The notes under the pieces are model-generated. The model did no database searches. It saw only the letters and a list, made by a program, of their open reading frames with translations, and was not told the origin of the DNA. Below are positions 1-64,000 of a stretch of DNA of 64,000 nucleotides, in pieces. A program made the position numbers and the translations under genes. The stretch is from the NCBI GenBank assembly GCA_018816555.1, contig JAHIVT010000097.1, positions 1 through 64,000 on the forward strand. Direction: 5' to 3'. Origin of the DNA: Pseudomonadota bacterium. GTDB taxonomy: Bacteria; Desulfobacterota; Desulfobulbia; Desulfobulbales; SURF-16. The number at the start of each line of letters is the position of its first letter. Position 1 is the first letter of the stretch.

Positions 1-168
1 AAACTGGCTGGTAATCATGCGGAAGGAGCGGCGGTCATCCACATCGTGCATAAATACCGGCATGTTGCCATAAAAATAGGTGAGGCGATTACCCTCACGT
101 TTGTAGCCAAGATTGTTGTTGATCAGGGTCATGCCCTGGTCAAAAATCGGCAGCTGGAGTTGTGGCAT
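1..168 (-). CDS. Transposase-like protein, N-terminal 56 residues (runs off window start)
   Basis: An open frame runs leftwards from the ATG at 168-166 to the window edge without a stop. It has a good ribosome binding site (GAGGTG, five bases before the ATG). The translation begins MPQLQLPIFDQGMTLINNNL and continues with YFYGNMPVFMHDVDDRRSFR and ITSQF. From memory this resembles the start of helix-turn-helix transposases of Desulfobacterota, which open with a short beta-rich segment, then MPVF and SFRxITSQ, before the DNA-binding domain. The catalytic part lies outside the window, so an intact element cannot be shown. Confidence 0.5.
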   Translation of the reverse strand, partial: MPQLQLPIFDQGMTLINNNLGYKREGNRLTYFYGNMPVFMHDVDDRRSFRMITSQF

Positions 169-646
169 GGTAACACCTCGCCTGGTTAACGGAATTTGAT
201 TCGGCAGGGAATTCTGGTACCGTATCAAAATCCTGCCGCATCGGCAAGCACGCTCTGCTGATCATCTCCAAAAAATCATTTTTTTACGTAAAATCAATAT
301 GTTGACAATTGCAACCCACGATAGTGGATAGTCTCGAGGTCAGGATGTCTGAATTTATATTCAACTTGCTGTAATTCTTCAGTTTCCGAGGCATTGACTT
401 TAATTTTTTGTGGAAATAACTCCAAAATAATTCGTGCTCCAAACATCTTTGACATATGTTGCCCCTGTTTTTTACTATCGTTACGTACAGAACTTTATTT
501 TTGTCATGAGTCAAATGTTCCTTTGGTTGAACAGAGTTGCTATGTATGAGTGTATTGATTTTATGGGGGGGCAGGATGCTTAATTTGAAGAAGGTCTGTT
601 AGGATTTTTGATGTGTTTCAGGTGAAAGGTTTTATTTGTCGATTTT
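169..646. other. 478-bp gap without a convincing gene
   Basis: AT-rich stretch between the transposase-like start and the HEAT-repeat gene. One minus-strand open frame of 76 codons (514-284) has an AAAGGA box 11 bases before its ATG, but its product (rich in Lys, Cys and His) matches nothing I recognise. It could be a small gene or decayed DNA next to a mobile element. I see no hairpin, tRNA or repeat here. Confidence 0.4.
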
Positions 647-1036
647 TTAGTCTGTCAGGATGTCTTTTGCTATTTCTCGTACTTGCGGATCACTGTCATG
701 AAGCAAACCGCGAACGAGTTCTAATGCCTCGTTAGTGTCTATTATTCCTAGCAGCGTTGCTGCATCCCCTCTCATATAAGGAGTTTTTTCATTTAGTACT
801 GGTATGAGAGAGGGAATAGCCAATGGGAGATCGTTTTTACGAATTTCAGCAAGTTGCTCAAAGAGGACTGCCATTCCCATCCTGACGATAAAGCGTTCAT
901 CTTTGATAAGTTCGCCTGAGAATTGATAATATTCTTTCTCCTGTTTGAACATGGCTACGATGTTTTCTATGTGGCCCATTTCGATAAAATCGGCTATTGT
1001 TTTAATGAGTTCTGTTGTACTTATTTCATTGTTCAT
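647..1036 (-). CDS. Small HEAT-repeat protein
   Basis: About 129 residues, soluble, all-helical. The C-terminal half shows HEAT/PBS-lyase-like repeat signatures: a segment ending YMRGDAATLLGII, then LELVRGLLHDSDPQVREIAK. Such proteins are usually scaffolds or regulators with no activity of their own; nothing predicts a partner. An upstream in-frame ATG at 1054 would add six residues, but the sequence ATGAAGGA there reads better as the ribosome binding site for the ATG at 1036, so the shorter start is preferred. The gene is alone on its strand and diverges from the ferredoxin gene. Confidence 0.6.
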   Translation of the reverse strand: MNNEISTTELIKTIADFIEMGHIENIVAMFKQEKEYYQFSGELIKDERFIVRMGMAVLFEQLAEIRKNDLPLAIPSLIPVLNEKTPYMRGDAATLLGIIDTNEALELVRGLLHDSDPQVREIAKDILTD

Positions 1037-1209
1037 TCGTTTTTTTTCCTTCATTTATAATTTTTTCTTATTTAATTACTGATAGTTAATCAATTTCATT
1101 GCTAAGTTCAACGTAGATTTGAGCTTATAATGCAAGGTGTAGGTTTTTTTTCTAAAATTTCAGATAGTTAAATTGTTTTGCCTTCTTTTAATTTTTTTTG
1201 AGGTACAGT

Positions 1210-1644
1210 ATGTATTCAAGAATTTATGTTTTACGGTTTCCTAAAGAAACAAGTGATAAGCCAATTATTTGCAAACTTGTGCAGAAATATGGAGTTGAGT
1301 TTAACATTCTTAAGGCAACTATTCTTCCCCAACATGAGGGGTTAATGGTTCTTGAGTTGCTCGGACATAAACAACACGTTCGTGATGCTTTAGATTATCT
1401 CAAGGGTTTTGGCGTTAAAATCGAATCATTGTCAACGATTATCAGAAGAGATGATGATAAATGTTTTCAATGTGGAGCCTGTACCGGAATTTGCCCTACT
1501 CAAGCCCTTTTCATAAGCAGACCTGATATGGCAGTGCTCTTTGATCCTGATAAGTGTACTGGCTGTGGCTTGTGCGTTACTGCTTGTCCAGTTCGGGCCA
1601 TGGAGGTTTCTCTGCTGCAGACTGTAAATAACCTATCTGATTAA
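1210..1644 (+). CDS. NIL domain / 2x[4Fe-4S] ferredoxin protein
   Basis: 144 residues. Residues ~1-75 fit an NIL (ACT-like, often amino-acid-binding) domain; residues ~83-137 hold two [4Fe-4S] motifs, CFQCGACTGICP and CTGCGLCVTACP. Proteins of this design in anaerobes act with DUF39-type enzymes in sulfur transfer to homocysteine, with the ferredoxin part as sulfur or electron carrier; no DUF39 gene lies nearby, so the role is inferred only. The ATG at 1210 follows a TGAGGT box; a TTG four codons earlier lacks one. The next gene starts 10 bp after the stop, so the two are probably co-transcribed. Confidence 0.8.
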   Translation: MYSRIYVLRFPKETSDKPIICKLVQKYGVEFNILKATILPQHEGLMVLELLGHKQHVRDALDYLKGFGVKIESLSTIIRRDDDKCFQCGACTGICPTQALFISRPDMAVLFDPDKCTGCGLCVTACPVRAMEVSLLQTVNNLSD

Positions 1645-1654
1645 GATTAAATCG

Positions 1655-2794
1655 ATGTTATTGAATTCAGATCGACTTACTTATTATTTTACTACGCTTT
1701 GCGAAATAGACAGCCCCTCTAGAGGTGAATCAAAATTATCATGTTATCTTCAGGATCTGTTCCATGATTTAGGTGCTGATATTGTCTTTGAAGACAACTC
1801 ATCTTTGGTTACCGGTTCCGATTGTGGTAATTTTGTTGCCCGTTTCTCCGGCAGTCGCAATGATGTTGACCCTGTTTTTTTTAATTGTCATTTAGATGTG
1901 ATTAAACCTTGTCTCGGTGTCAAAGTTCGCAAAATTAACGATATTTTCTATAGTTCAGGTGATACTGTTCTTGGGGCTGATGATAAAGCTGGTATTGCCA
2001 TCCTCATAGAGGTGATCATAGCGATTGTTCTGGCAAATATACCTTTTGTCCCTGTTGAGTTTGTGTTTACTACCTGTGAGGAGATTGGCCTTCTCGGGGC
2101 AAAGGCCTTTGACCCTTCATTGCTGGTTGCAAAATATGGTTATTCCCTTGATTCCACAGGTATTGATAACGTTATTGTCGGTGCACCTGCCTCCTATGGC
2201 ATTTCAGCGGAGATTCATGGTCTTGCTTCCCACGCCGGCTTACGTCCTCAGCATGGTATTAATGCAATCCAGCTTGCAGCTCATGCTGTTTCACGATTAC
2301 CTTTAGGGCAGATTGATAGCGAGACAACTGCCAATATCGGTCTTATTGCCGGAGGTACTGCGACAAATATTATCCCTGATTATGTTCGCGTTGCTGGTGA
2401 GGTTCGCAGTCATAACCTCTCTAAACTCTTTTCTACGATAGATTTATTTAAAAATACTTTTCAAGATGTTGTTTCAAGCTGGCGCGACCCTCATAATCTG
2501 ATAACCTCACGACCTTCCCTTGTTTTTGCTTTCCCTGAACAATATCCCCTAATGAAGTTAGAGGCCGCAAGCCTTCCCGTAGTCCGCGCTCAACAAGCAG
2601 CCTCTTGCTTGTCCCGTTCTGTGCGATTTATACAGGCTGGCGGTGGTAGTGATGCCAATTTTTTTAATGCCTGCGGACTTCCCACTGCAATTCTCGGCAT
2701 TGGTATGGAAAATGTTCATTCTGTATCTGAAAATATTAAACTTGCGGATATGCTTCGTACCGCCGAGCTCGTTTATTCTCTCTTAACATGTTGA
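1655..2794 (+). CDS. M20/M28-type metallopeptidase (peptidase T / YqjE-like)
   Basis: 379 residues, the usual size for dinuclear zinc exopeptidases. Visible metal and catalytic motifs in order: NCHLDVI (His and Asp), GADDKAGIA (bridging Asp), CEEIGLLG (base Glu-Glu), a later DST segment (Asp), and the C-terminal GGGSDAN plus NVHSV (His). The central part, with SHAGLRPQHG, is the lid/dimerisation domain. It probably trims small peptides in the cytoplasm; no signal peptide is present. The ribosome binding site is weak, suggesting translational coupling to the ferredoxin gene. The gene ends four bases before the parS palindrome. Confidence 0.8.
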   Translation: MLLNSDRLTYYFTTLCEIDSPSRGESKLSCYLQDLFHDLGADIVFEDNSSLVTGSDCGNFVARFSGSRNDVDPVFFNCHLDVIKPCLGVKVRKINDIFYSSGDTVLGADDKAGIAILIEVIIAIVLANIPFVPVEFVFTTCEEIGLLGAKAFDPSLLVAKYGYSLDSTGIDNVIVGAPASYGISAEIHGLASHAGLRPQHGINAIQLAAHAVSRLPLGQIDSETTANIGLIAGGTATNIIPDYVRVAGEVRSHNLSKLFSTIDLFKNTFQDVVSSWRDPHNLITSRPSLVFAFPEQYPLMKLEAASLPVVRAQQAASCLSRSVRFIQAGGGSDANFFNACGLPTAILGIGMENVHSVSENIKLADMLRTAELVYSLLTC

Positions 2795-2797
2795 AAT

Positions 2798-2849
2798 TAT
2801 TTTTATTTTTCATGATGTTCCACGTGGAACATCATGAAAAATAAAAATA
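2798..2849. promoter_or_regulatory. parS: parS centromere site inside a 52-bp perfect palindrome
   Basis: Positions 2816-2831 read TGTTCCACGTGGAACA, matching the universal ParB-binding parS consensus TGTTNCACGTGNAACA. The symmetry continues without a mismatch to 26 bases on each side of the centre between 2823 and 2824. The site lies 235 bp upstream of parA. ParB would load here, slide as a CTP clamp and help segregate the origin region. The flanking palindrome arms are AT-rich and end without a T-run, so it is not a normal terminator, though the RNA could fold. Confidence 0.9.
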
Positions 2850-3066
2850 TGAATAAGCCTGTGGAAAAAGAAAAGGCGGAAGTGTATTGGGAAGAAAAAA
2901 AGAAAAAAGAGAGATTTTTAAAATACTAACTTGTTTAAGATGATTTGATTCAGTAAATATAATGTTATGGAATTTGTTGGCGCATTTTATTTGAAGGCCA
3001 ATATGGAACGGCGTGCTGTATTTTGCGCAACTCTTGATTGAAGGTTAATAGAGGTATCATCTTAAG

Positions 3067-3843
3067 ATGGCAAAGGGAAAAATTATTACATTGGCGAATC
3101 AGAAGGGTGGGGTTGGAAAGACAACAACGACAGTGAATCTTGCCGCAGCGCTTGCAAAGCTGGGGCATAAAATTCTGGTTGTTGACTCAGACCCCCAGGG
3201 TAATGCGTCGAGCGGGTTGGGGGTGAGCGTAAAAGGAATGGAGAAGCACCTGTATCATTGCTACTTGGATAAAGATCAGGTGGCAAAGAGTATCAGGAAA
3301 TCGAGTTGTCTTGAGAATCTGGATGTTTTGCCAACGCATATCGATTTAATAGGCGTTGAAGTTGAGCTGATGTCAGCCATGAAAAGGGAGCGTTATCTCT
3401 CTCGTCTTCTTGAGCCGTTGGTGGAATCCTACGAGTATGTTTTTATTGATTGCCCTCCTTCCCTTGGGTTGTTGACATTAAATGCCCTGACGGCAGCTGA
3501 TTCTGTGATTATACCTTTGCAGTGCGAGTATTTTGCCTTGGAAGGTTTGAGCCAGCTTGTTCGCACAATTCGACTGGTTAAAAGATCATATAATAAGGAT
3601 TTGAAAATTGAAGGATTGCTGCTGACAATGTACGACAGGCGAAACAGGCTCACTTTCCAGGTAGCTAAGGAGGTAAAGCTGCACTTTCAGGATAAAGTCT
3701 ATAAAACTGTTATTCCGCGGAATGTGCGCTTAAGTGAGTGCCCGAGTTACGGTAAGCCGGTAATGGAATATGACAGCAGGTCAGTGGGGGCGCTCAGCTA
3801 TATGAATCTCGGAAGGGAGTTCATCAAAAGGCAGGTTGCCTGA
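3067..3843 (+). CDS. parA: Chromosome partitioning ATPase ParA (Soj)
   Basis: 258 residues, typical of short chromosomal Soj/ParA proteins that lack an N-terminal helix-turn-helix. The deviant Walker A motif KGGVGKTTT (from residue 13) carries the signature lysine; Walker A' is VVDSDPQGN and Walker B is FIDCPPSLG. ATP-bound dimers coat the nucleoid, and ParB stimulates hydrolysis, which moves the origin region. The parS site upstream and parB two bases downstream complete the system. Nothing marks it as plasmid-borne. Confidence 0.95.
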   Translation: MAKGKIITLANQKGGVGKTTTTVNLAAALAKLGHKILVVDSDPQGNASSGLGVSVKGMEKHLYHCYLDKDQVAKSIRKSSCLENLDVLPTHIDLIGVEVELMSAMKRERYLSRLLEPLVESYEYVFIDCPPSLGLLTLNALTAADSVIIPLQCEYFALEGLSQLVRTIRLVKRSYNKDLKIEGLLLTMYDRRNRLTFQVAKEVKLHFQDKVYKTVIPRNVRLSECPSYGKPVMEYDSRSVGALSYMNLGREFIKRQVA

Positions 3844-3872
3844 ATGTGAAGGGGTTATTGACTGGAGATGGT

Positions 3873-4778
3873 ATGAAAAACGGGGATCGATTGGGTAGAG
3901 GTTTGCAGTCCTTGTTATCCGGGGAATTGGATCTGGAAGAGGATGATGTAAATAGGCCACGAGGTGAATTTTTTAAATGCAATATATCCAATATAAGGGC
4001 TAATCCATACCAGCCAAGAAAGGAAATGGATGAGCATGCATTATCGCAGTTGGCTGAATCGATAAAGAAACAGGGCGTTCTTCAGCCTCTTGTGGTTCGC
4101 TCGCTGGATGGGGAAAATCAATATGAATTGATAGCTGGCGAGAGGAGATTGCGTGCGGCAAAGTTAGCGGGACTTGAAGAGGTTCCTGTGCTGGTGAAGG
4201 AGGCATCGCCTGAAGCCCGTCTTGAGATAGCGCTTATTGAAAATATTCAGCGACAGAATTTGAATCCGGTTGATGAGGCCGCTGCATACAAACGACTTAC
4301 CGACGAATTTAACATGACTCAGGATGAGGTCGCGAAAAAGGTTGGCAAAGAGCGTTCAACAGTAACAAATATCATGCGTCTTCTGCAATTGCCGGAATAT
4401 ATCAAGATAGACGTGGCTAATGGGCGAATCAGCATGGGGCATGCCAGGGTACTCCTTGGTGTTGCGGATGAAGTAATGCTGCAGGAATTGCGGGACAGAA
4501 TTATTGAACAGGGGCTGTCAGTAAGAGAAATAGAAAAAATTGTCTCTGCTCAGAAAAATAAACAGGGTAAAAAAAATAAAATTGCCTCGGTAAATAAGAA
4601 AACTATCCCGGAATCATACTGCAAAACTCTTGCAGAGGATGTGTCACGAACCTTGGGGACAAAAAGTAAAATCATCCAGAATGGCAATAGGGGGAAATTT
4701 GAAATAGAATATTATTCCCTGGAGGATCTGGAAAGAATTCATCGGCTCCTCACTAGTTTGCAGGTTGATAAACAATGA
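3873..4778 (+). CDS. parB: Chromosome partitioning protein ParB (Spo0J), CTP-dependent clamp
   Basis: 301 residues. The N-terminus LGRGLQSLL is the ParA-contacting peptide. Residues ~34-125 are the CTPase/ParB-N domain with box ELIAGERRLRAAKLA and the arginine patch NIQRQNLNP. Residues ~147-170 form the helix-turn-helix that reads parS; the last ~60 residues dimerise. The ATG at 3873 has a GGAG box seven bases upstream; a GTG at 3846 would add nine residues and lies two bases after parA. The stop overlaps the pyrK start (ATGA), so parAB and pyrKD are probably one transcript. Confidence 0.93.
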   Translation: MKNGDRLGRGLQSLLSGELDLEEDDVNRPRGEFFKCNISNIRANPYQPRKEMDEHALSQLAESIKKQGVLQPLVVRSLDGENQYELIAGERRLRAAKLAGLEEVPVLVKEASPEARLEIALIENIQRQNLNPVDEAAAYKRLTDEFNMTQDEVAKKVGKERSTVTNIMRLLQLPEYIKIDVANGRISMGHARVLLGVADEVMLQELRDRIIEQGLSVREIEKIVSAQKNKQGKKNKIASVNKKTIPESYCKTLAEDVSRTLGTKSKIIQNGNRGKFEIEYYSLEDLERIHRLLTSLQVDKQ

Positions 4779-5581
4779 CACATTACGAGAAAACAAAATA
4801 CCAACTGAAAGGTGAAATAAAAGATATTTGCTGCCGAGATGAGTATTGCAGGATAACAATTGAGGCCCCGGCGATCTGCCATGTTGCTAAGCCCGGGCAG
4901 TTTGTTATGGTCAAGACCTCTGAAGAAAAGAGTAATGATCCTTTGTTTCGGCGGCCTTTCTCAATTCACCAAGTTACTGGAGGATTGCTGATCATTTTAT
5001 TTAAAATTGTCGGCCGCGGAACAAGCAATCTGGCGAAAATGAAGGCTGGAGAGTTGCTTGATGTCATTGGGCCTCTCGGAAAGGGATTTCATGTAGCCAA
5101 TGAGCAGAGGCACTATTTGGTTGGCGGTGGTATGGGAATAGCACCATTGCATTTTCTCGCGGAAACCATTTCCAGGTATAATCAGGAAAGTGAGATTGTC
5201 GCTCTGCTTGGTGCCAGAACAGCCAAAGAACTGGATGTGTTTTCTCAACTTAATTCATTGAATTATCTGCAGGTTGCTCTATCAACTGATGATGGTACGG
5301 CAGGGCATCATGGTCTGGTTATTGATCTGCTTGAGCGAGCTGTATCTGAGAGAGGGCCTGGGGTAGTATACTGCTGTGGGCCATGGCCAATGATGAAAGC
5401 TATTGCCTTATATTGCAGAGATAAGAAGATGACATGCCAGGTATCACTTGAAACTGTTATGGCATGCGGTGTCGGAGCATGCTTGGGGTGTGCGGTTTCC
5501 GGTTCAGATGTGATTGGCGATGGGTATCTGCACGTTTGTAAAGATGGCCCAGTATTCGAGGCGGAAAAGATATGGCTGTAA
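4775..5581 (+). CDS. pyrK: Dihydroorotate dehydrogenase B, electron-transfer subunit
   Basis: 268 residues, ferredoxin-reductase fold. An FAD-binding barrel (residues ~10-100, with RRPFSIH) is followed by an NAD-binding region (LVGGGMGIAPL; YCCGPWPMM). Cysteines 231, 236, 239 and 255 (first part CGVGACLGC) are spaced to bind the [2Fe-2S] cluster typical of PyrK. It passes electrons from dihydroorotate oxidation on PyrD to NAD+. The ORF overlaps parB by 4 bp and pyrD by 10 bp, so translation of all three is coupled. Confidence 0.95.
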   Translation: MTHYEKTKYQLKGEIKDICCRDEYCRITIEAPAICHVAKPGQFVMVKTSEEKSNDPLFRRPFSIHQVTGGLLIILFKIVGRGTSNLAKMKAGELLDVIGPLGKGFHVANEQRHYLVGGGMGIAPLHFLAETISRYNQESEIVALLGARTAKELDVFSQLNSLNYLQVALSTDDGTAGHHGLVIDLLERAVSERGPGVVYCCGPWPMMKAIALYCRDKKMTCQVSLETVMACGVGACLGCAVSGSDVIGDGYLHVCKDGPVFEAEKIWL

Positions 5582-6492
5582 GCAGGTCGGATTTAACGGT
5601 GAAGATAGGGGATTGGCAATTAGCTAATCCCATCATGACTGCATCTGGAACATTTGGCTATGGGGCCGAATTTTCTGATTTCATCGACTTGAACAGGCTT
5701 GGCGCCATTGTAGTGAAAGGGATATCTCTAAAACCCAGAATTGGTAATCCTCCGCCGAGGATTGTCGAGACAGCGTGTGGCATGTTGAATGCCATAGGGC
5801 TGGAAAACCCGGGAATAGATAAATTTCTTTCGGATAAAATGCCGCAATTAAAGAAATTCACCTGCGGGATTGTCGTCAATATCCTTGGTGATTCTCTTGC
5901 AGAATACTGTGCCCTCGCTGAACGCTTAAATGACACGGATATCGCAGCGATCGAGGTGAACATTTCTTGTCCGAATGTGAAAAAAGGTGGTGTTGCTTTC
6001 GGCACGGATGCAAAAATGGTTTATGATGTGACCAGGAGTGTGCGCGAAAGAAGTAATAAGCCAATTATCATGAAACTGTCTCCCAATGTAACAGATATTA
6101 CTGCTATGGCTTCAGCTGCCGAGGAAGGTGGGGCGAGTGCTATTTCCCTTATTAATACGATGTTGGGGATGGCGATTGATATACGAACAAGAAGACCAAA
6201 ACTTGCAAACAAGGTTGGTGGTTTATCCGGGCCGGCCATAAAGCCGATCGCCTTGCGCATGGTCTGGCAAGTTGCGCAAAGGGTTAAGGTGCCGGTGATC
6301 GGTATTGGAGGAATCAGCACAGTTGAAGATGTGGTTGAATTTCTGCTGGCTGGTGCTACTGCAGTTCAGATTGGCACAGCAAATTTAATAAATCCACAGG
6401 CCGCTGAAAAGTTAGTTGACGGGCTCGAAAAATATCTGCTGGAAAATAAGATTGCAACGGTGAAAGAGTTGGTTAAAGGTTTGATCATATGA
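5572..6492 (+). CDS. pyrD: Dihydroorotate dehydrogenase B, catalytic subunit
   Basis: 306 residues, class 1B, FMN-containing TIM barrel. The active-site base is cysteine 133 in NISCPNV, as in NAD-linked class 1B enzymes (class 2 has serine). FMN-phosphate contacts are visible in GIGGIST and AVQIGTA. It oxidises dihydroorotate to orotate in pyrimidine synthesis as a heterotetramer with PyrK. It is followed by a hairpin that probably ends the parAB-pyrKD transcript. Confidence 0.95.
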   Translation: MAVSRSDLTVKIGDWQLANPIMTASGTFGYGAEFSDFIDLNRLGAIVVKGISLKPRIGNPPPRIVETACGMLNAIGLENPGIDKFLSDKMPQLKKFTCGIVVNILGDSLAEYCALAERLNDTDIAAIEVNISCPNVKKGGVAFGTDAKMVYDVTRSVRERSNKPIIMKLSPNVTDITAMASAAEEGGASAISLINTMLGMAIDIRTRRPKLANKVGGLSGPAIKPIALRMVWQVAQRVKVPVIGIGGISTVEDVVEFLLAGATAVQIGTANLINPQAAEKLVDGLEKYLLENKIATVKELVKGLII

Positions 6493-6503
6493 GGCCTCTG
6501 ACT

Positions 6504-6550
6504 AAGAGTCATAGTCGTTCGTGGCGTTGCGACTTACTATGATTCTTTCT
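6504..6550 (+). terminator. Hairpin after pyrD, probable terminator
   Basis: AAGAGTCATAGT (6504-6515) pairs with ACTATGATTCTT (6536-6547), a 12-bp stem with one G-T pair. Only a short pyrimidine run (TCTT) follows, so termination may be partial. Confidence 0.45.
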
Positions 6551-6708
6551 TAATGGGATCATGATGGGCAGCAGGACAATCAAAACAGTCACAACTCCAT
6601 CTCATTTCCTTCCTTATAATAAGAAATTATCCGCCTAAATCCCTTCAAAAAATTTGTTAAAAATTGCGGTTGAAACATTCAAAAAAATGCAAAACAGCCA
6701 TTATAAAA

Positions 6709-7440
6709 ATGATTGGATTAAAAAATAAAATACTGGAATTAATTTTTGCGAAATACCATCAGTGGATTGAGAGTGAAACATTTCACTGCCATCGCGGTTG
6801 TTCTCTATGCTGCACGCAAAATGTCATGATCACAGCTGTTGAAGGGCAATATATTTATAATTATATCTTGCTGGAAAATAAGGAGAAGTGGTTTGCAGAT
6901 AAACTGCTACAAAAGAGACAGACACAGAATGTCAACTTGACAACAAACGGCTTTGCGCGAATGTGCCTTGAAAAAAACGCAGAGCATACAGAGCTAGAAC
7001 AGTTGCAACGAAAGGAAATATGCCCATTTTTAGAGGAAAAATGTTGTACTCTCTATGGGGTAAGGCCATTTTCTTGCAGAAGTTTTGCCTCGACAAAATA
7101 TTGTAATGATTATGGATCGGCACACCTGAATGAAAGGCTATTAGTTATCAATACGGTAACAATGCAGCTTATTGAACATTTAGGGCAAAAGGGATATTGG
7201 GGAAATATGCTTGATGTGTTGCTGGCACTGGCACATCACAAAGTAAACGAAGCAGTAAAAACACATATCAGTGATGATGAAAGAGTACAAAGTGCAATAA
7301 GAAATACTTTAACAGCTGAACCAATCCCGGGATTTCTGTTGAGACAGGAAGAAGAAAATGAAGTTAATCAATATCTCCAAACTGTTCTTTCTGCAAAGAT
7401 AGGAATTAAAACCATCGAGGAAATCTTCAACAATAAGTAA
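6709..7440 (+). CDS. YkgJ-family cysteine cluster protein
   Basis: 243 residues from the ATG at 6709. It carries the YkgJ (CxxCxxxCC-type) zinc/iron cluster: CHRGCSLCC near residue 25 and, ~85 residues later, CPFLEEKCCTLYGVRPFSCR. The family is widespread; its biochemical role is unknown and metal binding is assumed. No start is well supported: neither the ATG nor a TTG at 6664 has a clear ribosome binding site. Unusually AT-rich compared with the 12-44 kb genes. The HAD phosphatase follows after 11 bp, implying one operon. Confidence 0.7.
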   Translation: MIGLKNKILELIFAKYHQWIESETFHCHRGCSLCCTQNVMITAVEGQYIYNYILLENKEKWFADKLLQKRQTQNVNLTTNGFARMCLEKNAEHTELEQLQRKEICPFLEEKCCTLYGVRPFSCRSFASTKYCNDYGSAHLNERLLVINTVTMQLIEHLGQKGYWGNMLDVLLALAHHKVNEAVKTHISDDERVQSAIRNTLTAEPIPGFLLRQEEENEVNQYLQTVLSAKIGIKTIEEIFNNK

Positions 7441-7451
7441 AAGAATAAATT

Positions 7452-8126
7452 ATGAAAAAAATTGAACCAAGAATCAATTGGAACAGTATAGAAACTGTTT
7501 TGCTTGATATGGATGGGACTCTGCTTGATAAACATTTTGATGATTATTTCTGGGAGGAGCATGTCCCAACAGTATATGCGCAACTTCATAAAATGAATTT
7601 TTGGGATGCATACGAAGAATTAATGGGGAAATATAAAAGCAAGGAAGGGACCTTAGAGTGGACTGACATCAATTACTGGTCAAAGGAGCTTAGTCTCAAT
7701 ATTGCCGAAATGAAGACCAAAATGAATCATCTTATTCAGGTGCATCCTTACGTGATAGATTTTTTAAAATTCTGCAGAGAAAACCGCAAAAAAGTTTATT
7801 TAGTGACAAACGCACATAGTAAAACACTTGCCATTAAAATGGCAAATACGGATATTGAGCCATATTTTGATAAAATTATATGTTCTGAAGAAATTGGTGT
7901 TGCCAAGGAAGATCCTATATTCTGGGAAAAACTCGAAAAAATTGTCCACATTGACAGAAATAAATGTCTGCTTGCCGATGATAATGAACTTGTATTGGAA
8001 AGCGCAGAAACTTATGGAATTAACCAATTAATATTTGTTGCAAAATCAAGCAGTACAAAACCGGTTGTCTATTCTAAAAAATTTCCATCAATTATTTTTT
8101 TTAAGGAATTAATGACAACTCAGTAA
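7452..8126 (+). CDS. HAD-superfamily hydrolase, YrfG-like (GMP/IMP nucleotidase type)
   Basis: 224 residues. HAD motif I is DMDGT with nucleophile Asp19 and acid Asp21; motif II is VTNAH; the motif III lysine lies near GVAKEDP; motif IV is ADDN. A helical cap sits between residues ~30 and 100 (type C1). Size and the segment around VHPYVIDFLKFCREN fit YrfG, which dephosphorylates GMP and IMP in E. coli, but substrate cannot be read from sequence. Co-directional with YkgJ and ended by a strong terminator at 8165-8201. Confidence 0.7.
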   Translation: MKKIEPRINWNSIETVLLDMDGTLLDKHFDDYFWEEHVPTVYAQLHKMNFWDAYEELMGKYKSKEGTLEWTDINYWSKELSLNIAEMKTKMNHLIQVHPYVIDFLKFCRENRKKVYLVTNAHSKTLAIKMANTDIEPYFDKIICSEEIGVAKEDPIFWEKLEKIVHIDRNKCLLADDNELVLESAETYGINQLIFVAKSSSTKPVVYSKKFPSIIFFKELMTTQ

Positions 8127-8164
8127 AATTCCAATAAAAAATATAACTTCAAATTCTGGAAATT

Positions 8165-8201
8165 AAATCCGGGAATACGCCTGTATTCCCGGATTTTTTT
8201 T
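8165..8201 (+). terminator. Strong intrinsic terminator after the HAD gene
   Basis: ATCCGGGAATAC pairs perfectly with GTATTCCCGGAT around a four-base loop (8179-8182), and eight T residues follow (including the end of the stem). Confidence 0.92.
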
Positions 8202-8209
8202 GCTATAAT
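8201..8209 (+). promoter_or_regulatory. Extended -10 promoter element for the GspE-N/MshEN gene
   Basis: TGCTATAAT is a perfect extended -10 (TGN + TATAAT) placed directly after the preceding terminator and 116 bp before the next start codon. No good -35 is seen, which an extended -10 can tolerate. Confidence 0.5.
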
Positions 8210-8324
8210 GAAATTGTAAGTCAGGCGTAAATTTGAATGGAGATGGACCAAGGTATATAACTTGCTGTGATGCTTTGAAGGTCTGCCAGATAAAAATGAA
8301 AAAGTGAAGCCGGAGGAATTGAAC

Positions 8325-9119
8325 ATGACAGGGCAACAACGACTTGGAGAGCTCTTAATAGCAAACGGAATGATAAGTCCAAAGGACGTCGAGGATGCAT
8401 TGCGGATTCAGGTCACTGGCACCAGAAGATTAGGTACAATTCTGGTGAAAATGGGGTGCATCAGCGATGAGCAACTAATTGATATCCTGTCAAAACAGCA
8501 AGGAGTGCCGCGGATAAAAATTGAAGATGAATTTGATCCACAGGTGAGAAGGATATTGCCAAGATATTTATGCAAGAAATACGGAGTGATACCATTAAGA
8601 ATTGAAGAAAAGAAAAAAATTTTAACGGTCGCAATGGTTGATCCGCTGGATGATGTGGCAAAAAGTGATGTGGAAAATTATACAGGAAAAGCCGTTCTGG
8701 CAATACCTGCTCCGGCAAGAGAAATTGAAAGGACAATTTGTAAATACATACCGTTCACAAGCAAAGATATTTTTAACCCGCAAACTTACAATTTATTTAC
8801 AAAGATAGCATCTATTGCTGCACTCATCCTTGCCTTGGTAACTGTCGGATTTGTGGCAAACTATTTTGAAAGGGAAAAGTACGGTGTCATTTCCAAACAG
8901 GAAAATGCCACTATTTATAGAAATCAGGATTTGATCGTCAGCTTCGAAAAGGAGGGGAAAATCTCACTCCTTGGCCATGGAGCCTATGCCGAAGGATATT
9001 ATGCGGTTTTGTTTAATGACAAAGAGTCGTTCAGTAGTTTTATGGAAAAGAAGAAAGATAAATTCTCAGAAAAGCAGATGAAATGGTTGAACTGGGTATT
9101 ACTGCAAAATCCATCATAA
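8325..9119 (+). CDS. Membrane protein with GspE-type N-terminal (MshEN) module and no ATPase
   Basis: 264 residues. Residues ~6-60 contain the tandem MshEN pattern (RLGELLIANGMIS...LGTILVKMGCIS, each followed by a DxxL/Q helix), which in MshE binds cyclic di-GMP. Residues ~65-140 match the rest of the type II secretion GspE N-terminal domain. A single transmembrane helix (~159-181) replaces the ATPase, followed by ~80 residues that would lie outside the cytoplasm. The chosen ATG has GGAGG eight bases upstream; a GTG at 8304 is weaker. It may sense c-di-GMP and signal across the membrane; the neighbouring secreted lectin-like protein is a possible partner. This is inference. Confidence 0.65.
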   Translation: MTGQQRLGELLIANGMISPKDVEDALRIQVTGTRRLGTILVKMGCISDEQLIDILSKQQGVPRIKIEDEFDPQVRRILPRYLCKKYGVIPLRIEEKKKILTVAMVDPLDDVAKSDVENYTGKAVLAIPAPAREIERTICKYIPFTSKDIFNPQTYNLFTKIASIAALILALVTVGFVANYFEREKYGVISKQENATIYRNQDLIVSFEKEGKISLLGHGAYAEGYYAVLFNDKESFSSFMEKKKDKFSEKQMKWLNWVLLQNPS

Positions 9120-9303
9120 ACTAGTTGAGGCCAAAGGTAGTAAAAAGGTCATTAAAGTAACGCTTATGCGAACACAACCAATAGCAAATAAGAATACTGC
9201 TCGAAAGTTTTCTGATGGCCAGAAATCTCAGGCAACTGCAAAAAATACCGCGGCTGAGGCAAAAAAGCCCCACAAAACGGAAATATTGCAGGGAAGATGG
9301 GGA

Positions 9304-11394
9304 ATGAAGCAAGCAAGGAAACGGAATCTGAGCCTACAGGAGAGGAAGAAATGGCTATGTAGGTTGATCTTCACGGCATTGTATTTATTGCTGGGATGGC
9401 AGTATCTCTATGCGGCTGATGCGACATTTACATGGACCGCGAACACAGAAACAAATTTAGCAGGTTACAAAATCCATTATGGGAAAACGAGCAGAAATTA
9501 CGAAAGTGTTCTGTTGGTGCCAAAAACAGAAACCACCGCAACCATAACTGATTTAACGCCGGGAATAACATATTATTTTGCGGCAACCGCCTATGATACA
9601 GATAATTTTGAGAGCGACTATTCAACAGAAGTATTTTGGACCGCACAAATAAGCAACACACCCCCAGTGGCGACAAATGGAAGTTTAGAGACAACACTGG
9701 GAAATTCCGCCAGTGGAACACTCAATGCTACGGATGCTGATGGGGATTCCTTGACTTATTCGATTGCCAGTAATGGGAGCATGGGATCTGCGATTATAAC
9801 AAACGTTGCTACAGGTGAATTTATCTACATGCCAAATACCGATGCGATAGGTGCTGATAGTTTCACCTTTACAGCCAGTGACGGGAATTCTCAGTCAAAC
9901 CTGGCAACTGTGGAGGTCATGATAGCTGAGAAGCCGGCAAACATACCCCCGGTGGCGGTGATTCAATATCAGTTGCCAGTTGATTCACCATTTACAGCGG
10001 AATTGAGCGGAGTAGCATCAAGCGATGCTGACGGCGAGATTGTTAGTTACCAATGGAATTTTGGTGATGGGAGCACGGCAAGTGGACCTTCATCCAATCA
10101 TACCTATTCGGTAAATGGACAGTACACAGTGTCACTGATCGTAATGGATAACAGTGGCGCGATCTCCCAGGATGTGGCCAGTATAACGATAGTTGGAGAT
10201 ATTGAAAATATATCTCCTGTAGCCGCATTCACCGCAACAGTTTCGCCGGATAATTCGGCACAGTGGGTATTCGATGGTACAGCCTCTGATGACCCTGATG
10301 GAGAAATCATCAATTACTCGTGGAACTTCGGTGATGGGGAAATAGGTAGCGGGACAATGACTGAGCATCGGTTCCTCATTAGCGGTGTTTATTCCGTGAC
10401 ATTATTTGTTTTGGATAATGATGGTGGGACAGCAAGGAAAGTTGTGGATATCGAGGTAACGGTACCCCCATTTATCATGGAAACGGGTGAAGTAAGTGTG
10501 GATGGTGATTGGCAATGGGTTCCATTCTCAGAGCCGATAGAAAATCCTGTGGTTGTCGCTGAACCGGCCAGCGATAACGATAAAACTTCCGGAGTGATAC
10601 GCATCGCCGATGTGCAGCGCACAGGCTTTAATATTCGTTTCCAGAACTGGGAATACCAGCAGGTTGTTGAGCACGCGAATGAAAATGTCGGCTATATTGC
10701 CATGGAATCAGGTAGCTATGTGCTGGAAAACGGAGTGAGGGTTGAGGCCGGAACCTTTGCGACTGCAAACAGCGAAAGTTTTGCCCAAAAAGATTTTGCG
10801 CGTCAATTCAACACGGTACCGGTGGTATTGACAGCCGTAAACACGGTTAATGAAAGCAGTGCCGTAACGGGAAGAGTAAGAAATGTAACCGCGGCAGGAT
10901 TTGAATACATGTTGCAGGAACAAAACAGCAGCGATCAGATTCACCAGCAGGAAACGATAAGTTATATTGCCTGGGAACCATCAGCCGGTATATTGGGGGA
11001 TCTTGTTTATGAAGTAAGAAAAACAGAAGAGGAAGTGACCGATGAATGGTTTGGCATTAATTTTAATACACTGTTTGGCTTATCACCTGTCATGTTAGCA
11101 GGAATGCAGACAACGGATGATGATGATCCGGCCAGTTTGCGCTACCAGCTTTTGACGGCAACAGGAATGCAGATTAAAGTCGATGAGGAGCAATCGGTTG
11201 ATTCGGATGCCAGTCATTTGGCGGAAAGCGTCGGTTATATAGTATTTGGTACAATAGAGAAAACGATTAGCGGCCTGACCGCAGATGCGGATCAAGACAA
11301 TGATATTGATGGGGTCGATTTACTGAATTATATCGGAGGAACATCCCCTCTGAGTCTTGAGGAAATTGCTGCCCAGTTTGGCCTGGTTCGGTAA
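9304..11394 (+). CDS. Secreted multidomain protein: FnIII, cadherin-like, two PKD, three H-lectin-like repeats, EF/dockerin-like end
   Basis: 696 residues. A basic N-region and hydrophobic helix end in YLYAADA (~residue 38), a signal peptide. Then: fibronectin III (~40-112), cadherin/VCBS-like (~118-207), PKD1 (~214-297, WNFGDGS), PKD2 (~303-387, WNFGDGE), and from ~392 three related units with pattern PVVxA...R...TGF...E...YI, resembling H-type lectin domains. Near the C-terminus DADQDNDIDGVDL is a calcium loop like dockerin or EF-hand. It is probably a surface adhesin or polysaccharide-binding protein. The frame is open to an ATG at 9166 (46 extra Lys/Ala-rich residues), but the ATG at 9304 gives a normal signal peptide. 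Confidence 0.75.
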   Translation: MKQARKRNLSLQERKKWLCRLIFTALYLLLGWQYLYAADATFTWTANTETNLAGYKIHYGKTSRNYESVLLVPKTETTATITDLTPGITYYFAATAYDTDNFESDYSTEVFWTAQISNTPPVATNGSLETTLGNSASGTLNATDADGDSLTYSIASNGSMGSAIITNVATGEFIYMPNTDAIGADSFTFTASDGNSQSNLATVEVMIAEKPANIPPVAVIQYQLPVDSPFTAELSGVASSDADGEIVSYQWNFGDGSTASGPSSNHTYSVNGQYTVSLIVMDNSGAISQDVASITIVGDIENISPVAAFTATVSPDNSAQWVFDGTASDDPDGEIINYSWNFGDGEIGSGTMTEHRFLISGVYSVTLFVLDNDGGTARKVVDIEVTVPPFIMETGEVSVDGDWQWVPFSEPIENPVVVAEPASDNDKTSGVIRIADVQRTGFNIRFQNWEYQQVVEHANENVGYIAMESGSYVLENGVRVEAGTFATANSESFAQKDFARQFNTVPVVLTAVNTVNESSAVTGRVRNVTAAGFEYMLQEQNSSDQIHQQETISYIAWEPSAGILGDLVYEVRKTEEEVTDEWFGINFNTLFGLSPVMLAGMQTTDDDDPASLRYQLLTATGMQIKVDEEQSVDSDASHLAESVGYIVFGTIEKTISGLTADADQDNDIDGVDLLNYIGGTSPLSLEEIAAQFGLVR

Positions 11395-11420
11395 AATCAA
11401 GGTACACATTCACCAAAATA

Positions 11421-11455
11421 AGAGGGTCTGCATCAAATGCAGGCCCTCTGTTGTT
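11421..11455 (+). terminator. Hairpin terminator after the PKD protein gene
   Basis: AGAGGGTCTGCAT and ATGCAGGCCCTCT pair around CAA with one internal mismatch; a broken T-run (TTGTT) follows. Confidence 0.65.
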
Positions 11456-11550
11456 ATTTAACTCCATGAAACCTGGCGAGCGAATGGCTCAAACAGGAGT
11501 TTATCCGGCTTACCCTGTTTCATCCAATAAAATGGCGTAATTTCAATATG

Positions 11551-11894
11551 TTATGGCTTGAATTCCTGTAAGGCCCCATTTTTAATTTCCCAACCAAAGG
11601 CGTTTATAATTAGCGCTTGGACTTCATCAGGTTCTTCCAGCATGCGCTCAGGTTTCATTGGACCCGGAAACACATGAGGAAGGAGTGAAGCTGCCTCATG
11701 GGCCTCATCGCAGCATGCGCCGTCAACCTCATCAATTCCGCACGTCTCAGATTTAACTCAATCAGCCGCAGCAGAGCATAGGCCGCTATGCAGGTAAATA
11801 TGTGGCATCTTATCTTGCTGTCTGTCCAGTGCCGAATCGGCATCATGGTAACAAAATTGTCATCTGTTGATTGCTGAAAGCCATCTACCACAAT
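11551..11894 (-). pseudogene. Decayed transposase C-terminal fragment (IS1634-like)
   Basis: Reading the minus strand, 11891-11655 gives a segment with PIRHWTDSKIRCHIFTC, followed by LRLIELNLRRAELMRLTAHA and a stop. In another frame downstream (to the TAA at 11553-11551) the reading resumes as KPERMLEEPDEVQAL and ends GWEIKNGALQEFKP. These pieces together match the C-terminus of IS1634/IS4-type transposases (helical region after the DDE core), so one or more frameshifts and a deleted N-terminus separate it from a working gene. No terminal inverted repeats were found. Confidence 0.75.
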
Positions 11895-12119
11895 TCAGTT
11901 GCATCACGATATCCTCCATTGATCAGTCTTCAATGTTTGTAATGATTATGTTCTTGATCGCATAATAATTGTTGATGATCGATGCCGCAAAGACAGAAGT
12001 AAATACAGGAGCAGATAAATAAATTTTTTTGTGAGGTTTAAGGAAAGATAAGAAAATAATGCATAAAAAAGAAAATAATTATAGATAGATGCTTGTAAAA
12101 TTCAAAAAAAAATATTAAT
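11895..12119. other. AT-rich gap between transposase remnant and fur
   Basis: No gene is seen. The last part probably holds the fur/perR promoter: TTGTAA near 12093 and TAATGT 17 bp later are a plausible but weak -35/-10 pair. Confidence 0.35.
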
Positions 12120-12134
12120 GTAATTAGTAATTAT
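12120..12134 (+). promoter_or_regulatory. Candidate Fur/PerR operator upstream of the regulator gene
   Basis: GTAATTA-G-TAATTAT is a 7-1-7 near-palindrome of the Fur/PerR box type, 26 bp before the regulator's start codon and overlapping its likely -10 region. This would suit autorepression. The AT-rich background raises the chance of coincidence. Confidence 0.4.
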
Positions 12135-12159
12135 TTCTATCAAATAGAAGGAGGTTGAG

Positions 12160-12570
12160 ATGGAGGCAAAGAATAAACTGCGTATGACCAAACAGCGGCA
12201 GGTAATTCTTGAGGAATTACGGAAGGTTAAGACTCATCCCACGGCAGATGATATGTACCAGATGTTGCGGAAAAAGATGCCGAAAATCAGTTTGGGGACA
12301 GTATACAGAAATTTGGAAATCCTATCAGAATCTGGTATTATACAGAAATTGGATGTTGGTGGAACCCAGAAAAGGTTCGATGGAGACATCACCATCCATT
12401 CCCATGTCCGCTGTATTGACTGCGGACGGGTTGGCGACATCGATGTGACGCCGAAGTATAATCTCGAGGCTGAGGCCCAGAAGATGACGGATTTTGAGAT
12501 TTTTCGCCACCGGCTCGAGTTTACCGGTCTATGCCCGATCTGCCAGCACAAGAAAAAAGCAACGGCGTAA
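12160..12570 (+). CDS. Fur-family regulator, probably PerR type
   Basis: 136 residues. The winged-helix DNA-binding domain spans ~1-85 ([11 protein letters not shown] is the recognition region). The dimerisation domain has [10 protein letters not shown] and LCPICQ, the paired CxxC motifs of the structural zinc site. An excellent ribosome binding site (AAGGAGG) precedes the ATG. Being first in a run with desulfoferrodoxin, ferritin and flavodiiron protein favours a peroxide or iron sensor of the PerR class over a global Fur, as in other sulfate reducers. The specific ligand cannot be decided from sequence. Confidence 0.85.
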
Positions 12571-12637
12571 GCATCTTAGGAGTTGGTTGCGCGCCGTAAC
12601 TTTGGATGGATTCCTGCCAAATGAAAAGGAGAAGAGG

Positions 12638-13012
12638 ATGACAAAACAGCTTGAAGTCTACAAATGTGAACTGTGCGGAAACATAGTCGAGGTTCTTCAT
12701 GCGGGCGCGGGTGAGCTTGTCTGCTGTGGGCAGCCTATGAAGCTTTTTGTTGAAAATACGGTTGACGCCGCCAAGGAAAAACATGTTCCTGTTATCGAGA
12801 AAATTGATGGGGGATACAAGGTGAAGCTTGGGTCGGTACCCCATCCCATGGAAGAAAAACATTATATTGAATGGATCGAGCTTGTTGCCGGCAACAAGGT
12901 GCTCCGGCAGTTTCTGAAACCGGGTGATGCTCCGGAAGCAACTTTTCAAACGGCGGCAAAAGATGTCCATGCCCGAGCCCACTGTAACTTGCATGGATTG
13001 TGGAGGAGCTAG
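12638..13012 (+). CDS. dfx: Desulfoferrodoxin (two-iron superoxide reductase)
   Basis: 124 residues. Cysteines 10, 13, 29 and 30 (CELCG...VCCGQPM) build the desulforedoxin-like Fe(SCys)4 centre I. Histidines 49, 69, 75, 119 and cysteine 116 ([16 protein letters not shown]) form the catalytic Fe(His)4Cys centre II. It reduces superoxide to peroxide without making oxygen, using rubredoxin electrons. The frame is open upstream, but the ATG at 12638 follows AAAGGAGAAGAGG and starts at the family's usual point. Lies 67 bp after the regulator and 3 bp before the ferritin ATG. Confidence 0.97.
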
Positions 13013-13015
13013 TTG

Positions 13016-13522
13016 ATGCTAAGTAAAAACATGGAAAAAGCTCTCAATGAACAGGTGAACTGGGAGCTCTATTCTTCTTATTTCTATCTCTCCATGAGTT
13101 CCTACTTTGAATCAGTCAGTCTGGCCGGCTGCGCCAACTGGATGAGGATCCAGGCCCAGGAGGAACTCGTTCATGCCATAAAAATTTATGATTACATCAA
13201 TGAGCGTGGCGGCAGGGCAATTCTGGCGGCCATTGCCCAACCTCCCTCCGAGTGGAAGACGCCGCAGCATGTTTTTGCAGAGGTATTGTCTCATGAGCAG
13301 AAGGTAACCGCACTGATTAATGGTCTCGTTAATCTTGCTCTTGACGAGCGGGACCATGCCACCAACAACTTTTTGCAGTGGTTTGTCTCTGAGCAGGTTG
13401 AGGAGGAGGCCTCGGCCAGTTCAGTGCTGGAGAAGTTCAAACTGATCGGCAAGGATAAAAGCGGACTGTTTGCCATTGATCTGGAACTGGCCAAAAGGGT
13501 GTTTACCCCGCCAGCCCAGTAG
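13016..13522 (+). CDS. ftnA: Ferritin (non-heme, FtnA type)
   Basis: 168 residues, four-helix ferritin fold. Di-iron ferroxidase ligands are visible: Glu17, Glu50 and His53 (QEELVHA), then Glu in the third helix and the SEQVEEE segment in the fourth. No methionine haem ligand as in bacterioferritin. It stores iron and consumes peroxide or oxygen, lowering Fenton chemistry beside the superoxide reductase. The ATG at 13016 is served by GGAGGAG nine bases upstream; a TTG directly before it is unlikely to be used. A strong terminator follows. Confidence 0.95.
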
Positions 13523-13548
13523 CAGCAGTAGCAGCAGTAAAAATCTGT

Positions 13549-13584
13549 GGCCACCATGACATCCGTGTCAGGGTGGCCTTTTTT
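13549..13584 (+). terminator. Intrinsic terminator after ferritin
   Basis: GGCCACCATGACA and TGTCAGGGTGGCC pair around TCCG with one mismatch, followed by six T residues. It closes the fur-dfx-ftn unit. Confidence 0.9.
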
Positions 13585-13682
13585 GTGGGCTGAGATTTTT
13601 TTGAAATTGCCAATGTTATTATTAGATGGTAAGTGTTTTCTATTATTTAACAAGATAAATGATGTGATACAGGAGGACGAGT

Positions 13683-14873
13683 ATGGCTGCAGTGGAGATA
13701 AAGGAAAATATTCATTGGGTTGGTGCAGTGGACTGGAATATCCGCGATTTCCATGGGTATTCGACCTACAAGGGGACAACCTATAATGCTTTTCTGGCAA
13801 TGGATGAGAAAATTGCCCTCTTTGATACGGTGAAAAAGCCCTTTAAAAACGAAATGCTGAACCGCATCAATCAACTGACCGATCCGGCTAAAATAGATTA
13901 TATCATTGTCAACCACGTTGAGATGGACCACTCTGGCTGTCTGCCGGAAATGGTGGAGCTGATCAAGCCGGAGAAGATCTTCTGCTCACCCATGGGAGAG
14001 AAGGCGATTCAGAGCCATTTTCATCCCAAGGACTGGCCCCTGGAAGTGGTAAAATCCGGCGACACTCTCAAACTGGGCAAAAAAACAGTTCATTTCCTTG
14101 AAACCCGCATGCTGCACTGGCCGGACAGTATGTTCTCGTATATTCCCGAGGACAAGCTCCTGATATCCAGCGACGCCTTCGGCCAGCACTGGTCCACCTC
14201 CGAACGCTTTAATGACGAGGTGAGTCAGGAGGAACTGATGAGCCATGCGGCCAAATATTATGCCAACATTCTCATGATTTTTTCCCCCAATGTGCAGAAA
14301 TTGCTGCAGACTGTCCAGGAAATGAAGCTGGACATCGATATGATCGCCCCTGACCATGGGCTGATCTGGCGCAAGAATCCGCAACAGATCATTGAGGCTT
14401 ATGCCCGTTGGAGCAACTACGAGGCCAAGGAAAAGGCTGTGGTGGTATACGATACCATGTGGCACAGCACGGAAAAAATGGCCAGGGCCATTTGTCAGGG
14501 ATTGATTCAGGAAGGTATCAGCGTCAAGATGATGGATCTGAAGGTGAACCACCGCAGTGATATTATCACTGAAATTCTCGATGCCAAGGCGATGCTGTTC
14601 GGCTCTCCCACCTTGAACAACGGCATGCTGCCCACCATGGCGGATGTTTTGACCTATCTCAAGGGGCTGCGGCCCAAACGCAAAGTCGGTGCGGCATTTG
14701 GTTCATTCGGCTGGTCAGGCGAGGCAGTGAAGCATATCAATGGATTTCTTGAGGAAATGGGCACCGAGATTGTTGATCCCGGCATCAAGGTGAAGAACGT
14801 TCCCACCCATGAAGATTTTCAGAAATGCTTTGATTTGGGTGTCAAGGTGGGCCAGGCGGTAAAGGCCAAATAA
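13683..14873 (+). CDS. fprA: Flavodiiron protein (rubredoxin:oxygen / NO oxidoreductase)
   Basis: 396 residues: metallo-beta-lactamase-like domain (~1-245) plus flavodoxin domain (~250-394). Di-iron ligands appear in NHVEMDHSG (His78, Glu80, Asp82, His83), the RMLHWPD histidine, SSDAFGQH aspartate and APDHG histidine. FMN-binding loop: YDTMWHSTEKMA. It reduces O2 to water (or NO to N2O) with rubredoxin electrons. No fused rubredoxin domain is present, so a free rubredoxin is needed. The ribosome binding site is ACAGGAGG. It has its own upstream region after the ferritin terminator. Confidence 0.95.
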   Translation: MAAVEIKENIHWVGAVDWNIRDFHGYSTYKGTTYNAFLAMDEKIALFDTVKKPFKNEMLNRINQLTDPAKIDYIIVNHVEMDHSGCLPEMVELIKPEKIFCSPMGEKAIQSHFHPKDWPLEVVKSGDTLKLGKKTVHFLETRMLHWPDSMFSYIPEDKLLISSDAFGQHWSTSERFNDEVSQEELMSHAAKYYANILMIFSPNVQKLLQTVQEMKLDIDMIAPDHGLIWRKNPQQIIEAYARWSNYEAKEKAVVVYDTMWHSTEKMARAICQGLIQEGISVKMMDLKVNHRSDIITEILDAKAMLFGSPTLNNGMLPTMADVLTYLKGLRPKRKVGAAFGSFGWSGEAVKHINGFLEEMGTEIVDPGIKVKNVPTHEDFQKCFDLGVKVGQAVKAK

Positions 14874-14956
14874 GACGGGAAGATCAGAGCAATCTCCCGG
14901 GTTTGCCGGGAAACAGATTAAGGGCTTGTTTACGGACAAGCTCGCGTGAATTTTCT

Positions 14957-15655
14957 TTGAAAGAACGGGCCATAAAGAAAAAGCTGATGCCGCTTCTGCG
15001 AGAAGATGATCTTGAGCATATTCTCGCAGAGGTGGCCCTCTTCCCGCCGCATCTGGTCATTTCCTCGTTGATGTCCGGTCTCTACCAGGCGGATGAGCGG
15101 GTGAAATGGAATACTGTCACCATCATCGGCCAGGTCATGGATGCCATCGTCCGGACCGACATGGAAGCGGCCCGGGTGATCATGCGGCGCATCCTCTGGA
15201 ATCTCAACGAGGAATCCGGGGGCATCGGCTGGGGAATGCCGGAGGCCTTGGGCGAGATCATGGCGGTTAACCGGAAACTGGCCCAAGAGTATGCCCACAT
15301 GCTTGTCTCCTACATGCGCGAGGAAAATTTCCTGGAACTCCCGGCCCTGCAGCAGGGTCTGCTGTGGGGTATCGGCCGGCTGGCCATGGTGCGACCGGAC
15401 CTGATCCTGAAATATGATGGGGACGGTTATATGGCTCTCTTTCTTGAATCCCCGGATGAGGTGGTATTAGGACTGGCCAGCCGCAATTTCGGTATTCTCC
15501 GCATTAAAGAGGCAGCCTATCATATCCGCGGCTTTGTTGACATCAGGCAGCCTGTCAGGCTCTACGAGAATCGCCGCTTTCTTGAAACCACCGTCGGGGC
15601 ACTGGCCCGGCAGGCACTGGCCCGCATCGACGGTTCCGAGGGCAGTGAAAAGTAA
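14957..15655 (+). CDS. DVU0298-family HEAT-like protein
   Basis: About 232 residues, soluble and helical, with HEAT-like arrays. Features remembered from the family in sulfate reducers are visible: RVKWNTVTIIG, MEAARVIMRRILWNLNEESG, GIGWGMPEALGEIM, LVSYMREE, LLWGIGRLA. The function is unknown. The start is uncertain: TTG at 14957 gives the expected N-terminus, TTG at 14903 extends it, and an ATG at 14987 seems too short; none has a clear ribosome binding site. It sits 83 bp after fprA, probably in its transcript. A hairpin (15663-15690) lies between it and the converging iron-sulfur gene. Confidence 0.6.
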   Translation: MKERAIKKKLMPLLREDDLEHILAEVALFPPHLVISSLMSGLYQADERVKWNTVTIIGQVMDAIVRTDMEAARVIMRRILWNLNEESGGIGWGMPEALGEIMAVNRKLAQEYAHMLVSYMREENFLELPALQQGLLWGIGRLAMVRPDLILKYDGDGYMALFLESPDEVVLGLASRNFGILRIKEAAYHIRGFVDIRQPVRLYENRRFLETTVGALARQALARIDGSEGSEK

Positions 15656-15662
15656 GGAGTGA

Positions 15663-15690
15663 GGAGAAAAGATCCCTGGATCATTTCTCC
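15663..15690. terminator. Hairpin between converging genes
   Basis: GGAGAAAAGATCC and GGATCATTTCTCC pair around CT with one mismatch. No T-run follows on either strand, so it is only a possible terminator. Confidence 0.35.
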
Positions 15691-15779
15691 GCCTTCATAT
15701 CACCTATAACTTTTTGGCTGCAGCCATATGGGCCCCTTTCTCTTGAAATACTCCCTGCTTCAGGCCTGTCCGGTACTGT

Positions 15780-16517
15780 TTAAGACAGAATCTCGCCTCT
15801 GGCGCTGATGACAAATTCCTGCTGTTTGATGTCTTTTCCTGCCCGTTGCAGTGCTTCGCTGATGATGGAACGCATGCTGGCGCAGCATGGCACCTCCATG
15901 ATGACCGAGGTGATGCTTTTAATGGATCGGGTGCTGAAAATTTCCGCAAATTTCGCAATATAACTCTCCCTGTCATCAAATTTGGGGCAACCCATCATCA
16001 CCACCCTGCCCTGAAGGAAATCCTGATGGAAATCAGGGTAGGCAATGGGAGCACAGTCCGCCACGATGAGCAGATCGCTTTTTTCGAGAAACGGCGCACT
16101 TGCCGGGACAAGCCGGATCTGCACCGGCCAGTGACAGAGGGCGGAGGCGGACCTGCCGCTCATGGTCCGTGGCTGGTTAGCGGCCTGGCAGGGGGACTGG
16201 GCCGAAAAACTCTGGATCTTGGCGGATGGGCAGCCGCAGGGGATGGAGGCAGCCACCTTGTTTTGTTCTTCTTTTACCTTGAGAAACTCTTCCACTGCCT
16301 TTTCATCAAAATCATCCGCTTCCCGTTCAATGATTTTCAGGGCTCCGGTGGGGCATTCTCCCAGGCAGGCGCCTAGGCCGTCACAGAATTTTTCCGCCAC
16401 CAGGCGGGCCTTGCCGTCAATGATCTGCAGAGCTGCTTCGGCGCAGCCTGTGACACACTGGCCGCAGCCGTTGCAGAGTTCGTCGTCTATTTCTATGATT
16501 TTACGTTTTATTTTCAT
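15780..16517 (-). CDS. 4Fe-4S protein of the hcp operon
   Basis: 245 residues. Near the N-terminus lie two cluster motifs, CNGCGQCVTGC followed downstream by CDGLGACLGECP (the second altered, with GLGAC in place of CGxC spacing). Then a spacer rich in Pro/Ala/Ser (~95-130, also with cysteines) and a C-terminal half containing VADCAPIAYP, GRVVMMGCPKFDD and EVPCCASM. Proteins of this type stand beside hcp in many anaerobes and probably deliver electrons to it. It starts 4 bp after the HD gene, so it is the third gene of the hcp operon. Confidence 0.8.
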   Translation of the reverse strand: MKIKRKIIEIDDELCNGCGQCVTGCAEAALQIIDGKARLVAEKFCDGLGACLGECPTGALKIIEREADDFDEKAVEEFLKVKEEQNKVAASIPCGCPSAKIQSFSAQSPCQAANQPRTMSGRSASALCHWPVQIRLVPASAPFLEKSDLLIVADCAPIAYPDFHQDFLQGRVVMMGCPKFDDRESYIAKFAEIFSTRSIKSITSVIMEVPCCASMRSIISEALQRAGKDIKQQEFVISARGEILS

Positions 16518-16521
16518 GGTT

Positions 16522-17262
16522 TCAGCTCGTTTGATTTTTTAAAAGTACCTTTGCCGCCACCTGCCGCCCTGTTTCCGTGAGAAAGGATTTGTCGATAATC
16601 TTGGCAAGATGATCCTGGGGCGACGGTGACTCCTTCTGTGCCTCATCAAGATTGGTGATGAGGTCGGCATCATAGAGCACCTTGAAGTTGCTTGTCTCTT
16701 CCTGCCGCGGCTGGTGGTGATGGCCGATAATATCGCAGACCTCTTCGGTCAACGTCTCATCCGCTCCGAGACGGGTGAGGATCTCCCGGGCCACAGGCGG
16801 TCCCTCCTGGTGCTGGTACCTGGCGGCACTGCTGTTGAACTTTCTTTCCGCCTCCCTGATACCGATATCATGCAGATAGGCGCAGATGAGGACAACGGCC
16901 GGGTCACCCTGTTCGGTACGATTGATCTCTTCAGCATAATGGGCGACCTTGCCGGCATGGCCGATGCGTTTGAAATCCGTGCCGAAATAACGTTTCATCT
17001 CCACCGCCACCCTGTCTTTCAGGGACTGGGTTGCCGTGGTCTTGAGTTCATCGGGCAAGGAGCCGAGACATTGGGCGGCGTGGGGACAATAGGCCGCGCA
17101 GCCGAAATCGATTCGCGGGTTCAGCATGCGGTGGCCGCATGATCTGCATGTTCTGCTGGCATCATCCTTGAAAAACTCAATGGGATGCTGGCACTTGGGG
17201 CATTTCACCTCAAAGATTGCCGCGCTTTCCCAATAGCGGCTGTCCTGTCCTGGGCATTGCAT
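16522..17262 (-). CDS. HD-domain phosphohydrolase with zinc-ribbon N-terminus
   Basis: 246 residues. The N-terminal ~60 residues hold a CPKC / CRSCG ribbon and further cysteines (GCAAYCPHAAQC). The HD domain begins near residue 100: HAGKVAHYAEEI, ICAYLHDIGI (His-Asp), then GHHHQPR and LYDADLIT (metal Asp). HD proteins hydrolyse phosphate esters or nucleotides; the substrate here is unknown. The ribosome binding site is GAGGAGG. Middle gene of hcp-HD-FeS; the conserved neighbourhood suggests a role in nitrosative stress, which is inference. Confidence 0.75.
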   Translation of the reverse strand: MQCPGQDSRYWESAAIFEVKCPKCQHPIEFFKDDASRTCRSCGHRMLNPRIDFGCAAYCPHAAQCLGSLPDELKTTATQSLKDRVAVEMKRYFGTDFKRIGHAGKVAHYAEEINRTEQGDPAVVLICAYLHDIGIREAERKFNSSAARYQHQEGPPVAREILTRLGADETLTEEVCDIIGHHHQPRQEETSNFKVLYDADLITNLDEAQKESPSPQDHLAKIIDKSFLTETGRQVAAKVLLKNQTS

Positions 17263-17322
17263 AACTTGCCTCCTCAGTGAAAAAAGGGGAAGGACGCATC
17301 CCTTCCCCCTGCGCGTTAAAAC

Positions 17323-18951
17323 TTAGCCCAGAATTGCCTTCAGATCCTCATCCGGGGTTGAAATGGGTTTGATGTTGAAGTTTTTCACCAGCACATCAAG
17401 TACATTCGGAGTAACAAAGGCTGGCAGGCTCGGTCCCAGACGGATATCCTGGATGCCCAGATAAAACAGGGTCAGCAGGATGGCCACTGCTTTCTGCTCG
17501 TACCATGACAGAATCATGGAAAGCGGCAGATCATTGACCCCGCAATCAAAGGCGCCGGCCAGGGCCACGGCGATCTGGATGGCGGAATAGGCGTCGTTGC
17601 ACTGTCCCACATCAAGCAGCCGTGGAATACCGCCAATGTCGCCAAGCTGCATGTCAAAAAAGCGGAACTTGCCGCAGGCCAGGGTGAGAACCACGCAGTC
17701 TTTCGGGATTTTTTCAACAATTTCCGTGTAGTAGTTGCGGCCAGGTTTTGCGCCGTCGCAGCCTGCCACCAGGAAGAAATGCCTGATGTCCTTATTTTTT
17801 ACCGCCTCAATTACCTTGTCAGCCACGCCGAGCACTGCATTGCGGGCAAAGCCCACCATGACGCTGCCTTTGTCGGTGTCCGCCGAAAAGCCTTCCATGG
17901 CCAGTGCTTTTTCAATGGCCGGACTGAAATCCTTGCCGGCAATGTGGGTGACCCCGGGCCAGCCCACCAGGCCGGTGGTAAAGATGTTGTCCTTGTAAGT
18001 ATCTTTCGGCCTCTGGATACAGTTGGTGGTCATGACGATGGCTCCGGGGAATTCGGCGAATTCCTTGGCCTGATTCTGCCAGGCGGTGCCGTAATGACCG
18101 TAAAAGTGGGAGTATTTCTTCAGCTCAGGATAGCCGTGGCAGGGCAGCATTTCGCCATGGGTGTAAACATGGATGCCCTTGCCTTCGGTCTGCGCGAGAA
18201 TGGCGGCGAGATCCTTGAGATCATGGCCGGAGACCAGAATGGCCTTGCCCTTTTTGGCGCCAAGGGGAACCGTGGTGGGTACCGGGTGGCCGAATGTGCC
18301 GGTGTTGCCGGCATCCAGCAGCTCCATGGCCCGCAGATTGATTTCCCCGCATTTCAGCACAAGATTGATCCACTCTTCCAGGCTGAGATCGGTGCGCAGG
18401 ATGGAGGCCAGGCCTTCTTCGATAAAGGCATAAACCTTGTCGTCTTCCTGGCCGAGAATTCTGGCATGGTCGGCATAGGCTGCCACACCTTTGAGGCCGA
18501 AGAGCAGAATGTGCTTGAGAGATAAGATGTCAGGGTTCTCATCGCTCGTTGCATTCAGCCCAACTGCCTCACCCTGTTTGATGAGCTCGGCCAGATCCGC
18601 GGCAGGGGTAAAATTTGCCGCGGGCTGGCTGAAATCGCTTTTGCTGCCTGCTGCCTTGATTTTTTCCTGTAACTCTTTTCGGAGTTGCACGGCCTTGTTG
18701 ATCAAGGCCACAAAACGATCGGCATCAAAATTGACATTGGTCAGGGTGGAGAAGGTGGCTTCGCAGATAAAAAGCCCTGTCTCCGGGGTTGATACCCCAC
18801 ATTTCCTTGCTTCCATGGCATAAAGGGAAAGCCCCTGCACGGCATGGATGAGAAGATCCTGCAGCGCGGCGACATCGCCTGTCTTACCGCAGACGCCGAT
18901 TGATGTGCAGGCCTTACCTTTGGCTGTTTGCTCACATTGATAACAAAACAT
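17323..18951 (-). CDS. hcp: Hydroxylamine reductase / hybrid cluster protein, class I
   Basis: 542 residues. N-terminal cysteines 3, 6, 15 and 21 (CYQCEQTAKGKACTSIGVC) have the C-x2-C-x8-C-x5-C spacing of class I Hcp from strict anaerobes. Later ligands of the hybrid Fe-S-O cluster are visible in GHDLKDL, HGEMLPCHGYP, TTNCIQ and VAGCDG/LACGKFRF, and near the end VGQCNDA. Hcp reduces NO (and hydroxylamine in vitro) and protects from nitrosative stress in the cytoplasm. The ribosome binding site is CAGGAGG. First gene of its operon, under a likely FNR/HcpR-type promoter (18997-19038). Confidence 0.97.
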   Translation of the reverse strand: MFCYQCEQTAKGKACTSIGVCGKTGDVAALQDLLIHAVQGLSLYAMEARKCGVSTPETGLFICEATFSTLTNVNFDADRFVALINKAVQLRKELQEKIKAAGSKSDFSQPAANFTPAADLAELIKQGEAVGLNATSDENPDILSLKHILLFGLKGVAAYADHARILGQEDDKVYAFIEEGLASILRTDLSLEEWINLVLKCGEINLRAMELLDAGNTGTFGHPVPTTVPLGAKKGKAILVSGHDLKDLAAILAQTEGKGIHVYTHGEMLPCHGYPELKKYSHFYGHYGTAWQNQAKEFAEFPGAIVMTTNCIQRPKDTYKDNIFTTGLVGWPGVTHIAGKDFSPAIEKALAMEGFSADTDKGSVMVGFARNAVLGVADKVIEAVKNKDIRHFFLVAGCDGAKPGRNYYTEIVEKIPKDCVVLTLACGKFRFFDMQLGDIGGIPRLLDVGQCNDAYSAIQIAVALAGAFDCGVNDLPLSMILSWYEQKAVAILLTLFYLGIQDIRLGPSLPAFVTPNVLDVLVKNFNIKPISTPDEDLKAILG

Positions 18952-18996
18952 GATATTCCTCCTGGTTGAATAGATTTATTGGCTGCTTTTAAGGAG

Positions 18997-19002
18997 ATCT
19001 TA
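18997..19002 (-). promoter_or_regulatory. -10 element of the hcp promoter
   Basis: On the minus strand TGCTAAGAT is an extended -10. It predicts transcription starting near 18990, leaving a ~39-nt leader before hcp. Its distance puts the CRP/FNR-type operator exactly at -41.5. Confidence 0.65.
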
Positions 19003-19024
19003 GCAAAAACAGCAGGAAGCGGCC

Positions 19025-19038
19025 TTGACTTAGGTCAA
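19025..19038 (-). promoter_or_regulatory. HcpR/FNR-family operator upstream of hcp
   Basis: TTGACTTAGGTCAA (plus strand) is a TTGAC-N4-GTCAA inverted repeat of the type assigned to HcpR, the CRP/FNR-family regulator of hcp in sulfate reducers. Twenty-two bases separate it from the -10, placing its centre at -41.5, the class II activator position. The regulator gene is not in the window. Confidence 0.75.
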
Positions 19039-19214
19039 ACTGTAGGTTTTTTGAGGAAAAAAGATTTTTGTGGATAATATGCTGAAATTTCACATAAAAA
19101 ATTGAAAATATTACTGAAGCTGCGGTTTTGTAAGGGTATTTTTTCTTTCTCTGCTATCTTTTTGTAAAAAAAATACGATTAATCGACGAACGGGGTTGTC
19201 GGGGAGGGGGCAGG

Positions 19215-19661
19215 TTAAAAGGTTGCTGGATCCTCGGGAGGCAGTTGCGCTCCGTCAAAGGGGAGAACGCCGATACGCGTCAGAAATTGTTCCAGCTGGG
19301 TGATGACTCTTGCCTGCTCACTGCTTATATCTTCCTCCATAAGTGCCCTGTCCACGGTTTCCTCAATAAATTTCAGATCAAAAGATTTGTCCAGGATGCC
19401 GGCCCTGCGGAGCAGCGAGAAAACGAACCGCTCGTTTTCGAGCTTTTCTTCCCCATTGTCGCCAAGTTCCTGGTGCAGATAGGTGAGGATATACCAGCGC
19501 ATGGCGGAAAGGAGCGCGTCATAAAGAGTGGCAAGTCCGGTTCCGGCCTTATTATCCCGCATCCTCCGCACCCCGCAGCGCCAATGGAGCTTACAGCGCA
19601 GAAGCAGTGCGTCAACCTTGCTCATTTTGGTTTCATCCATCAGGCCGAAATGGGGACTCAT
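19215..19661 (-). CDS. Conserved-looking helical protein of unknown function
   Basis: 148 residues from an ATG with AGGAG eight bases upstream (a TTG directly before it is unlikely). The segments RCKLHWRCGVRRMRDNKAG and LYDALLSAMRWYI look like amphipathic helices; no signal peptide, membrane span or cofactor motif is seen. I do not recognise a named family with confidence. It lies alone on the minus strand, downstream of hcp's divergent region and 339 bp from guanine deaminase, with no terminator seen. Confidence 0.6.
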   Translation of the reverse strand: MSPHFGLMDETKMSKVDALLLRCKLHWRCGVRRMRDNKAGTGLATLYDALLSAMRWYILTYLHQELGDNGEEKLENERFVFSLLRRAGILDKSFDLKFIEETVDRALMEEDISSEQARVITQLEQFLTRIGVLPFDGAQLPPEDPATF

Positions 19662-20000
19662 CAAGGATTCTCCTGTTTTTTTAAATAAAGAGGGGGAGAA
19701 GAAAAAACAGTAAAACTACTCCAATTTAGTGGTTATTTGTTTATTTTCAATAAATCGGTCAAGGAGGCGTGCTGGGAAAATCGAGAGATAATCAATACCC
19801 TAATTGTTGCGGTAACTGTTTGTCAAATCATTTAGGCACAATCGGTTAAAAATGCGTGCAGAGGCAACATCATCTTTGCCGACTGGTTCTGCTATGGGCC
19901 GCTCCATGCCGCTTGACAAGCCCGGGCCTCGAATCAGCGACAGGTGATTGAAGGTGAGAGGAGGGCAGCTGACCAATGGGAAGAAAACTTTAGGTATCAG
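19662..20000. other. 339-bp gap without a gene
   Basis: No open frame, RNA gene or clear repeat. On the minus strand TTGACC followed 17-18 bp later by CAAATA (about 19731-19772 region) is a weak candidate promoter for the unknown helical gene. Confidence 0.3.
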
Positions 20001-20468
20001 CTAATAGATTATTTTGGTATCAAGCTTTGCCCACTGTTTGAAAACCGATAGGGCCTCTGGGCGCATTACTTGCTCCATGGGCATTTTTCTGTCATCAGGC
20101 TGCCGAAGGAGTTCCTGGTAGAGAAAGTCATCTACAAAACCAAGATCAGCAGCATCCTTTCTGCCTGCTGCATAATAGATTTTGTCGATGCCGGCCCAGT
20201 AAAGGGCGGAAAGGCACATGGGACAAGGTTCACAGTTGACGTATATGGAGCAGCCGGCAAGACTGTAGTCCTTTAATTTGCGGCAGGCCTTGCGGATGGC
20301 AACCATCTCGGCATGGCAGGTAGGGTCATTGTTTTTCAATACCTGGTTCCAACCCCTGGCGATGATCCTCCCGTCGCGCACGATAACAGCTCCGAAAGGG
20401 CCGCCTTCGCCTTGAAAAGATTTTTCCCTGGAAAGTCTGATTGCCTCATGCATGAAGTCAGGATTCAC
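20001..20468 (-). CDS. guaD: Guanine deaminase-type nucleoside/base deaminase
   Basis: 155 residues, cytidine-deaminase fold. Zinc and catalytic motifs: CHAEMVAIRKA (His ligand, Glu proton shuttle) and CEPCPMC (two Cys ligands). The segment DAADLGFVDDFLYQEL and overall length fit the small domain-swapped guanine deaminases of the B. subtilis GuaD type better than the tRNA deaminase TadA. It converts guanine to xanthine. The start appears to be GTG with GAGAGGA upstream at rather long spacing (11 bases). Confidence 0.8.
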   Translation of the reverse strand: MNPDFMHEAIRLSREKSFQGEGGPFGAVIVRDGRIIARGWNQVLKNNDPTCHAEMVAIRKACRKLKDYSLAGCSIYVNCEPCPMCLSALYWAGIDKIYYAAGRKDAADLGFVDDFLYQELLRQPDDRKMPMEQVMRPEALSVFKQWAKLDTKIIY

Positions 20469-20688
20469 AATAATTAATTCCTCTCATAAAAAAATGGCCG
20501 GATGAAACAGGTAAGCGGTTCCTGAAATGCCTGTTACGCCTCTCTTTTCCATTTGCTGATAAAATATACCGCGAATGAGGATTGCGTTATAGGAAAATCT
20601 GGCTTAACTTGTTGTCGGTATTTTTCATAATGAATTGCGCAGCGCTGTTTCCTATTTGCGCAAGTAAAACTCACAAGAGATCACAGCA

Positions 20689-21285
20689 TTGGATTATTTT
20701 TTTATCATTATCGCCTATCTTATCGGTTCCATACCGTTTGGCCTCCTGCTTGGTAAATTGGCCGGTATCGATGTGCGTAAAGACGGCAGCGGCAATATCG
20801 GCGCAACCAATGTCAGCCGACTGCTGGGGAAAAAAATCGGAGCCGTTACCTTGCTGCTTGATGCGGCCAAAGGTTTGCTGCCCATGGTTGCGGCCTCCGC
20901 CATGGGGTTTGAGCAGCATATCGTCATGCTCTGCGGCGCCGCGGCTTTCATCGGTCATCTGTTCCCGCTTTATCTCCGGTTCCGGGGCGGCAAAGGAGTG
21001 GCCACAGCCCTGGGAATATTTCTCTATCTTTCCCCTTTGGCACTGCTTATCTGCGCAGCTGCCTTTTTTGCGGCAGTATTTCTTTCGGGATTTGTTTCAC
21101 TGGGATCGCTTATTGCCGCAGGTCTGATGCCTGTTGCGGTTTTTTTTCAACAGGGAAGCGGCAGCTGTTTTTATCTGGCCATTTTTGTCAGTCTGCTCAT
21201 CTGGATCAAACACAGGAGCAACATTATCCGGCTGATCCATGGCGAGGAAAAGAGCTGGAAAAAGAAGAAAGAGTCTGAGATATGA
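20689..21285 (+). CDS. plsY: Acyl-phosphate:glycerol-3-phosphate acyltransferase PlsY
   Basis: 198 residues, integral membrane protein with about five to seven hydrophobic segments. Family motifs are present: GSIPFG, DGSGNIGATNVSR, DAAKG, GHLFPLYLRFRGGKGVATALG. It makes lysophosphatidic acid from acyl-phosphate, the first step of phospholipid synthesis. The start is TTG at 20689; no ATG fits, because the first motif follows at once. The 3' end overlaps the J-protein gene by 4 bp. Confidence 0.95.
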   Translation: MDYFFIIIAYLIGSIPFGLLLGKLAGIDVRKDGSGNIGATNVSRLLGKKIGAVTLLLDAAKGLLPMVAASAMGFEQHIVMLCGAAAFIGHLFPLYLRFRGGKGVATALGIFLYLSPLALLICAAAFFAAVFLSGFVSLGSLIAAGLMPVAVFFQQGSGSCFYLAIFVSLLIWIKHRSNIIRLIHGEEKSWKKKKESEI

Positions 21286-21602
21286 CCAAAAAAGACTGGG
21301 AAAAAATAGTGGCGGCCAGGGACCTGCTCGGCCTTGAAGAAAAGGCAACCCTTGGGGAAATTAAGAAGGCTTATCGCAGGATGTCGAAAAAGCATCACCC
21401 TGACCTGGCGGAAGGCAGGACATCTGCTCAACGTGCGGTGGCCATGCATGAGATCACTGCAGCCTATCAGGTGCTGCTGTCCTATTGCCAGAATTACCGC
21501 TTCCCCCTGGTGATGCAGCAGGACACCCTGGACGCCGAAGACTGGTGGATGGACCGTTTCGGTCAGGACCCCTTATGGGGGAAGCGGGACGATGACAGTT
21601 AG
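21282..21602 (+). CDS. Small J-domain protein
   Basis: 106 residues. A J-domain fills ~8-75: RDLLGLEEKATLGEIKKAYR, then KKHHPDLAEG with the essential HPD tripeptide. No Gly/Phe, zinc or client-binding region follows, only ~30 residues including DWWMDRFGQDPLWG. It should stimulate a DnaK ATPase for a special client. Overlaps plsY (ATGA) and converges with the foldase gene, three bases between the two stops. Confidence 0.85.
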   Translation: MTKKDWEKIVAARDLLGLEEKATLGEIKKAYRRMSKKHHPDLAEGRTSAQRAVAMHEITAAYQVLLSYCQNYRFPLVMQQDTLDAEDWWMDRFGQDPLWGKRDDDS

Positions 21603-21605
21603 GAA

Positions 21606-23489
21606 TTAGTTCAGGTACTTCTCATTAATCGTTATCTTCCCGCTTTTGGTGAGATAATCGATCCAGGCATCCATCAGTTCCTTCTTTTTTTCCGCAGCCA
21701 GCTGCGCTTCAAAAACCTTTCTTGCCTGCTCGTCGTTGTCACCGACGTCTTTCTTGTCCTTAAAGCGGCAGATATAAAAGACGTTGTCCGCGGCAATTAT
21801 CTTATCCGGATAGGGTGAGTCTGCATTAAGTGTGAGGCCCACCGCGATAACATCCTGCGGCAGATCCTTGCTCGTTCTTTTAGTGCGGGAAAAGTATTCC
21901 GAAGCGTGTACCGTCAAACCTTTTTCCTGGATTTTTTGCGAAAAATCAAGATTTTCCCCATCCCGCAGGGCGGCAAGAGTTTCTTCGGCATCCTTCTGGC
22001 TCAGGGTTTTGGCCTCAGCGGTGATAAAGTCTTTTTCCACCTGCTCTTTCACCTCGGCCAAGGCAGGGATCGCCGGTTCTTTTCTGTCTTCAACAAATAA
22101 AATGGTATAGCCTTCCGGGCTGTCGATAATGGAACTCAGTTCCCCTTTTTTCAGAGAGAAAGCCGTATCAAGGACCGTAGGTTCGTTGGCCAGGGCCGCA
22201 GGAGGAGCAGCCTGGGTGAAAAAGTCGGTTTGCGAGAGCGTTACCTTAAAATTTTCAGCATATTTTGCCAGACTGCCGGCAAAAATAATTTTTTCATATG
22301 CCTCATTAGCCTTTTCAAAGGCGTTGTTCAAGGCCTGCTGTTTTTTCAATTTGCTTTCAATGGAGCTTTTGGCACCAGTCAGAGGGGTGATGTTGGCCGG
22401 TTGAATGTCTTCAAGCTTAATGATATGAAAGCCGAACTGCGTTTCAACGATATCGCTGATCTCTCCTTTCTGCAGGCCGAAGGCGGCATCTTCAAAGGGT
22501 TTCACCATCTGCCCGCGGCCAAAAAAACCGAGATCCCCGCCCTGGGTGGCAGAACCGTCTTCGGAATATTGTCGGGCCAGGGCGGCGAAATCTTCGCCGG
22601 CTTTGGCTTTGGCCAGGATTTTTTCAATTTCCGCCCGGCGTGTCTGCTTGTCCTGTTCGGTCGTTTTCAATATGATATGAAGGGCGCGCCGTTTTTCCAG
22701 CTGACCGAATTCTTCCTGATGACTTTTGTAGTAATTTTCGATCTCTTCCGCCGGGACAGTGATTTTGTCCATTTGGTCCTTGAGCAGAAAGGAGAGGTAT
22801 TTGATTTTCGCCTGGGGCTGGGTCATGTATTTCTCTTTATTTTTCTCAAAATACTGGGCCAACAGCTCGTCGGATACGCTAACCTTGCCGGTGTAATTTT
22901 CCGGTTTAAATACGGCATAATCGAGTCGGGTTTCACTGTTGTCAAAACGGAAGCGATCATCCAGTTCTTTAGGCGTGACCAGAGCAAATGAAGCAAGGCC
23001 GGAGCCGACCTTTGTCAGCAGCAGATCACTTTGCAGACCTGCTTCAAATTTTGTCGGAGTCAGGCGGGAACCCTTCAGAACCTCTCTGTAACGTGTTACG
23101 TCAAAAACACCGTTGTTCTGGAAAACGGTCATTTCTTTAATGGCGTTCTGGATTTCATTACTGCTGACATAAATGCCCATCTCTTGCCCGCCCTGCTGCA
23201 GAAGAGATTTCTGGATCAGCTCATGGACCACCTGCTTTTTCAGGTTGAGAGACTCCACGAAACCTTTGGGCAGGCTGCCGCCGAACTGAGCGCGTAAATT
23301 GTCCATGGTGCGTTGAAAAGCCTGATCAAACTCCTGCAGGGTAATAGGCTCACCATTGACGGTGGCCACTGCATTCAGGGCACCCTTATTTTTGCCGCCA
23401 ACTCCCCAGAAGACAAAAACAACGATTATGACAAGCACGGTAGCCTGCAGATAGGGTGACTGTGCTTTCCGGCGTAAAAGGTCAAGCAT
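21606..23489 (-). CDS. ppiD: Membrane-anchored peptidyl-prolyl isomerase (PpiD/SurA type)
   Basis: 627 residues. A short cytoplasmic tail and one transmembrane helix (~15-31, [15 protein letters not shown]) precede a SurA-like N-terminal chaperone region (~40-190). A parvulin domain lies at ~255-360 ([39 protein letters not shown]). A second, degenerate parvulin-like region follows (~430-480). This is the PpiD layout; it assists folding of exported proteins in the periplasm. Next gene upstream is polA, 128 bp away. Confidence 0.9.
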
Positions 23490-23617
23490 GGGTACGGCTC
23501 CTTCTATGTAAAAAGGTGTTAAGTATAAAGAAGATATGCGCTGGCTGGAAAGTGCCGAAACTGCGGGGAGGCATCTCCAATCTCAATTAATTAGCCATGA
23601 GCGCCGGCAAATGTCAA

Positions 23618-26299
23618 TTATTTCGTTGCAGCAAGGTTAGGCCCACAGGAAAGATTCACCACCAGCGGCACGGCGAGCTCATGGACGTTTTCCATGGCTT
23701 CCTTTACCAGGGCGGTGGTAGTTTCCAGTTCAGCCAGGGGCACTTCAAAAATAAGTTCATCGTGAATCTGCAGCAGTAATTCACTCTTCAGCGCTCGTTC
23801 GCGCAGTAGTTGGTCAGCGCGGATGGTGGCGAGTTTGATGATATCTGCGGCGGTCCCCTGAATCGGGGTGTTCAGGGCCGCACGCTCGGCAAATTCTCTG
23901 ATAGTCTTGTTGCTGTTTTGTATGTCCGGCAGGATGCGGCGGCGATGGAAAAGGGTGGTGACATAGCCGTCCTGCCGGGCCTGCTCAATAATTTCCTTCA
24001 TGAACCTTTTCACGCCACGGTACAGATCAAAATAGCGGTTGATAAATGTTTGGGCTTCCTTGCGGCTGATGTTGAGCTGACCAGCCAGACCAAAAGCACT
24101 CATGCCGTAAACGATGCCGAAGTTGATGCTTTTTGCTACCCGCCGCATCTGGGGAGTGATGAGTGAAGGATGGACCCGGAAAATTTCTGCCGCCGTCTGG
24201 TTGTGGACATCTTTCCCCGATATAAAAGCTGCAATCAGGGCCTCATCCCTTGAATAGTGGGCCAATACCCTGAGGTCGATCTGGGAGTAGTCAGCCGCCA
24301 GCAGGGTATGGCCCGGGGAGGCAATGAAGGCCTCCCTGATGCGCTGGCCTTCGCTGGTGCGGATGGGAATGTTCTGCAGGTTGGGATTGCTGCTGCTCAG
24401 CCGGCCCGTGGCAGTGACGGTCTGGTTGAATGAGGTGTGCACCCGGCCTGTACGCGGGTGGATCAGGCCGGCCAGTTTATCGATATAGGTGGATTTCAGC
24501 TTGCTGATGGTGCGGTGTTCAAGCAGGGCAGCAGGCAATTCATGAAAGGCGGAGAGTTTTTCCAGCACCTTGACGTCCGTGGAGTAGCCTGTTTTGGTCT
24601 TGCGGCCCATGGGCAGTTTTAATTTTTCAAAGAGAATGGTGCCCAGTTGTTTCGGAGAATTGATGTTGAATTCTTCGCCTGCCAGGGAAAAAATTTTTTC
24701 AGACAGCATGGCAAGTTGGGCGGCAAATTCTGCCGACAAGGCGGAGAGCATGCCTGGATTGACCAGGATGCCGATCTCCTCCATTCTGGCCAGGATGGGC
24801 ACCAGAGGCATTTCCAGTTGGATAAAAAGATCCCACAAATCTAGCTTCTGCAGTTGCGGTTCGAAGAGTTGCCAGAGCAAAAACGTGGAGAAGGCATCCT
24901 CGCAGGAGTAATCTTTGGCTGCCTGCAGGGAAACGAAACGGAAAGCATCCGGTCGTTTGTCGTTTGTCGTGACCTGGGCAAAGGATGTCATGCTGGCATT
25001 GAGATGTTCCACGGTCAGGTCGTCAAGTTTATGGCTGCGCCGGGTGGGATCAAGCAGGTACGAGGCGATCATGGTATCCCGCAGGGGACCCTGGAGCAGC
25101 AGCCCGTGCTGTTTGAGAATCTGCAGGTCATATTTAAGGTTATGGCCGATTTTTGTCAATTTTTGATCTTCGAGCAAGGGGCGCAGGCAGGAAAAGACCT
25201 CTTCCAGGCTGAGCTGGCCGGATACAAGCTTGCCGTTCTCATCCTGGTGCCCGATGGGGACATACCAGGACTTTTTGTCGTCGGCGCAGAGGGAAATGCC
25301 AACCAGTTCGGCCGTAAGCGGATCAAGTGAGGTGGTTTCGGTGTCAAGTGCCAGCAGCGGATTCTTGTGCAGCATGGTACAGATATCCCGCAGCTGCTGC
25401 AGGGATTGCACCAGGGTAAAACCCTTGGTATCCATGGGCTCGGTCGGTGTCTGGTTTTTTAGAAGCCTGGTGAACTCAAGCTCGCGGTAAAGAGCTTGCA
25501 AAGCCTGCTGGTCCGGTTGCAACAGCCGATATTTTTCAATGTCTTCCGGTACCGGCAGATCACTTTTCAGGGCGATCAGTTTTTGTGACAGAAATGCCTG
25601 GTCCCGGAAGGTGATAAGCTTTTCCTTAAGTTTTTTCTGGGAGAGCTGCTCGATATTCTGATAGAGACCGGCCAGACTGCCGAAATCATTAATGAGTTTT
25701 TCCGCTGTTTTCGGACCCACGCCGGGAACACCCGGCACATTATCCGAGCTGTCGCCGATCAGGGCAAAGAGATCATTGAGTTTTTCCGGGCCGACGTTAT
25801 ATTTGGCAGCAACCGCCTCCGGGTCCATCATTTTGTCGGACATGGGATCCCAGACAACGATGCCCGGGCCTACGAGCTGGAGAAGATCTTTGTCGCCGGA
25901 AACAATGATGACGTGGTGGCCGTTTGCCGCAAGCCACAATGCCGCGGAGGCGATCAGGTCGTCCGCCTCAAACCCTTCCATCTCCAGGCCGGGGATATTG
26001 AAGGCCTGGGCGATTTTTCTGATATAAGGAATCTGGCAGACAAGGTCGTCAGGCATGGGCGGCCGATTCGCCTTGTAGGCCTCATATATGGTATGCCGGA
26101 AGGTCGGGCCCTTGAGGTCAAAGGCCATGGCCATATAGGTGGGATTTTTTTCGCGCATGACTCTGAGCAGGATGTTGGTGAACCCGTATATTGCATGGGT
26201 CGGCATCCCTTTGCTGTTTGACAGGGGGGCGATGGCGTGATAAGCGCGGTAAATATAGGCGCTGCCGTCAACAAGATAAACAGAGTCTTGATTTTTCAT
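23618..26299 (-). CDS. polA: DNA polymerase I
   Basis: 893 residues. The 5'-3' exonuclease domain fills the first ~290 (YLVDGSAYIYRAYHA, FEADDLIA, GDKDLLQLV, GVPGVGPKTAEKL). The 3'-5' exonuclease domain keeps its acidic residues (LALDTETTSLDP, IGHNLKYDLQIL, DTMIASYLLDP, YSCEDA), so proofreading is probably active. The polymerase domain has motif A (LLAADYSQIDLRVLAHYS), the O helix (RRVAKSINFGIVYGMS) and motif C (QIHDELIFE). The ATG at 26299 fits the family start; a TTG 36 bp upstream adds twelve residues. Confidence 0.97.
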   Translation of the reverse strand: MKNQDSVYLVDGSAYIYRAYHAIAPLSNSKGMPTHAIYGFTNILLRVMREKNPTYMAMAFDLKGPTFRHTIYEAYKANRPPMPDDLVCQIPYIRKIAQAFNIPGLEMEGFEADDLIASAALWLAANGHHVIIVSGDKDLLQLVGPGIVVWDPMSDKMMDPEAVAAKYNVGPEKLNDLFALIGDSSDNVPGVPGVGPKTAEKLINDFGSLAGLYQNIEQLSQKKLKEKLITFRDQAFLSQKLIALKSDLPVPEDIEKYRLLQPDQQALQALYRELEFTRLLKNQTPTEPMDTKGFTLVQSLQQLRDICTMLHKNPLLALDTETTSLDPLTAELVGISLCADDKKSWYVPIGHQDENGKLVSGQLSLEEVFSCLRPLLEDQKLTKIGHNLKYDLQILKQHGLLLQGPLRDTMIASYLLDPTRRSHKLDDLTVEHLNASMTSFAQVTTNDKRPDAFRFVSLQAAKDYSCEDAFSTFLLWQLFEPQLQKLDLWDLFIQLEMPLVPILARMEEIGILVNPGMLSALSAEFAAQLAMLSEKIFSLAGEEFNINSPKQLGTILFEKLKLPMGRKTKTGYSTDVKVLEKLSAFHELPAALLEHRTISKLKSTYIDKLAGLIHPRTGRVHTSFNQTVTATGRLSSSNPNLQNIPIRTSEGQRIREAFIASPGHTLLAADYSQIDLRVLAHYSRDEALIAAFISGKDVHNQTAAEIFRVHPSLITPQMRRVAKSINFGIVYGMSAFGLAGQLNISRKEAQTFINRYFDLYRGVKRFMKEIIEQARQDGYVTTLFHRRRILPDIQNSNKTIREFAERAALNTPIQGTAADIIKLATIRADQLLRERALKSELLLQIHDELIFEVPLAELETTTALVKEAMENVHELAVPLVVNLSCGPNLAATK

Positions 26300-26483
26300 G
26301 GCCGGCACTCTAACAGGCGGGGATTTTTTTGGCAATAAATTGGCAATAAAAGTGGGGTGCGAACTTTTTTTTTAAGTTTGTGAAAAAAAGGTCGATATGG
26401 TAATTAGAAGAGCGTATGTAACTGACGAGAAAAAGTCTTAATATCCCTATTAACAAGGGCGTAAAGGTGGACAGGAGCTGATC

Positions 26484-26792
26484 ATGAAGTTAACGGATGC
26501 CATTTCCCAGATCAGGACAGACAATAAGGTTGAGGTAAAAAAAACCCGCAAGCTGGAAGGGGGTGCCGAAAGCACCGGTCCCTCCGCGGCGGATACCGTT
26601 GATCTTTCCAGCAGTTCACGGGATGTTCAGAAAATGAAAGAGATTCTGGACCAGACCCCGGCCATGCGCATGGAAATGATCGAGTCCCTGAAAAAGCAGA
26701 TTGATGAGGGGACGTATCAGGTTGATGCACGGGATATTGCAGACAAAATGATGGATGATCTTCTCTCTGAAAATCAAATCCCATACAAATAA
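26484..26792 (+). CDS. flgM: Anti-sigma-28 factor FlgM
   Basis: 102 residues. A disordered N-terminus with Lys/Glu/Ser, then DTVDLSSSSRDVQKMKEIL and RMEMIESLKKQIDEGTYQVDARDIADKMM, the sigma-binding helices of FlgM. It holds FliA inactive until it is exported through the finished hook. ATG follows CAGGAGC. Convergent with the large flagellar series; a terminator separates them. Confidence 0.92.
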   Translation: MKLTDAISQIRTDNKVEVKKTRKLEGGAESTGPSAADTVDLSSSSRDVQKMKEILDQTPAMRMEMIESLKKQIDEGTYQVDARDIADKMMDDLLSENQIPYK

Positions 26793-26827
26793 TACTCCTC
26801 TCTTCTCTGAAGGGTGATTGTCTGAAA

Positions 26828-26853
26828 AGTCGACCGAAAGGTCGGCTTTTTTT
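26828..26853. terminator. Bidirectional terminator between flgM and fliW
   Basis: AGTCGACC and GGTCGGCT pair around GAAA (one G-T), with seven T on the plus strand and an A-run before it that gives a T-run on the minus strand. Confidence 0.88.
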
Positions 26854-26891
26854 ATGCCCTTTCTGCTGGTATTCCATTTTCATAAAAGTGC

Positions 26892-27371
26892 TCATTTGGC
26901 GGGGAAGAGTCGCCAGCAGGGGTCATATTTCTGTGGATCAAGAACAGCCTGTACGGCAAGCCGCTTGCTGGAGTTCAGGACGATCGGTCCTAAAAGATTT
27001 GCTGTCATCTCCTTGGGGTTGTTTTTCGGAACGGTGAGGATCAGCAGAATATCCTTGTCACTGTCAGCGGTTATCAGCAGTTCCTTCAAGATCTGCCGCG
27101 GAATTTCCGGTTGGTAATCCAATCCCGTAAGCGCTGCGGGAAGAACCACGAAGGCCAGTTGCGGATTATCCAGTGACTGCAGCCACATAAAGGGGGACTT
27201 CGTACTGTGGGATTTCAGAATAAAACGGGTGGACTCGGGAAAGCCGAGAAAGGGGCTGAGCAGGGAAATAATCCGCTCTTTGTCCACACTAATTTCTCCG
27301 AATCGACTGGTCTGCACCGTGATGTTTTTTTCAGCTCCGCTCTGCTCGATATCCTGTTTTAATACATTCAT
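26892..27371 (-). CDS. fliW: Flagellar assembly factor FliW
   Basis: 159 residues, single FliW beta-barrel domain (TSRFGEISVDKERIISL near the N-terminus; FLGFPESTRFIL; LGPIVLNSSKRLAVQAVLDP near the C-terminus). FliW binds CsrA and inhibits it, and is displaced by flagellin, coupling flagellin synthesis to export. The gene follows csrA by 5 bp, the usual pair. Confidence 0.95.
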   Translation of the reverse strand: MNVLKQDIEQSGAEKNITVQTSRFGEISVDKERIISLLSPFLGFPESTRFILKSHSTKSPFMWLQSLDNPQLAFVVLPAALTGLDYQPEIPRQILKELLITADSDKDILLILTVPKNNPKEMTANLLGPIVLNSSKRLAVQAVLDPQKYDPCWRLFPAK

Positions 27372-27376
27372 TGTCT

Positions 27377-27616
27377 TTACTCTTTCTTTTTCAAGGGGAA
27401 AACATCGGACAAAATTGATAAATCATCCGGGGAATCCATGGCTGCTTTTTTGTTTTCTTCTAGAATCCGCAGATAAATTTCCTCACGATGGACAATGACC
27501 TGATCAGGGGCCTCGACACCCAGCTTGACAAGGCCTCCTTTGTTTTCCAGGACTCTGATTTTGATGTTATCGGCAATGATAATCGCCTCGCCAACCTTTC
27601 TGGAAAGGATAAGCAT
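27377..27616 (-). CDS. csrA: Carbon storage regulator CsrA
   Basis: 79 residues, RNA-binding translational regulator ([33 protein letters not shown]). The acidic, slightly extended C-terminus (to KKKE) is longer than in E. coli and is where FliW binds in its allosteric partners. It probably represses flagellin translation. Lies 97 bp downstream of flgL. Confidence 0.96.
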
Positions 27617-27713
27617 AGAGTGGTTCTCCTAAAGAAGTGTCCGAGCCTGCCAGGGACCGGCAAGACGTGTTTCCCTCATGATAAAAAATTCAATGCTACT
27701 CTAACACTTCTTC

Positions 27714-30404
27714 CTACAAATAATCAACAAGGCTGAGCTGCATGGTTTTGGCGGCGGCGCTGAGTGCCGCCTGGTACGCAACTTCTTTGGCTTTCAGATT
27801 CAGAATGGCTTCAGTCAGATCCGTGTCCTGCTTCTCTGACAAAGTTTCCTTGTTTGCAAGTTCCAGGTTGGCATAAATTTCGGTCTGAATGGTGATGCGG
27901 TTCGCCCGGGCACCGAAATCGGAAATCTGGGTGGACAGGGAGGACATTACGTTGTCCAGGTCTTCAAGGGATTTGGTTAGTCCCTGGTTCTGTAGTTCCT
28001 GGGCATTGATGCCGAAGGCGTTGAGGGTATTGCTGTTATCATTGCTGATATTGAAGCTGTACCGGCCGGGATCGGAGCTGTCAATATGCAGGTGGCCGCT
28101 GCTGTCCCAACTGCTGGTCAAGCCCGGGATGCCGTTGATCTTCTGGGCGATTGATTCCGGGGTGTCAAGGGTGATGTCCACCGGAATTTTCATATCCACA
28201 TCAAGAGGGGGATAAACATCATGGTCCGTCACCGTGATGGTGAAATCGCCGGTCTGAAATTTTTCTTCCAGCGGATCTTCAGGATCATTGAGAGTATCCA
28301 ATGTCACATAAATATTATCTTGGGGATGGATGCTGGTGACAAAGGTGTAGTTTCTGCCCCGCAGATAATCCTCCACATCTTTGAGCGCCTTGAAAGCGCC
28401 GGTGTTGGCAATGGCATCTTCACCGTTTTTGGCAATTTCTATCTTGCTTACGGCGCCGACTTTGATTTCCGCATCATTTTCCCTGTCGCCGGTATAGCGG
28501 ACGTTGTTGGCCAACTGGGCAACGGAGAGCACGGAAAGCTTGCCATCGTCGGCTGTATCGGTTGGCTCACCTGTTGACTGCGAACCGCCGGTAAGACCGA
28601 TGGCCTCAAACCCAGGCTCTCCACCACCCGGTGGGTAGGGGGTGGAGAGAGAGCTTTCCAGCATGAAGGTGCGGTCGGACAGGAGTTGGATTGTTCCGGA
28701 ATAGACCTTGTCGGCGGCGCCGGTGGGTGGCGCCCCGTTAGCTCGGGTGATGGAATTGCCGGTGGCCGAGGTTTGAATATGGAGATTGCGTCCGTCTATG
28801 GCTTTTAAGCCAATCTGACCGTTGGCGTTGCGGGTAGCCACAATACCGGTATTGGCCTGCTGGGCGTTGATGGCGTTAAGCAGGACATTGTCGGTATCAT
28901 CATCAATAATCGCCGTTGGACCTAATGAGGCAAAGATATCAACGCCGTTGATAAGCAGATCACCTGCGTCGAGGGTACCTGCCGAAACCGCCGCCGGCGC
29001 CTGCCGGAAAATCGGTGTTACCTCCGCCGTCACTCCGGTGCCGGGTATGGTCTCGCCGCTTGCGTTCATCCAGTCATCGCTGATGCGGTTAATGGCAGCA
29101 GCTTTCGCCTCGGCCGAAGAGGAGGAAAAGACGTCCGATACCCCGTCGGAGCTGATGGTGTCCACCGGTATGCCATTGATGGTCAGATCGTTTGCCTCTA
29201 GCTGGGTGCCATAGACCAGGATGCCGTCGCTGGCAGCATCGGCAAAGCCGACTCCGCCGCCTCCCAGGCCGAGAATGTCAAGGACGGTATCATCGGTATA
29301 GTTGTCGCTGGTCAGCTCGAAGGCTTCGGTTGACTGCAGGGATATCTGGCCGGTATTGCTGCCGGCGCCGACGGAGTAAGTACCTGCGGCAAGACCGGTT
29401 GTGGCTGCCGCAGGGCCGGCAGGATTGGCCGTCTCGGTAAGAGTGTTGATGGCGATGTCCGACTCGTCGCCCGCCATGGCGTTGGTCAGGACCACGCTAC
29501 CTGCTACGCCGCCGTTGAGATTGTCGCCCAGTTCCGCATGGACCCCTGTCTGATCGGTGTATTGATTGAGGGCGGTAACCGCATCAGCCGCAGGACTAAC
29601 CCCGGTGGTGGTGTAGTCGATGGTGACGCCGTTGATGGTGATGCTGACATCTGTGGGATTGCTGTTTGCCGTTTCCGCTCCTCCGGCATAAAGAGTGGTC
29701 ATGGTGGCGGTGACCGGGGTTGTGCCGGCCGGCCAGATGATGTTGTTGATGGCGGTTTTCAGGTTGTCGGCCCCGCTCATGTTGAGGCCGAGAGTGGTGC
29801 CGGCGCTCAGCACGACCGCTCCCACATCCTCACCGTTGATCAACAGATCCCCGGCTGCCAGATCCGTGGTGCCCAAGGTGCCGGAGAGCATGGTGTCAAG
29901 AATGGGAAAACTGTTGCCGTTGATCCGGTATCCGTTTATGTAGCCGAGCATGAAGGGCGTGGGCTCCGTATCGGTATAACCGGTTGTCCGAAAGCCGCCG
30001 AAGACATATTTGCCGTCCCAGCGGGTGTTGGCCAGGGTGACGGCCTGCTCGAGATAAACATGGATTTCGTCGGCAATGTAGGTTCTGGTGACGAAATTCT
30101 GGCTGTCATTGATGCCTGTCAGGGTTTTCGTTTTGGCTTGGGTAATCAGGTCTTTGATGCCGGTGAGCGCCTCTTCTGAGGCGGCGATCATGGAGCCGCC
30201 AAAGGTGATATTTGACTGGTATTGGGAGATCTCGGCCAGGGTGGAGCGCATGCCAAGGGCGCTCACCATGTTGACCGGATTGTCGGAAATTTTCGACATC
30301 TGTAGGCCGGATGAGATCTGGTAGTTTATTTTCCACATATCGGTGGTAATCTTGTTCAGATTATTGCCGATCATACTGTATATCGTGTTGAGAGTTGTCC
30401 GCAT
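27714..30404 (-). CDS. flgL: Flagellar hook-associated protein 3 (hook-filament junction), enlarged
   Basis: 896 residues, about three times the usual FlgL. The flagellin-like N-terminal D0/D1 coiled coil (~1-140, with ISSGLQMSKISDNP) and C-terminal D1/D0 (~810-896, ending KTMQLSLVDYL) are intact. Between them sit several flagellin hook-IN motifs, for example AAGDLLINGEDVGAV (~182-195), EANDLTINGIPVD (~400) and DAGDLLINGVDIFA (~476), and a module at ~300-396 that is related to one in FlgK. These parts should form extra surface domains at the junction. Confidence 0.92.
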   Translation of the reverse strand: MRTTLNTIYSMIGNNLNKITTDMWKINYQISSGLQMSKISDNPVNMVSALGMRSTLAEISQYQSNITFGGSMIAASEEALTGIKDLITQAKTKTLTGINDSQNFVTRTYIADEIHVYLEQAVTLANTRWDGKYVFGGFRTTGYTDTEPTPFMLGYINGYRINGNSFPILDTMLSGTLGTTDLAAGDLLINGEDVGAVVLSAGTTLGLNMSGADNLKTAINNIIWPAGTTPVTATMTTLYAGGAETANSNPTDVSITINGVTIDYTTTGVSPAADAVTALNQYTDQTGVHAELGDNLNGGVAGSVVLTNAMAGDESDIAINTLTETANPAGPAAATTGLAAGTYSVGAGSNTGQISLQSTEAFELTSDNYTDDTVLDILGLGGGGVGFADAASDGILVYGTQLEANDLTINGIPVDTISSDGVSDVFSSSSAEAKAAAINRISDDWMNASGETIPGTGVTAEVTPIFRQAPAAVSAGTLDAGDLLINGVDIFASLGPTAIIDDDTDNVLLNAINAQQANTGIVATRNANGQIGLKAIDGRNLHIQTSATGNSITRANGAPPTGAADKVYSGTIQLLSDRTFMLESSLSTPYPPGGGEPGFEAIGLTGGSQSTGEPTDTADDGKLSVLSVAQLANNVRYTGDRENDAEIKVGAVSKIEIAKNGEDAIANTGAFKALKDVEDYLRGRNYTFVTSIHPQDNIYVTLDTLNDPEDPLEEKFQTGDFTITVTDHDVYPPLDVDMKIPVDITLDTPESIAQKINGIPGLTSSWDSSGHLHIDSSDPGRYSFNISNDNSNTLNAFGINAQELQNQGLTKSLEDLDNVMSSLSTQISDFGARANRITIQTEIYANLELANKETLSEKQDTDLTEAILNLKAKEVAYQAALSAAAKTMQLSLVDYL

Positions 30405-30405
30405 A

Positions 30406-32931
30406 TCACACCGCCTGCAGCAAGGTTTGCATCATTTCATCCGAGGAGGTTATCAGTTTGGCCGCTGCTGAGTAGGCCTGCTGAAATCTAATGAGGTCTG
30501 CCATCTCTTCATCAAGGGACACGCCGGAAGTGGCATCCTTCATGGCGCTCATCTGATCGGTAATCAGTACATTGTAATCGTAATCCCTGGTGACAGTCCG
30601 TCCCTTGATGCCGATGTCGCCCACCAGGGTGTTGTAAAATCCGTCGAGAGTGTCGCTGCTGCCGCCGGTAAACCGTACATATTCATTACGCTGGATGTTG
30701 GTGATGAGCAGGGCATTGGACTGGTCGCCGCGGAAGATTTGTCCGTTGGCGCTGACGGTTCCTGCAGCAATATTATCCACTTTCTGGCTGATGGCGTCAT
30801 TGACGCCGATGGAATCCGCGCTGGAGCCGGTGAAGAAGGTATTGAGTCCTGCCGTGGCCAGAAAATTGGAGGTGTCCCCGCCAAAGGCAAACTGGTGATC
30901 GCTGTCAGGCGTCAGCACCAGCTTGTTATCCTGAATCGTTGCTGCCACCCAGGGGGTTGCCTCGCCGCTGGCATTGATAATGGAGATATTGATGGCATCC
31001 GCCACGTCCTGCAGGGTGTAGGCCCGTTCCAGGGGGACTTCCACCGGTTGCGGCAGGGCCAGGGTGTCATCACTGTTGTAGATCCAGAGCTTGAAGCTGC
31101 CGCCGTCTGTCTGCAGTTCATCCGAATAGTCGTAACCCATCATGGAGAACAGCACCTGATTATCCGAACTGTCAAAGGTCAGTTGGCCGTCACCTGCTTC
31201 ATCGGTGCTGCTGACGTTGCCGCCGCCGAGCCCCAGTTGATCCAGGTAGCGGTCGTCTGTGCCGCCGTTGATATCGATCTGGCTCTTATGGGAAAAGAGT
31301 GACAGCTCGCCGGTGTTATGGGTGGCATCGGCCACATAGGTGCCGTTGGTCAGGCCAAGTTTGAATTCCGTTGACAGCGGATCGGTGTCCAGTCCGTCGA
31401 TAATGATGCGGGACTCGTCACCGGCATTGGTGTTGCGGAGAATAATGGCATTGGCCGCCGCACCGTTGGTGCCGTCGCCCACCAGCGCTTCAATGGTTAT
31501 TTTCGGTATGTTTTCCGGAACATTGGTTGGATCGTTGTAATCCTGGATGGCCTGATTGATGGCTGAAACCATGTTGGCGGCCAGGGTGGCCGGATCCGTG
31601 TCATCAGGCGGGCCGGATGTTGCGTCAACCGTATAATTGACATCAATGCCGTTGACCTGGAAGCTGATGACCGTGCCGTCCTCCCCTGCTGCCATGGCGG
31701 TTACCGCATCGCCGGCGATCTGGGTGGTCAGCTTGGCCTGTACACCGGTAATGGCATTATTGATGGCCTGGGCGGCACTATACGCCTTGGTCTTGGCCAG
31801 GCCGAAGGATGCCGTGCCGCCTTCGATTTTGCCGATGACCCGGTCATTGATGGTCAGACTGCCGGCAGGGATGGTTTCCGTTGCCAGGGCCGGGTCCAGG
31901 GTGCTGGTGAGCAGGGTGGTGTTAGCCGCGGGATCGGCGCTGGTAAGTTGTTCGGATAAAGAGGTCAGACCGACACCCTGGCTGTGCTGCTGGTTTACTT
32001 CCCGGATCAGGGCGTTGGCCAATGCATCCAGGCGACCGAGATAATTGTCCGCAACCCCTGGTTTGACCTGGGTGAATATTTCCATCCAGCCGCCGATACT
32101 TCCTCCCACCTCGGCACCAGTGGCGATGCCTGTTTTCGTCTGGGTGCCTTTGGCGTTGGTGCTGATCCATTGCAGCTGGTCGTCCTGCCAGTCAATCTGC
32201 CATGCCTCATTGTTTTCAACCAGGGTATGACCGTCCCTCATGAGAATGGTGTAGGCCCCTGTCCCGGTTTCGAAATAATTGACATCCATGTATTGTGACA
32301 AATTGTTAAGCACAATGTCCCGTTGGTCGCGCAGGTCATTCTGCTTGTTCAGATCGGTTTCCGATCCGGCGATCTGCTCGTTGAGTTTGGCCAGCTGTTT
32401 GGTGAGAGCATTAACGTCATTGACAGCCGAGCTGAGGCTGACATCAATATCATATCTGGTTTGTGCCAGTTCAGTGTTCATGTTGTGAAACTGGTCAATA
32501 AGGATCTTGGCTTTCTGCACCGTTGAATCACGAGTGGACAGATTTTCCGGATAGGAGGCCAGGGTCTGCCAGCTGGCCCAGAATTCACTCATCAGTTCAT
32601 TGACCGCCATACCGGGTACTTCGTTAAAGGAAGTCTCCACCAGGCGCATGGACTGCTGCTGCGCCTCAAGATTGCTCAGGGTGGAGTTCTGGCCGATCAG
32701 TCTTTTCACCATGAACTGGTCGTAATGGCGGTTGATCTCCATGCCCCGAACGCCGTTGCCGAAAAAACCGACCCCTTCAGGGGTAGGCAGGTTAGGGGTA
32801 AGGGTCAGGGTTTGTCTGGTGTAGCCGGGGGTATCAACATTGGCTATATTGTGGCCTGCCACGGAAACCGCCTGCTGGTGAGCAAGAAGCGCCTCTTTGG
32901 CAGTGTTTAAAATCTGGGAAATACCGACCAT
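30406..32931 (-). CDS. flgK: Flagellar hook-associated protein 1, enlarged
   Basis: 841 residues (E. coli FlgK has 547). The N-terminus ISQILNTAKEALLAHQQAVSV with HNIANVDTPGYTRQ is the rod/hook-protein signature; the C-terminus (EEMADLIRFQQAYSAAAKLI) is the matching coiled coil. The enlarged middle contains a hook-IN-like motif (IPAGSLTIND, ~350), and at ~490-585 the segment RNTNAGDES...LGLTNGTYV...LGLGGGNVSS related to FlgL. It is the first junction protein on the hook. flgL begins one base after its stop. Confidence 0.93.
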   Translation of the reverse strand: MVGISQILNTAKEALLAHQQAVSVAGHNIANVDTPGYTRQTLTLTPNLPTPEGVGFFGNGVRGMEINRHYDQFMVKRLIGQNSTLSNLEAQQQSMRLVETSFNEVPGMAVNELMSEFWASWQTLASYPENLSTRDSTVQKAKILIDQFHNMNTELAQTRYDIDVSLSSAVNDVNALTKQLAKLNEQIAGSETDLNKQNDLRDQRDIVLNNLSQYMDVNYFETGTGAYTILMRDGHTLVENNEAWQIDWQDDQLQWISTNAKGTQTKTGIATGAEVGGSIGGWMEIFTQVKPGVADNYLGRLDALANALIREVNQQHSQGVGLTSLSEQLTSADPAANTTLLTSTLDPALATETIPAGSLTINDRVIGKIEGGTASFGLAKTKAYSAAQAINNAITGVQAKLTTQIAGDAVTAMAAGEDGTVISFQVNGIDVNYTVDATSGPPDDTDPATLAANMVSAINQAIQDYNDPTNVPENIPKITIEALVGDGTNGAAANAIILRNTNAGDESRIIIDGLDTDPLSTEFKLGLTNGTYVADATHNTGELSLFSHKSQIDINGGTDDRYLDQLGLGGGNVSSTDEAGDGQLTFDSSDNQVLFSMMGYDYSDELQTDGGSFKLWIYNSDDTLALPQPVEVPLERAYTLQDVADAINISIINASGEATPWVAATIQDNKLVLTPDSDHQFAFGGDTSNFLATAGLNTFFTGSSADSIGVNDAISQKVDNIAAGTVSANGQIFRGDQSNALLITNIQRNEYVRFTGGSSDTLDGFYNTLVGDIGIKGRTVTRDYDYNVLITDQMSAMKDATSGVSLDEEMADLIRFQQAYSAAAKLITSSDEMMQTLLQAV

Positions 32932-32933
32932 TA

Positions 32934-33503
32934 TCAGACCTCTCTGCTTACCAGGGAAGGGACAGAGTTTTTTCTCTGCTGCCGTCCCCGCATACTGTAA
33001 AGTCGATCACCGGTAACCTCCCCGCAGATGAGCGAGATGGCATCGTTCAGATAACCGAGGGTATCACTGGCAAAACGCTTGTTGATGAGATTATTGCTGC
33101 TGATCTTTTCCCGCAGTCCGGCCAGTTGATCACGATATCTTTTGACGGCAAGTGTCTGCTCGCGGGTCATAAAAGGGATCAGCTCGGCAAGTTTGATCAT
33201 CTTTTTATTGTTCTGCGGATTGGTCGTGACAATGCGTCTGGCAACCTCCTGGAGGGAGTGGTCGAGCTGGGCAATCTTGGCAAGTTCGCTCTCTTTCTTC
33301 TTTGTCAGAGAAATCAGCGAGGCAACATTCATATTGATCAGGGCGTGCTTTTCCTCTTCCAGGATGGCGAGAAAGACCGAGGAGATGGCAATCTGCCGTT
33401 TCAGGATATCAAGAATCAGCGGCAGCGGAAAGGCCTGTCCGTTTTGCGGTAAACCTGTGAAATCCTCGTTCTGGTCATTTTTCATCGCAGTTTGTGCATT
33501 CAT
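32934..33503 (-). CDS. flgN: FlgN-family export chaperone
   Basis: 189 residues, helical. The segment ILKRQIAISSVFLAILEEEKHAL followed by LTKKKESELAKIAQLDHSLQ is typical of FlgN, which binds FlgK and FlgL before export. Its gene is directly before flgK and overlaps flgJ by four bases. Sequence similarity within this family is low; the call rests on pattern and position. Confidence 0.8.
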   Translation of the reverse strand: MNAQTAMKNDQNEDFTGLPQNGQAFPLPLILDILKRQIAISSVFLAILEEEKHALINMNVASLISLTKKKESELAKIAQLDHSLQEVARRIVTTNPQNNKKMIKLAELIPFMTREQTLAVKRYRDQLAGLREKISSNNLINKRFASDTLGYLNDAISLICGEVTGDRLYSMRGRQQRKNSVPSLVSREV

Positions 33504-33847
33504 TTTTGTCCGTCCTCGCCTGCTGAGGGCTTGATTGACCGGCTTAATTGCTTATAGAGAAGTTCGCCGATGCCCATTCCCTTGCCATGGGCCCATTCTT
33601 TTGTCATTTCTTCATCGAGCATGGATTGGTACATCTTTTCTCCGTAACTTTTTTCAAAGAGGCCCCCTTCCGGGATACTTTCGCGCATAGAGGAAAGCAT
33701 ATTGTTTAACAGGATTGCCTCGAAATCCTTGCAGGCTTCCAGCAGCTTCTTTTTCTCGATTGATTCGGCAAACTGCTTCTCATTTCTATTATCGACCGAC
33801 TGCAGGGATTTCTGAAATTGAATTGATGCCGGGGTGATACTTTCCAT
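33500..33847 (-). CDS. flgJ: FlgJ-type rod-binding protein (no muramidase domain)
   Basis: 115 residues covering only the rod-binding half of FlgJ (ACKDFEAILLNNMLSSMRES, GEKMYQSMLDEEMTKEWA). The C-terminal glucosaminidase domain of enterobacterial FlgJ is absent, as is common outside gammaproteobacteria; another enzyme must open the wall. It abuts flgI directly. Confidence 0.88.
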   Translation of the reverse strand: MESITPASIQFQKSLQSVDNRNEKQFAESIEKKKLLEACKDFEAILLNNMLSSMRESIPEGGLFEKSYGEKMYQSMLDEEMTKEWAHGKGMGIGELLYKQLSRSIKPSAGEDGQK

Positions 33848-34933
33848 TTAAATAATCTCCAGATCAGCATCCAGGGCTCCTGCCGCCTTGATTGACTGCA
33901 GGATGGCAATGAGGTCCCGCGGGGTGACGCCAACGCCGTTTAAGGCGGTAACCAGATCACCCAGGGTGACCCCGGGATGAAGGGCGACAAGCTTATTCTC
34001 CTGATCCCGGGCCGTGACATTGGTGTTATCCACCTGAGACGGGATCGCCTGATTGTTGGACACCTGCACACTCAGGTTGCCGTGGGCAACGGCAAGCTCC
34101 TTGATTTTCACATCCTTACCCATGACAATGGTGCCGGTTCGTTCATCAATGATCACCCGGGCCACGCTATCCGGCACAATTTCCAGATTTTCTATGGCCG
34201 CCATGAAGGAGACTTCGCTGCCTGCAAATTTTTCCGGCACCGTGATGCTCACCGTGCCGCTGTCCTTGGCATTGGCGTATTGGCCTTCAAGCAGGGCATC
34301 AATGGCATTTATCGCCCTGGACATGGTGGTGAAATCCGGGGTGTTGAGGTGCAGGACAATCTCCTGTTTGCCGGCAAAGGAAACAGGCACCTCCCGCTCC
34401 ACCGTGGCACCGCCCGGGATACGGGCCACATTGACATGATTTTCCTGGACCCGATCGTTTGCGCCGGCGTCAAATTGAAAACCGCCGATGCTGACCGGTC
34501 CCTGGCCGATGGCATACACTTTGCCATCCAGGCCTTTCAAGGGGGTGGCAATCAGGGTTCCTCCCTGCAGCGACTTGGCGTCTCCCAGGGTGGACAAGGT
34601 TACATCAATGGTCTGGCCGGTTTTGACAAAGGCGGGCAGGGTGGATGTCACCATGACGCCGGCGACGTTTTTGACTTTCACATCGTCCTTGTTGACGTGG
34701 ACACCCATGTTTTCCAGCATATTAACCAGGGCCTGACTGGTAAAGGGCGACTTGTTGCCGTCACCGGTGCCGTCCAGGCCGACAACCAGGCCGTAGCCGA
34801 CCAGCTGATTGGAGCGGATGCCTTTAACCGAGGCAATGTCTTTCAGTCTGACTGCCCTGGCGTCGCTCAGCGGGGCGAGCAGAACACTTATTATGATCAG
34901 CAGGGTGGAAAATTGTGAGAATTTCATACGCAC
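33848..34933 (-). CDS. flgI: Flagellar P-ring protein FlgI
   Basis: 361 residues with a signal peptide cleaved near DARA. Family landmarks are present: RLKDIASVKGIRSNQLVGYGLVVGLDGTGD (shown in two parts: RLKDIASVKG, QLVGYGLVVGLDGTGD), PFTSQALVNMLENMG, and the C-terminal LNGVGVTPRDLIAILQSIKA. It polymerises around the rod in the peptidoglycan layer, helped by FlgA. A 189-bp gap separates it from flgH, in which I see no gene. Confidence 0.96.
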   Translation of the reverse strand: MRMKFSQFSTLLIIISVLLAPLSDARAVRLKDIASVKGIRSNQLVGYGLVVGLDGTGDGNKSPFTSQALVNMLENMGVHVNKDDVKVKNVAGVMVTSTLPAFVKTGQTIDVTLSTLGDAKSLQGGTLIATPLKGLDGKVYAIGQGPVSIGGFQFDAGANDRVQENHVNVARIPGGATVEREVPVSFAGKQEIVLHLNTPDFTTMSRAINAIDALLEGQYANAKDSGTVSITVPEKFAGSEVSFMAAIENLEIVPDSVARVIIDERTGTIVMGKDVKIKELAVAHGNLSVQVSNNQAIPSQVDNTNVTARDQENKLVALHPGVTLGDLVTALNGVGVTPRDLIAILQSIKAAGALDADLEII

Positions 34934-35122
34934 TCCTTGGCATCACGCCGTATGTTGATCATCTCTCAGAGCAAACGGTGTGCCGCCATGGTAAAGACAT
35001 GGCAAAAATAAAAAAGATTCATGATAACGCAAGGATAGCTGTATAGGGCTTCCTGTTGTTTCAGAGGGGTGCAAGGGGAAGGGAAAAATTTGCCTACCCC
35101 TGTTCCCCTTTATGACTGCTTG

Positions 35123-35839
35123 TTAAAACGGCCAGAGAATATCCAGGCCTCTGGCCAGCCAGCCCGGTTGCTGTTTGTCGTTGAGAACACCTGTGCCGCT
35201 GTATTCGATGCGGGCATCGGCAATATTGGTGGATTGGATCGAGTTGCCGGGGCTGATATCCTGCGGACGGACAAGACCGGAGAGAATGATGAACTGTGTC
35301 TCGTTGTTGACCCGGATCTCCCGGTAGCCCTGAATCACCAGGTTGCCCTCCATGGTGACGTCAATAACCCGGGCGGAAAGGGTGGCGGTCACCGTGCTGT
35401 TTCGTTCGGTGGTTCCTTTTCCTTCAAAGTCGTTCTTCAGATCGACCTGCAAACTGTTGCTTGAAGGGGTAAAATTGGCGTTTTTGTTGCTGAGCCATTT
35501 TTCAAAGCCGAAAAACTGGGTGATGCCGCCGGCTACACTGGATTGCCGTTCGGTCTTTGTCCGGGCGTATTTTTTGCCGTTGGAGGTTTCGACAATGTCA
35601 ACCGTGAGGATATCTCCCACCCGGCAGGCCCGGTTATCCTTGTAAAGATCCATGGATTGCTCGCTATAGAGCGAGCCTTCCTGGGGAGCAAGCTGTTTGG
35701 TGCGGGCTTCCGGGAGACTGTAACGGTCCGGCATGGTGGAGCGGTTGCCGGGATCAGAGGTGGAGACACACCCGGCAAGCAGGAGCAGGCAGCCCAGGCC
35801 GCCGGCAAAAACTTTCAGTTTTGATTTTGTTTTCTTCAT
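35123..35839 (-). CDS. flgH: Flagellar L-ring lipoprotein FlgH
   Basis: 238 residues from the ATG at 35839. The N-terminus is a lipoprotein signal with lipobox LLAGC. The family segments LYKDNRACRVGDILTVDIVE and the C-terminal GLVRPQDISPGNSIQSTNIA are clear. It forms the outer-membrane bushing of the flagellar rod and confirms a Gram-negative envelope. An upstream ATG at 35887 would place sixteen extra residues before the signal and is not favoured. Confidence 0.95.
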   Translation of the reverse strand: MKKTKSKLKVFAGGLGCLLLLAGCVSTSDPGNRSTMPDRYSLPEARTKQLAPQEGSLYSEQSMDLYKDNRACRVGDILTVDIVETSNGKKYARTKTERQSSVAGGITQFFGFEKWLSNKNANFTPSSNSLQVDLKNDFEGKGTTERNSTVTATLSARVIDVTMEGNLVIQGYREIRVNNETQFIILSGLVRPQDISPGNSIQSTNIADARIEYSGTGVLNDKQQPGWLARGLDILWPF

Positions 35840-35943
35840 AGGTCCATCCGTTTTTCTGCAAAAGAACTGAAATGTTTCATCTCCCACCCGTGTTTGGAAA
35901 ACCAGGTAGGGGGCGGGATTTGAGCAAATTTTAAAGGAGCTGA

Positions 35944-36684
35944 CTAAAGATCAACCTCCACTACTCCTTCATCAACAACTCTGGCCTGCAGGATGCGGCG
36001 GCTCATCAGATTTTTCACCCGCACGATTTCGCCGATGGCGCCGGCGTTTTTCACTTCGCCCGGAGCTGATACCTCCACCCCCCCGCTTTTGGCGATGATG
36101 GTCACCAGATCACCTCTTTTTACCAGGGGCGGGTTCTTCAACAGATGGGCAAAGACAATGTCGCCTGCCCGCAAAGACTTGTACAGTTGTTTGCCGATGG
36201 CCTGACCGGGAGTGTTGATCAGGCTGTCGCCCAGCATGGAGATATCGCGGAAATCGGTTTCAATGTCCTCGGCGCTGATGATGGTGTGGCGGGATATGGA
36301 GTGGGATGCCAGGAGCACCGTTCCCCAGAAATGGAGATTGCCATACATTTTTACATTGCCGCATTCCTTGCCGTCCACGGCAAGAACGGCTGAGATAAAT
36401 TTTTTGCCGGGCGTGGCGCAGAGAATCTGATTGGTGAGGTGGTAAGAAAGTTTCCCCTCCGGCACGTTGAGGGACTGCGGCTGACTCGAAAAGTCGCTGA
36501 TCCGGAATTCCTCGATGTGACCGGGAATATTTTCTTTGATAATTTTTGTAAAAATTTCCTGCAGATCGCCTTGTGCAAAAACCTTTCCCGCGGCAATGGC
36601 GGTGTCCGGGCCGGCACCTGCCTGCAGCGAGAGCTGCGGCAGAAAAAGGCTGAAAAGGATGACAAGTAACCGTAAATGACGCAT
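35944..36684 (-). CDS. flgA: P-ring assembly chaperone FlgA
   Basis: 246 residues with a signal peptide (to about LSLQAGA). The C-terminal SAF-type domain shows IISAEDIETDFRDI, GDIVFAHLLKNPPLVKRGD and VKNLMSRRILQARVVDEG, typical of FlgA. It assists P-ring formation in the periplasm. Six bases separate it from flgG. Confidence 0.92.
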   Translation of the reverse strand: MRHLRLLVILFSLFLPQLSLQAGAGPDTAIAAGKVFAQGDLQEIFTKIIKENIPGHIEEFRISDFSSQPQSLNVPEGKLSYHLTNQILCATPGKKFISAVLAVDGKECGNVKMYGNLHFWGTVLLASHSISRHTIISAEDIETDFRDISMLGDSLINTPGQAIGKQLYKSLRAGDIVFAHLLKNPPLVKRGDLVTIIAKSGGVEVSAPGEVKNAGAIGEIVRVKNLMSRRILQARVVDEGVVEVDL

Positions 36685-36690
36685 GCCTGA

Positions 36691-37470
36691 CTACCTTACC
36701 AGATTGTTGGAGATTTCCAGGAGCTGGTCCGCCGTGGTGACACCTTTTGAATTGGATTCAAAGGCGCGCTGGGTAATAATGAGATTAACCATCTCTTCGG
36801 TAACATTGACGTTGGATGTCTCCAGCATGCTCTGGGCAATTGTCCCCATACCGTTTAAGCCGGGATTTTCTTCCCGGGGGTCGCCTGAGGCATCGGAGGG
36901 AAGAAAGAGATTACTGCCCACTGCCTTCAAGCCGGCAGGATTGATGAAGTCATGGAGTGTAACCTGCACGGAGGCAACAGTTTGCTGGGCCGCATCCAGG
37001 GCGGAGAGCATACCGCCCGAGTCAATCTGGATGGCGACGGTCTCGGGCGGCACAGCGAATTCCGGCTGCAGGCGGTCGCCGTTGCTGGTGACAATGTAGC
37101 CGTCCTTGTCTAACTTGAATGCCCCGGCCCGGGTGTAATACTCAATTCCATCCCGGACGATCTGAAAAAAGCCCCTTCCTTCAATGGCCCAGTCAAGCTC
37201 GTTGCCGGTCTGGGAATAATCGCCCTGGGTAAAGATTTTATAGACAGCAGTTGAACGCACCCCCATGCCGACCTGCACGCCGGTGGGTACCTGGTTTCCG
37301 CCCACCGTTTCCGCACCCACCGCCCGCAGGGAAGTATAAAAAAGATCCTCAAACTGGGTCTGGCTTTTTTTAAAGCCGCCGGTATTGACATTGGCCAGAT
37401 TATTGGAAATGACGTTGAGCTGCAGTTCCTGGGCGTTCATGCCGGTGGTGGAAGTAAAGAGTGCTCTGAT
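36691..37470 (-). CDS. flgG: Distal rod protein FlgG
   Basis: 259 residues. N-terminal MIRALFTSTTGMNAQELQL and NNLANVNTGGFKKSQ, and C-terminal NVNVTEEMVNLIITQRAFESN, are the rod signatures. ATG has AGGAG seven bases upstream; the frame is open 15 codons further. It forms the distal rod. Confidence 0.95.
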   Translation of the reverse strand: MRALFTSTTGMNAQELQLNVISNNLANVNTGGFKKSQTQFEDLFYTSLRAVGAETVGGNQVPTGVQVGMGVRSTAVYKIFTQGDYSQTGNELDWAIEGRGFFQIVRDGIEYYTRAGAFKLDKDGYIVTSNGDRLQPEFAVPPETVAIQIDSGGMLSALDAAQQTVASVQVTLHDFINPAGLKAVGSNLFLPSDASGDPREENPGLNGMGTIAQSMLETSNVNVTEEMVNLIITQRAFESNSKGVTTADQLLEISNNLVR

Positions 37471-37577
37471 CATGTTTTTCTCCTGCTGTTGCATTAATTT
37501 TTTATGATGAGCCAACAGCGGCTGTTTTTACTGCGGGGTAGCTGTGGTATTTTTTATTAAAAGAGTCAAATTTTCCG

Positions 37578-38309
37578 TTAACTCGTCAATTTTCCAACAG
37601 TGCCGATGGCCTTGTCATCCATCTCATCAAAGGTGCGGATCACCTTCTGTTGGGTCTCATATGCCCGGTGCAGATCGACCATGCTGGTCATCTCGCTGAC
37701 CAGGGAGACGTTGGAGCTTTCGATAAAACCCTGTCTGACCGTGAAGTCGGTGGCAGCTTGCTCCTGGGCCCCGGGCGTTTTCAGTCTGAAAAGGTTGGTT
37801 CCTTCCTTTTCGATGTCAGTCAGGTTGGCAAAGGTGGCGATGTCAAACCGGCCGGTATTAACGCCGTCAACCATCAAGCTGCCATCCGTGGCCACGGACA
37901 CCTCGTTGCCGTTGATGACGATGGGTCCGCCATCACCTAAAACCAGATGGCCGTCCGGGTTAACCAGTTGCCCTTCGCTGTTGAGGAGGAAGTTGCCGGC
38001 CCTGCTATAGCGGACACCCTGGGGGGTCTGCAGCTTGAAGAACCCGTTGCCGCTGATGGCGAAATCCAATTGATTGCCGGTATTCTTGGCTGATCCTTCC
38101 TGTTGGTTTGTCAGTAGTTTAAGGGCTTTACCGACGCGCGGACGATTATGGTTGGTGGTGTAGAGCATCTCCCAGAAGGTGACATCTTCCTTTTTGTAGC
38201 CGGGCGTATCGACATTGGCCAGATTGTTGGTGATCTGGTTTAAGCGCTGGCTCTGGGCAAGCATTGTTTCCGTGCTTTCAATGAGGCCTAAACGGTTTTT
38301 TATAAACAT
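37578..38309 (-). CDS. flgF: Proximal rod protein FlgF
   Basis: 243 residues. The N-terminal region NLANVDTPGYKKEDVTF and C-terminal SNVSLVSEMTSMVDLHRAYE are typical of rod proteins; as first gene before flgG it is assigned to FlgF (a FlgG paralogue cannot be excluded). GGAGG lies four bases before the ATG. First gene of the series and 35 bp downstream of a sigma-54 promoter. Confidence 0.88.
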   Translation of the reverse strand: MFIKNRLGLIESTETMLAQSQRLNQITNNLANVDTPGYKKEDVTFWEMLYTTNHNRPRVGKALKLLTNQQEGSAKNTGNQLDFAISGNGFFKLQTPQGVRYSRAGNFLLNSEGQLVNPDGHLVLGDGGPIVINGNEVSVATDGSLMVDGVNTGRFDIATFANLTDIEKEGTNLFRLKTPGAQEQAATDFTVRQGFIESSNVSLVSEMTSMVDLHRAYETQQKVIRTFDEMDDKAIGTVGKLTS

Positions 38310-38343
38310 GAATCCTCCGACAACAATGTTTTTTGAGGGCTTT

Positions 38344-38359
38344 TGCAACTCATGTGCCA
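38344..38359 (-). promoter_or_regulatory. Sigma-54 (RpoN) promoter of the flgF operon
   Basis: Minus strand TGGCACATGAGTTGCA matches the -24/-12 consensus TGGCAC-N5-TTGC exactly, including GG and GC dinucleotides ten bases apart. Transcription should begin near 38333, about 24 nt before the flgF start. An enhancer-binding activator must act here; none of the flagellar type is in the window. Confidence 0.92.
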
Positions 38360-38546
38360 AACGGTTTATAGTGGTTGGGGTGGGGCGAAGGTTGCTGCTG
38401 ATTTTTTGCGGCAGAAAAATTTATACTTTCAAATTAAGCTGTTACATGGGTTGGTCGGTGACGGGCCCGGGTGATGAGGTGGGCAGTCTGGTCAGCAGCG
38501 GGAATGGCAAGAGGCGATGGGGGGGAAGAATTTTCCCGGTTGAGAG

Positions 38547-38840
38547 TTATACCTGGAATTTCTGGTTTGTCCGGTAGACAAAGGCCAGAATCTCGGCCAC
38601 AATGAAGTAAGTCGATTCAGGAATTTCTTCGTTGAGATCGAGCCTGGAGAGGACTTCAACCAGATCGGCGTCTTCATGGATAGGGATATCATGCACCTTG
38701 GCGAGTTTCAGCAGTTTTTCCGCCAGCAGACCTGTTCCCTTGCCGATCACCTTGGGGGATGCGTCTTTTTCCTTGTCGTAGCGGAGGGCCACGGCTTTTT
38801 TTTGCCGGACGGTTTTAGGGGAGCGTTTTCTATCAATCAT
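38547..38840 (-). CDS. Stand-alone FlhB C-terminal-like protein (YlqH/FlhX type)
   Basis: 97 residues resembling the cytoplasmic domain of FlhB/YscU: KKAVALRYDKEKDASPKVIGKG, then ALLAEKLLKLAKVHDIPIHED-like region (LLAEKLLKLAKVHDIPIHED is exactly 20 residues) and EIPESTYFIVAEILAFVY. The autocleavage NPTH is absent; the corresponding part reads YDKEKDASP. Such solo proteins can replace the FlhB C-terminal fragment in some bacteria. It precedes flgF on the same strand with ~190 bp between their coding parts. Confidence 0.85.
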   Translation of the reverse strand: MIDRKRSPKTVRQKKAVALRYDKEKDASPKVIGKGTGLLAEKLLKLAKVHDIPIHEDADLVEVLSRLDLNEEIPESTYFIVAEILAFVYRTNQKFQV

Positions 38841-38864
38841 AATTCCTGAAATCTATAGGGTGTT

Positions 38865-38992
38865 TTGAAAAATTAGGCATCTGGTTCGAGTACAAGAAAC
38901 GGCGGAAATAAAAAGCGCAACATATTGGGCATATGTGAGCAATTTTATTTTCGTGCGAGACGCAGTAATCGGACCAGAGGGCAATTTTTCAA
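38865..38992. repeat. 128-bp imperfect palindrome (MITE-like)
   Basis: Ends TTGAAAAATT...TCTGGT and ACCAGA...AATTTTTCAA form ~20-bp inverted repeats; symmetry continues through the arms to the centre (AACATAT...ATATGTG). No coding potential. Sits in the gap between the divergent FlhB-like gene and sfsA. No second copy in this window. Confidence 0.7.
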
Positions 38993-39049
38993 GATGGCCT
39001 CATGGGAAAGCTTGCAGTTATATTGGACCTCAATTACTGTTAATTTTCA

Positions 39050-39748
39050 ATGAAATTAAAAAATCTTCTTTCAGCCAGGCTGAAAAAACGCTACAAACGG
39101 TTTCTTGCTGATGTGGTGTTGGCCGACGGAACCGAGTTGACAGCCCATTGCCCCAATACCGGCAGCATGCGGGGCTGTCTTGAGCCGGGAAATCCGGTTC
39201 TTTTGTCCTGCTCCGATAATCCGGCCCGCAAATATCCCTTTACTCTGGAGATGATTCAGGTGGATGGCTTCTGGGTGGGGATCAATACCGGACGCACCAA
39301 TCATCTGGTGCGGGAAGCCATTGAAAGCGGAGTGATAACAGATTTTGGCAAGATTGATCGGATCCAGGCCGAGGTCAAGGTTTCCGCCGGCAGCAGGCTT
39401 GATTTTCTGCTTTTTCGTGGGAATGAGAAAATCTATATGGAAGTAAAAAACTGCACCCTGGTAGAGGGGAGACGAGCCATGTTTCCGGATGCGATAACCA
39501 GCCGGGGTACGAAACATCTGCGGGAGCTGGCGGAACTTGCCCATGGCGGGCATGGAGCGGCGATTTTCTTCTGCGTGCAGCGCATGGACGGGGAGGTTTT
39601 TGCCCCGGCGGCCCATATTGATCCGCTGTATGCCAGGACGCTTACGGAAGTTGTCGAGCAGGGGGTGAAGGTGATGGCCTATCAGGCCGTTGTGGGGCCT
39701 GCGGAAATCCGGTTGACCCATTCCATGCCGGTGCTTCTTGCAGAGTAA
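39050..39748 (+). CDS. sfsA: SfsA family DNA-binding/nuclease protein
   Basis: 232 residues. The OB-like N-terminus (RFLADVVLADGTELTAHCPN, TGSMRGCLEPG) and PD-(D/E)XK-like core (SRLDFLLF...YMEVKNCTL) are clear, with later FPDAITSRGTKHLREL. Called sugar fermentation stimulation protein in E. coli; nuclease activity has been proposed. No strong ribosome binding site is visible (AATTTTCAATG). Confidence 0.93.
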   Translation: MKLKNLLSARLKKRYKRFLADVVLADGTELTAHCPNTGSMRGCLEPGNPVLLSCSDNPARKYPFTLEMIQVDGFWVGINTGRTNHLVREAIESGVITDFGKIDRIQAEVKVSAGSRLDFLLFRGNEKIYMEVKNCTLVEGRRAMFPDAITSRGTKHLRELAELAHGGHGAAIFFCVQRMDGEVFAPAAHIDPLYARTLTEVVEQGVKVMAYQAVVGPAEIRLTHSMPVLLAE

Positions 39749-39771
39749 ATTGATTCGTAAACTGAAAAATT

Positions 39772-39856
39772 ACCACGGAGAGCACAGAGCCCACAGAGTT
39801 AACTGTCTGTATTAAAAAATATTTCTCTGTGATTTCTGTGTGCTCTGTGGTGAAAA
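39772..39856. repeat. Family A repeat, solo copy without gene, before queC
   Basis: Left end ACCACGGAGAGCACAGAG (from 39772) and right end CTCTGTGATTTCTGTG...GCTCTGTGGTGAAAA (from 39825) form imperfect inverted repeats around an AT-rich 25-bp centre. Same words as the 54.9-55.8 kb units. The right end stops ~14 bp before the queC ATG. Confidence 0.8.
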
Positions 39857-39869
39857 AAATAAAAATATC

Positions 39870-40565
39870 ATGAGCACAGATAAAGAAAAAGCCGTTGTCC
39901 TGTTAAGTGGCGGACTTGATTCCACCACAGTGCTGGCTATGGCCAAGCAGCAGGGGTATGCCTGTTATTGCCTGAGTTTTTCCTACGGCCAGCGTCAAAC
40001 CGTTGAACTGGACCGCGCCAGAGAGACCGCGCGGCTGATGGGCGCGGAGGGGCATCTTGTTTTAAACCTTGATCTTGACAAGATCGGCGGTTCCGCTCTG
40101 ACCAGTGATACCCCCGTGCCGAAAAACCGGAGCGCCGAGGAGATGGAAGCATCAATTCCGGTGACCTATGTGCCGGGCCGCAATACCATTTTCCTGTCCC
40201 ATGCCATGGCCTGGGCTGAAGTGCTGGGCGCTTTTCATATTTTCATCGGCATCAATGTGCTTGATTACAGCGGTTACCCTGATTGCCGGCCGGAATACCT
40301 CGCAGCCTTTGAAAAGGTGGCCAATCTGGGCACCCGGGCCGGGGTGGAAAGCGGCAGAAATTATAAAATTCACGCCCCACTGATGCAATTGACGAAAAAA
40401 GAGATTATTTTAAAAGGAAAGGCCTTGGGTGTTGACTACAGCCGCACCCACAGCTGTTATGACCCGGACAGTGAGGGCAAGGCATGCGGCAGGTGCGATG
40501 CCTGCCAGCTGCGGTTGAAGGGGTTTTATGAGGCGGGGTTGGTTGATCCTGTTGTCTATCAGTAA
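39870..40565 (+). CDS. queC: 7-cyano-7-deazaguanine synthase QueC
   Basis: 231 residues. PP-loop SGGLDSTT near the N-terminus binds ATP; the C-terminal [10 protein letters not shown] plus an upstream Cys (HSCYDP) forms the zinc site. It makes preQ0, a precursor of queuosine tRNA modification. The true start is probably ATG 39870; the frame is open upstream into the repeat, which seems to supply its leader. The ribosome binding site is weak. Confidence 0.95.
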
Positions 40566-40580
40566 AAGGGTGGAAATATA

Positions 40581-41576
40581 ATGAGCAAATTTGCCCAGCT
40601 GGGCCAGCTTTTCATGGTGGGTATCCCCGGCAGAGATCTTGACGAATCCACCTTGCGGCTGATTGGTGAACGCGGCATTAATAACTTCATCATCTTCAAG
40701 CGCAATGTCGACAGCCCGGAGCAGCTCAGACAACTCTGCACTGATATCAAGGAAGCCTGCCGACAGGTCAAGCTGCCGCCCCCGTTGATCGCCATAGATC
40801 AGGAAGGCGGCACGGTTGCCCGTCTGCCGGCCCCGTTTACCCAGTTTGCCGATGCCAGACAGCTGGCCGGGGCTGCTGATCCTGTTGCCGCGCTGGCGGA
40901 CTACGCCTCAACCTGTGCCGGGGAACTGGTGCAGGCCGGCATCAATATGAATCTGGCCCCGGTGCTTGATGTGTGTCCTGTTGGACAGGGTTTTTTCATG
41001 GAAAAACGCTCTCTGGGGGCTGATCCGCAGGTAGTCGGGCAATTGGGCAGCCAGGTGATAAAGGGTCTGCAGGCAGGGGGGGTAGCCGCCTGCGGCAAAC
41101 ATTTCCCCGGTCTTGGCGCGGCAAAGCTTGATCCCCATCTGCAGCTGCCCGTTGTTGCCCGGCCACAGTCGGAGATCAGAGAGCTTGATCTTGTGCCGTT
41201 TCAAAAGGCTATTGCCGCTGATGTGGCAGCAATTATGACCTCCCATACCATTTATGAGCATCTGGATGCAGCAACGCCTGCAACCTTGTCAAAGTATATT
41301 CTCACTGATCTGCTGCGTGCCGAGCTCGGGTTTGACGGTCTGGTTATCACCGATGATCTGGAAATGGGAGCCATTGAAAATGAAAGAACAGTGTCCGAGG
41401 CTGCCGTGCAGGCATTTACGGCCGGGGCTGATATGATTTTGATCTGTCATGGGCACGAAAAGGTTTGTCAGGCTTATGATAGTTTACTAGAGGCAATTTC
41501 TGCTGGCGGGATCTCTTTGCCACGCTGTGGTAAGTCATTGAAAAGAGTGGAGGACGTTCGGCGGAGATTTACCTAA
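40581..41576 (+). CDS. nagZ: Beta-N-acetylhexosaminidase NagZ (GH3)
   Basis: 331 residues, single GH3 TIM barrel. Motifs: AIDQEGGTVARL, KHFPGLG...DPHLQLP (the flexible His-Asp acid/base loop; here slightly altered as AAKLDPH) and ITDDLEMGAI with the nucleophile Asp. It removes GlcNAc from muropeptides in cell-wall recycling. No signal peptide, in line with a cytoplasmic enzyme. 15 bp after queC, so co-transcribed. Confidence 0.92.
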   Translation: MSKFAQLGQLFMVGIPGRDLDESTLRLIGERGINNFIIFKRNVDSPEQLRQLCTDIKEACRQVKLPPPLIAIDQEGGTVARLPAPFTQFADARQLAGAADPVAALADYASTCAGELVQAGINMNLAPVLDVCPVGQGFFMEKRSLGADPQVVGQLGSQVIKGLQAGGVAACGKHFPGLGAAKLDPHLQLPVVARPQSEIRELDLVPFQKAIAADVAAIMTSHTIYEHLDAATPATLSKYILTDLLRAELGFDGLVITDDLEMGAIENERTVSEAAVQAFTAGADMILICHGHEKVCQAYDSLLEAISAGGISLPRCGKSLKRVEDVRRRFT

Positions 41577-41657
41577 CGGCGTGAAAAAAAACAACTAATA
41601 ACGAGAGAATGGTGGAGCCAAAAAAAATAATATGATAGCATAAATGTACTCGATGTG

Positions 41658-41682
41658 TCCGGCCCCGACTGCCGAGGCCGGA
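41658..41682 (+). other. Hairpin in the leader of the HPF-cold-shock gene
   Basis: TCCGGCC (41658-41664) and GGCCGGA (41676-41682) pair around an 11-base loop, 60 bp before the start codon. It might be a 5' leader structure of the kind seen in cold-shock mRNAs; there is no T-run for a terminator. Confidence 0.3.
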
Positions 41683-41741
41683 TGGACGTTCCATTGCCGT
41701 ATTGAAAGCTGAAGCGGCAAAATTTTTCATGGAGGACGTGT

Positions 41742-42275
41742 ATGGAACTAAAGGTTGAAGGCCGTAATCTCGAAGTAAGAAAATCTTGGCAGGATAGAAT
41801 TGAGGAAGAAAAAGAGCGGTTGATGCGTCATCATCCCGGGCTTATTCTCAACCTTCGTGTAACCATTGAGGAGACGACGTCCCACAAGCAGGGCGGCTAT
41901 GAAGTCCGGCTTGTAACGGGTGTTCCTAATGATACAGTGGTCGTCAAGAGAAAAGGAGATTCGGTAGCACCCTTGCTTGTTGATGCTTTTGATACCCTGG
42001 GATTGCAGTTAAAGGAATTACAGCGAAAAAGGAGGCAGACCAGTAAGGTGCCTGAAACCGGAGGTGAAATAGGGGCTGGATCAGGCGTGATCAAGCGTCT
42101 TTCTCCCTTTGAATCTTATGGTTTTATTGTTGCCGATGACGGACGTGAGATTTATTTTCACGAGAATGCCTTGAAGGATCTTGTTATGGACCAGCTTGCC
42201 GAGGGCGATGCTGTTTCTTTCGGCGTTACCGAGGGGCATAAAGGGCCCCAGGCAACCTGGGTGCGCACCGCCTGA
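41742..42275 (+). CDS. HPF/RaiA-like ribosome-associated domain fused to cold-shock domain
   Basis: 177 residues. Residues ~1-100 fit the HPF/RaiA (S30AE) beta-alpha fold (MELKVEGRNLEV; EEKERLMRHHPG; VVVKRKGDSVAPLLVDAFD). Residues ~112-175 are a cold-shock domain with RNP-like GVIKRLSPFESYGFIVADD and IYFHENAL. The fusion suggests a ribosome hibernation or RNA-chaperone factor used under cold or slow growth; this is inference. A GGAGG box lies nine bases before the ATG. Two hairpins follow. Confidence 0.85.
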   Translation: MELKVEGRNLEVRKSWQDRIEEEKERLMRHHPGLILNLRVTIEETTSHKQGGYEVRLVTGVPNDTVVVKRKGDSVAPLLVDAFDTLGLQLKELQRKRRQTSKVPETGGEIGAGSGVIKRLSPFESYGFIVADDGREIYFHENALKDLVMDQLAEGDAVSFGVTEGHKGPQATWVRTA

Positions 42276-42284
42276 TTGACGCAA

Positions 42285-42329
42285 AGCCGTTGTAAAAAAA
42301 TAACATGGCCATGTTATTTCGTAACGGCT
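42285..42329 (+). terminator. First hairpin after the HPF-cold-shock gene
   Basis: Outer stem AGCCGTT/AACGGCT encloses a perfect 22-bp palindrome centred on ATGGCCAT. No T-run, so it may be a processing or pause structure. Confidence 0.5.
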
Positions 42330-42354
42330 CCTAAAAATTAAGTTCTGAAAAGTG

Positions 42355-42384
42355 GGGGCTTATTGAGAAGTAAGCCCCTTTTTT
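42355..42384 (+). terminator. Intrinsic terminator before nadA
   Basis: GGGGCTTA pairs with TAAGCCCC around an eight-base loop, followed by six T. It lies only ~27 bp before the nadA start, so it could also serve as an attenuator in the nadA leader. Confidence 0.85.
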
Positions 42385-42410
42385 ATTCCCATTGTAAGGA
42401 AGTATTGCAC

Positions 42411-43466
42411 ATGACTGAACAGCCGGAAATCATTTTTGAAAAAATAGCTGCCAGGAAAAAGGAACTGGCCGGCAAGGTGCTTATCCTCTGTCATCATTAT
42501 CAGCAGGAAGATGTCTTTCGGTTTGCCGATCTGACTGGAGATTCTCTCAAGCTAGCCCGCGAAGCCGCTGACTCGGAGAAATATCCCTATATCATTTTCT
42601 GCGGCGTGCATTTCATGGCGGAATCCGCCGACATTCTGATGGATGATGATCAGGCGGTTATTCTGCCGGATCTCAATGCCGGCTGTCCCATGGCGGACAT
42701 GGCCACCGTTGAGCAGGTTGCCGCCGCCTGGAACGAGTTGGCAGAGGTTTGCGGGGGACAGACGGTAATCCCGATTACATACGTGAACTCTTCAGCCGGC
42801 ATTAAGGCCTTTGTCGGCAATCGGGGAGGTTCTGTCTGCACCTCGTCCAATGCGGAGCGGGTTCTGACCTGGGCCTGGACAAGGGGAGAAAAGGTTTTCT
42901 TTTTCCCGGATGAGCATCTGGGAAGAAATTCCAGCAAGGCTTTGGGGGTTGGGGATGATGAGATTGTAGTCTGGCAGCGGGGTAAGAAACTCGGCGGCAA
43001 CAGCGTGGAGCAGTTGGTAAAGGCCCGGACCATCCTGTGGAACGGTTACTGCCATGTTCATCAGGAGTTTTTGGTGGAGCAGATTGATAAATGGCGGGAA
43101 AAAATCCCCTCCATCCGCATCATCGTGCATCCTGAAAGCCCCTGGGAGGTGGTGCGGCAGGCGGATTACTATGGTTCCACTGAAAGAATTATCGAGGCGG
43201 TCCGGCAATCCGAGGCAGGGGCTGTCTGGGCCATCGCCACTGAAGTCAACCTGGTGAACCGGCTGAAAAAACAGCATCCGGACAAAACCATTCATCTGCT
43301 GGCCCCGACGCCGTGCACCTGTGCCACCATGAGCTACATAACTCCCGCCAATCTGCTGTGGGTGCTGGATAATCTGGCACAGGGCAAAGTGGTCAATCAG
43401 ATCACGGTGGATGGGCAAACCGCTGCCGGGGCAAAACTGGCCCTGGACCGGATGCTGGAGATTTAA
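42411..43466 (+). CDS. nadA: Quinolinate synthase NadA
   Basis: 351 residues. Three pseudo-repeated domains; the visible signatures are LILCHHYQ, FCGVHFMAESADIL (cluster Cys), YVNSSAGIKAF, SNAERVLTWAW, FFPDEHLGRN, HPESPWEVV and TPCTCATMSYI (cluster Cys). It condenses iminoaspartate with DHAP to quinolinate for NAD synthesis, using an oxygen-sensitive [4Fe-4S] cluster. ATG with TAAGGAAG upstream. Confidence 0.96.
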   Translation: MTEQPEIIFEKIAARKKELAGKVLILCHHYQQEDVFRFADLTGDSLKLAREAADSEKYPYIIFCGVHFMAESADILMDDDQAVILPDLNAGCPMADMATVEQVAAAWNELAEVCGGQTVIPITYVNSSAGIKAFVGNRGGSVCTSSNAERVLTWAWTRGEKVFFFPDEHLGRNSSKALGVGDDEIVVWQRGKKLGGNSVEQLVKARTILWNGYCHVHQEFLVEQIDKWREKIPSIRIIVHPESPWEVVRQADYYGSTERIIEAVRQSEAGAVWAIATEVNLVNRLKKQHPDKTIHLLAPTPCTCATMSYITPANLLWVLDNLAQGKVVNQITVDGQTAAGAKLALDRMLEI

Positions 43467-43476
43467 AAAGTAAAAA

Positions 43477-43567
43477 AGTGCCTAAAGTACTTGGAGTACT
43501 TCAAGTGCCTAAAGTTCAGCAGACATGATGTTAAATCCCCAATCAGAAATCCGCAATCCGCAATCCA
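43477..43567. repeat. Short interspersed repeat patch (AGTGCCTAAAGT and ATCCGCA words)
   Basis: AGTGCCTAAAGT occurs twice (43477, 43504) around a small palindrome AAGTACTTGGAGTACTT; then ATCCGCA is iterated at 43549-43565. The latter supplies the last codons (LRIADF) and stop of the phosphatase gene, so an insertion has reset its 3' end. Confidence 0.55.
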
Positions 43568-44211
43568 GCAACGCTGATAAACTCAAAGTCCGGCAGCACC
43601 AGGCAGGTCAGACGGCCACCATAAACAGCACCGGTATCTATGCCAATTTTGTTTTTATCTACGAGAGGTGTGTCAAAAGGGGTGTGGCCGAAGACGACTC
43701 GCTTGCCGAAGTCATACCGTGAATCCAGGAACTGGTCCCTGGCCCAACAGCACCAGCGTGGTGACTGCTGGCTTAAATGCACATGGGGTTGCAGGCCGGC
43801 ATGGACATAGATGAAATCCCTGTCTTCCCAGTAAAGCAGCAGTTCATTAAAAAAATGATAATGGCTGGCAGGGATGTGAGCGGCAATTCGGCCGGTAAAG
43901 GGAGGCATGACGCCGTAGCTTTCCAGGGTTTTATCGCCACCCATGCGCAGGTAGAAATCACGTTCTTCCCCGGCCAGGGAGGCGAGAAATATCTGCTCGT
44001 GATTGCCCATCAGGGGAATCACTCGGCCCGGAGCTTCCTCCATCAGGCGGATAACTTCGGAGACCACCTTTTTTGAATCCGGCCCTCTGTCAATGTAGTC
44101 GCCAAGAAAAATAATCGTGTCACGGCTGAGATCCGGCTGGATTTTATGGAGCAGTTCCAGCAGAGATGCGTGGCAGCCGTGGATATCGCCGATCACATAC
44201 GTTCTTGGCAT
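43543..44211 (-). CDS. Metallophosphoesterase (PP1-like serine/threonine phosphatase family)
   Basis: 222 residues. The motifs are complete: VIGDIHGCHASL (GDxHG), FLGDYIDRGPDS (GDxxDRG), LMGNHEQIF (GNHE), VHAGL and FGHTPF (final His). Members include bacterial PrpA-like phosphatases and diadenosine tetraphosphatases; the substrate is unknown. Its C-terminus is formed by repeat DNA. It starts seven bases after the TPR lipoprotein's stop, so it may be the distal gene of that transcript. Confidence 0.85.
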   Translation of the reverse strand: MPRTYVIGDIHGCHASLLELLHKIQPDLSRDTIIFLGDYIDRGPDSKKVVSEVIRLMEEAPGRVIPLMGNHEQIFLASLAGEERDFYLRMGGDKTLESYGVMPPFTGRIAAHIPASHYHFFNELLLYWEDRDFIYVHAGLQPHVHLSQQSPRWCCWARDQFLDSRYDFGKRVVFGHTPFDTPLVDKNKIGIDTGAVYGGRLTCLVLPDFEFISVAGLRIADF

Positions 44212-44218
44212 AACCTGC

Positions 44219-46510
44219 TTATTGGCTGGCCTGCCAGGAGCGAAGAAGTTCCATTGCCTCCTCGCGTTCCGGAAATTCGATATTTTCCCCTAAGCATTCT
44301 TTTAATTCCTGCAGCGCCTCGGCGTCGGCACCTTGGCCCTTGAGGGAAAGGGCCAGATGATAGCGGATGGTGGGCATATTGGGTAAAGCCGTAAGGGCTT
44401 CTCTGAACTGACTGGTGGCCAGATCATAGGAACCCCGTTTGTAATGGATAAATCCCAGGGTATCACTGATGTTGGGGTCGTTTGGTAATCGCTCTTTGGC
44501 AATCAAGATCAACTGCAGAGCCTCGCCCAGGTCGGGATTCGCTTCCTGGGTGATGAGCCAGGCAAGATTGTTTGCTGCCGGGGCGAATTTTGGGTCACGC
44601 TCAAGGACCTGACGGTAGGTTTTCTTGGCTTCTTCAGGCTTGCCGACCTGTTCATAAAGTGGTCCCAATGCCATCAGGGCCGGTAAAGAATCAGGCTTAT
44701 TCTTCAGTAATGACTGGTATTGAGCAATCGCCTCATTGCTTTTCCCGCTTTTTTGCATGATGCGGGCAAGCATCATATAGGGCTGGGGATTTTCAGGGGC
44801 AAGCTCCTGTGCCTTGTGAAAAACGGTGGTCGCCTCATCTAGTTCGCCCTGGCTTAACAGCAGATCGCCCAAGAGCAGAAGATTGCCGGGGTTGTCAGGG
44901 TACTTCTCCTGCTGGCGGCGAACACGGTCAATGGCTTTCTTGGGCTGTTTGTTGCGCATATCAATGGCCGCCAAAGTTGCCAGGGCCGGGGTATACTCAG
45001 GTTTTTTCTTCAGTACTTCTTCAAGCAGGGGGATTGCCTCGGCATATTCCTTTCTCGCAAGTCTGGTCATGGCCAGATTTTGGAGGATTTCGATGCTTTC
45101 CGGCAGCATTTCATGCATCTGGGTAAAGGCCTTTAAGGCATTATCTGTCTTGCCTGCATAGAGTAAACTTTGCCCGAGTATGATTGCAGCCTGAATATTG
45201 CGAGGATCAAGCTTTAATGAAATAGCTGCCTCCTTCTGGGCGTTGTCAAATTCCCGTTTGCGGAGGTGAAGATGGGCCAGCAACGTATGCGCCTGGGAGT
45301 TTCTTCCGATGAATTTAACTGCCTCGGCCGCGGCTTTTTGGGATAATTCCATGTTACCCTTGTTCAGATGGGCAAGGGCAAGTTGAAAATATGCCTCTCC
45401 CCAGCGGGGGTTTTCCTTGATTAGCTGATCGAGACTGGCAATGGCTTCATCATTTTTGCCGTCTTTAATGGCAAGCTTGGTCTTGACCAGGAGAGCCAGG
45501 GGGAGTTTGTCATTTCCCCCGAGTATTTCGGTAACAAGGCTTGCAGCCTCATCAAATTTTCTCTGGTCAAAATATAAATCAGCCAGCATCGCCTTAATGG
45601 CCAGCGGGTTTTTGCTGGTGGTGATGAGCTGCTTCAGCGTTTCCTCAGCTTTACTGAAATTGGCTGTTTCTTTGTAAAAGCCGACCAGGTAAAGGGGAAT
45701 TGTTTCATTGTCCGGTTCAAGGGCCAGGGCTTTTTTAAGGGCTTCTTCCGCCTGGGGGAATTCTTTTCTGTTCATATAAAACGATGCCAGTTCTAAAAGC
45801 GGGACAGGGGAAGAGGGAAAATCGCTTATGGTTTTGAACAGATTGTCCTTCGCCTTTTCATCCTCTTTCCGGCTCAGGTAGAAGGCAGTCAGAGTCTGGC
45901 GGGTTGACATCTTTTCAGGACTGAGTTCCAAAGCCTTCAAGAGAGCCTGTTCCGCCTGTTCATACTTCTTCTCTGCCGTATAAATTCTGGACTGCAGGAT
46001 ATAGAGCCGGTCGAGTTTGGGTTGGCTGGCCATGGCTTTGGTTAATGCTTCCTGGGCCTTGTCGATATTGCCTGCCACGAGTTCAATATTAGCCAGAACG
46101 GCAAGGGCTTCCGCGTGATCAGGCCGGGCCTCAAGGATTTTATTGATCTGCACCCGGCTTTCCTCGGGTTGTTTGGCAAGAAGCAGAAATTCCGCTGTCT
46201 TCAGCATGGCATCATAATTTGTCGGGTCAAGGCTTGCCGCCCGTTGCAGTTCTTGAAAAGCGCTTTTGGGTTCGCCGGTCTTGAGATAGGCCAGGCCAAG
46301 CTGGTAACGGGCTTCGGCATATTTGGGGTCAATCTGGATGGCGTTTTTGAATTCCAGGATCGCTGCCTTGGTTTGGTCCTTTTTGATATATTCCATGCCC
46401 TTATCGTAATGGGCCTGTTTTTTGACATCAGGATTGGAGCAGCCGGAAAAAAGAAGAAAGGAAAAAGATAATAAAATTACAAAAAGCGCGGAACGGGATA
46501 AAGTGACCAT
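44219..46510 (-). CDS. prsT: PrsT-like TPR lipoprotein of the XrtA/PEP-CTERM system
   Basis: 763 residues. A lipoprotein signal ends in LLFSGCSN. The rest is almost wholly tetratricopeptide repeats (about 18-20; for example YAEARYQLGLAYLKTGEPKS and ALNKG-type units). This design fits PrsT (TIGR02917), the large TPR lipoprotein of exopolysaccharide loci with exosortase, although it is shorter than the ~900 residues usual there. It probably lies under the outer membrane and holds export proteins together. Divergent from the export gene, with a 233-bp shared upstream region. Confidence 0.82.
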   Translation of the reverse strand: MVTLSRSALFVILLSFSFLLFSGCSNPDVKKQAHYDKGMEYIKKDQTKAAILEFKNAIQIDPKYAEARYQLGLAYLKTGEPKSAFQELQRAASLDPTNYDAMLKTAEFLLLAKQPEESRVQINKILEARPDHAEALAVLANIELVAGNIDKAQEALTKAMASQPKLDRLYILQSRIYTAEKKYEQAEQALLKALELSPEKMSTRQTLTAFYLSRKEDEKAKDNLFKTISDFPSSPVPLLELASFYMNRKEFPQAEEALKKALALEPDNETIPLYLVGFYKETANFSKAEETLKQLITTSKNPLAIKAMLADLYFDQRKFDEAASLVTEILGGNDKLPLALLVKTKLAIKDGKNDEAIASLDQLIKENPRWGEAYFQLALAHLNKGNMELSQKAAAEAVKFIGRNSQAHTLLAHLHLRKREFDNAQKEAAISLKLDPRNIQAAIILGQSLLYAGKTDNALKAFTQMHEMLPESIEILQNLAMTRLARKEYAEAIPLLEEVLKKKPEYTPALATLAAIDMRNKQPKKAIDRVRRQQEKYPDNPGNLLLLGDLLLSQGELDEATTVFHKAQELAPENPQPYMMLARIMQKSGKSNEAIAQYQSLLKNKPDSLPALMALGPLYEQVGKPEEAKKTYRQVLERDPKFAPAANNLAWLITQEANPDLGEALQLILIAKERLPNDPNISDTLGFIHYKRGSYDLATSQFREALTALPNMPTIRYHLALSLKGQGADAEALQELKECLGENIEFPEREEAMELLRSWQASQ

Positions 46511-46743
46511 AAAATTCCTCTAACGGTTTTCCAATTTTTAAAAGGAACTGTTTTGTAGGTCAGGATAGAAGAAAGCGGGGAAAAAGGCAATAGAAAGAGG
46601 CAGGAGTGTTCGGATAAAAAATATTATAACATGGTTAGAACCATAGAATGTTGTTGCCTTTTTTTTTAACGCCGCATAACATGATTTAATTATTCGCTAT
46701 TGTTTTTTTAAGCTTTGCATTGTTTTTTGGAGGAGGTTTTGCC

Positions 46744-47337
46744 GTGGAAAATGCACATAAAAATAAAATGTCATATCTTCTATTCTCTCTTACGATTCTT
46801 TTTACCACTATTTGGCCATTGGCCGTGAGGGCTGATCAATCAACCGAAGCGGAAAAAGATTATCTGATCGGTGTGGGGGACGTGCTCGAAGTTCAGGTGT
46901 GGAAGGAGCCTGACTTGTCCAGGACGGTTAAAGTCCGTCTTGACGGCAAGATCTCGTTGCCCCTTGCCGGAGATGTGCAGGCAGCAGGCACAACAACAGG
47001 CGAGCTTGATCAGTTTCTGGAGAAGAAAATTTCTGATCTGGTAACTGAACCCGCAGTATCAGTTATGCTTGTTGAAAATCGGAGCCGGCGCTATTATGTG
47101 GTTGGGCAGGTCGGCCAGCCCGGGGAGTTTCCCATTGAGTTTCCGCTGACTATTCTTCAGGCTATTGCCCGGAGCGGAGGTTTCCAGGAATGGGCCAAGC
47201 GGGAAGAGATCAAGGTTGTACGCCGGCAAGGCGGTAAAGAAGAGTTTTTAAGCTTTGATTATGATGATTTCACAAAAGGAAAGAATTTACAACAGAATGT
47301 CTTAATTGTGCCTGGAGATACGATAATTGTGCCTTAG
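46744..47337 (+). CDS. Polysaccharide export protein (Wza/OPX family, XrtA type)
   Basis: 197 residues from a GTG with GGAGGAGG seven bases upstream. A signal peptide ends near VRADQ. Poly_export domain: YLIGVGDVLEVQVWKEPDLS, VRLDGKISLPLAGDV; SLBB domain: RRYYVVGQVGQPGEFPIE. There is no lipobox and no long C-terminal helix, so another protein (the barrel downstream or PrsT) must provide the outer-membrane channel. Fits TIGR03027 of PEP-CTERM loci. First gene of the plus-strand polysaccharide series. Confidence 0.9.
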   Translation: MENAHKNKMSYLLFSLTILFTTIWPLAVRADQSTEAEKDYLIGVGDVLEVQVWKEPDLSRTVKVRLDGKISLPLAGDVQAAGTTTGELDQFLEKKISDLVTEPAVSVMLVENRSRRYYVVGQVGQPGEFPIEFPLTILQAIARSGGFQEWAKREEIKVVRRQGGKEEFLSFDYDDFTKGKNLQQNVLIVPGDTIIVP

Positions 47338-47374
47338 GGCAATTAAAACCTCATTGAAATGCGAGACTAGTACA

Positions 47375-48823
47375 GTGAATAAAGAAAACATACTTGCAAT
47401 CGGCTCATTATTTTTTGTTTCGTTGCTGGCCAGCAGCAATTCGGCTGACTGTCGGGAGAATGTCCTGTCCGGAAGCCTGAGTATGCAGCAGGAATACGAC
47501 TCAAATATTTTTCAACTGGAAGATGATGAAGAGGATCGCTGGACCACGACATTGCTGCCGACTTTGACCCTCGTTTCCATAGGGGAAAAGGACGAGGTAT
47601 CTTTGACGGCAAGTTCGAATTTAGGCTGGGACCAACGTCTTGATGAAAGAGATTTGACCCATAATCTGGCATTTTCCGGCAGCAGGCAGATCTCTCAGTA
47701 TTGGCGCATCACCATGTCGGACAATTACTCTTACAATGATCAATCACCCGAGAGGGATATGGACCCGGGGCTCAGCATTACCCAGCGTTTTCAGCGGGCA
47801 GGTCAATATGAGCAGGCTGAAGTGGCAAGGCTTTTGTTCCCGGAATTGAGTTATACGCCGGATGATTATCTGTATGTTCTGACGGAATTGGAAAGGCGTT
47901 ATGCCCAGGCCAGTGTCAGCACACAACAGGAGGTCGACCGTTATCTTTCCAATACGGAAGGACGCCGGCGTTATTCAGACAATGAATTCTCAATTGGGGC
48001 GGAATATGAGTTTGCCAGAGACAGCATGTTGACCCTGGGTTACAGGTATTTTGCCAATGATGACAGATCGGCAGGTATCTCCGAGTATTATGAGCACTCC
48101 CCCAGTGTCGGTTTGTCCTACAGATTCAACCCTGAGTGGCTTGCCTCGGTCAGCCATGAGTTTACTAAGGGCCAGTATGACACGGCAAATGATTTGAATG
48201 AAAATAATACGCTTTTTGCGGTTGATTATACATTAAGTCAAACAGATCAACTCACAGCTTCTTATGGATATGATACAACTAATTTTCAGGGGACCAGCGA
48301 GGATATCGTTGATCAAACAGGGGAACTGGGGTGGAACCACGCCCTCTCGGCAAATACCCGGCTGACAACCTCATTGTCCCAAAATTATCTTGCCCGGGAA
48401 TATAATGGGGACGAATCAGAGTCTGGCCTTGATTTGGGCATTTCAAGGAGTTTGCAAAGAGGTTCAATTTCTCTGGGCGCCGGTTATGTGTCTGGCCAGC
48501 AGAAAAGAGATGGTTCCTGGGAAGATCTTCGAGAAAATTGGACAGTTGATGGTGGTATCAGTTACACCCTGCTTCAAGATGTAACCGGAACATTTAATCT
48601 TGCCTATGAAAAAAGATATTTATGGCCTGAACTAGGCGGCAAGGAAGATTTTGACGATTATGAGGCCGGGGCTTCGGTAACTTACTCATTTTTGCGCTGG
48701 TTTGCTCTGACCTGTCGCTATACGTATAATAAACTGGAGAGCAACAATAGTATTGTTTCAGGTTATGATGAACATTTGATCATGGTTGAACTCTCTGCCT
48801 CCAAGGAGCTCTTGCGCTGGTGA
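47375..48823 (+). CDS. Outer-membrane beta-barrel of the EPS locus (TIGR03016-like)
   Basis: 482 residues with signal peptide (LAIGSLFFVSLLASSNSADC). The body is made of alternating amphipathic strands rich in Tyr, Ser and Asp (YDSNIFQ, LTLGYRYF, GLSYRFNPEW, LTCRYTYNKLESN), ending in ELSASKELLRW with a terminal aromatic as in outer-membrane barrels. In XrtA-type loci the TIGR03016 protein is the probable channel for the polymer. The GTG start at 47375 gives a clean signal peptide; an upstream overlapping start is possible. Confidence 0.78.
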   Translation: MNKENILAIGSLFFVSLLASSNSADCRENVLSGSLSMQQEYDSNIFQLEDDEEDRWTTTLLPTLTLVSIGEKDEVSLTASSNLGWDQRLDERDLTHNLAFSGSRQISQYWRITMSDNYSYNDQSPERDMDPGLSITQRFQRAGQYEQAEVARLLFPELSYTPDDYLYVLTELERRYAQASVSTQQEVDRYLSNTEGRRRYSDNEFSIGAEYEFARDSMLTLGYRYFANDDRSAGISEYYEHSPSVGLSYRFNPEWLASVSHEFTKGQYDTANDLNENNTLFAVDYTLSQTDQLTASYGYDTTNFQGTSEDIVDQTGELGWNHALSANTRLTTSLSQNYLAREYNGDESESGLDLGISRSLQRGSISLGAGYVSGQQKRDGSWEDLRENWTVDGGISYTLLQDVTGTFNLAYEKRYLWPELGGKEDFDDYEAGASVTYSFLRWFALTCRYTYNKLESNNSIVSGYDEHLIMVELSASKELLRW

Positions 48824-49012
48824 GCGAAGTGAATAAAACGGCTGATCAGGGTTTTTAAGTTCTTTTACTTTTACGTTCGTTTACTTTATGATAGATCTAG
48901 TCAATACTTGACAGTGACTTCGTGAAAATTCCCTAAAACAGATGACCATTCAATAAAAAATCTCTGTTTGTCTAAAATCAAGCAATGGTTATTATTCAAA
49001 AAATACATTTAA

Positions 49013-50608
49013 ATGGATCAAGAACAACGGCAGCTTATTAAAAAATACCTTGATATCTTTCTGCGGCGGAAGAAAATGATCATCACTTTCTTTCTCCTCG
49101 GCGTGATTGCGGGCTTGGGCCTGTATTTAAAAACTCCTAAAGTATATCAATGCACCTCGCTCATTAAGTATCAGCGCCAACAGGTTAATCCGACAGCCAT
49201 GTCTCCGGATGATGTACGGTCCAGAACCCAGGAGGTTGTTTCCACGGTAAGTCAGCAGATCACCAGCCGCAGCAGTCTTGAGGCGATGATCAAGGAGTTT
49301 GACCTCTATGCCGGAATGCGCGCCAGTCTTCCCATGGAGGATGTGGTTGATATGATGCGGGAAAAAGATATTGAATTCAGCCAGGAACGAGGGGATATTT
49401 TCAAGGTTTCCTATCAGGGAGGCGACCCAAAAAAGGTATTGCGGGTGACCAATGCCATTGCCGCCAAGTTTATTGAAGAAAATCTCCGGTACCGTGAAGA
49501 GCGGGCCTCTGAAACTTCTGTTTATGTACAGGATGAATTGAGGATGGCCAAAGAGACTCTGGATAAGAAAGAGGCTGTCATGCGGGACTATAAGTTGCAA
49601 TATTATAACGAAATGCCCATGCAACTTACGAATAATATGACCCGTCTCAATGCGTTGCAGGAACAGTATCAGAATAATCAGGTGAGCGCTCAGGATCTTG
49701 AGCGGACAAAGGTGATGGTGCAGGAGCAGATTTCTTTGCGGGGGGAATTGCTGGCGCAGCAGTTGCGCGGTAATGGAGCAGCACCAATTCTGCCCGGCAC
49801 TCACCCGTCTACCGGTATTCTTGCTCAGATCACTCAGCTGCGCGCTGAACTGCAGAACCTCCAGGCTCGGTATACCGACAAGCATCCGGAAGTCAGGCGG
49901 GTGCAGAAGCAACTCCAGGAACTTGAAGCAGAGCAGAAGACCGCAATGCAGCAAAAAGGAGAAGCGACTGCTGAAAATGGAGCGGTCAATGATGAGCAGA
50001 ATCAACCTTACATTGATCCGCAGATTGAGCAACTGAAGCAGCAGTTAAGTAATTTGGAGTACAATATTGAAAGATTAAAACAGGAACGGGCGGAGATCAA
50101 AAACCAGATAGAAAAATACCAGAGCTGGGTTGAGGCTGCTCCTGTCCGCGAAGCGGAGTGGGCTGCGTTGACAAGGGATTACGAGCAGTTGCATCAACGT
50201 TATCAGGAATTGGTGGGACAGAGCCTGCAGGCTGAGTCTGCCTATAGCTTGGAGAAGCATCAGAAGGGGAGTCAGTTCAAGATCGTTGACCCTGCCCATT
50301 TTCCGGAAACGCCTTTCAAACCTGATTTCAAGAAGATCATGATGATCGCCGTTGGGCTGGGGCTGGGTTTGGGCTGTGCATTGACTTTAGGGCTTGAGTT
50401 GATAGGAACCTCCTTTAAAGATCCCGCAGATGTTGAAAAGTATCTAGGCATCCCCATCGTCTGTGCCATACCGAATATTTATACCAAGCCTGAGCTGAAA
50501 AAAAGAAAAATTCGGCAGATTTTCTGGGGAGTTCTTCTTTTTATTTCTGTAATTCTCATTGTCGTGGCAACAGGCTACTTCTGGAAGCAGGGCATGATCA
50601 TACTGTAG
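49013..50608 (+). CDS. Chain-length determinant protein (Wzz family, XrtA type)
   Basis: 531 residues. Transmembrane helices at ~22-40 and ~440-462, with a third near the C-terminus (~503-523). The periplasmic part is a long coiled coil (~165-420, with repeated LQ/EQ heptads) and the PVREAEWAALTRDYEQLHQRY segment before TM2 corresponds to the GNVR region. It regulates polymer length and, with the next gene, forms a co-polymerase/kinase pair (TIGR03007 type). A 189-bp gap lies before it with no gene. Confidence 0.9.
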   Translation: MDQEQRQLIKKYLDIFLRRKKMIITFFLLGVIAGLGLYLKTPKVYQCTSLIKYQRQQVNPTAMSPDDVRSRTQEVVSTVSQQITSRSSLEAMIKEFDLYAGMRASLPMEDVVDMMREKDIEFSQERGDIFKVSYQGGDPKKVLRVTNAIAAKFIEENLRYREERASETSVYVQDELRMAKETLDKKEAVMRDYKLQYYNEMPMQLTNNMTRLNALQEQYQNNQVSAQDLERTKVMVQEQISLRGELLAQQLRGNGAAPILPGTHPSTGILAQITQLRAELQNLQARYTDKHPEVRRVQKQLQELEAEQKTAMQQKGEATAENGAVNDEQNQPYIDPQIEQLKQQLSNLEYNIERLKQERAEIKNQIEKYQSWVEAAPVREAEWAALTRDYEQLHQRYQELVGQSLQAESAYSLEKHQKGSQFKIVDPAHFPETPFKPDFKKIMMIAVGLGLGLGCALTLGLELIGTSFKDPADVEKYLGIPIVCAIPNIYTKPELKKRKIRQIFWGVLLFISVILIVVATGYFWKQGMIIL

Positions 50609-50618
50609 GAGAATAAGA

Positions 50619-51491
50619 GTGGGAAAGGTTGCCGAGGCCCTGTCAAAGGCGGGGGCCGATATAAAGCCTGGTGCAGATGCCGGTGTTGCCGGGAATGATC
50701 AGAAAATAAGTGCTCGACCCGGGAAAGAAAAGAATAAGACAGGGGGAAAATTTAAGTCTCCGCGGTCTTTTCCATCTTTTGAGGTCTGCAAGGGCTGGGA
50801 TGAAAGACTTGTCGCAGCAATTGAAAATTACTCCGGTGTGGCTGAAAGTTTCAGACGGCTCAGGGCCAAGATTCTTCATCCCACTGAAGGCAGGCCTGCC
50901 CGGTCAATATTGGTGACAAGTGCCAGTCCGGGCGAAGGGAAAAGTTTTGTCTGCGCCAATCTGGGTGTCATTATGGCTCACGGGGTCGACCAGCATTCTC
51001 TGCTGGTTGATTGTGATCTGCGTCGGCCGAATCTAGGCCGTTTTTTCGGTATCGAGAGTGACGGAGCTGGATTAGTTGACCATCTGCGTGATGGCAGGGA
51101 TCTCTCCAGCTTAATTGTCAAGACAGAACTTGACAGGCTTTCACTTATCCCGGCAGGTACTCCGCCTGAAAATCCTTCGGAGCTTCTTGCTTCCCAAGGC
51201 ATGTCCAATCTGATCAAAGAAGTTGTCGACAGGTATGATGATCGGTTTATTATCCTTGACAGTCCTCCGGCTCAGGCAGCTTCCGAGACAGCTGTGCTGG
51301 CCCAGCATGTTGATAAGATAGTGCTGGTAGTCAGGTGGAACGGGGCCGGCCGGGAGCAGGTGAAAAAGCTTGTCGAGCAGCTTGGCCAGGAGAAAGTTCT
51401 CGGCATCGTCTTTAATGCCTTTGAGATGAATATTCTCGATAAACGATTGCAGGACGAAGGATATTATAAATATTATTCTGAAGAATATTAG
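50619..51491 (+). CDS. Tyrosine autokinase partner of the chain-length protein (CapB/CpsD type)
   Basis: 290 residues. Starts at GTG with TAGGAGA upstream. Walker A SASPGEGKS, Walker A' LLVDCDLRRP and Walker B FIILDSPP are the BY-kinase set. The C-terminal tyrosine cluster YYKYYSEEY is the autophosphorylation tail. It is separate from the membrane part, as in Gram-positive CapAB and XrtA loci (TIGR03018). Ten bases after the chain-length gene. Confidence 0.93.
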   Translation: MGKVAEALSKAGADIKPGADAGVAGNDQKISARPGKEKNKTGGKFKSPRSFPSFEVCKGWDERLVAAIENYSGVAESFRRLRAKILHPTEGRPARSILVTSASPGEGKSFVCANLGVIMAHGVDQHSLLVDCDLRRPNLGRFFGIESDGAGLVDHLRDGRDLSSLIVKTELDRLSLIPAGTPPENPSELLASQGMSNLIKEVVDRYDDRFIILDSPPAQAASETAVLAQHVDKIVLVVRWNGAGREQVKKLVEQLGQEKVLGIVFNAFEMNILDKRLQDEGYYKYYSEEY

Positions 51492-51497
51492 CAGATC

Positions 51498-52886
51498 ATG
51501 CCGTTTATCCTGAAAAAATATTACCCGGCCAGAAATATATTTTTTTTTCTGGGTGAAGGCCTGATTATTTTTTTGGCGGTTAATAGTGTCTATTTCATTT
51601 TCAAAGGTCCCGAGCTTTATAGTGAAGCCGTTTTCCTCTACTGGATAAGAGCTCTACTGGTCACCCTGATTTTCCAACTCTCCCTCTATTTTTTTGATCT
51701 CTATGACCTGGGCGGACAAGTCTCCGGAGGTGAAGTGGTTGCCCGGGTAATGCAGGCCTTGGGTGTAGGTTGCGTTGTTCTGGCTTTTGTCTATTATTTT
51801 TTCCCGCTTATTATGATTTCGTCCCAGGTTTTCTGGACGGGGTATGGAGCTATATGTGCCAGTATTCTTTTGTGGCGTTTTATTTATAATAAGGCGCTCG
51901 ACAGAAAGATGTTTGTTCAGCTTGTTGTCATTCTGGGGGCGGGGAAGCTCGCATCCAGAATTGCGGCTGAAATTGAAGGGAAACGCGATTCAGGTTATAA
52001 GATTGTCAGTTTTATCGGGCAGCAGCCCGATCCGGCATGCCCAGTGCCCGAGTATATTCCGCTGGTTATCGAAACGGGACAGCTTCCTTTATTGTGCCTG
52101 ACGCACAAGGTGGAAAAAGTCATTGTTGCTCTGGATGACGCCCGGGGAAAGACGCCGGTGCAAGAGTTGCTGCAGTGCAAGTTGCAGGGAGTGACAATCG
52201 AAAACGGTGTCACATTTTATGAAGGACTTACCGGGAAAATCCTGGTGGAGAATGTGAATCCTTCCTGGCTTATCTATTCATCCGGATTTAAGATAAACCG
52301 CTGGGCAATCTTTAGTAAAAGATTTCTTGATATTGTTGTTTCCTTTGTCGGGTTGACTCTTTCGTTTCCCGCTACCTTGATCAGCGCCTTGATTATCAAG
52401 CTGGAATCCCCCGGGACGGTTTTTTATAAACAGGAAAGGGTGGGTGAGAATGGAAAGGTATTTAAGGTGGTGAAATTTCGCTCCATGCGCAGCGATGCGG
52501 AAAAGGATGGGCCCGTGTGGGCCATGGAAAATGACACAAGAGTGACCCGTTATGGCAATTTTATGCGCAAGGTGCGTATCGATGAAATTCCGCAGATGTG
52601 GAATGTTCTGAAGGGAGAAATGAGTTTTGTCGGGCCACGGCCGGAGAGACCGGTATTTGTCGAGCAACTCACCAGGACAATTCCCTATTACGCATTGCGG
52701 CATATCGTCAAGCCGGGCATAACCGGTTGGGCTCAGGTCTGTTATCCCTATGGCGCCTCCGAGGAGGATGCCCTGCGTAAACTTGAATATGATCTCTATT
52801 ATATAAAGAATTTATCGCTGCGGATGGATCTGTGGATCATTTTTCAAACCATCAAGATTGTCTTGTTTCAGAAGGGAGCTAGGTGA
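51498..52886 (+). CDS. Initiating sugar-phosphate transferase (TIGR03013, EpsB2 type)
   Basis: 462 residues. Four N-terminal transmembrane helices (~15-130), a Rossmann-like CoA-binding-type region (VVILGAGKLASRIAAEI), then the bacterial sugar transferase domain from ~275 with one membrane helix, KFRSMRSDAEKDG, KVRIDEIPQMWNVLKGEMS and FVGPRPERP, KPGITGWAQV. It places the first sugar phosphate on undecaprenyl phosphate. Last gene of the repeat-free core of the locus; the gap after it is a family B repeat. Confidence 0.92.
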   Translation: MPFILKKYYPARNIFFFLGEGLIIFLAVNSVYFIFKGPELYSEAVFLYWIRALLVTLIFQLSLYFFDLYDLGGQVSGGEVVARVMQALGVGCVVLAFVYYFFPLIMISSQVFWTGYGAICASILLWRFIYNKALDRKMFVQLVVILGAGKLASRIAAEIEGKRDSGYKIVSFIGQQPDPACPVPEYIPLVIETGQLPLLCLTHKVEKVIVALDDARGKTPVQELLQCKLQGVTIENGVTFYEGLTGKILVENVNPSWLIYSSGFKINRWAIFSKRFLDIVVSFVGLTLSFPATLISALIIKLESPGTVFYKQERVGENGKVFKVVKFRSMRSDAEKDGPVWAMENDTRVTRYGNFMRKVRIDEIPQMWNVLKGEMSFVGPRPERPVFVEQLTRTIPYYALRHIVKPGITGWAQVCYPYGASEEDALRKLEYDLYYIKNLSLRMDLWIIFQTIKIVLFQKGAR

Positions 52887-52900
52887 AGTAAATACCCATG

Positions 52901-53025
52901 TTGTTTAGGTTTTTAGGTTGTAGTCTATGAGGTGAAAAAAGTCAGCAATGCAGAACGAGCCTCAGTTGGTAATTCCCCATCACTAACAGACTAAACACCT
53001 ACAGACTAACACCTGAGTAGTTACA
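52901..53025. repeat. Family B repeat, copy 1 (no gene)
   Basis: Left words GTTTAGGTTTTTAGG and right end AACAGACTAAACACCTACAGACTAA..., imperfectly inverted, around ~50 bp of unique sequence. Lies between the sugar transferase and glmS. Confidence 0.75.
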
Positions 53026-53055
53026 AACTCAACGAACTAATATAAGAGGTTTTCT

Positions 53056-54891
53056 ATGTGCGGCATAGTTGGCTATATCGGGCAGCGGCGTGTGGTGCCT
53101 ATTCTTCTTGAAGGTCTGAAAAGGCTTGAATACCGTGGGTATGATTCAGCCGGTCTTGTTTACCTGCAGGATGGCAGACTGCATAAATATCGCTGTGAAG
53201 GTAAGTTGGCAAATCTGGAAGAGGTGATGGATAAGGTGCTCACTGACAGTACTGTCGGCCTTGGCCATACCCGCTGGGCAACCCATGGACCGCCCTCTGA
53301 AGCCAATGCCCATCCCCACAGCGATTGCAGTGGCGAGTTGGTGGTGGTTCATAACGGCATCATCGAGAATTTTCAAACGCTGCGGGAAAAGCTCATTGGC
53401 CAGGGCCATGTCTTTACCTCTCAAACCGACACAGAGGTGCTGGCCCATCTGATCGAAGAACATCTGCAGGGGGATTTGGTCAAAGCGGTACGGGAAGCCT
53501 TAAAAGAGGTGGAAGGGTCATTTGCCCTGGGAGTAATGTGGCTTAAACAGCCTGATCGGCTTGTGGCTGCGCGCTATCAGAGTCCTCTTGTGCTGGGTGT
53601 GCATGAAGGTGGATCATTCATGGCATCTGACATTCCGGCACTTCTTCCCTTCACCCGGGATGTTATTTTTCTCGATGATGGGGAGATGGCAGTGCTGCAG
53701 GGACATACATTGCAAATTTTCCGGCTTGATGATGGAAAGCCGGTGGAAAAGGCCGTGCAGCATATTGACTGGAATGCCGGCATGGCGGAAAAATCAGGTT
53801 ACCGCCATTTCATGCTCAAGGAAATTTATGAACAGCCGCAGTCCATCTTGGATACCTTCCGGGGCAGGCTTGATCCGGAAACCGGCGAAGTGCAATTGCC
53901 TGAAATCGGCCTGAGCCAAGAAGAGCTCTGTTCGATTCGCCGTATCTCCCTGGTGGCATGCGGTACTTCCTGGCATGCTGCCCTGGTGGCGAAATATTGG
54001 CTGGAAAAGTGGGTAGGGCTGCCCGTAGAGGTGGATATTGCCTCGGAATTTCGCTACAGACGCTTATTATTGGGTCCCGAGGTGCTCGTCATCCCTATTT
54101 CCCAGTCAGGTGAAACCGCAGATACATTGGCTGGACTTCGTCTGGCTAAGAAACTTGGCTCTAAGGTCATTGCCATCTGTAATGTGGTGGGCAGCACAAT
54201 TACCCGTGAATCCGACGGAACGATTTATACCCACGCAGGACCGGAAATAGGCGTTGCCTCCACCAAGGCCTTTACCAGTCAGCTCACCGCCCTTTTCTTA
54301 CTGACCCTTTTCCTGGGGCAAGTGCGGGAAACCGTTTTGCCGGAAAAGGCGAGAGAGCTTGGCAAACAACTGATTGAACTGCCAGCGATTATTGAGCATG
54401 AACTGCCGCGGCTGCAGGAGCAGTTAAATGTTATTGCTGAAGAATTCTCCCGCAGTCGCGATTTTCTTTATCTCGGCAGGGGCGCCAACTTTCCCATCGC
54501 GCTGGAAGGGGCTTTAAAGCTTAAAGAGATTTCCTATATCCATGCAGAAGGATATGCCGCCGGAGAGCTGAAACATGGGCCAATTGCCCTGATTGACCGG
54601 GATATGCCCGTTCTTGCCCTGGCGCCGAAGGATAGCGTTTATGGCAAGCTGATTTCCAACGTGGAAGAGGTGAAGGCCCGGCATGGCAGAATGATCCTGG
54701 TGGGAAGCGCCTCTGATGACCGTCTTGCCCAACTCAGTGATTATGTGATCGGCCTGCCGGATGTCCATGAAGACCTGACGCCTTTGCTCTATGTCATACC
54801 CCTGCAGCTTCTTTCCTATCTGATTGCTAACCTCCGTGGCTGCGATGTGGATCAGCCGAGAAATCTGGCGAAAAGCGTTACCGTGGAGTGA
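53056..54891 (+). CDS. glmS: Glucosamine-6-phosphate synthase
   Basis: 611 residues. The N-terminal glutaminase begins with catalytic Cys2 (MCGIVGYIGQ), followed by RLEYRGYDSAG and GHTRWATHG. Two SIS domains follow (ACGTSWHAALVAKYW; PISQSGETADTL; GVASTKAFTSQ) and the C-terminus is LAKSVTVE. It makes glucosamine 6-phosphate from fructose 6-phosphate and glutamine, feeding UDP-GlcNAc. Inside this locus it probably boosts precursor supply. Its TGA stop overlaps the first base of repeat unit 1. I see no glmS ribozyme in the upstream 170 bp, which is repeat DNA. Confidence 0.97.
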   Translation: MCGIVGYIGQRRVVPILLEGLKRLEYRGYDSAGLVYLQDGRLHKYRCEGKLANLEEVMDKVLTDSTVGLGHTRWATHGPPSEANAHPHSDCSGELVVVHNGIIENFQTLREKLIGQGHVFTSQTDTEVLAHLIEEHLQGDLVKAVREALKEVEGSFALGVMWLKQPDRLVAARYQSPLVLGVHEGGSFMASDIPALLPFTRDVIFLDDGEMAVLQGHTLQIFRLDDGKPVEKAVQHIDWNAGMAEKSGYRHFMLKEIYEQPQSILDTFRGRLDPETGEVQLPEIGLSQEELCSIRRISLVACGTSWHAALVAKYWLEKWVGLPVEVDIASEFRYRRLLLGPEVLVIPISQSGETADTLAGLRLAKKLGSKVIAICNVVGSTITRESDGTIYTHAGPEIGVASTKAFTSQLTALFLLTLFLGQVRETVLPEKARELGKQLIELPAIIEHELPRLQEQLNVIAEEFSRSRDFLYLGRGANFPIALEGALKLKEISYIHAEGYAAGELKHGPIALIDRDMPVLALAPKDSVYGKLISNVEEVKARHGRMILVGSASDDRLAQLSDYVIGLPDVHEDLTPLLYVIPLQLLSYLIANLRGCDVDQPRNLAKSVTVE

Positions 54892-55039
54892 TGAATAAAA
54901 CCACAGAGCGCACAGAGACCACAGAGAAAGATTTTTAAAAAAATACAGAATTAAACGGGTAGTTTTGATTAGATATATTTATTGTAATCTCCGTGAGATC
55001 TACGCTCTCTGTGGTTGAAAAGGGTGGTGACAAGGAATG
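54891..55039 (+). repeat. Family A unit 1 (deletion derivative of the GxxExxY element)
   Basis: 149 bp. Starts ATGAATAAAACCACAGAG like the GxxExxY gene, then jumps to a stretch equal to codons ~132-141 of that gene (AATTAAACGG-GTAGTTTT-GATTAG) and ends CTCTCTGTGGTTGAAAAGGG. The first base is the last base of the glmS stop codon. Confidence 0.85.
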
Positions 55040-55186
55040 ATGAAAAACCATAGAGCGCACCGAGACCACAGAGAAAGATTTGTTTAAAAAAACAGAATTA
55101 AGCATGTAGTTTTGATTAGATATATTTATTGTAATCTCCGTGAGATCTACGCTCTCTGTGGTTGAAAAGGGTGGTGACAAGGAATA
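55040..55186 (+). repeat. Family A unit 2 (deletion derivative)
   Basis: 147 bp, nearly identical to unit 1 in its right half (from TTTTGATTAGATATATT through GGTGGTGACAAGGAAT), with more change in the left words (CCATAGAGCGCACCGAGACC). Confidence 0.85.
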
Positions 55187-55335
55187 ATGAATAAAACCAC
55201 AGAGTGCACAGTGACCACAGAGTAAGATTTTAAAAAAAAATGCATAATTAAGCAGTTAGTTTTGATTAGAGATATTTTTTAAATCTCTGTGATCTCTGTG
55301 CGCTCTGTGGTTGAAAAGAGGGGTGACATGCAATA
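55187..55335 (+). repeat. Family A unit 3 (deletion derivative)
   Basis: 149 bp. More diverged than units 1 and 2 (AATCTCTGTGATCTCTGTG in the right arm, GGGGTGACATGCAATA junction), so the array did not arise in one step. Its junction is the leader of the intact gene in unit 4. Confidence 0.85.
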
Positions 55336-55761
55336 ATGAATAAAACCACAGAGAGCAGAGAGACTTCAGAGAAAGGTTTTGAGAAAGAAATAATAAACCA
55401 GATTACCGAAAAAATTATTGGAGCCGCAATAAACGTCCATAGGGAATTGGGACCGGGGCTTCTGGAGTCAGCTTATGAAATCTGCCTGGCCTATGAGTTG
55501 GCAGAGATGGGTTTATCCGTAGAGCGTCAGAGGCCTTTACCTGTTCTATACAAGAGAGTTCGGCTTGACTGTGGGTATAGACTGGATTTGCTGGTTGAGA
55601 ATAAAGTTGTGGTTGAATTGAAGTCTGTAGAGAAAATTGAGCCGATTCATGTCGCGCAAGTGCTTTCCTATTTAAAATTATCAGGCTGCAGCGTGGGTTT
55701 GCTGATAAATTTTAATGTCAAAATCCTTAAATATGGAATTAAACGGTTAGTTTTTGATTAA
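55336..55761 (+). CDS. GxxExxY family protein, predicted PD-(D/E)XK nuclease
   Basis: 141 residues. The family motif is GLLESAY (41-47). A PD-(D/E)XK-type core is visible: RLDLLVENKVVVELKSV, with Asp84 and Glu94-x-Lys96, then HVAQVLSYL (Gln108, Tyr112), as in Pfam PDDEXK_3. The function is unknown. The first 13 codons (MNKTTESRETSEK) are the left end of the family A repeat, and the last ten codons (YGIKRLVFD) are also found in the three gene-less units upstream, so the gene is cargo, or the parent, of the repeat. Not related to sugar synthesis. Confidence 0.9.
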   Translation: MNKTTESRETSEKGFEKEIINQITEKIIGAAINVHRELGPGLLESAYEICLAYELAEMGLSVERQRPLPVLYKRVRLDCGYRLDLLVENKVVVELKSVEKIEPIHVAQVLSYLKLSGCSVGLLINFNVKILKYGIKRLVFD

Positions 55762-55812
55762 ATATCATTTTTTAATCTCTGCGGGCTCTGTGCTCTCTGT
55801 GGTTAAAAAGAG
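55336..55812 (+). repeat. Family A unit 4, full-length element carrying the GxxExxY gene
   Basis: Left end ACCACAGAGAGCAGAGAG (55345 onwards), gene body, then right end CTCTGCGGGCTCTGTGC followed by TCTCTGTGGTTAAAAAGAGG (to 55812). Right end stops 14 bp before the next start codon, as at queC. Confidence 0.85.
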
Positions 55813-55826
55813 GAATACGGTAGATA

Positions 55827-56783
55827 ATGAAAATTCTTGTCACAGGCGGCGCCGGATTTATCGGCTCAAATGTCGTTGATGCCTACCTTGAAGCCGGCCA
55901 TGATGTCTATATCATGGATAATCTTTTCAGCGGCAAATGGGAAAATATCAATCCCAAGGCAAAGTTTTACCTGATGGATATCCGTTCCGCAGAGGTTGCC
56001 AAGGTTTTTGAAAAGGAAAAATTTGATTTGATCAATCACCATGCGGCCCAGATGTCTGTACCAGCTTCGGTGGAAAATCCACTTTTTGATGCGGATGTCA
56101 ATGTTAAAGGATTTATTAACCTGCTTGAGGCGGCAAAAGCTACAGGAGTTAAAAAGGTCATATTTATCTCATCAGGAGGAGCGATATACGGTGAGGCAGA
56201 GGAGTTTCCCACCTCGGAAAAATCACCGGCCTTGCCGCTCTCACCTTATGCAATTACCAAATCAGTTTCGGAACAGTATCTCGCCTTTTACCGGCATCAG
56301 TTCGGTTTGGATTACACTATCCTGCGCTATGCCAATGTTTACGGCCCCAGGCAGATACCCCATGGAGAAGCAGGGGTAGTGGCGGTCTTTATGGATAGAT
56401 TGCTGGCCGGTCAAGCCTGCTCAGTCTATCATTACCCCAATGAGCCGAGGGGAATGACAAGGGACTATTGCTTTGTCGGCGATATTGTCCAGGCAAATAT
56501 GCTGGCACTTGGCAAAGGCAGCGGTGGAGCTTTTAATATCGGGACGGGAATAGAGACACATACGGCAGATCTTTTTGTTGAGGTATTTGCAGCCATGAAA
56601 AAGGCAAAATCTGACTTGAATGAGGAGTTGCTGAAGTTTAACCGCGGTGCTGCCCGATTGGGAGATCTGACAAAAAGCTGTCTGCTCTGTGATAAGGCGA
56701 AACAGGAACTCGGTTTTGCGCCAAGATTTTCCCTGTCCCAAGGGCTGGAAAAAACAGTTACCTGGCGTCTCGGAAATAAATAA
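55827..56783 (+). CDS. NAD-dependent sugar-nucleotide epimerase/dehydratase (GalE-like)
   Basis: 318 residues, extended SDR. NAD motif TGGAGFIGSNVVDAYL at the N-terminus; ISSGGAIYGEAEEFP (Ser) and SPYAITKSVSEQYL (YxxxK) hold the catalytic residues. Similar to UDP-glucose 4-epimerases of archaeal and anaerobic type (GFVGDIVQAN-like CFVGDIVQANMLAL). It probably interconverts UDP-Glc/UDP-Gal or the N-acetyl forms. Its leader consists of the right end of family A unit 4. Confidence 0.85.
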   Translation: MKILVTGGAGFIGSNVVDAYLEAGHDVYIMDNLFSGKWENINPKAKFYLMDIRSAEVAKVFEKEKFDLINHHAAQMSVPASVENPLFDADVNVKGFINLLEAAKATGVKKVIFISSGGAIYGEAEEFPTSEKSPALPLSPYAITKSVSEQYLAFYRHQFGLDYTILRYANVYGPRQIPHGEAGVVAVFMDRLLAGQACSVYHYPNEPRGMTRDYCFVGDIVQANMLALGKGSGGAFNIGTGIETHTADLFVEVFAAMKKAKSDLNEELLKFNRGAARLGDLTKSCLLCDKAKQELGFAPRFSLSQGLEKTVTWRLGNK

Positions 56784-56848
56784 ACTTGCGGCTTTTTTTA
56801 GTGCTCATCTCGGCCTTTGTGCCTGCGCAGATAAAAGGAGTATATTGA

Positions 56849-58132
56849 ATGGAAGCAACTATTGCAGTTGTCGGTCTGGGCTATGTTGGCCTGCCCCTGG
56901 CGGTGACTTTTGGCAAGTTTTTCCCGACCATTGGTTTTGACATCAAAGAACAGGCCATAAAAAGCTACAATAATGGGGTTGATCCAAACGGCGAGGTTTC
57001 AGCCGAGGGGTTTCACGCCGCTTCGCAGATTTCATTCACCAGTAATCCAGCCGCCATTGCCCGAGCTGATTTTATTGTAGTAGCAGTGCCCACTCCCATT
57101 GATAATGCCCGGCAGCCTGATCTCTCTCCTTTGAAAGGGGCAAGTGTCACGGTGGGAAAAAATATGAAAAAAGGCGCTGTGGTTGTCTTTGAGTCCACGG
57201 TCTATCCCGGAACCACGGAAGAGGTGTGCGTGCCGATTCTGGAGAGAGAGTCGGGAATGCAGTGGAAGCGGGATTTTTATGTGGGCTACTCTCCTGAGCG
57301 CATTAACCCGGGGGACAAAGAACACACCTTGACCAGGATTGTCAAGGTGGTATCAGGTGATACCGATGAAACCCTGGAAAAGGTCGCCGGGCTTTATGGG
57401 GCAATTATTGAGGCAGGGATATACCGTGCCGGCAGTATTAAAGAGGCGGAGGCTGCCAAGGTAATTGAGAATACCCAGCGTGATCTGAACATTGCGCTGA
57501 TGAACGAGTTGGCCGTTATATTCGACCATCTGGAGATAGATACCTTGAATGTTCTCAAGGCGGCAGGGACCAAATGGAATTTTCTGCCCTTCAGGCCAGG
57601 CCTTGTCGGAGGTCACTGTATCGGGGTTGATCCCTATTATCTGACCTATAAGGCGGAAACCGTCGGTTATCATCCCCAGGTAATTCTGGCCGGCCGCCGA
57701 ATCAATGATGGCATGGGAAAATTTATCGCTGAGAAAACGGTAAAACTTATGCTTGCCGGAGGGATTAATCTGCAGCAAGCCAGGGTGGGGATTTTTGGGC
57801 TGACCTTTAAGGAGAATTGTCCGGATTTGCGGAATTCCAAGGTTTTTGATATTATTCATGAGCTGCAGAGTTTTGGTATAAAGCCTCTTGTCCATGACCC
57901 TCGGGCTGATCGATCTGATCTGCAACGATACTTTGGTGTAACACCCTCTGATCTGGAGGAAATGCAAGACCTCGCTGCCTTGATTTTTGCTGTGCCTCAT
58001 AGGGAATATTTGGCAAGACCGTTGCTGGATTTCACCGGGCGGCTCGTTGATGGTGGTTGCCTCATTGATGTCAAATCAGTCCTTGATGTAGACGATGTGC
58101 GGCAGAGCGGGGTGAATTTCTGGCGACTTTAA
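56849..58132 (+). CDS. tviB: UDP-N-acetyl-hexosamine 6-dehydrogenase (TviB/WbpA type)
   Basis: 427 residues, the length of TviB/WbpA. NAD motif VVGLGYVGLPLAV; FESTVYPGTTEEV; YSPERINPGDKEH; catalytic cysteine in GGHCIGVDPYYL; C-terminal LTFKENCPDLRNSKV. It oxidises UDP-GlcNAc or UDP-GalNAc to the uronic acid. AAAGGAG before the ATG. Paired with the following C4-epimerase as in Vi antigen synthesis. Confidence 0.9.
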   Translation: MEATIAVVGLGYVGLPLAVTFGKFFPTIGFDIKEQAIKSYNNGVDPNGEVSAEGFHAASQISFTSNPAAIARADFIVVAVPTPIDNARQPDLSPLKGASVTVGKNMKKGAVVVFESTVYPGTTEEVCVPILERESGMQWKRDFYVGYSPERINPGDKEHTLTRIVKVVSGDTDETLEKVAGLYGAIIEAGIYRAGSIKEAEAAKVIENTQRDLNIALMNELAVIFDHLEIDTLNVLKAAGTKWNFLPFRPGLVGGHCIGVDPYYLTYKAETVGYHPQVILAGRRINDGMGKFIAEKTVKLMLAGGINLQQARVGIFGLTFKENCPDLRNSKVFDIIHELQSFGIKPLVHDPRADRSDLQRYFGVTPSDLEEMQDLAALIFAVPHREYLARPLLDFTGRLVDGGCLIDVKSVLDVDDVRQSGVNFWRL

Positions 58133-58150
58133 TATCCAAAAGTTTTTTTC

Positions 58151-58178
58151 ACCACAGAGATCACAGAGATCACAGAGA
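58151..58178 (+). repeat. Family A repeat, left end only
   Basis: ACCACAGAGATCACAGAG followed by ATCACAGAGAAAT, three iterations of the CACAGAGA word, with no matching right end. Confidence 0.7.
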
Positions 58179-58215
58179 AATATTTTTTATTACAGTGATT
58201 CCAAATGCCAATAAA

Positions 58216-58238
58216 TCGCGGGCATGGCCCGCTCCTAC
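58216..58238 (+). repeat. GC-rich 23-bp repeat, solo arm
   Basis: TCGCGGGCATGGCCCGCTCC + TAC; identical to the right arm of the palindrome at 59480-59551. Confidence 0.8.
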
Positions 58239-58324
58239 ACCGAAAGAGGATTTCCTGGGGGCCAGGAATGACAATCCAAGGCTCCAACTGTTTATTGGCA
58301 ACGAATTTATAAAGAGAGTGATAA

Positions 58325-59353
58325 GTGACCCAATACGAAAAACTGAAAAATGAATTAAGGCAAGCACCGCGACACTGGCTGGTGACCGGGGTGGCCGGTT
58401 TTATCGGCTCCAATCTACTTGAGACCCTTTTAAAACTTGATCAGCATGTGGTCGGGCTTGATAATTTTTCCACCGGCTTCCAGCATAATTTTGATGAGGT
58501 GCAGCAGCTTGTCAGTGACCAACAATGGCAACGGTTTTCCTTTGTCCAAGGTGACATTCGTGATCTGGCCACCTGCCGGGATGTTTGCGGTGAGGTTGAT
58601 TTTGTCCTTCATCAGGCTGCACTCGGTTCTGTGCCCCGGTCCATCGAGGATCCTTTGCTTACCAATGAGAACAATCTGACCGGTTTTCTCAATATGCTGG
58701 TGGCAGCGCGTGATGCCAAGGTGCAGCGTTTTGTTTATGCCGCCTCAAGTTCGACCTATGGAGATCATCCTGATCTACCCAAGGTGGAAGATAAAATCGG
58801 CAAACCCCTATCCCCATATGCGGTCACTAAATATGTAAACGAGCTGTATGCGGATGTTTTTGCCAGAACCTACGGCTTTCAAACCATCGGTCTGCGCTAT
58901 TTCAATATTTTCGGCAGGCGTCAGGATCCCAACGGAGCCTATGCCGCAGTCATGCCGAAATGGTTTTCGGCGCTCATCCGTGGTGAGGAGCTTTTTATTA
59001 ATGGGGATGGTGAAACAAGTCGAGATTTTTGTTATATTGACAACTGCGTACAGGGGAACCTGCTTGCCGCCACAGTCGCAAATCCTGCAGCCTTGAATCA
59101 GGTTTATAACATCGCCTTCGGGGCAAGAACAACCTTGAACGAGTTGTTCAATCTTATCCAACAGCGCGTGCTCGCCATCATGCCGGAGATAAAGGCGACA
59201 ACTCCTACGTATCGTGATTTCCGGCCTGGGGATGTTCGTCATTCACTGGCTGACATCAGTAAGGCACACACCCTGTTAGGCTATGAGCCGCTCTATTCCG
59301 TAAAGGATGGACTGGATCAGGCAGCTGAGTGGTATGTGGGACAGCTTAGGTGA
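58325..59353 (+). CDS. tviC: UDP-HexNAc(A) C4-epimerase (TviC/WbpP type)
   Basis: 342 residues from GTG. The N-terminal extension [20 protein letters not shown] before the NAD motif [13 protein letters not shown] is characteristic of WbpP/TviC. Catalytic [15 protein letters not shown] and [12 protein letters not shown]; then [20 protein letters not shown] and [16 protein letters not shown]. With the preceding dehydrogenase it would give UDP-GalNAcA. The 192-bp gap before it is repeat DNA. Confidence 0.9.
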
Positions 59354-59405
59354 ATAGTCTGTAGGTATTTAGGTAAATAGTCTGTAGGTTTTTAGGTGGA
59401 TAGGA
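59348..59405. repeat. Family B repeat, copy 2, left part
   Basis: GTGAATAGTCTGTAGGTATT and again AATAGTCTGTAGGTTTTTAG with GGTGGATAGG: tandem left words after the TviC-like gene. Confidence 0.75.
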
Positions 59406-59479
59406 AAATCCAAAGCGGTTGCCAACAGGTTAACCGCCATTTCCGCGAGCGGGAACAACAAGGTATGAAAGTTCGTGGG

Positions 59480-59551
59480 GTAGGAGCGGGCCATGCCCGC
59501 GACCTTTGGCATTGCCAAAACACCGTTATCGCGGGCATGGCCCGCTCCTAC
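59480..59551. repeat. GC-rich palindrome with 23-bp perfect arms
   Basis: Arms 59480-59502 (GTAGGAGCGGGCCATGCCCG...) and 59529-59551 are exact reverse complements with a 26-bp loop. One arm recurs at 58216. It is a REP/BIME-like unit nested between the two halves of family B copy 2. Confidence 0.85.
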
Positions 59552-59624
59552 TGCAGGATGCATTATCTTTGGAAAGGGCTTTCATATAAAACAGTTATAG
59601 GCTGATCGAACATGCATTTAAGAC

Positions 59625-59693
59625 GTCATTCCGGGCAAAAGAACCGCTACCCGGAATCTATGCATTTTTGATTTCCAGCTTTGTGGGAATGAC
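59625..59693. repeat. Short repeat with GTCATTCC/GGAATGAC ends
   Basis: GTCATTCC (59625) and GGAATGAC (ending 59693) are inverted ends; an inner CCGGG...CCCGG pair supports a folded unit. A GGAATGAC end also occurs near 58266. Confidence 0.55.
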
Positions 59694-59746
59694 ATGATGG
59701 TGTCATCTTTATTGCAAACAGAATAACAACCCCGGTATTTACGGCT

Positions 59747-59827
59747 ATTAGACTAAACACCTACAGACTATCAACCTAACCGGACAATTGCTAACAGACT
59801 AAACACCTTCAGACTATAAACCTAATT
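59747..59827. repeat. Family B repeat, copy 2, right part
   Basis: TTAGACTAAACACCTACAGA with CTATCAACCT, then AACAGACTAAACACCTTCAG with CTATAAACCT. Ends directly before the epimerase ATG at 59830, so the repeat forms its leader. Confidence 0.75.
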
Positions 59828-59829
59828 AC

Positions 59830-60843
59830 ATGGAAATAAAAAAAGTACTTATCACCGGGGCGGCCGGCTTCATCGGTTTCTTCCTGGCTAAACGCCTTCT
59901 GTCTGACGGTATTGAAGTTGTCGGGCTCGATAATCTCAATGATTATTACGATCCGGCATTAAAAAGAAGTCGGCTTGCGCAGTTATCTCCACTGCGCGGG
60001 TTTGACTTCGTGCAGATGGATTTGGCTGACCGTAAGGCTGTGGCTGAGCTTTTCACTCGCCACAGTTTTGATGCCGTCGTCAACCTGGCGGCCCAGGCGG
60101 GAGTGCGTTATTCCCTGGAAAATCCCCATTCTTATGTGGACAGTAATGTTGTAGGTTTTGTGAATATCCTTGAGGGTTGCCGGCATAATGGTGTCAAGCA
60201 TCTCGTTTTTGCCTCGTCAAGTTCCGTCTATGGCGGCAATACCAAAATGCCGTTTTCCGTTCATGATAATGTTGATCATCCCGTCTCGCTCTATGCTGCC
60301 ACCAAGAAAGCAAATGAGCTAATGGCCCATACTTACAGTCACTTGTATGGCCTGCCTTCCACCGGTTTGCGCTTTTTCACGGTATATGGCCCATGGGGCC
60401 GGCCTGATATGGCTTATTTCCTTTTCACCAAAGCCATTTTGGCAGGTAAACCGATTAAGGTGTTCAACCATGGCAAAATGAAGCGGGATTTTACCTATAT
60501 TGATGATATTGTGGAAGGTGTGCAGCGGGTCATCCACAAGATTCCCGCTTCAGATCCGGCGTGGAATAGAGATAATCCTGACCCGGCCACCAGTTATTGC
60601 CCGTATCGCATCTATAATATCGGCAATAACCAGCAGGAAACCCTGATGCATTTTATCGAGGTGCTTGAAGATTGTCTGGGTAAGAAGGCGGAAAAGGAAT
60701 TTTTGCCCATGCAGAATGGCGATGTGCCGGCAACCTATGCTAATGTGGATGATCTTGTCCGGGATGTGGGGTTTAAACCAACCACCACCATCGAGGAAGG
60801 TTTACACAGGTTTGTGGAGTGGTACCAGGGATATTATAAATAA
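59830..60843 (+). CDS. UDP-glucuronate 4-epimerase (LpsL/Cap1J type)
   Basis: 337 residues, extended [19 protein letters not shown] (NAD), [18 protein letters not shown] (diagnostic of UDP-GlcA epimerases), [64 protein letters not shown]. It converts UDP-GlcA to UDP-GalA. No Shine-Dalgarno is seen; the leader is family B DNA. Confidence 0.92.
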
Positions 60844-60846
60844 CTT

Positions 60847-60981
60847 CTCAGGTGGATAGTCTGTAGGTTTTTAGGTGTTTAGGGGAAGAGTCTTTAGGTG
60901 TTTAGCAGATAGGGAGATAATCGAGCTGTTGCTAACAGACTAAACACCTTTAGACTAAACACCTTCAGACTATCAACCTCG
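60847..60981. repeat. Family B repeat, copy 3 (no gene)
   Basis: Left TCAGGTGGATAGTCTGTAGG with iterated GTGTTTAG words, right AACAGACTAAACACCTTTAG and ACTAAACACCTTCAGACTAT. Fills the gap between the epimerase and ugd. Confidence 0.8.
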
Positions 60982-61034
60982 TCTTAGGATAACAGCTTTT
61001 CATCAACACTTAAATAAAGCGAGTCAACAGAAAA

Positions 61035-62342
61035 ATGAATATAACCATGATCGGCACCGGCTATGTCGGCCTTGTTACCGGGGCATGCCTTGCGGAATTC
61101 GGCCACCGGGTCATCTGCATGGACAAAGACACCAGTAAAATCGAACGCCTTCGTAACGGTGAGATCCCTATTTACGAACCGGGCTTGGATGCCCTGGTAG
61201 CCAAGAATGTCAAAGACGGTCGGTTGTCTTTTACCAGCAATATGGAAGAAAGCGTCAGTCAAGCCAAAGCTGTTTTCATCGCCGTGGGAACACCCTCATC
61301 CCGGCGTGGCGACGGCTATGCTGATTTGACCTATATTTATGCTGCGGCCAGGGATCTGGCTCCGTATTTAGGAAAATATACGGTGGTGGTTGATAAGAGC
61401 ACCGTCCCGGTTGGCACAGCCAGGCAGGTTGCCCGGGTCATAAAGGAGGCAAATCCTGCAGCGCAGTTTGATGTGGTTTCAAACCCGGAGTTTTTACGGG
61501 AGGGCGCGGCAATAAACGATTTCATGCGTCCGGACCGGGTGGTCATCGGAGTTGAGACGGAACGGGCAATCGATGTCATGAAGGAAATTTATAATCCTCT
61601 GTACCTGATCGCCACCCCATTTGTCATAACCGGACTTGAAACCGCCGAACTGATCAAGTATGCTGCAAATGCCTTTTTGTCGATCAAGATCTCGTTTATT
61701 AACGAGATGGCAAATGTGTGCGAGGCCTTGGGGGCGGACGTAATAGACCTGGCCAAAGCGGTTGGGCTTGATGGGCGAATCGGCCGCAAGTTTCTCCATC
61801 CAGGACCGGGCTATGGCGGTTCCTGTTTTCCCAAGGATACATTGGCATTGCTGCGTATTGCCCAGGAAAACGGGGTTCCCGTCCGTTCCGTTGAAGCGGC
61901 TGTGGAGGTTAATGCCGCACACAAGGCACGGATGGTCAAAAAGATCCGTGATGCCCTTGGCGGCTCTGAGGCAGGGAAAACAATTGGCGTGCTGGGCTTG
62001 ACATTTAAACCGGAAACAGATGATCTGCGGGATTCCCCTGCATTGACTATTTTGCCTCCACTTCTTGAAAAAGGTGCGAAAATACAGGCCCATGATCCCC
62101 AGGGAATGGCGGAAGCCGCCAAATTGTTTCCAGAATTCTCATATGTTAAAAATGCCTATGAGGCGAGTGAGAATGCTGATGTATTGGTTCTTTTTACGGA
62201 GTGGAATCAATATCGTGCCCTTGATCTCCAGGATTTGAAATCTAGAATGAAATCTCCTGTATTTGTCGACTTGCGTAATGTGTACAACCCGAAACAGATG
62301 AAAGAAGCTGGTTTTTCGTATGTGGGCGTGGGGAGAGGTTAA
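61035..62342 (+). CDS. ugd: UDP-glucose 6-dehydrogenase
   Basis: 435 residues. MIGTGYVGLVTGACLAEFGH at the N-terminus, VDKSTVPVGTA, SNPEFLREGAAINDF, GPGYGGSCFPKDT with the catalytic cysteine, and LTFKPETDDLRDSPAL. It makes UDP-GlcA, the substrate of the preceding epimerase. Together they supply uronic acids for an acidic polysaccharide. Confidence 0.96.
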   Translation: MNITMIGTGYVGLVTGACLAEFGHRVICMDKDTSKIERLRNGEIPIYEPGLDALVAKNVKDGRLSFTSNMEESVSQAKAVFIAVGTPSSRRGDGYADLTYIYAAARDLAPYLGKYTVVVDKSTVPVGTARQVARVIKEANPAAQFDVVSNPEFLREGAAINDFMRPDRVVIGVETERAIDVMKEIYNPLYLIATPFVITGLETAELIKYAANAFLSIKISFINEMANVCEALGADVIDLAKAVGLDGRIGRKFLHPGPGYGGSCFPKDTLALLRIAQENGVPVRSVEAAVEVNAAHKARMVKKIRDALGGSEAGKTIGVLGLTFKPETDDLRDSPALTILPPLLEKGAKIQAHDPQGMAEAAKLFPEFSYVKNAYEASENADVLVLFTEWNQYRALDLQDLKSRMKSPVFVDLRNVYNPKQMKEAGFSYVGVGRG

Positions 62343-62346
62343 AAAA

Positions 62347-62499
62347 TCAGGTGGATAGTCTGTAGGTGTTTAGGCGGATAGCAATGATAGACTTCGCAAA
62401 TGAGATGATCGGCTGTATCGGTTCCATCGAGCATAGTGAAAGGATGTGTTCTGCGCAGTTCCTAACAGACTACAGTCTAAACAACCTGAGCAGTTATTT
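62347..62499. repeat. Family B repeat, copy 4, with an internal four-helix-bundle gene piece
   Basis: Left TCAGGTGGATAGTCTGTAGG and right TAACAGACTACAGTCTAAAC with AACCTGAGCAGTTA. Between them, 62391-62463 corresponds to codons ~36-60 of an IVP-type gene (TSQMR-SAVSVPSSIVKGC after one stop codon, TGA for Arg). Confidence 0.8.
62391..62463 (+). pseudogene. Internal fragment of a four-helix-bundle (23S rRNA IVP-type) gene
   Basis: Translation TSQMR*SAVSVPSSIVKGCVL; the SAVSVPSNIVEGC core is the family's best conserved stretch. No start codon in frame. It overlaps in sequence the 3' end of the next fragment (62549-62698) with only a few changes. Confidence 0.8.
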
Positions 62500-62505
62500 G
62501 TAACT

Positions 62506-62710
62506 TCAGGTGGATAGTCTGTAGGTGTTTAGGTGGATAGGAATAACCATGCGAGATCACACACAGCTCAGAGCATTTGAATTGGCCGATGAAGTTGCGA
62601 TTCTCACCTATCGCGAAACAAGAAATTTCCCCAAAGACGAAATGTACGGATTGACTTCGCAAATGAGAAGATCGGCTGTATCGGTTCCATCGAACTAAAC
62701 AACCTGAGCA
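62506..62710. repeat. Family B repeat, copy 5, with the 5' part of a four-helix-bundle gene
   Basis: Left TCAGGTGGATAGTCTGTAGG (62506 on), then the truncated gene, then right end CTAAACAACCTGAGCAGT. It is directly tandem to copy 4 and ends 16 bp before the next gene. Confidence 0.85.
62549..62698 (+). pseudogene. Truncated four-helix-bundle protein gene (TIGR02436 / IVP type), first 49 codons
   Basis: ATG start, then MRDHTQLRAFELADEVAILT, YRETRNFPKDEMYGLTSQMR and RSAVSVPSN followed at once by TAA. Full-length family members have ~115-125 residues and continue with IVEG. The stop is created where the coding sequence joins the right repeat end (AAC|TAAAC). The family was first known from intervening sequences of 23S rRNA; solo copies have no proven role. 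Confidence 0.85.
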
Positions 62711-62726
62711 GTAGGCACATAAATTA

Positions 62727-64000
62727 ATGGACACTTTGAACCTGGAACTGCGGAAGACAAAAGAAGAAATTGACCGTCTTGTCAGAAACTGGCGGGCATT
62801 GCTTGATGTCATGCCTGAGATGGTTGTGCTGATCCGGGAGGACTGTATCATTGAGTACATGAATCCCAGCGCAGTTATCGTCTTCGGAGATTTGTGCAGA
62901 CAGGAATGCCGGAAAAATTTCTGTAATGCTGATGACCGTTGTAGAGTTTGTTGTCCGATAACCCTGTCTGCCAGCGGGAAAAGAAAAAGCGGCCTTGAAG
63001 AAACGCGCATCGGTGATGTTGATGTAGAATACAGTTTTGTGCCCTTTCAAGGATATATGGGGGACCGACTGGTTATGATCGTGATGCGCGACATCACCGA
63101 GCGAAAACTCCATGAACAGGAGCTTTCCAGCTTTCATAATAATATTGAAGAAATTCTCCAGCAGAAGATTAGTGAATTAAAGGAAAGCGAGAAGACACAG
63201 CAGAATCTTTTCCGTGAAATAAATGTCCTGAAGCGCAAACTGCAGAATAAGGATCAGGCCGATGAAATGATCGGTACGAGCCGTAAAATGCGGGAATTGC
63301 GTGAGATGATTGATCAGGTAGCCGGCTCGGACGCCACCATATTGATTACCGGTGAGTCAGGAACAGGCAAGGAGCTTGTGGCTAATCTGATCAGGAAATG
63401 TAGTTCTAGAGCAGACAAGCCGTTTTTAAAAGTAAACTGCAACAGTATCAATGACAACCTTCTTGAAAGTGACCTTTTCGGCTATGAAAAAGGAGCCTTC
63501 ACCGGTGCCGGCGGGCGGAAAAAAGGGAAGTTTGAGATTGTTGATAACGGGTCTATTTTTCTTGATGAAATAGGGGATATCAGTCCCAAAATGCAGTCTT
63601 CTCTGCTTCGTGTACTGCAAAATGGGGAAGTGATCCGGGTTGGCGGCAACTCGCCGGTTAATGTCGATGTCCGGGTGATTGCCGCCACCAATGTGGACCT
63701 TGCCAAGGCTGTGCAGGATGGGGTATTCCGGCTTGATCTCTACTACCGGTTAAATATCATAAATATTATGATTCCCGCTCTGCGTGAGAGAAAAGAGGAT
63801 ATTGTCGATCTCGCCACATTTTTTGTCAAGCGCTATCGCGAGGCTTTTAAAAAGGATATCGATTTCCTGCCGGACAGCATCATCAGTCGTCTATTAATGC
63901 ATGACTGGCCGGGTAATGTCAGAGAGTTGGAGAATGTGATACAGAGAGCGGTATTAATGTGCAAGAATTCTGTTATTACTGAAAATGAGCTGATATTTGA
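62727..64000 (+). CDS. Sigma-54-dependent transcriptional activator with Cys-rich PAS domain (3' end outside window)
   Basis: At least 424 residues. A PAS domain (~20-130) contains seven cysteines between residues 40 and 76, ending in CRVCCPI, and closes with RDITERK. A coiled coil (~140-190) leads to the AAA+ domain: GESGTGKELVA (Walker A, ~209), EKGAFTGA (sigma-54 contact loop, ~254), DNGSIFLDEIGDI (Walker B) and DWPGNVRELENVI. The DNA-binding part would lie past 64000. The cysteines may bind a metal or sense redox. No ribosome binding site is evident; repeat DNA lies directly upstream. Confidence 0.93.
   Translation, partial: MDTLNLELRKTKEEIDRLVRNWRALLDVMPEMVVLIREDCIIEYMNPSAVIVFGDLCRQECRKNFCNADDRCRVCCPITLSASGKRKSGLEETRIGDVDVEYSFVPFQGYMGDRLVMIVMRDITERKLHEQELSSFHNNIEEILQQKISELKESEKTQQNLFREINVLKRKLQNKDQADEMIGTSRKMRELREMIDQVAGSDATILITGESGTGKELVANLIRKCSSRADKPFLKVNCNSINDNLLESDLFGYEKGAFTGAGGRKKGKFEIVDNGSIFLDEIGDISPKMQSSLLRVLQNGEVIRVGGNSPVNVDVRVIAATNVDLAKAVQDGVFRLDLYYRLNIINIMIPALRERKEDIVDLATFFVKRYREAFKKDIDFLPDSIISRLLMHDWPGNVRELENVIQRAVLMCKNSVITENELIF

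Follow-up and report, generated by a model that had tools for sequence, protein, structure and literature searches.

The two proteins that join the flagellar hook to its filament, FlgK and FlgL, are encoded side by side in the window (the whole 64,000-nt stretch of DNA analyzed here), and both are large, which raises the question of what has been added to them and what role the added material might play at the junction. In the solved junction of Salmonella, the ring seated on the hook is made of FlgK and the one beneath the filament of FlgL, and the D2 domains of both are exposed (PMC12221982). A preliminary description of the locus had proposed that a module was duplicated between the two genes, perhaps to match a large flagellin surface domain or to serve as an adhesin or sheath component.

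Ordinary junction proteins with enlarged outer regions

The host genome measures 4.93 Mb and belongs, judging from its relatives, to the Desulfobulbales. Its minus-strand flagellar genes are ordered as an FlgE/F/G-type rod gene, flgA, flgH, flgI, a rod-binding protein gene, flgN, flgK, flgL, and fliW, with flgM residing past the fliW end of the cluster on the plus strand. The reading frames of flgK (30406..32931, minus strand, 841 aa) and flgL (27714..30404, minus strand, 896 aa) are both intact. Directly upstream of flgK is flgN (32934..33503, minus strand; Pfam FlgN, 1.6e-15), which encodes the export chaperone for FlgK and FlgL, and downstream of flgL is the gene for the flagellin assembly factor FliW (26892..27371, minus strand; Pfam FliW, 4.9e-33). 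FlgK, the proximal layer of the junction, exceeds the NCBIfam TIGR02492 cut-off (338.9 versus 170.75 bits) and matches Pfam FlgK_D1 (7e-50); its counterpart in the nearest named record, an uncultured bacterium, is 95% identical. FlgL, the distal layer, likewise passes TIGR02550 (171.5 versus 127.2 bits) and matches Flagellin_N (4e-14).

Structure models strongly supported the cores of both proteins. The FlgK model (AlphaFold2, mean pLDDT 82) superimposes on Salmonella FlgK 2d4y with a VIA Z of 34.1 and an rmsd of 1.6 over 330 residues. For FlgL (pLDDT 59), confidence is high only in the core, which matches 5yti, 5zj0, and 2d4x (VIA Z 20-21, 194-217 residues, rmsd 2.5-2.6); the packing of the FlgL modules is not supported by this model. 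Comparison with the structures bearing the FlgK/FlgL D2 beta-sandwich (4ut1, 5zj0) was of whole chains only. In their D0/D1 cores, both are typical junction proteins. Their lengths had been described as unusual, and this is true with respect to the 553- and 317-aa chains of Salmonella, but large FlgL proteins are already known, including the 750-aa chain of the C. jejuni junction complex 9gsx and FlgL models of 749-827 aa in NCBIfam.

A domain shared by FlgK and FlgL

The two proteins share a domain, here termed A, that occupies residues ~337-592 of FlgK (31156..31923, minus strand; module HMM 261 bits, phylum search 276 bits) and residues ~166-403 of FlgL (29196..29909, minus strand), where a module of the same kind was recovered by BLASTP, shuffling, the module HMM, and the phylum search. 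By BLASTP, FlgK 340-586 aligns with FlgL 168-398 at 36% identity over 258 columns (E=4e-23), and the ordered words that had first drawn attention to the pair all fall inside this alignment. The shared block is therefore real, but the span originally assigned to it was too narrow, as the likeness extends over ~240 residues. Against 500 shuffles, the A modules of FlgK and FlgL score at z=23.7, and the portion following the IN units still reaches z=20.5. Because this latter value was obtained outside the IN units, the resemblance goes beyond the generic hook-IN motif, to which it might otherwise have been reduced.

Hook-IN motifs had been reported in both proteins. Pfam Flagellin_IN was found in two stretches of FlgL (PF07196, 26.9 bits versus a cut-off of 22.7, with the best stretch lying in the second domain described below), whereas FlgK yielded no match to this family. 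IN-like units do occur within each module, and Pfam IN matches are present in FlgL, flagellin, and FliD; what distinguishes the present case from the isolated motif is that the likeness spans the whole ~240-residue domain and that FlgK is without a Pfam IN match.

A second shared unit of ~100 residues was revealed when the two family alignments were compared by hhalign (probability 97.4%, E 4e-11). It corresponds to FlgK residues ~597-713 (30793..31143, minus strand) and FlgL residues ~701-798 (28011..28304, minus strand), and is weak in a direct pairwise test of the single sequences (z 2.4).

The added domains are of flagellin type

FlgL has two such domains in succession, A (~164-404) and then a diverged domain, B (~397-633). 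The B module profile (residues ~399-627; 28524..29210, minus strand; module HMM 177 bits) represents a flagellin-type outer domain with IN motifs, and matches the outer domains of solved flagellins from H. pylori (FlaA, 9ygu; E 4e-20) and from C. jejuni (6x80; E 4e-16). Since B matches solved flagellins and the profiles of A and B are homologous to each other (E 7e-19), the inserts of FlgK and FlgL are best described as flagellin-type outer domains. The A profile itself matched no solved PDB chain at E<=1, solved flagellins included, and A is tied to flagellin outer domains only through B and through weak matches in other flagellins. Both modules are under purifying selection, with within-genus dN/dS values of 0.12-0.24 (0.13-0.17 for the A module of FlgL) that are near those of the cores.

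The same modules were sought in the organism's own FliD and flagellin. FliD contains one Pfam IN motif and no match to A or B, while the flagellin, which is cut by a contig end, gives a weaker match that places it in the same superfamily (7e-13). This main flagellin (L087, G000:C107:1-2500) ends at the contig end after 331 aa and is 805 aa long in the closest relative. Another relative encodes a 1168-aa flagellin with several IN-type modules (L178:190-3693, G029), one of which matches the module profile at 2e-38 and groups with B. A long repeat insert after the IN domain, exemplified by AAGTTLGGD, is also present in flagellins from the window's genus and from several relatives (L170:154-2565 of G001, L173, L174, L176, and L179). 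Matches to Pfam Hexapep within these inserts (3e-8 in L170, 6e-11 in L176, 2e-15 in L179) suggest that the filament surface bears a left-handed beta-helix, for which no published account was found in a literature search.

An ancient transfer followed by vertical descent

In trees of the modules, all A modules of FlgK form one clade with support of 100/100, nearly all B modules form a separate clade, and the A modules of FlgL group with those of FlgK, apart from B. These groupings are explained by a single old transfer between flgK and flgL, before the module-bearing families split, followed by vertical descent. The proposed duplication between neighboring junction genes is thus borne out, although as an ancient event common to the module-bearing Desulfobulbales, among them Candidatus Desulfobia pelagia. 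A recent exchange between flgK and flgL of this genome, by copying or gene conversion, is ruled out, as every module clusters with the corresponding module of other species. Constraining the FlgL A modules to one clade was not rejected by the AU test (p 0.59), and the first transfer may have proceeded in either direction, from FlgK to FlgL or the reverse.

In one species of the window's genus (G003), FlgL has no A module. The leader of A has been kept and at the IN motif runs straight into B, with TDLAAGDLVING joined to IAVS, a hybrid junction that fits loss of A by recombination between IN motifs. In a different relative (G026), an FlgL-like A module is found within a 1900-aa DUF4347 surface protein (L078:329-6031) and branches among the A modules of FlgL; here the domain has moved out of the flagellum.

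FlgL varies stepwise and FlgK does not

Among the relatives surveyed (58, then 20 more genomes), almost every FlgK of the module-bearing families either measures 815-870 aa and has a single A, or reaches ~950 aa and has one A plus part of a second. The lengths of FlgL in ~60 relatives fall in steps, with proteins of ~650 aa carrying B only, 870-900 aa carrying A and B, 1100-1160 aa carrying two A modules and B, and 1230-1460 aa carrying three or more A modules. In the longer proteins, the A units are nested between the two halves of B, and a tandem arrangement also occurs. Many FlgL proteins are without A although the FlgK of the same organism keeps it. Three families of the Desulfobulbales have a plain FlgK of ~465 aa and a plain FlgL of ~330 aa, with flagellins of ~490-800 aa. 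No strong A module was detected outside the Desulfobulbales in 297 genomes of the phylum; the matches there were weak, and the best three occur in large flagellins.

Two species of the window's genus possess a second flgK-flgL pair (L061, G005:C23:40620-43097; L062, G002:C173:12346-14823) with 52-53% identity to the FlgK of the window, and the second flgL of G002 is interrupted. In Caldimicrobium, Thermodesulfobacteriaceae, and Thermodesulfobacterium (L105, L107, L109, L115, and L121), FlgK measures 1070-1460 aa beside a plain FlgL of ~315 aa; these proteins contain no A- or B-type module, FlgK having been enlarged differently.

FlgL length follows flagellin length

Flagellin lengths were taken from open frames, excluding truncated ones where a contig end was seen and using the longest flagellin. 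Independent contrasts relate FlgL length to flagellin length in the first set of genomes (r=0.57, p=0.002, 27 species), in a replication set drawn from other genomes (r=0.73, p=0.0009, 17 species), and in both sets together (r=0.66, p=1e-6, 44 genomes). Removal of the two largest species leaves r=0.61 in the combined sets and p=0.11 in the first set alone. Permutation of the tips gave p 0.0005 for both sets and p 0.01 for the replication set alone, and the relation is also seen across 13 species of a single genus (rho=0.76). The median flagellin is 537 aa where FlgL has B only, 821 aa where it has A and B, and 877 aa where it has more. There are exceptions, namely three B-only species with flagellins of ~830 aa and one A+B species with a flagellin of 475 aa.

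No corresponding relation with flagellin length was observed for FlgK (r=-0.10) or FliD (r=0.09). The suggestion that the junction proteins match a large flagellin is therefore supported for FlgL, whose length is correlated with that of flagellin in two genome sets, and not for FlgK, whose size is fixed. In other families of the phylum, FlgL and flagellin lengths gave rho 0.23 (p 0.22, n=31) for pairs that were assigned by score alone and may include misassignments. As the relation is not significant among these 31 genomes, a phylum-wide rule was rejected, and the link is a feature of this group.

Discussion

Some elements of this system are already known, including the similar repeats of giant flagellins and the D2 fold common to FlgK and FlgL; new here are the copy shared by FlgK and FlgL at the level of sequence, the stepwise copy number of FlgL, and the connection between this number and the size of flagellin. 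A search of the literature, covering open papers only, found no published report of the A module or of a relation between FlgL and flagellin length. FlgK and FlgL of Burkholderia pseudomallei and Xanthomonas campestris also carry similar outer domains, the D2 beta-sandwich (PMC6155364), but these consist of one domain with ~80 matched residues that was judged by fold, whereas the modules described here are ~240-residue, IN-type domains that are recognizable by sequence and vary in copy number in FlgL. C. jejuni has a large FlgL with a bulky D2 (PMC12221982), and Foldseek ranks chains A and B of 9gsx among the best matches to our FlgL model, yet the A profile matched no solved chain. Giant flagellins have grown in their outer region through DE domains in tandem and through a DX insert that is nested (PMC6248924). 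The junction proteins resemble them in whole-domain duplication, insertion between copies, and vertical inheritance, and differ in that the growth affects the junction proteins themselves and that the size of FlgL is tied to that of flagellin.

Because the filament rests on FlgL while FlgK is the layer at the hook, and because only FlgL length follows flagellin, we favor as the best explanation that the outer layer of FlgL is fitted to the filament surface while FlgK remains constant, a reading to which we assign a probability of about one half. The size link itself is a correlation, from which we infer selection for fit. The FlgL ring would carry the first ring of flagellin, and its outer layer could be selected to match the bulk or diameter of the filament surface. 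A fitted FlgL would provide a graded step from the hook to a thick filament as well as side contacts between outer domains, and FlgK, seated on the hook, would stay constant in size. Each A unit begins with IN motifs, and in-register recombination between these has probably removed some units and added others. At slightly less than even odds, FlgL may be an adjustable size adapter that gains or loses whole flagellin-type domains through recombination, under selection for a number that fits filament thickness, with FlgK as a fixed collar on the hook.

The modules could instead be surface ornaments of no fitted size, whose numbers drift by recombination while the correlation reflects a shared tendency of some lineages to expand surface repeats. 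This explanation, which we regard as rather unlikely, gains from the recombination between repeats by which A modules change, from the lack of coupling between FlgL and flagellin in the wider phylum, and from the high variability of flagellin outer domains described in two reports (PMC12445082, PMC7018530). Set against it are the failure of FlgK and FliD of the same genomes to follow flagellin, the purifying selection acting on the modules, and the fact that, in the species examined, flagellin is often enlarged by an unrelated beta-helix-like or unassigned insert rather than by A modules. A contact between the A domain of FlgK and that of FlgL, stiffening both rings whatever the size of flagellin, would be in keeping with the A module and second unit that the proteins have in common and with the like-to-like contact of D2 domains proposed for other bacteria on the basis of an FlgL crystal structure (PMC6155364). 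Such a contact cannot be required, given the FlgL proteins in which A is missing while FlgK retains it, and we consider this kind of reinforcement improbable.

We find it most doubtful that the modules, displayed on the junction, act as adhesins or attach to a sheath or to a surface polymer. No direct support for the adhesin or sheath role raised at the outset was obtained, the sole hint being the A module, close to those of FlgL, that resides in the DUF4347 surface protein of a relative. Pfam matched no known adhesin family, the relation between FlgL and flagellin length is not predicted by such a role, and the junction, with what we infer from PMC12221982 to be only 11 copies of each protein per flagellum, would be a poor site for an adhesin.

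The role of the outer domains of junction proteins has not been tested in the literature (PMC6155364), nor has the manner in which the parts of the flagellum stay matched when flagellin doubles or triples in size relative to the usual protein. Within one order, the module-bearing relatives offer a natural series of FlgL proteins with one to five outer domains and of flagellins from ~300 to 1400 residues. As related species differ by one unit, the fitting of FlgL to the filament surface is directly testable by swapping FlgL variants.
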